DNA of 28,647 nt from IMG/VR virus record IMGVR_UViG_3300035682_000144, positions 1 to 28,647 of that record. One strand, 5' to 3'. The stretch comes from a virus. The first letter of the stretch is position 1. Every line of letters starts with the position of its first letter. The notes beneath the pieces were generated by a model. It searched no databases. It saw nothing but the letters and a program-made list of their open reading frames with translations, and was not told the DNA's origin. This document shows positions 1 to 28,647 of this stretch, one piece after another. The position numbers were made by a program, and so were the translations under genes.

Positions 1-8
1 TTTTAATC

Positions 9-263
9 ATGCTACAAAATCAAAATCCTTTAGCTAAAACTATTTCCAAAAGTATTGGAAAGGTAGCACGAATGACCTACAAGTTAGGCAATTTAGAAGA
101 AGTAGTTTCTTCACGAATCATTGACATAACCGATAGTCACAATTCGGTTATCATTGAGCATCCAGCACCATTTAAAACAAACAATAAAGTTAGTGGAGAT
201 AAAACGGTAACAACCATGATGATACCCATTAATAATATTTTAGCATTTAGAATCGTATTATGA
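9..263 (+). CDS. Hypothetical protein, 84 aa, early operon
   Basis: I do not recognise this protein. It begins at an ATG eight bases into the window and ends in an ATGA overlap with the next gene, so it is very likely a translated member of a tight early operon. The first 30 residues are basic and polar. The rest alternates short beta-prone stretches (residues 34-50 and 66-84) with no transmembrane segment, which suggests a small beta-rich fold. No catalytic motif is visible. It lies a few genes upstream of a recombination nuclease and replication genes, so a role in early DNA metabolism or host takeover is possible, from position only. Confidence 0.7.
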   Translation: MLQNQNPLAKTISKSIGKVARMTYKLGNLEEVVSSRIIDITDSHNSVIIEHPAPFKTNNKVSGDKTVTTMMIPINNILAFRIVL

Positions 264-478
264 CAAAATTAAAAGATGTACTTCCAATCCCCCGTAGCAG
301 GGGGTACTTGGAACTTTATTCAGAGGTTGCTAAGTCATTAAACAATAAAGGTAAGCTACCTTATAGAGCAAGAGAATACACTTCGGCTATTGTTCAATCT
401 CACGCATTTAAAAGGATTAATGATCCACAAGTTCAAGAAGAATTAGAAATGATTGCTAAAGAATGGTACAATGAATGA
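260..478 (+). CDS. Hypothetical protein, 72 aa, early operon
   Basis: Unrecognised small soluble protein. The ATG overlaps the stop of the upstream gene (ATGA), and its own end overlaps the next gene by eight bases, so the three genes are probably translationally coupled. The sequence looks mostly helical, with a basic middle (residues 28-55) and an acidic, Trp-containing C-terminus (EWYNE). No signal peptide, membrane segment, Cys cluster or known motif is visible. It has the size and composition of many small early phage proteins that bind host factors or DNA, but nothing here identifies a function. Confidence 0.7.
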   Translation: MTKLKDVLPIPRSRGYLELYSEVAKSLNNKGKLPYRAREYTSAIVQSHAFKRINDPQVQEELEMIAKEWYNE

Positions 479-647
479 TAGATTAGAAAAAGAAAGCGAC
501 ATCCTAAGTGATGTTCTTTGGACACAAGTATTTGAATTATTGTTGTTTATGCACAATGATATATTCCCTTCGGATTTTTACGAGCATTCTCCAGAAGGTA
601 TTGTTAAGGTTTACTTTCAGAAAAAATATAAAATAAGTTTCAAATGA
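471..647 (+). CDS. Hypothetical protein, 58 aa, early operon
   Basis: Unrecognised. A TTG lies in frame at 453, but the ATG at 471 fits the overlapping style of this operon (8-base overlap with the previous stop) and is preferred. The protein is acidic at the N-terminus. It has a central hydrophobic stretch (VFELLLFMHNDIF, about residues 20-32) too polar to be a clear membrane helix, and a basic C-terminal tail (QKKYKISFK). The stop overlaps the next start as ATGA. No function can be assigned. Confidence 0.65.
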   Translation: MNDRLEKESDILSDVLWTQVFELLLFMHNDIFPSDFYEHSPEGIVKVYFQKKYKISFK

Positions 648-766
648 GTATAGAAGACAAAATCAATTTTATTTTTTGGTATGCAGCTTGCCAAACCATA
701 ATGGTTCTTTTCGCTGGAGTACTTAAATTATTATCTAACTATTTAGAAAAAAAAGCAAATGACTAA
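644..766 (+). CDS. Small single-pass membrane protein, 40 aa
   Basis: This short gene has an ATG overlapping the stop of the upstream gene (ATGA) and a stop overlapping the start of the nuclease gene by eight bases, so it is locked into the operon on both sides. The 40-residue product has a short charged head (MSIEDK), one hydrophobic segment of roughly 24 residues (positions 7-31, with FIFWYAAC and VLFAGVLKLL) and a basic tail (LEKKAND). This is a typical single transmembrane peptide. Early phage membrane peptides often act in host takeover or superinfection exclusion, but the sequence does not show which. Confidence 0.6.
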   Translation: MSIEDKINFIFWYAACQTIMVLFAGVLKLLSNYLEKKAND

Positions 767-1499
767 CGAACAAGTAATTGAAAAATTAAAGGATGACAAT
801 GAGTATTACAATGGCTTAGGTCGTGCATACTTATCTAATTCAGATATAGGAACTTTAATTAGGAATCCTAAAGCTTTTGGGCAAAAGAGTGAGCCTACAT
901 TGGCAATGTTACAAGGAAGTTACTTCCATACCGCTTGTTTAGAACCATTAAAATTAAAGAATTTTGTATTGATTGATGCCTCCACAAGAACCACCAACAT
1001 TTACAAAGATGCTTGTAAGGATTATAACTCAGACTTCTTGTTATTAAAGAAGGAGGCTGATGAGGTAGATCAAATGGTTTCGGCTTTAAGAGGTAACAAA
1101 GATTTATCTAAATTAGTTTGGGATAATGGTGTTCAATATGAAGTACCGGTTATTGGTAGCTTTGGTGATCTAATGTGGAAAGGCAAGTGTGATATTATCA
1201 ATGGTGATATGATTTACGATTTAAAGACCACCACTTCTATTGATGACTTTAAGTATTCGGCAAGTAAGTATAATTACGATTCACAAGTAACTATCTATGA
1301 GCATTTAACGGGCAAAAGAATGGCATTTATTGTCATTGAAAAAGGCACTAATAGATTAGCTTTATTTAATGTTACCGATGAATTTAGACAACGTGGATTA
1401 ACTAAGGTAGGTCAAGCAATGGATGCCTATAGAAAGTTCTTTGGCCCAATGCCTACTCACGATGTATCACAATATTTTTTAGAATCTTATCTTTTTTAA
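759..1499 (+). CDS. PD-(D/E)XK exonuclease, RecE/Exo8-like
   Basis: Probable double-strand DNA exonuclease of the RecE/exodeoxyribonuclease VIII type (DUF3799-like, PD-(D/E)XK superfamily), acting in phage recombination and DNA-end processing. Visible motifs in order are an N-terminal SNSDIG helix (residues 26-31), a GxxxH motif (G53 to H57), E128 in EVPV, D145 in KGKCDII, the catalytic D154-L-K156-TT pair, and a downstream Gln (Q176 in YDSQVTIY). At 246 aa this is the length of the isolated nuclease domain. Such nucleases usually pair with a single-strand annealing protein. None is in the window, and it could lie just upstream. The gene starts inside the end of the small membrane-protein gene, consistent with one early transcript. 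Confidence 0.85.
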   Translation: MTNEQVIEKLKDDNEYYNGLGRAYLSNSDIGTLIRNPKAFGQKSEPTLAMLQGSYFHTACLEPLKLKNFVLIDASTRTTNIYKDACKDYNSDFLLLKKEADEVDQMVSALRGNKDLSKLVWDNGVQYEVPVIGSFGDLMWKGKCDIINGDMIYDLKTTTSIDDFKYSASKYNYDSQVTIYEHLTGKRMAFIVIEKGTNRLALFNVTDEFRQRGLTKVGQAMDAYRKFFGPMPTHDVSQYFLESYLF

Positions 1500-1500
1500 A

Positions 1501-1671
1501 ATGAAAACGCACCAATTCAAAACAAATCAATTAGGTTACACTTATAACCAGTTTGGAGAAAATCTCTTAAAACAATTAAACATCTCTTATCAAAAGTTGC
1601 ATGGAAAAGATTCAAAGACAACAATGGGTGCTAAACCTAAAAGTCATCGAAAAGATGATCTCGGAATATGA
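1501..1671 (+). CDS. Hypothetical protein, 56 aa
   Basis: An ATG lies one base after the stop of the nuclease gene and the frame is open for 56 codons. The product is basic and polar (MKTHQFKTNQLGYTYNQF near the start; GAKPKSHRKDDLGI at the end), with no membrane segment. Third codon positions stay AT-rich throughout, including the part where it overlaps another open frame (1601-1777), which supports real translation in this frame. The stop overlaps an ATG at 1668 as ATGA. Function unknown; the charge pattern would suit nucleic-acid binding, which is only a guess. Confidence 0.55.
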   Translation: MKTHQFKTNQLGYTYNQFGENLLKQLNISYQKLHGKDSKTTMGAKPKSHRKDDLGI

Positions 1672-1777
1672 AGAACTTAAAAGTATTCCTAATGTTAATG
1701 CTTGCGTTATTCTTGCTTATCAGTATGTCGTTATCCCCAACACAAAAGATGAGCACGAAGAAAGCCTCGGTATTTAA
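1601..1777 (+). CDS. Possible overlapping small gene, 58 aa
   Basis: This second open frame starts at an ATG inside the preceding gene and ends inside the following one. The translation looks like an ordinary soluble protein: MEKIQRQQWVLNLKVIEKM at the start, a likely amphipathic helix, then NVNACVILAYQYVV and an acidic tail. Its codon third positions are more GC-rich than in neighbouring genes over 1601-1671, where the 1501 frame looks better, but more natural than the 1668 frame over 1668-1777. It may be a real overlapping gene, or the real reading of this stretch if the neighbours are misassigned. Confidence 0.4.
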   Translation: MEKIQRQQWVLNLKVIEKMISEYEELKSIPNVNACVILAYQYVVIPNTKDEHEESLGI

Positions 1778-1883
1778 ACCTTATGAAGAATTTGGAATAG
1801 TTACCCAAGAGGACATTTACCCAGACACAATTGATTTAAGATTGTACACGAGTCATGGGAGGTTAAAATATGGTATAGAATGA
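1668..1883 (+). CDS. Hypothetical protein, up to 71 aa, possible membrane anchor
   Basis: The longest version starts at the ATG overlapping the upstream stop (ATGA). It begins with a strongly hydrophobic segment (VFLMLMLALFLLISM, about residues 6-20) and continues as a soluble acidic domain (YEEFGIVTQEDIYPD). The hydrophobic part has unusually GC-rich third codon positions and overlaps another open frame, so the true start may be the internal ATG at 1749, which would leave 44 aa without a membrane segment. The region after 1777 is not shared with another frame and looks coding. Function unknown. Confidence 0.5.
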   Translation: MKNLKVFLMLMLALFLLISMSLSPTQKMSTKKASVFKPYEEFGIVTQEDIYPDTIDLRLYTSHGRLKYGIE

Positions 1884-1887
1884 AGTA

Positions 1888-1904
1888 ATTCGGAAATTCC
1901 GAAT
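1888..1904 (+). promoter_or_regulatory. Perfect palindrome, possible operator or RNA hairpin
   Basis: ATTCGGA and TCCGAAT form a perfect 7-bp inverted repeat around a 3-base AAT centre, just after the stop at 1883. There is no run of T after it, so it is a poor rho-independent terminator. The dyad has the size of a dimeric repressor site. It sits upstream of a pair of direct repeats and the next gene, so I read it as a candidate operator controlling the gene at 1972 and those beyond. Confidence 0.4.
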
Positions 1905-1918
1905 AACCACTTTAAATC

Positions 1919-1959
1919 AACGAGAGTAAGAATTACTTTTATATTTTAAACGAGAGTAA
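1919..1959 (+). repeat. Direct repeat pair AACGAGAGTAA, 30 bp apart
   Basis: The 11-base word AACGAGAGTAA occurs at 1919-1929 and again at 1949-1959, exactly 30 bp apart, close to three helical turns, so bound proteins would sit on the same DNA face. The second copy lies 13 bases upstream of the ATG at 1972. Between the copies is an AT-rich TATATTTT stretch resembling a weak -7 element. This suggests an activator or repressor site for the following gene, or a translation-level element in its leader. Confidence 0.45.
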
Positions 1960-1971
1960 AACAACAAGATA

Positions 1972-2190
1972 ATGACAACTAAAAAAACAAAGTTAAGTTT
2001 GTCTACTAACGACACAACAATGTCAATTGAGTTTGATAACTGGGATATAGACTTAGACCAATACTTTCAAGCATTTAAGACTCTACTAATTGGGGCAACA
2101 TTTCAAGAATCCCAAATAGATCATTGGATTATTGATGAGGGTGAAATGTTATCGGAAAATGATGATACACCTAAGAGTAATTTATTTTAA
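1972..2190 (+). CDS. Hypothetical protein, 72 aa, acidic
   Basis: Small acidic soluble protein that I recognise only as resembling short conserved proteins of Bacteroidota phages. The N-terminus is basic (MTTKKTKLSLS). The middle reads like a helical domain with the stretch YFQAFKTLLIGATF (residues about 31-44) followed by QESQIDHW, and the tail is acidic (DEGEMLSENDD). No catalytic residues are obvious. It is the last gene before the candidate origin and is preceded by repeats that may control it, so a regulatory or replication-associated role is conceivable but unproven. Confidence 0.65.
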   Translation: MTTKKTKLSLSTNDTTMSIEFDNWDIDLDQYFQAFKTLLIGATFQESQIDHWIIDEGEMLSENDDTPKSNLF

Positions 2191-2209
2191 TAATGTTAAA
2201 TAGGTTTTA

Positions 2210-2236
2210 CAAAACTTGTACTTTTTGTAAGTTTTG
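2210..2236 (+). terminator. Hairpin after the gene ending at 2190
   Basis: CAAAACTTGTA and TGTAAGTTTTG pair over 11 positions, eight Watson-Crick next to two G-U pairs and one closing A-T, around a CTTTT loop. It lies 20 bases after the stop of the upstream gene. No T-run follows, so termination would be weak; it may instead be an attenuator or an origin hairpin. Confidence 0.3.
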
Positions 2237-2311
2237 ATAATAAGTTGGAAAAATCCATCATTAATTAAGTAAATGTCACATAATGAGGGTAAAATTCGAC
2301 AAATTATGTAA

Positions 2312-2341
2312 CAAAATTAGGTAGCATTACTACCAATTTTG
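2312..2341. other. Interrupted inverted repeat next to the DnaA boxes
   Basis: CAAAATT-A-GGTAG and CTACC-AATTTTG form a 12-bp stem with a single bulged A and a CATTA loop. The right arm runs into the first DnaA-like box (TTTTGCACA), so the two may work together. Possible roles are an initiator-binding dyad, a weak bidirectional terminator, or an origin hairpin. Confidence 0.35.
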
Positions 2342-2388
2342 CACAAAGCTATAATTTATGCACAACATTGTTTTATATTTTATCCACA
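2337..2388 (+). promoter_or_regulatory. Cluster of three DnaA boxes
   Basis: Three 9-mers fit the DnaA-box consensus TTWTNCACA in the same orientation: TTTTGCACA (2337-2345), TTATGCACA (2356-2364) and TTATCCACA (2380-2388). The last is a perfect match to the strongest form. Starts are 19 and 24 bases apart. Single matches occur by chance in this AT-rich DNA, for example inside the tail-fibre gene near 14780. Three within 52 bases in a non-coding region next to replication genes are unlikely to be chance. This suggests host DnaA is recruited to start phage replication or to control transcription. Confidence 0.6.
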
Positions 2389-2434
2389 AGAAAAGTAAGT
2401 GCAACCCAAGAAAAATGAGTGCATTTAACAATAA

Positions 2435-2492
2435 AAAAAGTAAATCTATAACTTGACAAATTTATATAAAAAGTAAATCTATAACTTGACAA
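2435..2492 (+). repeat. Tandem 25-bp direct repeat (iteron-like), 33-bp period
   Basis: Two identical 25-base copies occupy 2435-2459 and 2468-2492, offset by 33 bases. Each starts with five A and G, contains TAAATCTATAACTTGACA, and ends in AA. The last base of copy two is the A of the ATG at 2492, so the repeat runs directly into the start codon. They could be iterons for a replication initiator, operator sites, or a duplicated leader element giving translational control. Confidence 0.6.
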
Positions 2493-2725
2493 TGAAAACG
2501 CAAGAAGATTATAACTTAATGGCAATTGATTGGGTAGAACAGTATATTGCCAATAACAAACCTTTGTTTAATGTAAAAGTGTTTGATGGGATACTCATAG
2601 AGAATACTCATTACACTCTTACCTACTGGGTATATCGGTTAAAGAATAGTAAAGGTCGTGATCAATATGGCTCTTTTGCTAAAATAAAAAAGTTTAAAGA
2701 TTGGATAAACAAACAAGCATCATGA
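2492..2725 (+). CDS. Hypothetical protein, 77 aa
   Basis: Unrecognised small basic protein with several aromatic residues (WVEQYI, YTLTYWVYRL, FKDWI). The longest frame could start at a TTG at 2486, but the ATG at 2492 is preferred and abuts the repeat that fills the leader. The middle looks like a beta-hairpin (FNVKVFDGILIENTHYTLTYW) followed by a basic loop (KNSKGRDQYG) and a C-terminal helix ending KQAS. This layout could suit a small DNA-binding or adaptor protein. The stop overlaps the next start (ATGA), so it is coupled to the replisome-organizer-like gene. Confidence 0.65.
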   Translation: MKTQEDYNLMAIDWVEQYIANNKPLFNVKVFDGILIENTHYTLTYWVYRLKNSKGRDQYGSFAKIKKFKDWINKQAS

Positions 2726-3189
2726 AAAATCAAATAGGACTTGGGGATTTTCTTCAAGAAGTTTTAAGTAAATTAAATTTGGCCATTAAGGATCAAGAAT
2801 TACTTGATAGCTTAAATGATTCGAGATTACATTGTACACCCGGACTTGAATTAATATATCCAAAAGATAAACCATTTGAGATGCCATTAATATCTAAGGT
2901 AGATGCTAATGAGATTCTTAAAGAAGTTAATGAGAAGGAAGTATTATTTGAGAAGTTTTGGAACTTATATAATAAAAAAACCAATAGAGTAAAAGTAGAG
3001 GTTAAATTTCTTAGATGTTCCATTTCAGAGATAAATAAGATTATGGAAACATTGCCTTATTACATTAAGTACACACCCGATGTTAAGTTTAGGAAAGACC
3101 CTATTACCTACCTTAACCAACGTACTTGGGAAGATGAAATATATCTACCAAGAGTTATCCAAACAAAAGAAAATCCTTTTAAATTTTAA
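2722..3189 (+). CDS. Replisome organizer / helicase-loader-like protein, 155 aa
   Basis: The C-terminal half carries a pattern I know from phage replication proteins of the DnaD-like or replisome-organizer kind: FEKFWNLYNKK (residues 77-86), a helical stretch, LPYYIKYTPD (111-120), then FRKDPITYLNQRTWEDEI (123-140). The FW..Y..KK and TYLN..W.DE blocks are the signature. Such proteins help load the replicative helicase at the origin. The N-terminal 70 residues are acidic and helical and may contact partners. I chose the ATG at 2722, which overlaps the upstream stop; an in-frame earlier start at 2701 would lie inside that gene. Position between the candidate origin and the helicase gene supports the role. 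Confidence 0.7.
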   Translation: MKNQIGLGDFLQEVLSKLNLAIKDQELLDSLNDSRLHCTPGLELIYPKDKPFEMPLISKVDANEILKEVNEKEVLFEKFWNLYNKKTNRVKVEVKFLRCSISEINKIMETLPYYIKYTPDVKFRKDPITYLNQRTWEDEIYLPRVIQTKENPFKF

Positions 3190-3191
3190 TC

Positions 3192-3818
3192 ATGGAAAAA
3201 TTTAGCTTTGATACAATTAATGATTTTGATAATCATATAATTAAAAGTATTCCTAATTATGATATTTTATTTTCATCTATTAAAAGTATTTCAGAATATT
3301 TTTATTGTGAGAATACTAATGTTTATGATTTAGGTTGTTCAACTGGTAAACTATTAAAATCTATCAACAATAATTGCAACAAAATTGGCTATGATATTGC
3401 TAATTTATTACCTAAAGAAGAAGGTTTTTACGAAGTTGACTTAAATAATAAATTTAATATTAATAATGCTTGTGTAGTCTACTCAATATTTACAATGCAA
3501 TTTTTAAATCCATCATGTAGAAAACAATATTTATTAAATATTTACAATGGTTTAAATAAAGGTGGTGCATTAATTATCTCAGAGAAGATTTATCAAAACC
3601 AAGGTAAATTTCAAGAAATTCTATCCTTTTCACATTATGATTATAAGAAAAATAATTTTACAATAGATGAAATTTTTTCTAAAGAAAAGGATTTAAGATT
3701 TATAATGAAACCCTTTATAGAAAGTGAATTAGATCAATTATTAATTGATTGTGGATTTACAACAAAAACTACATTTTGGCAAATGTTTAACTTTAAAGCT
3801 ATTATAGCAATTAAATAA
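3192..3818 (+). CDS. CmoA-like enzyme, candidate carboxy-SAM synthase
   Basis: Class I SAM-fold enzyme with specific resemblance to CmoA, which converts SAM and prephenate to carboxy-SAM (CxSAM). Matches to E. coli CmoA, aligned by eye from memory, run end to end: IPNY (20-23), the SAM-binding motif VYDLGCSTG (44-52), FTMQFLNPSCRKQYLL (100-115), IYNGLNKGGALIISEK (117-132), HYDYKK (148-153), and the ending GF..FWQMFNF (188-201). At 208 aa it is about 40 residues shorter than E. coli CmoA, mostly before and within the Rossmann core. The Arg that grips the CxSAM carboxylate in CmoA (R199) aligns with E165, though K164, K166 and R169 are close. CmoA normally works with CmoB on tRNA. No CmoB is present here, and a DNA cytosine methyltransferase follows two bases downstream. 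Inferred role: supply CxSAM to that enzyme. The gene is clearly AT-richer than its flanks. Confidence 0.72.
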   Translation: MEKFSFDTINDFDNHIIKSIPNYDILFSSIKSISEYFYCENTNVYDLGCSTGKLLKSINNNCNKIGYDIANLLPKEEGFYEVDLNNKFNINNACVVYSIFTMQFLNPSCRKQYLLNIYNGLNKGGALIISEKIYQNQGKFQEILSFSHYDYKKNNFTIDEIFSKEKDLRFIMKPFIESELDQLLIDCGFTTKTTFWQMFNFKAIIAIK

Positions 3819-3820
3819 TT

Positions 3821-4975
3821 ATGAAACCATTTTTATATAATATGGATTATGTTAATAGCCAATCCAAAAAGAAATTATTCACGGTTGTTTCAATGTTTGC
3901 AGGAGGAGGTGGCAGTTCTACTGGTTATAGATTGTCGGGTGGCAATGTATTAGCTATTAATGAATTTATAGATTCAGCACAAGAAACTTATAATGCTAAC
4001 TATCCTAATACTTATATTTTTAAAGAAGATATAAGGAAATTAAATGGAGAAATGATTTTAAATAAAATTGGATTAAAAAAAGGGGAGTTAGATATATTTG
4101 ATGGTTCTCCTCCTTGCTCATCATTTTCTACGATAGGTGCTAAAGAAAAAATGTGGGGTAAAGTAAAAAAATACTCTGATAGTGAACAAATTACAGATGA
4201 TTTATTTTTTGAATTTGCAAGAATATTAAAGGAATTGCAACCAAAAGTATTTGTATGTGAAAATGTAAAGGGGATAACAATGGGTGAATCTTCTAAATTA
4301 CTTGGATCAAGTCAATTCGATTTATTTAATGTTCAAGATAACACAATTTTAAATTCATTAATTAATGCAGGGTATAATGTTAGATACAAAGTATTAAATG
4401 CTAAAAATTACAATGTTCCACAAAGTAGAGAAAGAACAATATTTATAGGAGTAAGAAAAGATATTAAAAAAGAAATCACTTACCCTAAATCATTAACCGA
4501 TATTGTGAGTTTAGGAGATGCTTTAAATGATGAACGATGTATTTTAATGAACAAAAAAGAATTTAATGAAAATTCTCCAATGAAAGTTCTTCAAAATGTA
4601 AATTGTTTTAGAATTACAAATGAAAAAATTGATATTAATAAAAGTTATAAAATAATTAGACATGGGATAAGTGCTGGGTATGAAAATAGGTCTAATGAGG
4701 ATAAGATATTTGTTAATTCGGATACAAATGTATCTCCAACAATTTTAGCAAGTTATAAAGCATTGTCTTCTGGTTTAGTAGAATTAGAATATGAAAATGG
4801 AGAAAGGGTATTAAGAAAGTTATCTATAAATGAATTAAAAATTCTTTGTTCATTTCCAAGTGATTATAATTTATTGGGAAGTTATGCTAAACAATGGGAA
4901 AGATTAGGTAGAGCAGTTCCCCCATTAATGATGAAACATATATCTGAGCATATTTACAATACTATTTTAAAATAA
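3821..4975 (+). CDS. DNA cytosine-C5 methyltransferase, candidate carboxymethyltransferase
   Basis: All main motifs of cytosine-C5 DNA methyltransferases are present: motif I FAGGGGSSTGY (26-36), motif IV GSPPCSSF with catalytic C99, motif VI ENV (147-149), motif VIII QSRER (201-205), a target-recognition region around 225-335, and motif X QWERLGRAVPPLM (358-370). Motif X normally has Gly-Asn; here it is Gly-Arg (R364). In M.MpeI the mutation N374K, which by distance from the C-terminus appears to be this same Asn, allows use of carboxy-SAM and yields 5-carboxymethylcytosine. With the CmoA-like gene immediately upstream, I infer that this enzyme transfers a carboxymethyl group to cytosine in phage DNA. 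Plain 5-methylcytosine formation remains possible. No restriction endonuclease is adjacent, so it is not an obvious restriction-modification system. Local GC is very low. Confidence 0.85.
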   Translation: MKPFLYNMDYVNSQSKKKLFTVVSMFAGGGGSSTGYRLSGGNVLAINEFIDSAQETYNANYPNTYIFKEDIRKLNGEMILNKIGLKKGELDIFDGSPPCSSFSTIGAKEKMWGKVKKYSDSEQITDDLFFEFARILKELQPKVFVCENVKGITMGESSKLLGSSQFDLFNVQDNTILNSLINAGYNVRYKVLNAKNYNVPQSRERTIFIGVRKDIKKEITYPKSLTDIVSLGDALNDERCILMNKKEFNENSPMKVLQNVNCFRITNEKIDINKSYKIIRHGISAGYENRSNEDKIFVNSDTNVSPTILASYKALSSGLVELEYENGERVLRKLSINELKILCSFPSDYNLLGSYAKQWERLGRAVPPLMMKHISEHIYNTILK

Positions 4976-4996
4976 TTTTTAGAATAACAAAATAAC

Positions 4997-6355
4997 ATGA
5001 AATCAAATAATAAAGTATCATTCGCAGATTTAGATGCGGAGAAGGAAGTTATCGCACTTCTTTGCAATTACCCATCATTAACTAAAGAATGCCAAAAGGC
5101 AATCAACCCAGATGTATTTCACTTTGCCTCCACTAAGGCCATTTACTTGACTTGTATTGAATTATTTTCAGAGAGTGGTACGTTTTCCTTATCAGACCTT
5201 GTACTAAGGCTTAAAACGCAAGGAAGTAATGATTGGGCATTAATCTTGGGGGCCACAACAAGTAGAAATCCATTAAATGCAAATGAGTTACTTATTTACT
5301 TAGCCGAATTGAAAGGTAAAAGGGATTTGCTAAATTTATCAAGGGAACTAAATAATGATTTAGCAAATGGACACGATTACTTTACACTTGTGGATAAGAT
5401 AACAAACTCAATAGGCAACGACCTTATTAAGAATGATTCTAATGAAATCATTGAAATGAAGGATGCCTTAATGACTGCCGTATCCACAATAGGTGATGTA
5501 ATGACCAATGGATCACTAAGTGGTGTGCCTACGGGGTATAAGATATTAGATGATGTTACAGGTGGTTGGCTTAAAGGTAATGTGGTATTGTTCGCTGCAA
5601 GACCGGGCCAAGGTAAAACCATTTGTTTATTGGAGCATTCTCGCCATGCCTCACAAATGAATAACAAAGTTTTATTCTTATCCTTAGAGATGCCTGTAAT
5701 CTCACTTATCTACCGAATGATTAGTGGACAATTAGATGACTCTACTCCTTACTCTAAAATAAAGACTGGCAAAATAAATATTGAACAATTCACAAATATC
5801 CAAAGAGATGCCGTAGGTAAGCTTGAAAAGTTACCAATAACATGGTATGATGGTGCAAATAGGGATATTAATTATTTATCCTCTTTAATTCAAAAGATTG
5901 TTAGAGAGAAAGGAATTAACATGGTAGTCATTGATTATTTGCAATTGCTCACCGATAGTTCAATTAAGAGCAATGAAGAAACTGCGGTGGTAGGAAGTGT
6001 ATCCAAGAAGATACAACAGTTGGCTAAGAAATTAAACATTCCATTCTTATGTGCAGCACAATTAAATCGTGCATCCGAATCAAGAAATACCCATAGGCCA
6101 AGGCTTAGTGATCTTAGGTCAAGTGGGCAAATAGAGCAGGATGCCTCGGTAGTAATAGGTCTATATCGTGATGACTATTATAAGTATGAGAAAGCTAAAG
6201 AGGAAGGTAATGCTAATGTACAATTCGATAATACCATTGAGTATATATTTATGAAGAATAGAGATGGTGACACAAGAACCGCCGAGATGTTTATAGATGT
6301 TGCAACAAGTAAAATATTGGAAACTAATAACTTTGATAAAAAGTCACCATTTTAA
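4997..6355 (+). CDS. Replicative DNA helicase, DnaB-like
   Basis: Hexameric replicative helicase of the DnaB/gp41 type that unwinds the phage fork. The N-terminal DnaB domain (about residues 9-115, DLDAEKEVIALLCNYP onward) is followed by a linker and a RecA-like motor: Walker A ARPGQGKT (201-208), LSLEMP (229-233), Walker B MVVIDYLQLL (309-318), the sensor region AAQLNR (353-358), SDLRSSGQIEQDA (371-383), and the C-terminal KNRDGDTR (420-427). At 452 aa it has normal family length. It follows the methyltransferase after a 21-base AT-rich gap and has much less AT-rich coding than the two genes before it. It is the last gene of the early transcript, followed by a terminator. The replisome-organizer-like protein is the likely loader. 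Confidence 0.95.
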   Translation: MKSNNKVSFADLDAEKEVIALLCNYPSLTKECQKAINPDVFHFASTKAIYLTCIELFSESGTFSLSDLVLRLKTQGSNDWALILGATTSRNPLNANELLIYLAELKGKRDLLNLSRELNNDLANGHDYFTLVDKITNSIGNDLIKNDSNEIIEMKDALMTAVSTIGDVMTNGSLSGVPTGYKILDDVTGGWLKGNVVLFAARPGQGKTICLLEHSRHASQMNNKVLFLSLEMPVISLIYRMISGQLDDSTPYSKIKTGKINIEQFTNIQRDAVGKLEKLPITWYDGANRDINYLSSLIQKIVREKGINMVVIDYLQLLTDSSIKSNEETAVVGSVSKKIQQLAKKLNIPFLCAAQLNRASESRNTHRPRLSDLRSSGQIEQDASVVIGLYRDDYYKYEKAKEEGNANVQFDNTIEYIFMKNRDGDTRTAEMFIDVATSKILETNNFDKKSPF

Positions 6356-6388
6356 GATAAGGGTTAAATTTGATTTCATGGTTGTATT

Positions 6389-6421
6389 AATCCCCTTGGT
6401 TTCTGACCTTGGGGATTTTTG
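6389..6421 (+). terminator. Rho-independent terminator of the early operon
   Basis: AATCCCC and GGGGATT pair as a 7-bp stem. Inside, after a TT/TT internal loop, GGT pairs with ACC around TTCTG. The stem is followed directly by a run of five T on the + strand. It lies 34 bases after the helicase stop and faces the converging late transcript, which ends at 6505, so it separates the two transcription arms. Confidence 0.8.
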
Positions 6422-6504
6422 TTAATGCAAAAGGTGACAATACTTGCCACCCTTGCAATCCAAACCACAAAACAAACACAAAATGAAACGCAAGGGTAAA
6501 TGTA

Positions 6505-7644
6505 TCAAAAAATATTTGTAATTCTTGCGATTTGTCCATGTTCTTTTGAATGCAAAAAACCTTCGATTGCTTTAGGTGCATGAACGTATCCATTACGATG
6601 ATGCCATGAGTCTGCCCCAGATGCAGAACGTAAAGATTCAACCGTTACACCAATAAAATCCTTAGAAGTTTTATGATGCACATGGTGTGTATAAACATAT
6701 CTATGTTTAGTAACTCCCCAATGTTCTTTTGCCTCCTCGGCCATTAATAATCCTAAGTCGGTAATTCTTGCACCATCACCATGAGTTGATCCGATAAGAT
6801 TGTTATGATACCTATAATATTTACGATGGTTAATCGAACAATCAAATGTTATTGAGTCATCAAGTCTAAACCATGATTGGATAATATCGGCCAAGAAGAA
6901 CCCATTGGTATAATCGTGATTAGAAGGATTATAAGTAACGTGAACTTTAGCTATTAAACGAAGCTTTTCAATGACTTCTACATAAAGTTGTTTAGCTAAT
7001 AAGAAGTTCTCATACCACATCCCATCGGTATCTTGTGGAGTGCCACTTGTAGTGGTTCTCTTGGGTGTATCAATATGCAATATATCATTACCAATAATTA
7101 ATAATATTTGATCAATGTTAAAACCTTTGACTTTATTAAGAATACCATCTACCCCTTCATGCACTCTTTGAACCGCAATATTAGAATTATAGTCTTCCCC
7201 AGTTTCAAAAGCAGTAGCTAATTTACCAATGTGAATATCAGCAGGGTCAATAACAAGTAAATGACCATCTACATTTTCTTCATAAACTATTTTATTATAA
7301 TTAGGTGAGTGTTCATTCATTGAAGAAACAATTTCTTCTCTTAAATCCTCATAAGTCTTTTGGGCCTTATCTAATCTAACCGCTACGGAATATTCTTTTG
7401 TCTTATCCCAATATAGAGTTACATCGTTGACATTTATTCCTCTTTCTTGACAATGATTTGCAAGACCTTCGTGATTTTCTGAAATCTTTACTTTGTCTTC
7501 ATATCTATTATATGACTTGCGTAATGTTTCGGGGTTATAGTTATATTTCTTACCTATAATTCTCGTTGCATCATGTTTGCTTTTTGCACCGCCACTATTG
7601 AATAACTCAATAGCCTCGATGATCATTTGTTTGAATCCCGGCAT
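6505..7644 (-). CDS. Calcineurin-like phosphoesterase with N-terminal HTH-like region
   Basis: Metallophosphoesterase, probably a nuclease or nucleotide phosphatase. Metal-binding motifs in order are DIH (136-138), GND (185-187), NHD (242-244, in NPSNHDY), HGD (288-290) and THHVHH (319-324). This matches the D-x-H, GD-x(n), GNHD, H, H-x-H plan of the calcineurin-like/SbcD superfamily with small variations. The first 50 residues (AIELFNSGGAKSKHDATRII, then NPETLRKSYNR) resemble a helix-turn-helix and could bind DNA. Proteins of this build are common in Bacteroidota phages. It is the last gene of the late arm, downstream of the lysis genes, which is an odd place for a DNA enzyme. It may act late, in packaging clean-up or host DNA breakdown. 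Confidence 0.8.
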   Translation of the reverse strand: MPGFKQMIIEAIELFNSGGAKSKHDATRIIGKKYNYNPETLRKSYNRYEDKVKISENHEGLANHCQERGINVNDVTLYWDKTKEYSVAVRLDKAQKTYEDLREEIVSSMNEHSPNYNKIVYEENVDGHLLVIDPADIHIGKLATAFETGEDYNSNIAVQRVHEGVDGILNKVKGFNIDQILLIIGNDILHIDTPKRTTTSGTPQDTDGMWYENFLLAKQLYVEVIEKLRLIAKVHVTYNPSNHDYTNGFFLADIIQSWFRLDDSITFDCSINHRKYYRYHNNLIGSTHGDGARITDLGLLMAEEAKEHWGVTKHRYVYTHHVHHKTSKDFIGVTVESLRSASGADSWHHRNGYVHAPKAIEGFLHSKEHGQIARITNIF

Positions 7645-7660
7645 TATTTGTTTTGTTTTG

Positions 7661-8110
7661 TTAGCGTGATAATAGGAACCTAAAATATAAGTACCCTATT
7701 ATAATTAAACTCTCAATTAAAATGGTGATAATGGCCCACGAAGGGATAATATTTCTTGTCACAATTTTTGAAGAATTAGTGACATTAGAAGTTTCCTTAT
7801 TACGATACTTGTTTTGATAAACATTAACAATTGAATCAATGTCTATTGTGGCTTTAATCTTGCCCTTGTAAGACCTTATAATTACCTTGCCTTGTGGTAG
7901 TGTTATCTTTGAGTAGAAACTCGTTAAGATGCCCAAGGAATCGCAAGGATTCTCTATTGTTAGTGTATCGTGTATAGCATTGTATTTTGTAATTACTTTG
8001 TAATCACGAATAGTGTCAATTCGTATCTTTTCGGATACAATAGTAGTTACCTTAGAAGGCTTACAGGATATAATGCAAGAAAGTATAAACAAAATTGTTA
8101 ATTTTTTCAT
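7661..8110 (-). CDS. Candidate unimolecular spanin (lipoprotein signal plus C-terminal TM)
   Basis: The N-terminus is a lipoprotein signal: MKKLTILFILSCIISC with a lipobox IISC, so C16 would be lipidated. The C-terminus holds one transmembrane helix (about residues 124-145, WAIITILIESLIIIGYLYF) with a basic end. An outer-membrane lipid anchor plus an inner-membrane helix in one 149-aa chain is the plan of a u-spanin such as phage T1 gp11, which fuses the two membranes in the last step of lysis of Gram-negative hosts. The middle (20-118) is beta-prone, as in known u-spanins. It overlaps the endolysin stop (ATGA), giving strong lysis context. No sequence homology is claimed; the assignment is from topology and position. 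Confidence 0.68.
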   Translation of the reverse strand: MKKLTILFILSCIISCKPSKVTTIVSEKIRIDTIRDYKVITKYNAIHDTLTIENPCDSLGILTSFYSKITLPQGKVIIRSYKGKIKATIDIDSIVNVYQNKYRNKETSNVTNSSKIVTRNIIPSWAIITILIESLIIIGYLYFRFLLSR

Positions 8111-8562
8111 GAGAAATATAATTGAGCCTCCTCAATTCTTCGTTTAGTTAGTCCACTTAGTACCTTGCCTCCACCCTTATTCCATTTAAGAAATTCATCT
8201 TTAATAGTAGGGTCATTGGGATTCTTATTTACTTTCTTTAAAAGAGTAGAACTCTTTAGATTACCCACACCACAATTGTAGGCAAAAGAACATAAAGCAT
8301 CAAATTGATATTGATTAATGGTGTCAACACAATAGGAGTCAACACTACGTTCATAAGAAACTAAAAGAGCCTCCAATAGTTCGGTGGCTCTCTCTTTTGT
8401 TATTGGGGAATCGGTTAATTTAACTTTAGTACCATCTTCGTAGTAAGTACTTCCATAACCGATAGTTTTGACATTAGCGGGGCATAGATAAGCCTTAGCT
8501 TTAAACCCTTCGTATTTTTTAATTAACTCTAATCCAAGATTACTGATCTTTGTGATTTTCAT
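8107..8562 (-). CDS. Endolysin, GH24 lysozyme (T4/P21 type)
   Basis: Muramidase of glycoside hydrolase family 24 that cleaves the peptidoglycan glycan strand at lysis. The catalytic pattern E-x8-(D/C)-x5-T is visible: E18 in KKYEGF, C27 in AYLCPA, T33 in VKTIGYG. The C variant at the second position is common in phage endolysins. Further family marks are QYQFDALCSFAYNCGVG (about 88-104) and the C-terminal GLTKRRIEEAQLY. At 151 aa it is the normal length. There is no secretion signal, so a holin is needed. It overlaps the upstream small membrane protein gene by 23 bases and the candidate spanin by ATGA. Confidence 0.92.
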   Translation of the reverse strand: MKITKISNLGLELIKKYEGFKAKAYLCPANVKTIGYGSTYYEDGTKVKLTDSPITKERATELLEALLVSYERSVDSYCVDTINQYQFDALCSFAYNCGVGNLKSSTLLKKVNKNPNDPTIKDEFLKWNKGGGKVLSGLTKRRIEEAQLYFS

Positions 8563-8827
8563 TAAGCTTTGCTCTTAATTCAATGTTTTCGGTTCTTAAA
8601 CCATGAATCTCGGTTGTCAATGTTTCAACCTTTGTTTTTAATTCGGCAACCTCGGTTTTCAATTCTAAAGCAGTTTCTCGCCATAACTTAATGGCATCGG
8701 ATACGTTTTCTATTTCGGTCTTTTGAACTTCAACGTGTTCCTTCTTTCTACCTACAATCCAACCGAAAAACCCACTTAAAGCAGAAAATATACCCGGTAA
8801 CACTACATCTTCAAATTCAAAATTCAT
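8540..8827 (-). CDS. Small membrane protein with coiled coil, possible holin
   Basis: A 95-aa protein with one hydrophobic segment near the N-terminus (about residues 9-25, VVLPGIFSALSGFFGWIV), a basic stop-transfer GRKK, and then a long coiled coil (roughly 40-92) with heptads such as LKTEVAELKTKVETL. The ATG at 8827 is preferred over a GTG at 8839. Directly upstream of the endolysin is the usual holin place, and single-pass holins exist. The topology (membrane plus coiled coil) would also suit an inner-membrane spanin if it faced outward, but the basic residues after the helix favour a cytoplasmic C-terminus. Holin-like or lysis regulator is the best guess. Confidence 0.6.
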   Translation of the reverse strand: MNFEFEDVVLPGIFSALSGFFGWIVGRKKEHVEVQKTEIENVSDAIKLWRETALELKTEVAELKTKVETLTTEIHGLRTENIELRAKLNENHKDQ

Positions 8828-8828
8828 C

Positions 8829-9224
8829 TTATTTATCACTGATTAAAGGTTCAACATTACTTGCAATTGTTTCATCAACAATCTCACTTGTGGTTTGATA
8901 ATCAACCTCGGTAGGAGTTGCTAATTTTTCTTTTGTTTGTAGTTGGGCCTGCTCATCGGCAAAGAATACCGGAGAGTCATCAATAACAACACCTTCGGCT
9001 TTAATGATATATTGTAAAATTAAGTCATCATTCGTACCCCACTTGGCCACAAGGCTATCGGGTAATACAATATTCTTAGTGTACATAGATGCACCATCAA
9101 ATGTTTTGTATTCCAAGAAACAAGTTTGATTGCTACCAAATAGCACATAGAATAAACGAATATGCAAACGAGTTGCAATAGTACCAAATGCCTCAATAGG
9201 CTTTATACGAACAATGTAATCCAT
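8829..9224 (-). CDS. Hypothetical phage protein, 131 aa
   Basis: Unrecognised. The first 80 residues look beta-rich (MDYIVRIKPIEAFGTIATRLHIRLFYVLF, then CFLEYKTFDGASMYTKNIVLPDSLVAKWG), a pattern seen in small structural or tail-associated proteins of Bacteroidota phages. The C-terminal 45 residues are acidic and low-complexity, likely disordered. There are no membrane segments or catalytic motifs. It sits between the 144-aa gene and the lysis genes, three bases after the former and one base before the latter, on the transcript started by the promoter at 9683. Confidence 0.6.
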   Translation of the reverse strand: MDYIVRIKPIEAFGTIATRLHIRLFYVLFGSNQTCFLEYKTFDGASMYTKNIVLPDSLVAKWGTNDDLILQYIIKAEGVVIDDSPVFFADEQAQLQTKEKLATPTEVDYQTTSEIVDETIASNVEPLISDK

Positions 9225-9227
9225 ATC

Positions 9228-9662
9228 TTATAATTCTATTTCTTCTTCTATTTTAAACTCTACTCCACTAACCCATCCATTAAGGAAAACGTATTGATCT
9301 AACTCAGCTGGGTTATTAATAACAATTGTTTGATAATCAAACTCCTTGTCACTTAATTCTTTTATTTGTTTGCTTAACTTAGCAAGATTCTCTTTAGAAT
9401 AACTATATTCACCCTTCTCATCCATGATAACATTATTCTTATCATCACAAGAAGCACAATCTAAACGTAGGGCATCTCTATCTTCATTATAAGCATCTAA
9501 ATAGGATTGTAACTTTTTACGAATAATCCCTAATTTCTTTTGACCTTTTGTTTCTTCATTGTAGATATTACCAGCAATGTAAGCGACAACCATAAATAAG
9601 TCTTTGTACGATTTTTTCATTTTGTATTGTTTGTTTATTAGTTTGCGGTACTTGTCAACCAT
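9228..9662 (-). CDS. Hypothetical phage protein, 144 aa
   Basis: Unrecognised. The N-terminus is very basic and helical (VDKYRKLINKQYKMKKSYKDLF), then comes a mostly helical charged stretch with an isolated CASC pair (about residues 69-72), and an acidic tail ending EFKIEEEIEL. An internal ATG at 9620 (MKKSYKDLF) is an alternative start. The promoter just upstream predicts a transcript beginning near 9676, which leaves a 14-base leader for the ATG at 9662 and supports the longer form. It is the first gene of the lysis-side transcript; a role in late regulation or tail assembly cannot be told apart. Confidence 0.6.
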   Translation of the reverse strand: MVDKYRKLINKQYKMKKSYKDLFMVVAYIAGNIYNEETKGQKKLGIIRKKLQSYLDAYNEDRDALRLDCASCDDKNNVIMDEKGEYSYSKENLAKLSKQIKELSDKEFDYQTIVINNPAELDQYVFLNGWVSGVEFKIEEEIEL

Positions 9663-9682
9663 ATAATATATTGATTACACAA

Positions 9683-9714
9683 CAAATATAAGTTAATTAT
9701 TTTAATATTAGCAA
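9683..9714 (-). promoter_or_regulatory. Bacteroidota-type promoter before the lysis-side genes
   Basis: On the minus strand TATATTTG (9690 to 9683) fits the -7 consensus TAnnTTTG of Bacteroidota sigma factor promoters. A TTG (9714 to 9712) lies 21 bases upstream as the -33 element. The predicted start is near 9676, 14 bases before the ATG at 9662. It lies at the junction after the adhesin gene, so lysis genes can be expressed apart from the tail genes. Confidence 0.6.
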
Positions 9715-11666
9715 GTTATAAAACTTCCATTATTTGCATCAAAGTCAACAACAATATTAACATTTGAATTATAATAGTAAGGATTGCCCCATTGGTAGGC
9801 TATTGCATTAGAATTAGTAATATTACATTGATTGAATAATTTGTAAGATATAGACCCATTAGAGTTAGCTAAAGTAAATCCACTTGGGAACATTTCATAT
9901 CCACTCATTGCAACACCCGAACCAATCATTGGATAAATGGATGATATAAACCAATCTTTAGAATAATCACTAATTGTAAATCCTATAAAGCTTGTTGGTG
10001 CTCCATTTAAATCTAAAGCAAAAATGTAATTAGCTAACCAACTATTGTTTGAGCCAAAGAATCCACAAAATAATCTTAGATTTAGCTTGGCCCTACCCGC
10101 AACATTATATTGACTAAATGAGTTAGTAATTTGACTATTGTTATAATATAAAATAAATTGATGCGATGCCGTTTCTACACCCAAGAATCCAAAATTTACA
10201 ATTTTATAATCTACATAACCAATGTTATAAGTACCGGGTGATAAGGTAGTATTGTTAGTAAACTCCGTTCCATTATAAGTCCATCCCGCATTATTTGATC
10301 CACCACCAATAGGATATATTGAACTACCATAAGCCTTACCTACCCTAACACTATTAGTTGCTACACTTGCATTGTTAATGGTAACACTTATGCTATGCCT
10401 TATGGTATTGTCATCAACCAAGTGAACTGCGGTTGTATTACTACTTGCCTTAAATATAGGATTAGCATTATTTGTTTCAATAAAGTTGCTAAATGACGCT
10501 TGTGCTGCGGGCAATATTGTAACCGAGGCATTTGCAGAAGTAGCATTACCACCACCGCCACCAACAGTAGCAGTATTAGTAAATGTTCCAACATTATTAG
10601 CATTACCTATAATATAAAAGTCATGTGTACTGCCTACTGTTAATGTACTACTTGTGTAAAAATTAATATTGCCTCCCGATTCATAATAAGTCCATCCAGC
10701 AGGTTTTATGTGACTTGTAATATTAAGATGACCACCTACATTATCACTTATTGTTACCGTACCAACAGTATTGTTATTTTGTATTGTCAATCTTATAAAC
10801 CATTGCATTGACCCATTTACATAAATAGGATTAGGGGTATCTAAGTTTTTAACTAAAGAATATGTTGGTGGGTTACAATTACATGAACCATTAGCATTTG
10901 CTACGGCTTGACCATTGGCATCTAACCAACTATTTGCATCACTTGTAGCTAAAGCATTAGCCTCGCCTTGTGAAGTACATGAACTACGAGTAAATGAAGG
11001 GGATGTTACGTTGACATAAGTACCACTACAATTTATACCACAATCATTCTTTTGAATAGACCTTGTTAAGCTAATAGTTGCATAAAACAAACTTACATTA
11101 GTCGTTGTTGTATTAGAATATTGAGTGCCACTTGTGCCTCCACCATAAACATTTGCTTGGTTGTAATAAGCACCCGATGCACAATTTACAACCTTAACTG
11201 TGAATACTATTTGTGGATAAGCATTGTTAGGTGCCAATACATCATACCTTGTAGCTTGAATAGTTGTACCAAAAGAGTTTACATTCCATCCCGGTGCATT
11301 GTAAGTCACAAATTGCATATTAGCGGGCATCACATCGGTAACCACTACCGCCGATCCATTAGTAGAAGTATTACCACCATTAGCAACGGTGATTGTAAAG
11401 TTAAAGTTAGTATTAACATTAACATCACTTGGTGTTGACTTAGTAATTTGAAAGAAAGGTGCTAATTGTGATTGGGTGTGATTATAATTATACCACTCGG
11501 AAACCGAAGAAGGAACTACCCCATCGGGTTTATAAGTACTATAAGGATTTAATGCTACATAACCCCCCGTTTCTGCGGTGGTGATATTAAGGATAGAACC
11601 ACTTGCTCTTTGTAGTTCTACCCCTATTTGATCAAATGTTAATTCACCACTTCCCGGTAATGCCAT
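9708..11666 (-). CDS. Tail adhesin with DUF11-type beta-sandwich domains
   Basis: Large receptor-binding or tail-fibre protein, 652 aa. The first 65 residues (MALPGSGELTFDQIGVELQ, then a VPSSVSEWYNYNH end) look like an attachment module found at the start of Bacteroidota phage tail proteins. Two DUF11-like repeats follow, at about 70-190 (FFQITKSTPSDVNVNTNFNF, VTDVMP) and 270-390 (YSLVKNLDTPNPIYVNGS, ISDNVGG). A Cys-containing linker domain (about 192-268) lies between them, with ISLTRSIQKNDCGINCSGTY and TSQGEANALATSDANSWL. The C-terminal 260 residues are Asn/Gly/Ser-rich with no recognised fold and may bind a surface glycan. It overlaps the S74 fibre gene by one base (TAATG), so both are probably made together and form the distal tail. 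Confidence 0.78.
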   Translation of the reverse strand: MALPGSGELTFDQIGVELQRASGSILNITTAETGGYVALNPYSTYKPDGVVPSSVSEWYNYNHTQSQLAPFFQITKSTPSDVNVNTNFNFTITVANGGNTSTNGSAVVVTDVMPANMQFVTYNAPGWNVNSFGTTIQATRYDVLAPNNAYPQIVFTVKVVNCASGAYYNQANVYGGGTSGTQYSNTTTTNVSLFYATISLTRSIQKNDCGINCSGTYVNVTSPSFTRSSCTSQGEANALATSDANSWLDANGQAVANANGSCNCNPPTYSLVKNLDTPNPIYVNGSMQWFIRLTIQNNNTVGTVTISDNVGGHLNITSHIKPAGWTYYESGGNINFYTSSTLTVGSTHDFYIIGNANNVGTFTNTATVGGGGGNATSANASVTILPAAQASFSNFIETNNANPIFKASSNTTAVHLVDDNTIRHSISVTINNASVATNSVRVGKAYGSSIYPIGGGSNNAGWTYNGTEFTNNTTLSPGTYNIGYVDYKIVNFGFLGVETASHQFILYYNNSQITNSFSQYNVAGRAKLNLRLFCGFFGSNNSWLANYIFALDLNGAPTSFIGFTISDYSKDWFISSIYPMIGSGVAMSGYEMFPSGFTLANSNGSISYKLFNQCNITNSNAIAYQWGNPYYYNSNVNIVVDFDANNGSFITC

Positions 11667-14600
11667 TACGCAAGTTTAGATTCTAAATATTTAACTCTTG
11701 CTTTAAGTATTGTTATTTCACTTTCGTGACTCTTAAATCCTTCAATTAGTAATGGGGTTAATTGGTTATAAGAAACTCCTTTTATTCCATCGTTACCAGT
11801 AGTAACGGCATACGGAAGTATTTTCTCAACTTCTTGTGCAATTACTCCATATTGATGGGAGTCATCTGATTTCCATTGATAAGAATAACCATTTAATTGC
11901 ATTAATTTATTAATTGAATTATCAATTAATTTTAGGTTTTTCTTTAGAGTTAAATCTGAGTTGGCAGTAATGTTTCCAGTTGCATAAAGTGAACCTTGAA
12001 CATATATTCTACTTCCATTCCCGCTTGTATTACCCACTATAAGTAAGCCATCGCTTGTCACTCGCATACGTTCATTTGCATTGGTATAAAATAACATAGA
12101 GTCATCGGTATGATTGTATCCAAGTAATCCACGATACCTATCTTCTCCACCAGTACCATCTGCAAAAGCAAGAAAGTTTCTTGATGTATTGCTTGCAGCA
12201 GCAATTGTTATTCCGCCTTCACCATTTCCTATACCTGCATAAACAACTAAACTATCTGCATAAAAATTACCAGTAGTCCCAATTTTAACTTGTCCATTTG
12301 TTTGAATTACCATTTTTTGGCTAAATGGAATATTAGTATTAATTGTACCCGAAGCAGCATTTGCAAAACTTATTGAACCATCTGAATTCATATTTACTCC
12401 ACAAGCTCCACCTGTTGCTTTATATCTCCATTCAGTATTATAATAAGAATTTGAATTTATATAAAATGAATTCCCAATTGAAAACATACCCCCACCACCA
12501 ATTAAATCAAACCCTTTTGATAAAGTATTAGTAAAAGGAGAAAGTCCAAGTCCAAAATTACCATCGGCAGTAATCCTAAATCTTTCATTTAATGTAGCAG
12601 TACTTGCAGCAGTCCCAGTTGCTGCTCCATAGATTGCAAAACTACCTCCATCAACAGATTCTACTTGCATAGTAGTTCCACCATTTGCGGTTATTCTTTT
12701 CCAAACAGAACCATCATAATATAAATTATTTGAAACATAAATAACATCATTTACTGCGAGTTTATAAATACCACCTCTATCAGAAATAGCCATTCCAGTT
12801 AATGTAGTTACTCCAGCAAATGGATTTGTATTTCCAATACTTGCGTTTGTTCCATTATCATAAATTACACTATTACCAATTGTAGAACTTGAAGTAAATT
12901 TAGCGTAATAACCAGTCGTTCCACTTAATGTAGCAGCTTTAGCATTTAATTGAGTCTGTATAGCACTTGTAACTCCTTTTACATAAGCTAATTCTGTAAG
13001 TGAAGGATAAGTAGCTAAAGCCAATGCTCCAATAGCACTTGATGATGACCAATAAGCTATTGTATTAGTTGTACCCGTTCCAGTTACAGGATTAGTTAAA
13101 ATAGTTTGATAAGTGCTCGCTGCACTTGCCGTAGTTAAATAAGTACTACTATCTACACTACCATCCGCTTTTAAGAATTGAGATGAAGTACCACCACTTT
13201 TAACCAATGTGGTTGCCGTTAATGTATTAGGAAATATTGAATTACCACTTCCATCTAATAATGTAACCCTTCTTGCTACCGTACCCGTTGTAAAAGCATT
13301 ACCATTGTATTGTGTAGCATAAATAGGTTCTGTTCCATCATCACCCGTAGCAATTTCAAGATACCCTTGACTAACACCACCCGCATTTGCACCAACAAAC
13401 CAATTGTCATCAGTTCCCATTGATCCATAAATACCACGCTTAAGATTTGTAGTATCCGAGAATTGAATACTACCAGTCATTAATCCACCACTTAATGGTA
13501 AATAACTTGTGTTATCATAAGAAATTGTCGTACCAGTAGCTTTAACAAATCCAGTACCATTTAAAGCACTACCTTTACTATTAAATGTATTCCAATCGGT
13601 ACTCGAAAGATAGCCATTAGAAGACGTTGTAGCTTGCGATATACTATATACACCATTTGAATAAGATAATGGTGTGGTGGCACTAAATAGTGCCTTAATC
13701 GAAGTGTCAGTTCCGTTGTAAGGAGTGTAACCTAACACAGTAGCAATAGATTTCTTTTCCCACAAGCTTGTTGTTGTATTATAGAACAACCCATCGTTAT
13801 TAGAAGGTGATTGAGCCGACACATTGTGTAACTCATCCATCTCATAACCATTTTGTACTTTGACCTCAATAGTTCCTAAAGAAACGTGTGAACGAATAAC
13901 AACACCCACATAAACTAAATGGTTAGGTGCATATTGTTTAGTTGCCGTATAAGCACCCGCAGTAGTAGGAGAAAGATATAATTGTTGGCCTTCGCTAAAT
14001 GCAGATGTATTAAGATCGGTAACGGCTCCTACAATAACCACATTACCTTCGGCATTGTTAGCTAAGGTAGTTTGAAGTAATCCTAATGTTTGTGCCGAGG
14101 TAGCATTAGAGTTACCTTGTGATAATGCAACCGTTGGTTTATTACCCGTAGCACCATTGATATAAACAACACTACCCTTTGGCATTGACACACCACTACT
14201 ATTCCGAACATTAATCACCAACTTATCTGCGGAGGCTAACACAGGGAATGTTTGTAATGCACCAGTTCCATCTACATATTGTAATGTAGTACCCGCAGGT
14301 GTGGTAAACTTATTATTAAAGGTATTCCAATCCGTAGAACTTAAATATCCATTAGTAGATGTATTAGCTTGTGTAATCACAAAGCTATTAGTTCCACTAT
14401 TATAACTCAATGGAGCCGTACCACTTGGCTTAGAAGATAGATCGGTAAATAATCCCGATGTGGCAACGGTGGCTAATGTTGGCTTACCAGTTAAGTCGGC
14501 ATAAGCACCACTTGTAGCTACGGTGGCTAACCCGGGGGCCGTACCAAAGTTTAACTCATTTATATACGTTTTACCCGCAAACTTTGAGTTATAAATAGAA

Positions 14601-14977
14601 TCAGTAGTAGCACCATTAAAATATAAACGATTAGAAGTTTGAACTATTTGTGTATAACTACTAACACCCGCAGGCCCCGTAGCAATAATCATATTCATCA
14701 CCACATTGTTAATGTTAGGTGAATCGGGATAAACACGAACATTACGAGTATAAGAAGGATTCCATGCTTGACCATTAATCCTTATCCACACATAAAAATC
14801 AGTCATTGCCGTTACCGTAACTACCAAGTCGGGGTTATCGGTTTGGAATGTCGTTGGTGTTGTTGCGGGAAAGGTGCTACCTAATGTATATCCATAGTCA
14901 ATGTTACCCGCCGTAGGCATTGGTACAAATCCCGTTGATGTATATTCCGCAAATACTCTTAATGTTTTAGTTGCCAT
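11666..14977 (-). CDS. Tail fibre with C-terminal S74 intramolecular chaperone
   Basis: Long 1103-aa fibre. The C-terminal 97 residues are a peptidase S74 / endosialidase-type chaperone domain: S1007-D in SDLTLKKN with K1012-K1013 as the likely Ser-Lys cleavage pair, then YSYQWK, GVIAQEVEKILP, VSYNQLTPLLIEGFK and a coiled-coil end. This domain trimerises the fibre and cuts itself off. The shaft is repetitive: LATVATSGAYADLTGKPT is followed by LATVATSGLFTDLSSKPS, and NGYLSSTDWNTFN occurs twice. Such repeats are usual for trimeric beta-helical stalks. The N-terminus (about 1-110) probably docks onto the tail tip. It lies between the lectin-like and adhesin genes. Confidence 0.88.
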   Translation of the reverse strand: MATKTLRVFAEYTSTGFVPMPTAGNIDYGYTLGSTFPATTPTTFQTDNPDLVVTVTAMTDFYVWIRINGQAWNPSYTRNVRVYPDSPNINNVVMNMIIATGPAGVSSYTQIVQTSNRLYFNGATTDSIYNSKFAGKTYINELNFGTAPGLATVATSGAYADLTGKPTLATVATSGLFTDLSSKPSGTAPLSYNSGTNSFVITQANTSTNGYLSSTDWNTFNNKFTTPAGTTLQYVDGTGALQTFPVLASADKLVINVRNSSGVSMPKGSVVYINGATGNKPTVALSQGNSNATSAQTLGLLQTTLANNAEGNVVIVGAVTDLNTSAFSEGQQLYLSPTTAGAYTATKQYAPNHLVYVGVVIRSHVSLGTIEVKVQNGYEMDELHNVSAQSPSNNDGLFYNTTTSLWEKKSIATVLGYTPYNGTDTSIKALFSATTPLSYSNGVYSISQATTSSNGYLSSTDWNTFNSKGSALNGTGFVKATGTTISYDNTSYLPLSGGLMTGSIQFSDTTNLKRGIYGSMGTDDNWFVGANAGGVSQGYLEIATGDDGTEPIYATQYNGNAFTTGTVARRVTLLDGSGNSIFPNTLTATTLVKSGGTSSQFLKADGSVDSSTYLTTASAASTYQTILTNPVTGTGTTNTIAYWSSSSAIGALALATYPSLTELAYVKGVTSAIQTQLNAKAATLSGTTGYYAKFTSSSTIGNSVIYDNGTNASIGNTNPFAGVTTLTGMAISDRGGIYKLAVNDVIYVSNNLYYDGSVWKRITANGGTTMQVESVDGGSFAIYGAATGTAASTATLNERFRITADGNFGLGLSPFTNTLSKGFDLIGGGGMFSIGNSFYINSNSYYNTEWRYKATGGACGVNMNSDGSISFANAASGTINTNIPFSQKMVIQTNGQVKIGTTGNFYADSLVVYAGIGNGEGGITIAAASNTSRNFLAFADGTGGEDRYRGLLGYNHTDDSMLFYTNANERMRVTSDGLLIVGNTSGNGSRIYVQGSLYATGNITANSDLTLKKNLKLIDNSINKLMQLNGYSYQWKSDDSHQYGVIAQEVEKILPYAVTTGNDGIKGVSYNQLTPLLIEGFKSHESEITILKARVKYLESKLA

Positions 14978-14980
14978 CTT

Positions 14981-15562
14981 TTAATCTTCTTTTTGTCCTA
15001 TTGGACTTATCCAACAATCCTCCGTATAAACTTTTGTAAAGTAAGCCAAATTTACATTATCTCCTCCACTACTACAACATAAATGCTTTTCTAAAGTTGG
15101 CCAATCATCGGTAGTTCCCGTAGCCGTATATAAAGTTGTCCAACTAATACTACCTATTGAAGTTGATTCTGCATTTAGTGAATATTGTAATGTAATAACA
15201 TTACCCACTTTAACCATTTGTAACCACACTCCTTGGTGAACACCTATTGCACTACTTGCTAAATTAGTTGTAACATCATTGGTAGCCGTTCTTTTATCAA
15301 CTCTTATGGTATTGTCACCACCCATTAATATACCAATATATGCCATATTAGCATTGGCTTGGGTTCTAAACATTATACCCGCCTCCGCATTATTGGTAGC
15401 ATTAGTAAATGTTTTTAAATGACATCTTAAAGTAAAATTGGTTAATGTTTCACTCCAACCATAGATATAACCATTATCCGATTGTTCTTTAAAGAAGCCA
15501 CTACCATATATCTCTATGGCTGATCTTGTCTTGTATTTAAAATAACCTATTGTCCTTGGCAT
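14981..15562 (-). CDS. Tail-associated concanavalin-A-like lectin protein, 193 aa
   Basis: The pattern FTLRCHLKTFTNATNNAEAG, IMFRTQANANMAYIGI, QGVWLQMVKVGNVITLQYS and LYTATGTTDDWP matches the jelly-roll (ConA-like lectin/glucanase, DUF1349-like) fold: strand, AGIMFR, a strand with Tyr, the W-L-(R/Q)-(I/M)-x-R/K-x-G core and the final Y-x(n)-W. This is a carbohydrate-binding module rather than an enzyme, since no acidic catalytic pair is clear. At 193 aa it is a single domain. Its place between tail tip and fibre genes suggests host surface-sugar recognition or a structural cap. Confidence 0.65.
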   Translation of the reverse strand: MPRTIGYFKYKTRSAIEIYGSGFFKEQSDNGYIYGWSETLTNFTLRCHLKTFTNATNNAEAGIMFRTQANANMAYIGILMGGDNTIRVDKRTATNDVTTNLASSAIGVHQGVWLQMVKVGNVITLQYSLNAESTSIGSISWTTLYTATGTTDDWPTLEKHLCCSSGGDNVNLAYFTKVYTEDCWISPIGQKED

Positions 15563-15567
15563 ATCTA

Positions 15568-17733
15568 TTAAGCGTTAAAGTCATCCATAAAGAAGGCAAC
15601 AAATCTATCAAAGATTGTACCATAATCACCAGCCTCACCTAAATCAGTTCCTACCCCATTACGAAGTTTTTTTTTTGATTCGGTAAAATCCGCAGTTAAT
15701 AATGCTCCCGAAGTATCATATCTGGATAGGGTCATCTTACCGGTTATCTCGTTAGAACTAAGTTCCATTAATATAATCTCTGCGGTGCAATCCCTTTCAT
15801 TCATCTTAATTGACAATGGCCAAAACTTCTTAGAGTTTAAAGCACCTTGCAATGGGAACTCATAAATAGCACCATATTGCAATCCTTGACCAATTAATGT
15901 ACCTGTGAATATATTTCTATAATCAGAATACTGATTCAATACATTCCTCGCATACAACTCATTTAAGGCATACCTATCTTCTTCATCCCTTTCTTGCCAC
16001 CCACCCGTTTCGGTTGAACCAGATGTAACGGGCCATGCGGTTGATAAGTAATCACCATTACTCAATACCTTAAAATTAGATGAATCTGAAATTAAAGTAG
16101 GGGTGGCATTATAAAAACCACCACCATTATATACAAACTTCTTTTCGGGTATGATTGAAGCATCTTTAATGTTTTCTATCCTTACCGTTTCTTTATCGGG
16201 TGATTTTGGTGTCTTATTGCCATTAATTAATAAATTACTATACCATGATTCATAACCGCTAAATCCAGTTCTTCCTTGTGGGTACAATGTAATTCCAACA
16301 CTATAAAATTCTCCTTCTTTTGGATCAACATAAAAGTCGGGTCTATCAATAGTATAACTTAAAGTAAGTAATTCTTGATTTGGATAGTTTACTGACCTTG
16401 TAAATACATATTCAGTATTTTGCCAAGCATTATCTTCAAAATTCCAATATTTAGTTTGTGCTCCTACAATTGGTAATACTGCAATTGCTCTTAAAGAGAA
16501 ACGAGGATTACCAGTTGGACAATCTAAAGTAAAAGTAAATGATTCGGGATCATGAATTTCAACCGACCTCATGTAATAACCAAATGTTATTACGGGTGCG
16601 GTAATTGCCATATAATACTTATCCGAAGGAGTATCATAAACCAAGAACGACCTTGCACTATTGTTTGGGGGAGTTGTTAATTTAATTGCTGAATAAAATA
16701 ATGTTTGATTATTATTTTCATTAACAAATGTCAACCCAGCAGTATTAATATATTTATAGTGATTTGCCGTAGTGGTAAATGGATATTCATTAATAATACC
16801 AACCCACATTGAGAAATCACCGTTAATAAGCTTATTAGTTCCATATTGATATTGTACCTCAACTTCTTTATAATACCTTCTAATCTTTCTTTTAGGCTCT
16901 GCAACAATTAAGAAGTTTGTTCCATGAACTAAAGTAGGAATAGTGGCTTTACTTGAAGTATTTAAAACTCCATCAATGGAAAACTTGCTTGCTTGATTAA
17001 CACCAAATGTTAAATCTTTAGGTTTTACTATAAACCATGTTCCTTGATTTTGATATATAAAAACATTTAAAATATTACATATATCAACAAGTAAAGTCAA
17101 ATTATCTTTTAATTCAAAATTGTTATCCTTTAATGAATTAGTGAATATATAAGTTTGCTCTAAAGGAGTTGAATAAGCAGTTTTACTATGGGATGTGTAC
17201 CACAATTTAAGTAAAGCATTTAATCCATATTCATATCCAATATCATTTAACAAGCCTTGTATTAATTGTAATATTGTTAATATGCCCGGAGGTCTTTTGC
17301 CTGCAATTTGTAACTTCTTATCTTTTAATGTACCTAAACCATCAATTGTTTTAAATTCAATTGCAGGGTATTTTAAGAATATATCTTCTTCGCATAATTC
17401 AGCAGAAACAAATCCTCTCCAAAATAATACTGTATCTCTATAATATTCAATTATGAAATCCTTTTCATTTTCACTTATAATTGAATCCATGTTAATAGCA
17501 CCACCCAATACTTTAAAAGTTAATGATGATCCTTTTAATGGATAGAATATATCATCATCGGCAGTTGGGTAATCAATTTCTACTGGAGTTGTTTGTCCAT
17601 AAGGTATTGTGGTTATTGAGCCACTATAATCTTTTTTAAGGATTAATACTTTGCATTTAGTTGTTAGCAAAGTCCCAAATGGATTACAAGTTCCATCAAA
17701 TTCAAATTGGTATATAGTTCCGTATCCTGTCAT
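15568..17733 (-). CDS. Tail tip / baseplate hub-like protein, 721 aa
   Basis: Large structural protein directly after the tape measure, where the distal tail/hub protein belongs. The N-terminus (MTGYGTIYQFEFDGT, TTKCKVLILKKDYSG, then VEIDYP and YPLKGSSLTFKVLG) is typical of tail-tip proteins in Bacteroidota phages. A central beta-rich region with many aromatic residues follows, and the C-terminus ends GTIFDRFVAFFMDDFNA. No lysozyme or peptidase motif is visible. It overlaps the tape measure gene by one base (TAATG). Naming is from position and general pattern. Confidence 0.7.
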   Translation of the reverse strand: MTGYGTIYQFEFDGTCNPFGTLLTTKCKVLILKKDYSGSITTIPYGQTTPVEIDYPTADDDIFYPLKGSSLTFKVLGGAINMDSIISENEKDFIIEYYRDTVLFWRGFVSAELCEEDIFLKYPAIEFKTIDGLGTLKDKKLQIAGKRPPGILTILQLIQGLLNDIGYEYGLNALLKLWYTSHSKTAYSTPLEQTYIFTNSLKDNNFELKDNLTLLVDICNILNVFIYQNQGTWFIVKPKDLTFGVNQASKFSIDGVLNTSSKATIPTLVHGTNFLIVAEPKRKIRRYYKEVEVQYQYGTNKLINGDFSMWVGIINEYPFTTTANHYKYINTAGLTFVNENNNQTLFYSAIKLTTPPNNSARSFLVYDTPSDKYYMAITAPVITFGYYMRSVEIHDPESFTFTLDCPTGNPRFSLRAIAVLPIVGAQTKYWNFEDNAWQNTEYVFTRSVNYPNQELLTLSYTIDRPDFYVDPKEGEFYSVGITLYPQGRTGFSGYESWYSNLLINGNKTPKSPDKETVRIENIKDASIIPEKKFVYNGGGFYNATPTLISDSSNFKVLSNGDYLSTAWPVTSGSTETGGWQERDEEDRYALNELYARNVLNQYSDYRNIFTGTLIGQGLQYGAIYEFPLQGALNSKKFWPLSIKMNERDCTAEIILMELSSNEITGKMTLSRYDTSGALLTADFTESKKKLRNGVGTDLGEAGDYGTIFDRFVAFFMDDFNA

Positions 17734-20054
17734 TATCTTCCTGTAACTCTAAGTGTTGTTTCTAATGATTTATTAATTGAATAACCCGTTTGTGTAGATG
17801 TAATAGAACCAGTAAGGTCTATTGACAACTTCATTGATTGTGTTGAATAAGATGACCCACCATAAGAATAAGTTGAACCACTTGCTTTAGATGAAACCGA
17901 GGGACTTGTACCCATTCCGGTTGGTACAACTTTTGAGTTCTTAGCATCTTGACTTGCAAATGATTTAATTGCCGTACCCGCAGCAACCGCAGCAAGTCCA
18001 ATGGCTATTGCGGGGCCACCCGATATTCCTCCAGCAAGTAATGCAGCTTGAATGCCATCTTTAAATAACCCTAATTTAATTGCTGAGGCTCCAACTTGTA
18101 TCAATAAATCTCCAATAGAGTTTAAGAATACATTCTTTAATTGTGTAAATGCCTCACCAATACTTATCCCACCCGCAAATGCTGCACCTGCCACCTCGGC
18201 AAATCCAAAGGATAAATTCATTCCAAAGTCTTTTAATGCCGAATAGTAAGAAGTTGAAAACTCTTGAATTGCTCCTTGGGCATCCGAGTTTTTTAAATCA
18301 ACTAAAAAGTCATCAACATTTTTAGGGTAAACACTCATTATCCCCGCCGTTTCTTCGGCAAGAGATTTGATTGCCTCTGATTGTTTTTTCGCACCAGATT
18401 CAGCTAATATTTTAAGAATGCTTGTTTCTCTCCAATTAACCAAATCAATGATACTCCACCCCGCAGCCTCGTAAGCTTTCTTTAAATCTTCAAATTTTTT
18501 ATTAACATCCGATATTTCTTTATCAGCACCTTTAAGAAAAATAGAACTTGTTTCTTGTACTATATTTCTATTTACCTCGGCTAATTTTTCTTGCCTTTTA
18601 TAATTATCAGTTAATTCTTTATCAAATGCAGCCGTTCTTGCTCTCTCTGCTTTTTCAAGTTCTTTTTGTTCTTCGGTTTTAGGAAGTTTCTTATCGGATC
18701 CCGGAGGTTTATTATTTAATCCAGTTAAACCAACGTACCTACCAGTAGTACGTTCTAAATCCATTAACTCTTGCTTTAAAAATGCAATTCTATTATTTGT
18801 TGCATCTAATAATGTTGGATTTATAGAAATTTGAATTTGTGTTTTACTTTCTTCTAAACCAACTATTTCTTGTTTTATTTTATTAATAGAATCTACAATA
18901 TTTGTAGGAGATAAATCTGCTTTACCAAAATCATTAAAATATCCTAATGTCCCCTTAACTGCAGATGCGATATTTGGCATATTAGTAGATATTGTATCTG
19001 CCCATTTTATTATAGCTGCATCTATTTTGTCAAAGAAATCAATTACCGGTGTACTTAATTTTAATAACCCGCCTAAAGCTAAAGTAAGTAAACCCCAAGC
19101 TTTAATTCCTAAATCAATTGTTATACCTAAAATATCTAAAACTCCCTTTAATAATCTATTAAACTCAGAAGCATTATTTGTTTCTTTATTTAAATCAATA
19201 AATGAATTTTTAAGCTGATCAATTATTACAGATAAATGTGCAATAACATCTCCTAATTGCAAGTTTTCCGAAATAGATGTTCCTATCTCAGCCATTGCAA
19301 ATGTTGTACTCTCACTTAATTTATTAAATTGTCCTTGTAGTGTTTGAGATTGCCTATCGGCCATTCCAAAGAATCTACCTCCCTCACTTGTTGCGTAAGT
19401 AAACGCATCCCCAACATCTTTAACACTAATTTGACCATCGTGCATCCTTTTGGTTAATACTGCCATTGATACACCCGTTTTATCAGATATAGCTTGTAAT
19501 GGATTAAATCCAGCATTAATCATTTGCCGAGCCTCTTGACCCATTAAACGACCCGCAGCATTAACTTGTCCAAATGCTAAAGATAGTCTACTAAATTTAT
19601 CCGCATTACCACCAGATATATCACCCAACATTTTAGTTATAGGAATAACTTGTTGTGCCGTTAAACCATAGCCTAATAAAATTTGTGCTCCTTTGGTAAT
19701 GTCTTGAAATTGCATTGGGGATTTAAGTGCTTGATCCTTTAACTCGGATAGCATATTCTTGGCAGTTAATGCCGATCCTGTAAATACCTCAAATGCAATA
19801 GCGGTTTGCTCTAATTGAGCCGATGTTTGTAATGCTGATTTAATAAATAAACCAAAAGATGCAACAGATAGTGTTGCTCCAAGACCCGAAAATAATGAAG
19901 ATATTTTGCCCATTGAAGAACCAATACTGCCACTTGCTACACCTGTATTTCTTGATAAACTACTAAGTGAATTTGATAAATCTTTAAGTTTAGATTTGGC
20001 ATCGGCAATATCCGCACCAATTATTATCTTAAAGTCATTATTTTCTCCTGCCAT
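17733..20054 (-). CDS. Tail tape measure protein, 773 aa
   Basis: Tape measure protein that sets tail length. The N-terminal tape-measure domain is visible: FKIIIGADIADAKSKLKDL, AQLEQTAIAFEVFTGSA, LKDQALKSPMQFQDITKGAQ, QEARQMINAGFNPLQAI and GGRFFGMADRQSQTLQGQF (to about residue 250). Hydrophobic stretches follow at about 300-330 and at 625-700 (AAFAGGISIGEAF; AALLAGGISGGPAIAIGLAAVAAGTA), as expected for the region that may enter the host membrane. A charged coiled-coil stretch (about 455-560) lies between. From its length a tail of very roughly 0.1 micrometre would be expected. One-base overlaps (TAATG) on both sides tie it to the GT chaperone and the hub gene. Confidence 0.92.
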   Translation of the reverse strand: MAGENNDFKIIIGADIADAKSKLKDLSNSLSSLSRNTGVASGSIGSSMGKISSLFSGLGATLSVASFGLFIKSALQTSAQLEQTAIAFEVFTGSALTAKNMLSELKDQALKSPMQFQDITKGAQILLGYGLTAQQVIPITKMLGDISGGNADKFSRLSLAFGQVNAAGRLMGQEARQMINAGFNPLQAISDKTGVSMAVLTKRMHDGQISVKDVGDAFTYATSEGGRFFGMADRQSQTLQGQFNKLSESTTFAMAEIGTSISENLQLGDVIAHLSVIIDQLKNSFIDLNKETNNASEFNRLLKGVLDILGITIDLGIKAWGLLTLALGGLLKLSTPVIDFFDKIDAAIIKWADTISTNMPNIASAVKGTLGYFNDFGKADLSPTNIVDSINKIKQEIVGLEESKTQIQISINPTLLDATNNRIAFLKQELMDLERTTGRYVGLTGLNNKPPGSDKKLPKTEEQKELEKAERARTAAFDKELTDNYKRQEKLAEVNRNIVQETSSIFLKGADKEISDVNKKFEDLKKAYEAAGWSIIDLVNWRETSILKILAESGAKKQSEAIKSLAEETAGIMSVYPKNVDDFLVDLKNSDAQGAIQEFSTSYYSALKDFGMNLSFGFAEVAGAAFAGGISIGEAFTQLKNVFLNSIGDLLIQVGASAIKLGLFKDGIQAALLAGGISGGPAIAIGLAAVAAGTAIKSFASQDAKNSKVVPTGMGTSPSVSSKASGSTYSYGGSSYSTQSMKLSIDLTGSITSTQTGYSINKSLETTLRVTGR

Positions 20055-20367
20055 TACTTTAATGAATTAACCCATTTTAAAACTACTTCATCCGAAAGAT
20101 ACTCTTTTTCTTTTGTTTTTTCTATACGTTTACCTATCTTGTCTGTCCACAATGGAATCAAGTCTTTAGGCTTAGGAACTTTGTCACCACCCATTGATGC
20201 TAAGGATGCCCACATTAAGTTTCTTGTTATATCCCAATCCTCAGCCTTCCTAAATTCAAAACCATGTTCATAGTCAAGAAATTCCCCTAAAGTCATCCTT
20301 TTCCACTCCCATGGTTTTAAACCCGTTCTATAAATTCTTGTGAGGATACTACCCCACCTAATTATCT
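20054..20367 (-). CDS. Tail assembly chaperone T extension (frameshift product GT)
   Basis: The T part has its own ATG at 20296 (80 aa), but its frame is open without a stop back to the slippery site of the G gene (24 further codons, starting with GAG at 20368). This is the lambda G-GT arrangement: a -1 ribosomal frameshift at A-AAA-AAG makes a G-T fusion of about 228 aa. The T part holds W-rich EWKRMTLGEFLDYEHGF, which resembles the usual T-domain start, and basic/acidic helices to the end. The fusion helps the tape measure recruit tube protein, and is not in the finished tail. It overlaps the tape measure gene by TAATG. Confidence 0.8.
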
Positions 20368-20377
20368 CTTTTTTTTT
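20340..20377 (-). promoter_or_regulatory. Programmed -1 frameshift site (A-AAA-AAG) with downstream hairpin
   Basis: On the minus strand nine A are followed by G (20377 to 20368); in the G frame the last codons form the canonical heptamer A-AAA-AAG. Ten bases downstream GTGGGG (20357-20352) can pair with CCTCAC (20345-20340) around a TAGTAT loop, a likely stimulatory hairpin. The G stop (TAA, 20364-20362) lies between. After a -1 slip, the reading continues GAG ATA ATT AGG TGG and joins the T frame with no stop. Confidence 0.85.
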
Positions 20378-20739
20378 ATAGTTGTATCTTGTGATGGTTG
20401 ATCTAAATCACTTGGCATTAAGTCCTTAGTAATCCATTCAACAACATTAACAACCTTAGCTTGCATTAACCACTTAGTTGCAATCATTCTTGATGATTTA
20501 AGCTTAGTAATTAATGTTTCAGCTAATTCATCATCTCCGCTACAAAATAGGTGGTATATATGGCCACTAAGTAGCATATCACGAGTGATGTCAATTAATT
20601 TGCTTGGGTCGTTTTCGAAATCCTGCATATTAACCAAATCATTAAACTCGCCACCTAATTCTTTAACATAAACATCGTTTATGCAACCAAGCGAGAAATC
20701 AAATGTGATTTTTTTGTTTTCAAATGTTATTGTACGCAT
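20362..20739 (-). CDS. Tail assembly chaperone G, 125 aa
   Basis: Equivalent of lambda gpG by position (tail tube gene before, T and tape measure after) and by the frameshift signal at its 3' end. A TTG-started extension to 20805 exists, but the ATG at 20739 (MRTITFENKKITFDFS) fits a predicted promoter just upstream and is preferred. The N-terminus is beta-strand-like; the rest is helical and acidic, typical of this family. The last codons read ATA AAA AAA AAG AGA TAA. Most ribosomes stop here and give G, while a fraction slip to -1 and give GT. Confidence 0.8.
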   Translation of the reverse strand: MRTITFENKKITFDFSLGCINDVYVKELGGEFNDLVNMQDFENDPSKLIDITRDMLLSGHIYHLFCSGDDELAETLITKLKSSRMIATKWLMQAKVVNVVEWITKDLMPSDLDQPSQDTTIKKKR

Positions 20740-20769
20740 TGTTTGTTTTGGTTTTGTGTTAAAAGCAAA

Positions 20770-20792
20770 TAGGGTAGAGAAATTCCCTACCC
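20770..20792 (-). terminator. Hairpin GGGTAG/CTACCC between tail tube and chaperone genes
   Basis: GGGTAG and CTACCC pair around a 9-base loop in the gap after the tail tube gene. The downstream minus-strand sequence TATTTGCTTTT is only a weak T-run. It could reduce read-through from the highly expressed tube gene, or act as a 5' stabilising hairpin on the transcript from the promoter overlapping it. Confidence 0.35.
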
Positions 20793-20821
20793 CAAATGTA
20801 AACAAAAAAATTGAATCCCAA
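20793..20821 (-). promoter_or_regulatory. Bacteroidota-type promoter before the tail chaperone gene
   Basis: Minus-strand TACATTTG (20800 to 20793) fits TAnnTTTG, and TTG (20821 to 20819) lies 18 bases upstream. The predicted start is near 20786, 47 bases before the ATG at 20739. The leader contains the GGGTAG/CTACCC hairpin. This promoter would start the tail transcript after the tube gene. Confidence 0.5.
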
Positions 20822-20828
20822 TAGATTA

Positions 20829-21242
20829 TTATGCTGCAGTAACTGTTGGAGTTAAAACACCTGTACCTCTTAATTTTAAATCACAAGTAGCTATTGTTTG
20901 ATCTCCCGATTTAACAGGCATTGATTCAACAAAAGCTTGACCAGTTAATACCGTTCCTAATGCAGTAAGAGTTTTAAATGTAACAGTTAATGAAGTTCCA
21001 GCCATCCATGCAGCTTGGATAATATCATAAGTTGTTGTTGTTGCAGGATCATCATAATCAACTTGAAAAGTTGCAGATATACCCCATGACTTACGGCCCG
21101 GTATTGCCGTTGCCCAATCTCCACTATCTTTTGAAGAAGTTTCAATCATACTTGCAGTTAATTCAATGTCGCAAGTTTGCTCGTTAATAATTTTATTTCC
21201 AGCTATGAAGACCCTTAGGTCTGTACCTTTAACTAATGCCAT
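20829..21242 (-). CDS. Major tail tube protein, 137 aa
   Basis: Tail tube subunit of the TP901-1/phage_tail_2 type that forms stacked hexamers around the tape measure. Key marks are the start MALVKGTDLRVFIAG, the ELTASMIETSSKDSGDW block (about 27-43), AIPGRKSWGISATFQVD (46-62), and the final CDLKLRGTGVL. The SSKD.G.W...IPG pattern is diagnostic for the family. The length is normal. Its place between the tail terminator and the chaperones G/GT fits. Confidence 0.9.
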   Translation of the reverse strand: MALVKGTDLRVFIAGNKIINEQTCDIELTASMIETSSKDSGDWATAIPGRKSWGISATFQVDYDDPATTTTYDIIQAAWMAGTSLTVTFKTLTALGTVLTGQAFVESMPVKSGDQTIATCDLKLRGTGVLTPTVTAA

Positions 21243-21249
21243 ATTATTT

Positions 21250-21693
21250 TTAATTTAATTGATTTAATAATTGAGAGAACAAAATTGTTTGTTCTACTTG
21301 CCAACCCGTAGGCAATTGTAATATTAATGAATTTGTTTGATATTCACAATTTATGACTTGCCAAGTAGTTAAATATTGACTAAAGCCATAAGTATTATTA
21401 GAAGTAATAATTCTTGCAATAATTAAATTTGCAATATCATTAACTTCCTTCTTACCACCTTCATCCGAAGTATATTTTTGAATAACACATATTTCTATTG
21501 TAGTATCCCTTTGGAATGAATCTTTACTTCTTAATCCTCTTGATAATTGATCACTTAAAACAATACATGGATAAACTGCCCCACTTGGAACAATTTCATC
21601 ATATACACTAACCGCTTGGCTATTATAAGTTATACCACTTAATGCTTGAAAATAAGCCTTTCGCAAATCATAAGCACAATCCCTATTTATCAT
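21250..21693 (-). CDS. Tail terminator-like protein, 147 aa
   Basis: Small structural protein in the position of the tail terminator (lambda gpU / DUF3168-like). Sequence signs are weak but consistent: an early helix (CAYDLRKAYFQAL), VYDEIVPSGAVYPCIVLSD where family members have a P-x-hydrophobic strand, TTIEICVIQKYTSDEGGKKEVNDIANLI, and a final strand with a W. It overlaps the upstream gp10-like gene as ATGA, and the tail tube gene follows seven bases later. Confidence 0.7.
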   Translation of the reverse strand: MINRDCAYDLRKAYFQALSGITYNSQAVSVYDEIVPSGAVYPCIVLSDQLSRGLRSKDSFQRDTTIEICVIQKYTSDEGGKKEVNDIANLIIARIITSNNTYGFSQYLTTWQVINCEYQTNSLILQLPTGWQVEQTILFSQLLNQLN

Positions 21694-22136
21694 TTGAATA
21701 TATTTTTAACAAAAGAAGAAGTTTGTCTTGACAACTCCCTTTTAGATAATACAAAATACTTTAAAAAAAATCTTTTATGAACAGGTGAACGTGGAGGCTT
21801 TGCCTTTGGGCCATAATTAGTTGCAAATTTAGTAAACTCTGAATAATCACCAGTTAAATCTACATTTGGCCTTGTTCCAAAATCCCAATAAGGAGCATAC
21901 TTTGCGGTAAACCCAATTTCATAAGTTAAACTACCTTTACCTTTTCTTTTAGGAGGAGGGAATGTTTGACTATTTCTTAAATTACCAGTTTTTCTTGGAG
22001 CCTCCGCATAAGAATTAGTTTTAATAAAGTTAGCCTCCTTTGTGACTAAATTGTCCATAGTATTCTCGGTTTGAATGATAGCATTATCAATCTTAGCTTT
22101 TAAACTATCCAAACCTTGAAAACTAAATTTAATCAC
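21690..22136 (-). CDS. HK97 gp10-like neck / tail completion protein, 148 aa
   Basis: Matches the HK97 gp10-like family: MIKFSFQGLDSLKAKID, then APRKTGNLRNSQ (about 45-56), YEIGFTAKYAPYWDFGTR (about 71-88) and a basic C-terminus with SPVHKRFF. The P.kTG.Lr.S and Y...(V/W).fGT blocks are the family marks. It completes the neck or tail. The start is GTG at 22136, overlapping the upstream stop by eight bases; no ATG is near. A TGA-ATG overlap (ATGA) links it to the next gene. Confidence 0.85.
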   Translation of the reverse strand: MIKFSFQGLDSLKAKIDNAIIQTENTMDNLVTKEANFIKTNSYAEAPRKTGNLRNSQTFPPPKRKGKGSLTYEIGFTAKYAPYWDFGTRPNVDLTGDYSEFTKFATNYGPKAKPPRSPVHKRFFLKYFVLSKRELSRQTSSFVKNIFK

Positions 22137-22479
22137 TTCTTCTTGCTGCTTTAAAAGTTAAATCTTTTTTAGTAAAATCCGGATCCATAATATTAGAGAT
22201 AGCATATTCAATACCTTTTACTTCTAAGATGTCGGTTGTTCTTGGAATAAATTCGGCTCGGTATCTCATCTTTCCTTCAAAGGATTGATTTGTGCCAAAG
22301 TTGGCACTTTCAATATTTCTAATACCGCCATAATTCCCATAGAACGAACTTGTTTCCGCAAAGTATATACTTGTGGTATAACTTGAATATGTTACCCCCG
22401 ATAAACCTCCCGCACCATCGGATGTACCCGATAGTTTTCGTTTAAATATCCCTTTAACTCTATTTAACTTATTATACAT
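22129..22479 (-). CDS. Head closure / head-tail joining protein, 116 aa
   Basis: Small beta-rich protein where the head-closure (SPP1 gp16-like, HK97 adaptor) gene is expected. Marks are IFKRKLSGTSDGAGGLS (about 11-27), IYFAETSSFYGNYGG, and RYRAEFIPRTTDILEVKGIEYAISNI (about 72-97). The (R)-x-x-I-x-x-x-D-x-(V/I)-x-x-x-G-x-x-Y block near the end is common to this family. It overlaps the connector upstream by eight bases and the gp10-like gene downstream. Confidence 0.75.
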   Translation of the reverse strand: MYNKLNRVKGIFKRKLSGTSDGAGGLSGVTYSSYTTSIYFAETSSFYGNYGGIRNIESANFGTNQSFEGKMRYRAEFIPRTTDILEVKGIEYAISNIMDPDFTKKDLTFKAARRSD

Positions 22480-22996
22480 ATATTGGGCGATAATGTCTAA
22501 TTCTATCTTTAATAGCTTTTAAAGCTAATCTTTTATCTTCAACTTTATTATCAAAGTCAACGGCTACAATATCTAATACCGCATTTCTTAAATCGGCAGG
22601 CAATGTAGTATATCCAGCAACAAAGGTAATTTTAATACCACTTGCAGAATAAGCACTAATCTTAGTTTTATCAACACTTGATGTATAAGTTAATGCAACA
22701 TTATTTGCATCAGTTACCGAAGTAATAGATTGAACAGGACTATAAACCAATTCAATAGTTCCATTAATCTCCTTAAAAGATTGTCTTAATGTTTTAGTCT
22801 TTAAAGCCTTTTGAGTAAATATTTCAACCTCACGAAATGCCGATGCTAACAAATTAGTTAGTTGGGCATCGTGATCAGCAAAATCTACATTTACATGATC
22901 TTTAACTTCGGCTAAAGTTATTGGAATAGCTAAAGCATCGGATGTTATTGTAACATCTAATCCTTGTGTTCTTACAGGTTCTAATTCGTAAGTCAT
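22472..22996 (-). CDS. Head-tail connector, gp6-like, 174 aa
   Basis: Connector of the HK97 gp6/ DUF-like adaptor family that docks on the portal. The pattern ITLAEVKDHVNVDFADHDAQLTNLL (about 26-50) followed by REVEIFTQKAL is the typical helical start; TLRQSFKEINGTIELVYSPVQSITSV is the beta part; PADLRNAVLDIVAVDFDN is the C-terminal helix. The length is normal. The start overlaps the preceding gene's stop as TAATG. It is the first member of the connector block after the capsid and the small acidic protein. Confidence 0.87.
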   Translation of the reverse strand: MTYELEPVRTQGLDVTITSDALAIPITLAEVKDHVNVDFADHDAQLTNLLASAFREVEIFTQKALKTKTLRQSFKEINGTIELVYSPVQSITSVTDANNVALTYTSSVDKTKISAYSASGIKITFVAGYTTLPADLRNAVLDIVAVDFDNKVEDKRLALKAIKDRIRHYRPIYV

Positions 22997-23193
22997 TATT
23001 TCTTCTTATAAGTAGGTTTTAATGCTTTATCTTGTGGAGGCTCTACCGGATCGGTATCAACAATCACTTCCACATAACCTAATGAATTTAAACGATTTGC
23101 TCTTTCGACATCGTATTGAATTATTTCACCTTCTTCGACATTTCTTGATAATACAATATCATGAAACATCTTAATACATTTTACACTTGGCAT
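22996..23193 (-). CDS. Small conserved protein after the capsid gene, 65 aa
   Basis: Short protein of a type often found just after the major capsid gene. The start MPSVKCIKMFHDIVLSR, then VEEGEIIQYDVERANRLNSLGYVEVI resembles small phage proteins with the pattern (E/V)EGE..... .RA..L...GYVE. The tail is Pro/Lys-rich and probably unstructured. It may be a capsid decoration or an adaptor; neither is shown. It lies after the capsid terminator, so its expression depends on read-through or an unseen promoter. Confidence 0.65.
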   Translation of the reverse strand: MPSVKCIKMFHDIVLSRNVEEGEIIQYDVERANRLNSLGYVEVIVDTDPVEPPQDKALKPTYKKK

Positions 23194-23213
23194 AACTTTA
23201 TATTTAAAATTTT

Positions 23214-23252
23214 AAAAAAATAAGCCTACTGTTCACATGGGAAGTAGGCTTA
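23214..23252 (-). terminator. Rho-independent terminator after the major capsid gene
   Basis: On the minus strand a perfect 10-bp stem (TAAGCCTACT / AGTAGGCTTA arms at 23252-23243 and 23230-23221) with a 12-base loop is followed by a run of seven T. It lies 26 bases after the capsid stop. Together with the promoter at 25218 it defines a protease-capsid transcript made in excess. Confidence 0.85.
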
Positions 23253-23277
23253 CATAATCATAAAATGAAAACTAAAA

Positions 23278-24459
23278 CTATGAAGTTGCGAAAGAACCTT
23301 TTCTCATTGCAGTAGAGAAATATATTGGCATTGCAATAGACTCCTCAATACGCACCGTTACTAAGTTTTTAGTGAAGTTATCACCATCTTCGTAAGCAAA
23401 TTCAGTCATGATGTTATCTTCAAATAACAATTCAGCTGCTCTGTTTAAATCAGCAGTTAAGAATGTTCCAGAAGTAACAATATCAGTTGATACGATTGGC
23501 ACACCAGCGATAGACATTCTTTGTCCTAACAATAAAGCAGGATGAGAATAACCAGCACTTGACTCCTTGTTAATCAACAATTCCATTTCATCAATTGGAT
23601 TAACCAAGATAACAGAAGGAGCAAATCTCGCAGCTTTCAATTGTGCAATTGAGTTAGCTAACTTATCCCAACGATTAGAAGCAATAGTTACAGTTCCAGA
23701 TGGAGTGTAAGTAGATGCCGACTCATAAAGACCTGCGAAAGCAGAAGTTCCTGCATAGTCATACAAGTTAGTATCTTCGATGTCTAACAAATCATTTAAC
23801 ATTTGAGTAGAAACAAAAGATTGTAACCAAGTCAAACGAGATAACATTTGCTTAGAAATCTTTGCGTAAGCAGCGATAGTCTTAGGAGTTACCTCAGAGA
23901 TTGTGAAATCGTAATCAACCTGTGCTTTACCAGAACCTTCTGTTTGGATAGCAGCACCACCCTCAGAACCAGTCTTCTTAGCAAACTTGAACACACCATT
24001 TTGCTCAATTGTAGAACTACGCATCAAATCACGCAAGTGGATAGCACGAGTTGGATCAGTGATGATAGTGTTAGATAAACCAGCAATAGAAGCTGCCCAA
24101 CCTGCACCAATGTTAGCAGTAAGGTTCATATCACCTACGGCCTTAAAGTTCATTCCAAAAGCTGCATCTCTACGAGAAGACAAAGATTTGAATTTATCAG
24201 CATTAGCCTCGAAAGCCTTAGCTACAAAGTTCTCCGGTTGCTCAACAGATTTAGTCTTAGAATCTAAGATAGCATCAGATAAAGATTTCTCTACGTTACC
24301 TAACTTATCTTCTAAAGAAGCTAATTTCTCACCAGCATTTTTAGTGTTCTCGATCAAATCAGCAAGACCTAAGCCTTCCATTTCACGACCAACACCTTTT
24401 TGAATCATTTCGTTAAGGTCACTTTTTACTTCCTCAACAAGTTTTTTAATATCTTCCAT
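23278..24459 (-). CDS. Major capsid protein, HK97 fold, 393 aa
   Basis: HK97-type major capsid protein. The first about 100 residues are a charged helical delta domain (EDIKKLVEEVKSDLNEM, ENTKNAGEKLASLEDKLGNVE) that acts as internal scaffold and is cut by the protease. The capsid domain follows: IIDPTRAIHLRDLMRSS-like stretch (about 130-150), FKFAKKTGSEGGAA, TISEVTPKTIAAYAKISKQML (about 180-200), LVNPIDEMELL and GVPIVSTDIVTSGTFL, ending FSTAMRKGSFATS. These are the normal phage_capsid (HK97 gp5) landmarks. The gene has more GC-rich third positions than neighbours, usual for highly expressed capsid genes. It is followed by a strong terminator. Confidence 0.93.
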   Translation of the reverse strand: MEDIKKLVEEVKSDLNEMIQKGVGREMEGLGLADLIENTKNAGEKLASLEDKLGNVEKSLSDAILDSKTKSVEQPENFVAKAFEANADKFKSLSSRRDAAFGMNFKAVGDMNLTANIGAGWAASIAGLSNTIITDPTRAIHLRDLMRSSTIEQNGVFKFAKKTGSEGGAAIQTEGSGKAQVDYDFTISEVTPKTIAAYAKISKQMLSRLTWLQSFVSTQMLNDLLDIEDTNLYDYAGTSAFAGLYESASTYTPSGTVTIASNRWDKLANSIAQLKAARFAPSVILVNPIDEMELLINKESSAGYSHPALLLGQRMSIAGVPIVSTDIVTSGTFLTADLNRAAELLFEDNIMTEFAYEDGDNFTKNLVTVRIEESIAMPIYFSTAMRKGSFATS

Positions 24460-24467
24460 ATTAACTA

Positions 24468-25199
24468 TTATTTATTTAAATTTTCCTTTAAAATTAACAA
24501 AAACTCTACACTTTTCTTGCGTTCTTCTTCTACTGGATCAATAATGATTGGAGTGGGTTCTTCCGACTTCTCTCTCTCATTGATTAGTTTAAATAATTCC
24601 GACTTGATAAAGTTATACTCTATTTCTAACAATTCATAAGTTTCATCCATTAAATTTCCACTTTTCAATTGCTTGTAAAGTTTATCGAATCTTTCTTGCA
24701 ATCCTTTGGCATCTAAAGCCTTCATTCCCATAAATGGAGTGTCTGGGTTAGCACCCCAAAGAACCGAAGAAAATTCGTACAATTTAACTTCTTGAATTTG
24801 ATAGTAAGAATCTTTTGCACTCTTACCTTCAACCTTACTTTCCTTTATAGTTGAAAACCCTATTGAGTGTTGGTTAATTAAACCTGCCTCATAAAGTTTT
24901 AAATTATCAGTACCTATTTGAGTATCTACAATAGATGCCTCAAAATATAAACCATAGTTGTCTTCTTTTAAAACACTTGGCTTTCCTAATGGCAAGCTTG
25001 AATCATGGTTATGTAAAAACCAAATTTCATTTTTTGCTTGTGGCCCACGTTCTTTAATAGTCTTTGTGAATGCACCGGGCATCATCATGTCATTATGAAG
25101 ATCAATATTACCAAACTTAGATGCGTAACCCGAAACAATACGTTTAGTTACATCTACGTTAGTAATCTCCCCTTCTGACTTTATTTTATAATCTCTCAT
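24468..25199 (-). CDS. Prohead maturation protease, HK97 type, 243 aa
   Basis: Serine protease of the HK97 prohead family (peptidase U35/S78) that trims the capsid scaffold domain. Marks are VSGYASKFGNIDLHNDMMMPGAF (22-44), FLHNHD with likely catalytic H65, PLGKP (70-74), then the nucleophile region INQHSIGFS with S112. The C-terminal 80 residues are a charged helical tail that probably works as a scaffold and is removed. I chose the ATG at 25199; the TTG start at 25220 would precede it by seven codons and lie at the predicted transcription start. Normal neighbours: MuF-like protein upstream and capsid downstream. Confidence 0.9.
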   Translation of the reverse strand: MRDYKIKSEGEITNVDVTKRIVSGYASKFGNIDLHNDMMMPGAFTKTIKERGPQAKNEIWFLHNHDSSLPLGKPSVLKEDNYGLYFEASIVDTQIGTDNLKLYEAGLINQHSIGFSTIKESKVEGKSAKDSYYQIQEVKLYEFSSVLWGANPDTPFMGMKALDAKGLQERFDKLYKQLKSGNLMDETYELLEIEYNFIKSELFKLINEREKSEEPTPIIIDPVEEERKKSVEFLLILKENLNK

Positions 25200-25217
25200 A
25201 TTTTCTACTATTGATTG

Positions 25218-25247
25218 CAAATATAATAAAAATTCATAATTACCAAA
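25218..25247 (-). promoter_or_regulatory. Bacteroidota-type promoter before protease and capsid
   Basis: Minus-strand TATATTTG (25225 to 25218) fits TAnnTTTG and TTTG (25247 to 25244) lies 18 bases upstream, the cleanest promoter in the window. The predicted start is near 25211, about 12 bases before the ATG at 25199. It sits in one of the few gene-free gaps of the late arm and would raise protease and capsid output. Confidence 0.65.
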
Positions 25248-25251
25248 TTAT

Positions 25252-25986
25252 TTATAAAAACATAAGTCCACAACGGCAATTAACCAACTCACTTGGAGGT
25301 GCGGAATTATCACCCGGGCCACTCATTAAATTACCCCCAACATTGAACTTTTCATTTAAAGGTATTGTTGGGTAACTCGCCATGGCATTATGCGAAGGTC
25401 TTTCCTTCCCATCTAAAATAACAATCCATTTTTTAGTCAAAACTTTCTTTTGTGACTCGGCCCAACTTTGAGATGCCAAGTTCATTATCTTGGTAATCTC
25501 AGTTCTTGCAATGGTTTGACTTCTAATGATATTTCTTGTAGATAAGTATAAACCAAGCAAAGTAATAATCGCTGCCCTCGGCACACCTCTTTCTACTTGA
25601 TCCTCAACAAATCTTTTAATGTCTTGTTTGATTGTATTTACAATACCTAAAACAATATAGAAATAAGATATATCCCTAAACAACAATAAAAGCAATAGTA
25701 ACCAGTTCTCCTCAAAATTATCGCCTTCTTCCTTCTTTTGGTATTCATCCAAGAATTTACCTTGCTTTAAACCAAACTTGGTATAAGCATCACGCATTAT
25801 CTCCAATAACCATCTTTCGTTAAAGTGATTAGTGATATGAAATGTTTGAGGATTTCTTCCTTCTAATGAATTAAGGTAAGTCTTTGTTTCTACCGCCAAC
25901 TTAGTGCGTATATAAGCAAATAAAGCACGTTCATTAACATCGTGCCTTCTTCGCCATGCTACCCTATATAATTCTTCACTTACCAT
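25252..25986 (-). CDS. Minor head protein, Mu gpF-like (MuF domain)
   Basis: Head morphogenesis protein related to Mu gpF/SPP1 gp7, which binds the portal and enters the capsid. The C-terminal MuF motif is clear: TIARTEITKIMNLASQSW (about 156-173), WIVILDGKERPSHNAM (about 185-200), PLNEKFNVGG, MSGPGDNSAP and ELVNCRCG (residues about 233-240) at the end. The N-terminal half is helical with a very hydrophobic run (NWLLLLLLLF, about 93-102). It starts seven bases inside the end of the small membrane-protein gene. It lies next to the portal as usual. Fusions of MuF to toxins are known elsewhere; none is seen here. Confidence 0.88.
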   Translation of the reverse strand: MVSEELYRVAWRRRHDVNERALFAYIRTKLAVETKTYLNSLEGRNPQTFHITNHFNERWLLEIMRDAYTKFGLKQGKFLDEYQKKEEGDNFEENWLLLLLLLFRDISYFYIVLGIVNTIKQDIKRFVEDQVERGVPRAAIITLLGLYLSTRNIIRSQTIARTEITKIMNLASQSWAESQKKVLTKKWIVILDGKERPSHNAMASYPTIPLNEKFNVGGNLMSGPGDNSAPPSELVNCRCGLMFL

Positions 25987-26120
25987 CGTTTGTTTTTAAA
26001 AAGTTTTTCAACTTTCTCACGTTCTTTGCTTTTTAATTTAGAATCATAAACAAGGAAGAACCCAAACCAAAAGGAACTTGTGATTACAACCGAGTTCAAT
26101 ATGATGGCCCAAATTTCCAT
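25980..26120 (-). CDS. Small membrane protein between portal and MuF genes, 46 aa
   Basis: A 46-codon gene whose ATG shares a base with the portal stop (TAATG) and whose end overlaps the MuF-like start by seven bases, so it fills the gap exactly. The product has a hydrophobic N-terminal helix (about residues 3-25, IWAIILNSVVITSSFWFGFFLVY) and a strongly basic tail (KLKSKEREKVEKLFKNKRW). The tight packing strongly suggests it is translated. Unknown role; with the portal and MuF neighbours it may be a minor virion membrane-active peptide. Confidence 0.65.
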   Translation of the reverse strand: MEIWAIILNSVVITSSFWFGFFLVYDSKLKSKEREKVEKLFKNKRW

Positions 26121-27487
26121 TAATCCTCATCCATTACCATTGAACCAATTTCGGTAGGATCAATACTTAAACTTCCTAAAGGCACTTGATTAGAACGAAT
26201 ATAAACTTGTTGCATGATTGGGTCATTCGTTGGCTCAAAGTCCATAAATACCCTTTTCTCATCTTGGGTAAGAACACCATCTAATTTCTCCAATATACTT
26301 GCTGCATCCAAGAAGTTTTGTTTCATCTCTGGGTAAGCATCCACATCAAACCTCAAAACATATTGAGAAGGATTTAAACCCATGCTTGGAGCCAACCACT
26401 CTAATAACCCTTCACATACTCTTGATTGCATTGGAACAACGCAATTGATAATCATTCTACGAATAAATTGAGCCAAGTTGCTTTCGGTCAAATTATCGGC
26501 ATTTAAAAGAACATAAGGGTAATGCCATAATCTACATAATTGCTCGGTAGATAACTTACTCATTGCTCTTAAATCTAAATCAATGTTAGTAGTAGATAAC
26601 TTAGTAAATCCAACTTTGGTGTTAGAGAATACAACTCTACCTTTAGCATTTGAGTTATAGATTTTATCATAAACTTTATCTTCTAAATCTTGTTGTACCG
26701 TTGGGTCAACATCTTCGGTGTTCATGTCATCCTTATACAAAAATCCCACCGCACCCCTTGTTTCGAAGTTTTCAATTGCTACTTCTTCTCCACTATTAGC
26801 TTTTTGCAAAACTCTTGCACCAGCGGTTAAAGGGGAGAATCCACGATGAACCGTAGTTTGGTTATTAAAATCGGGATTAAATGATCTAAACGATAAAAAG
26901 AATGCTGGATCAACATCTTGATTGATTGAATGTATATTATACTTAACTATCCTTCTAAACTTATCGGTAACGATTGTATAATCAAAAGGTGCAATAACAT
27001 GAAGTCTTGCAATCTTACCCGGTTTAATTGGGTCTTCTTCTCCCCATATACCAACATCCTTAGTTAATAAATCCCAAGAGAATAATGATTGAAAAAATTG
27101 CTTTGAAGTTTGATAAGAGTTTGGCCTTTTAAGTAAAGCTAAGATTGGGTGTTCTTCCAATTCTTTCATTGCTTTAGAACGAATAGCATTACCCTCCATT
27201 ATGCTCCTATCGGTAGGTCTTGTCAATAAGGCTTTATACTTACTAACCGACTTTATCTGCATTTTGTTGGCTTGATATAATTCCAAAGGAACTTCAACGG
27301 CTCTTGATGAAATGTCATCTACAATAGCATAAACATCTACGTTCTTCTCAAATCCATTATTTATTGCATCACGATAATCTGTGTTGTAAAGAGAATACGT
27401 TTGTCCTCCATTAAACATCTGCCATTGCTTAACACTTTGTATTGTAGTCAAGGCTTTCTTGCTTGTAAAAAAATCTAATAATCCCAT
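26120..27487 (-). CDS. Portal protein, HK97 family, 455 aa
   Basis: Dodecameric portal through which DNA is packaged. It matches the HK97 gp3-like family: KNVDVYAIVDDISSRAVEVPLELY (about 48-71), HPILALLKRPNSYQTSKQFFQ (about 112-132), GKIARLHVIAPFDYTIV, FRSFNPD, GFSPLTAGARVLQ (about 216-228), ENFETRGAVGFLY, then LSTEQLCRLWHYPYVLL and NLAQFIRRMIINCVVPMQSRV, and an acidic C-terminus ending VMDED. Family members have HPL..LL..PN and G.SPL at matching places. Normal length. It lies three bases after the terminase gene. Confidence 0.93.
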   Translation of the reverse strand: MGLLDFFTSKKALTTIQSVKQWQMFNGGQTYSLYNTDYRDAINNGFEKNVDVYAIVDDISSRAVEVPLELYQANKMQIKSVSKYKALLTRPTDRSIMEGNAIRSKAMKELEEHPILALLKRPNSYQTSKQFFQSLFSWDLLTKDVGIWGEEDPIKPGKIARLHVIAPFDYTIVTDKFRRIVKYNIHSINQDVDPAFFLSFRSFNPDFNNQTTVHRGFSPLTAGARVLQKANSGEEVAIENFETRGAVGFLYKDDMNTEDVDPTVQQDLEDKVYDKIYNSNAKGRVVFSNTKVGFTKLSTTNIDLDLRAMSKLSTEQLCRLWHYPYVLLNADNLTESNLAQFIRRMIINCVVPMQSRVCEGLLEWLAPSMGLNPSQYVLRFDVDAYPEMKQNFLDAASILEKLDGVLTQDEKRVFMDFEPTNDPIMQQVYIRSNQVPLGSLSIDPTEIGSMVMDED

Positions 27488-27489
27488 GT

Positions 27490-28647
27490 CTAAAAAATAA
27501 TAAGTTTTTTCTTTGAATACTTAGTATAAACGGCATACCGAATACTATCTAATGCGTGATTAAAGTCATCAATGGGTTTATTTATTTGTTTTCCCCCAAC
27601 CATCATCCATTGGTAGTTATCTACTTCCTTTTTAATGTTTTTTGACCGCCTCGTGTAATACACTTCATATTCCCGCAATTTACTTATTCCTGCATTAACA
27701 CTATCGTTTCCTTTGACTGCTTTTTTAATTGGCAACCCCTCTCTGCGTAATTCCTCAATAGATTTTGGATCGGCACTATCAGCATAAATCTCACCGAGTT
27801 TATCGGGATATAGTTTAATCCTTTTAGCTAAATCTGAATTAGTTAATCCAGTTTGGTAAATAACTTCATCAAGGTATAACTTATTTCCTAATTTTGCAAT
27901 TCGGATAAGTGCCGTAGGGTCATTTGAGAATCCAAAGTCAAGGCCACTAAATAAAACATCTACATCCTTTGGGAAAAATTCACAAGGTTGCCAATCATGA
28001 TAAATAAGGGATTCAACACTTGGTTTAGGGTTTTGCTGATAAAGAGATTCAAAAGTAAAAGGTTCATTCTTCTTAACTCTTAAAAGTTTTTCTAAAGCGT
28101 GTTTTTCGGGCCATAAAGCCTCACCTTCTTTTCTTAGGTCATAACTATTTTCGGCTTTCTCACGAATAGCGGGAAATTCTATAATTGTCCAATCATCATC
28201 ACGTTCAAGCAACCTTCCAGCTAAATCATCATCATACCACCTTGTTTGGATAAGAACTTGTGCCGAACCATTATGTAATCGTGTTTCGAACACATCGGTG
28301 TACCAATTCCAAAGTTGTTCTTTAATGACACTTGATTGAGCCTCTTGGCGATCTTTAAGTGGATCATCAATAATTCCAATATCAACCGATGTACCAGTTA
28401 GTGAACCACCTCTACCAACGGCTTTAACATAACCTTGGCTATTAACCGTTTGAAAGAACTCGGCCATCCTAATTGCCTCCCCTTTTTTCTCTCCAATCCT
28501 TGTTTCGGGAAAAAGTAGTTTAAATTCCTCTCCCACAATTCTTCTTTGTATTTCTCCACTAAATTGCTCGGCTAAGGTGGCATTATAAGAAATCAAGGCT
28601 AATTTAAGATTTGGGTTTCTTCCAAGAAGGTAAGCGGGAAAACTTCG
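27490..28647 (-). CDS. Terminase large subunit (5' end outside window)
   Basis: Packaging motor ATPase/nuclease, open through the right edge of the window, so the N-terminus with Walker A is missing; 385 residues are seen. The frame at the edge reads SFPAYLLGRNPNLKLALISY, the normal run-up to the ATPase core; a TTG at 28596 inside this block is not a true start. Visible marks are Walker B-like VDIGIIDDPLKD, the coupling region VLIQTRWYDDDLAGRLL, ESLYQQNP, and the RNase H-like nuclease acids in SGLDFGFSNDPTAL, YADSADPKSIEEL and DDFNHALDSIRYAVY. It belongs to the Terminase_6/gp17-like C-terminal group. It is the first gene of the late arm seen here; a small terminase is probably just upstream. 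Confidence 0.93.
   Translation of the reverse strand, partial: RSFPAYLLGRNPNLKLALISYNATLAEQFSGEIQRRIVGEEFKLLFPETRIGEKKGEAIRMAEFFQTVNSQGYVKAVGRGGSLTGTSVDIGIIDDPLKDRQEAQSSVIKEQLWNWYTDVFETRLHNGSAQVLIQTRWYDDDLAGRLLERDDDWTIIEFPAIREKAENSYDLRKEGEALWPEKHALEKLLRVKKNEPFTFESLYQQNPKPSVESLIYHDWQPCEFFPKDVDVLFSGLDFGFSNDPTALIRIAKLGNKLYLDEVIYQTGLTNSDLAKRIKLYPDKLGEIYADSADPKSIEELRREGLPIKKAVKGNDSVNAGISKLREYEVYYTRRSKNIKKEVDNYQWMMVGGKQINKPIDDFNHALDSIRYAVYTKYSKKKLIIF

Follow-up and report, generated by a model that had tools for sequence, protein, structure and literature searches.

What does a virus do with a homologue of the carboxy-S-adenosylmethionine (CxSAM) synthase CmoA that ends two bases before a DNA cytosine-C5 methyltransferase? 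The initial annotation of this locus had proposed that the phage makes its own CxSAM and uses it to carboxymethylate cytosine in its DNA, and had hinted that the resulting base, 5-carboxymethylcytosine (5cxmC), had hitherto been artificial. The latter point is superseded, as natural examples have been published: CmoA and CmoX of Synechococcus phage S-B43 produce natural 5cxmC, and 5,615 CmoX candidates were found in viral sequence sets (Yang et al., Nat Commun, Dec 2025, PMC12783734). Judged from its sequence, the present cassette is a divergent member of this published kind. Genes, homology, active-site residues, adjacency, gene order and recurrence were computed in this analysis, and activities were inferred from sequence; the CmoA and CmoX reactions, the arginine contact and the resistance to HhaI were demonstrated for the S-B43 homologues (PMC12783734).

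The locus and its setting

The window, meaning the whole stretch of DNA analysed, is an entire IMG/VR virus record of 28,647 bases, which is a fragment with the TerL gene open at its right end. Early genes lie at the left on the plus strand, and the structural genes are on the minus strand. The features around the pair are as follows:

2701..3189, plus strand: replication-initiation-like protein (PHROG 270, E 1e-7), with its stop codon 2 bases 5' of cmoA
3192..3818, plus strand: cmoA, phage-type carboxy-SAM synthase homologue of 208 aa (TIGR00740, PHROG 4752, fold, identity to the S-B43 enzyme SpCmoA)
3821..4975, plus strand: cmoX, DNA cytosine-C5 carboxymethyltransferase homologue of 384 aa (PF00145, 8YF3, C99 and R364)
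4997..6355, plus strand: DnaB-like replicative helicase (PHROG 19, E 3e-76), downstream of cmoX on the same strand

Both reading frames of the pair lie exactly where the initial annotation had placed an end-to-end CmoA match and a complete C5-methyltransferase. The helicase downstream and the replication-initiation-like frame upstream place the cassette inside a replication module; the latter frame belongs to the same gene array as cmoA and stands outside the modification chemistry. Upstream of this array, two 29-base direct repeats (ATAAAAAAAGTAAATCTATAACTTGACAA; window 2431-2459 and 2464-2492), 97% identical and 33 bases apart, are a possible operator, promoter or origin element. In the cmoA-cmoX stretch (window 3001-4800) the GC content is 25-26%, most of the record being at about 34%, and this suggests recent acquisition.

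Start codons in the window follow A-rich leaders with no obvious Shine-Dalgarno motifs. The portal protein resembles that of Flavobacteriia phages by sequence, and of the 20 matching records those of Cellulophaga phages are nearest, with Flavobacterium phages represented too. Given these leaders and the portal similarity, the host is probably a member of the Bacteroidota. A Pfam search with 10 window ORFs returned only DUF3799 and weak coiled-coil matches. The record contains no detectable tRNA gene and gave zero matches to the CmoB-type family PF08003, as the initial annotation had held, and on these two absences the tRNA cmo5U pathway was rejected for the pair.

The CmoA homologue

The cmoA product was matched to TIGR00740 end to end (E 3e-32, 112 bits), at a score that does not reach the curated cut-off of 193 bits; as a control, the experimentally active SpCmoA scored 116 bits, likewise below this cut-off. 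The match to PHROG 4752 was stronger in E-value (4e-49), and identity to SpCmoA was 38.5%. An AlphaFold2 model (pLDDT 91.3) was superposed over 202-205 residues on H. influenzae YecO (1im8; Z 27.0), on E. coli CmoA (4gek; Z 26.7) and on 4iwn (Z 26.2), and the predicted fold is that of CmoA. In the tree, the protein groups with phage CmoAs within a clade of 12 CmoA rows (support 100/98), and it has the phage pattern K-E-x-x-L-R in common with SpCmoA.

Residues are given in E. coli CmoA numbering after what we take to be the sequence of that protein, the C-terminal stretch of which matches the PDB alignment. The SAM-binding and cofactor residues Y39, D62, G64, S66 and E164 are kept as Y23, D46, G48, S50 and E131, N132 is replaced by isoleucine, the Arg199 position is occupied by Glu165, and the E203 position by Arg169. 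Across the 106 phage CmoA sequences compared, Arg199 is kept in none and an arginine occupies the E203 position in all, SpCmoA included. In E. coli CmoA, Arg199 is regarded as the carboxylate anchor, forming a salt bridge to the CxSAM carboxylate (Byrne et al., PMC3663124). From the alignment we infer that in phage CmoAs the arginine at the E203 position, placed one helical turn beyond, would hold the carboxylate instead. The score below cut-off and the lost Arg199 were counted against a CmoA-CmoX cassette; the active S-B43 enzyme has both traits too.

The CmoX homologue

The cmoX product is a full-length C5-methyltransferase of PF00145 (E 1e-52) and TIGR00675. Its nearest solved relative is the S-B43 enzyme SpCmoX in complex with CxSAM (8YF3), both by sequence (E 4e-67) and by fold (Foldseek rank 1), with 39.3% protein identity to S-B43 CmoX. 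The SPPC nucleophile motif is present as S96-P97-P98-C99, with C99 aligned with SpCmoX C98, and the SpCmoX contacts to CxSAM F25, E47, F48 and D69 correspond to F26, E48, F49 and D70. R364 aligns with SpCmoX R350 and takes the cofactor-methyl position at which HhaI has Asn304. In 8YF3, R350 touches the carboxymethyl group through the CxSAM carboxylate, and the R350N variant is inactive (PMC12783734). An arginine at this position was found in 161/161 alignable CmoX sequences, and this bears out the earlier idea of using a basic residue in the last motif as a diagnostic mark.

The recognition region, at about 239-315, has diverged and its model is poor; the predicted structure is weak at residues 100-114 and 239-274. 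The GC target of SpCmoX is not transferable to the window enzyme because of this divergence. A genomic shadow of that target was sought and proved uninformative, as GC dinucleotides show no depletion in the window (observed/expected 1.10). Some phages carry tandem cmoX pairs (L017:1-1982, L076:1065-3277 and L023:2288-4635), perhaps with different target sequences.

Recurrence of the pair and proposed mechanism

Most of the viral cmoA loci that were retrieved have a CmoX-type gene adjoining cmoA or close to it, so that the pairing, which the initial annotation had wished to see checked by a genome search, is recurrent and not accidental. Scans of viral contigs returned many neighbouring cmoA/cmoX loci, in both gene orders and with or without a CmoY-like gene. 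In a Staphylococcus SPbeta-like phage (L006:5968-7667), cmoA lies directly 5' of a short HhaI-like methyltransferase that is distant from CmoX. Among 395 sampled Bacteroidota genomes, 17 had a cmoA homologue (E 1e-10) and three a close CmoX (1e-60); cmoA being this rare, a phage infecting such a host would in most cases have to bring the gene itself. The scan of genome contigs for cmoA yielded one clear cmoA-cmoX plus terminase case in a named Bacteroidota genome, that of the cultured Hymenobacter fodinae, in which overlapping cmoA and cmoX genes (L086:9971-11649) lie beside a phage terminase in a prophage-like region; the other hits were mostly cmoA alone with no nearby CmoX. On a Woesearchaeota genome contig (L085:9926-10648), a CmoA relative shares 47% identity with the protein of the window, and the fetched flanks are without CmoX.

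On the strength of 8YF3 as best relative by sequence and fold, the kept SPPC motif and R350-position arginine, the CmoA fold and cofactor residues, and the co-occurrence of CmoA and CmoX across diverse viral contigs, the window very probably holds a two-gene CmoA-CmoX DNA-modification cassette of a phage. CmoA would convert SAM and prephenate into carboxy-SAM, with prephenate presumably drawn from the host shikimate pathway. In CmoX, C99 would attack C6 of a flipped-out cytosine while R364 holds the cofactor carboxylate, and the carboxymethyl group would be moved to C5 to give 5cxmC, which would shield the phage DNA from host nucleases. The functional proposal of the initial annotation was right in substance and is already published for homologues, namely those of S-B43 (PMC12783734); it is also the best-supported reading of the present sequence.

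Bare or capped base

The amide ligase CmoY of S-B43, which resembles asparagine synthetase, joins glycine to the carboxylate as a cap, and the modification protects DNA from HhaI (PMC12783734). For the window phage, bare 5cxmC is the predicted product, as no CmoY was found in this fragmentary record: the CmoY-type family PF00733 gave zero matches in its 28.6 kb, and no other ligase was seen adjoining cmoA-cmoX. A ligase hidden elsewhere inside the window was likewise looked for and rejected, PF00733 being negative and Pfam on 10 ORFs giving none. No ligase would then cap the product, and the negative charge of 5cxmC might itself act as the nuclease shield, as the initial annotation had proposed.

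The carboxymethyl group could instead be a mere handle, with an amide ligase encoded beyond the fragment, or a host enzyme, capping the base to an amide as in S-B43. CmoY-like genes are common among CmoA-CmoX loci and occur in the clade of the window (L173 and L174, the latter on L244/L328, at the cmoA-cmoX junction, and L307, L175 and L176), and TerL runs off the end of the record. On the other side, a PF00733 match was lacking in the window and occurred in only 2/13 window-related records of 15-87 kb, a count that is too low because the search missed a CmoY-like gene in L175 that was found by phmmer, which added such genes at L175 and L307; and the cmoA-cmoX pair has no other ligase seen beside it. 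We regard this capped product as a real but minority possibility.

Prephenate genes in relatives

Chorismate mutase (CM) makes prephenate, the co-substrate of CmoA. A CM_2 search of 50 viral records returned matches in seven (L011, L016, L076, L166, L171, L173 and L174), which amount to about five independent genomes since L173/L174 and L016/L076 are pairs of close relatives. All matches are chorismate mutase or bifunctional DAHP synthase-chorismate mutase (DAHPS-CM) genes that share the strand of cmoA and cmoX and lie at their junction:

L011:5832-6092, chorismate mutase of 86 aa by Pfam
L166:8637-8903, chorismate mutase
L016:632-1582, DAHP synthase plus chorismate mutase of 316 aa by Pfam
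L171:3833-4822, DAHPS-CM
L173:3287-4231, DAHPS-CM
L076:118-1068, DAHP synthase plus chorismate mutase of 316 aa by Pfam
L244/L328 (contig of L174), chorismate mutase or DAHPS-CM

Five of the seven records have cmoA upstream of the gene and, on its downstream side, either cmoX or CmoY followed by cmoX, all in one orientation; in L174 this order continues across the two contig ends, and the L076 contig starts just upstream of the CM gene. A CmoY-like ligase follows the chorismate mutase gene in two of the seven, L173 and L174. With numbering after what we take to be the E. coli sequence, all seven chorismate mutases retain the catalytic residues R11, R28, K39, S84 and Q88, and all except that of L011 also retain R51. 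A junctional chorismate mutase with kept catalytic residues ties the cmoA-cmoX locus to prephenate chemistry. The phage DAHPS-CM proteins form one clade (100/100) within the Bacteroidota DAHPS-CM family, with a long L173 branch. On the CmoA tree, the presence of CM requires several gains or losses, at least three of which are forced by well-supported branches. Distant DAHP synthases on other viral contigs (L329-L340) were left uncounted, as their fetched flanks held no cmoA. In the window, cmoA and cmoX are not separated by a chorismate mutase gene, and searches of its own record and family scans found no prephenate gene.

We consider it likely that the phage clade of the window recruited its own prephenate supply (CM, or a DAHPS-CM acquired from the Bacteroidota-type family) between cmoA and cmoX for DNA hypermodification, so that a phage would encode both the shikimate entry enzyme and the prephenate-making step, with the window phage as a member without the gene, and that phage CmoAs moved the carboxylate-binding arginine by one helical turn, Arg199 being lost and the E203-position arginine invariant. 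In several relatives, a phage chorismate mutase, with or without DAHP synthase, would top up prephenate. The prephenate supply for CmoA is called open in the S-B43 study, the main text of which mentions neither chorismate nor DAHP (PMC12783734), and the junctional placement looks new against the open-access PMC literature, an unseen preprint being possible. It is this clade-level feature that carries most of the interest of the locus.

Alternatively, these genes might serve metabolism in general, as auxiliary genes by which the phage increases the supply of aromatic amino acids, and have no role in DNA modification. A virome study of rumen viruses reported chorismate mutase among amino acid auxiliary genes and listed it separately from asparagine synthase and DNMT1-type genes, likewise given as auxiliary (PMC10465536); that these belong to one cmoA-cmoX-type locus is a lead only. 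Such a general role is improbable given the exclusively junctional, same-strand placement of the CM_2 matches, the gene order cmoA, DAHPS-CM, CmoY-like and cmoX in L173, and the absence of CM matches from 49 other phage or viral records searched, the sole match of that search being a host-type Hymenobacter gene.

Least probable is the reading in which CmoX methylates cytosine at C5 with SAM in the ordinary way and CmoA merely adjoins it, with an unrelated task such as modifying tRNA or depleting SAM: membership of PF00145 and the abundance of orphan methyltransferases in phages (711 records match at all) would fit, but R364 in place of HhaI Asn304 and 8YF3 as nearest relative disfavour a 5-methylcytosine enzyme, wild-type SpCmoX accepted CxSAM and nothing else (PMC12783734), the cmoA-cmoX pairing recurs with chorismate mutase inserted in relatives, and the window lacks the tRNA gene and CmoB of a tRNA pathway.

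Significance

Read as a CmoA-CmoX cassette, the pair extends a modification whose natural occurrence was first demonstrated in late 2025 by a divergent member that probably comes from a Bacteroidota phage, and the lack of a detected CmoY beside the pair makes this phage a candidate for keeping bare 5cxmC. The CM and DAHPS-CM genes of the relatives bear on the source of prephenate that the S-B43 study left open; they suggest that chorismate mutase and asparagine synthase genes of phages, where listed as auxiliary genes for amino acids, can be part of a DNA-hypermodification pathway instead, and, at the junction, they provide a genomic marker for finding further such systems. Hymenobacter fodinae offers a cultured host in which 5cxmC could be sought.

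Comparison with known systems

The bacterial CmoA-CmoB pathway to cmo5U in tRNA shares the CmoA fold and most cofactor residues with the window, which differs in having neither CmoB nor a tRNA gene, in its TIGR00740 score below cut-off, in Glu165 for Arg199 and in the arginine at the E203 position. Engineered M.MpeI N374K (described in PMC12783734) resembles the window CmoX in that a basic residue beside the cofactor methyl permits the use of CxSAM; it has a CpG target and takes CxSAM from the CmoA of the cell, whereas the window pair is natural and brings its own CmoA. The bifunctional DAHPS-CM of Bacteroidota and the gene of the relatives are alike in DAHPS-then-CM domain order, catalytic residues and position within the same family tree, but the phage proteins are 314-329 aa long against about 360 in the sampled Bacteroidota hosts, form their own clade and are encoded between cmoA and cmoX. 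The closest parallel is the CmoA-CmoX-CmoY system of S-B43, which likewise combines a CmoA homologue with an adjacent C5-transferase bearing SPPC and the CxSAM-reading arginine in a replication neighbourhood. In the window, which is a fragment without detected CmoY and appears to be from a Bacteroidota-type phage, cmoA directly precedes cmoX and its product has 208 aa against 231 in S-B43; and whereas a search of S-B43 detected neither chorismate mutase nor DAHPS-CM, relatives of the window phage carry such genes.
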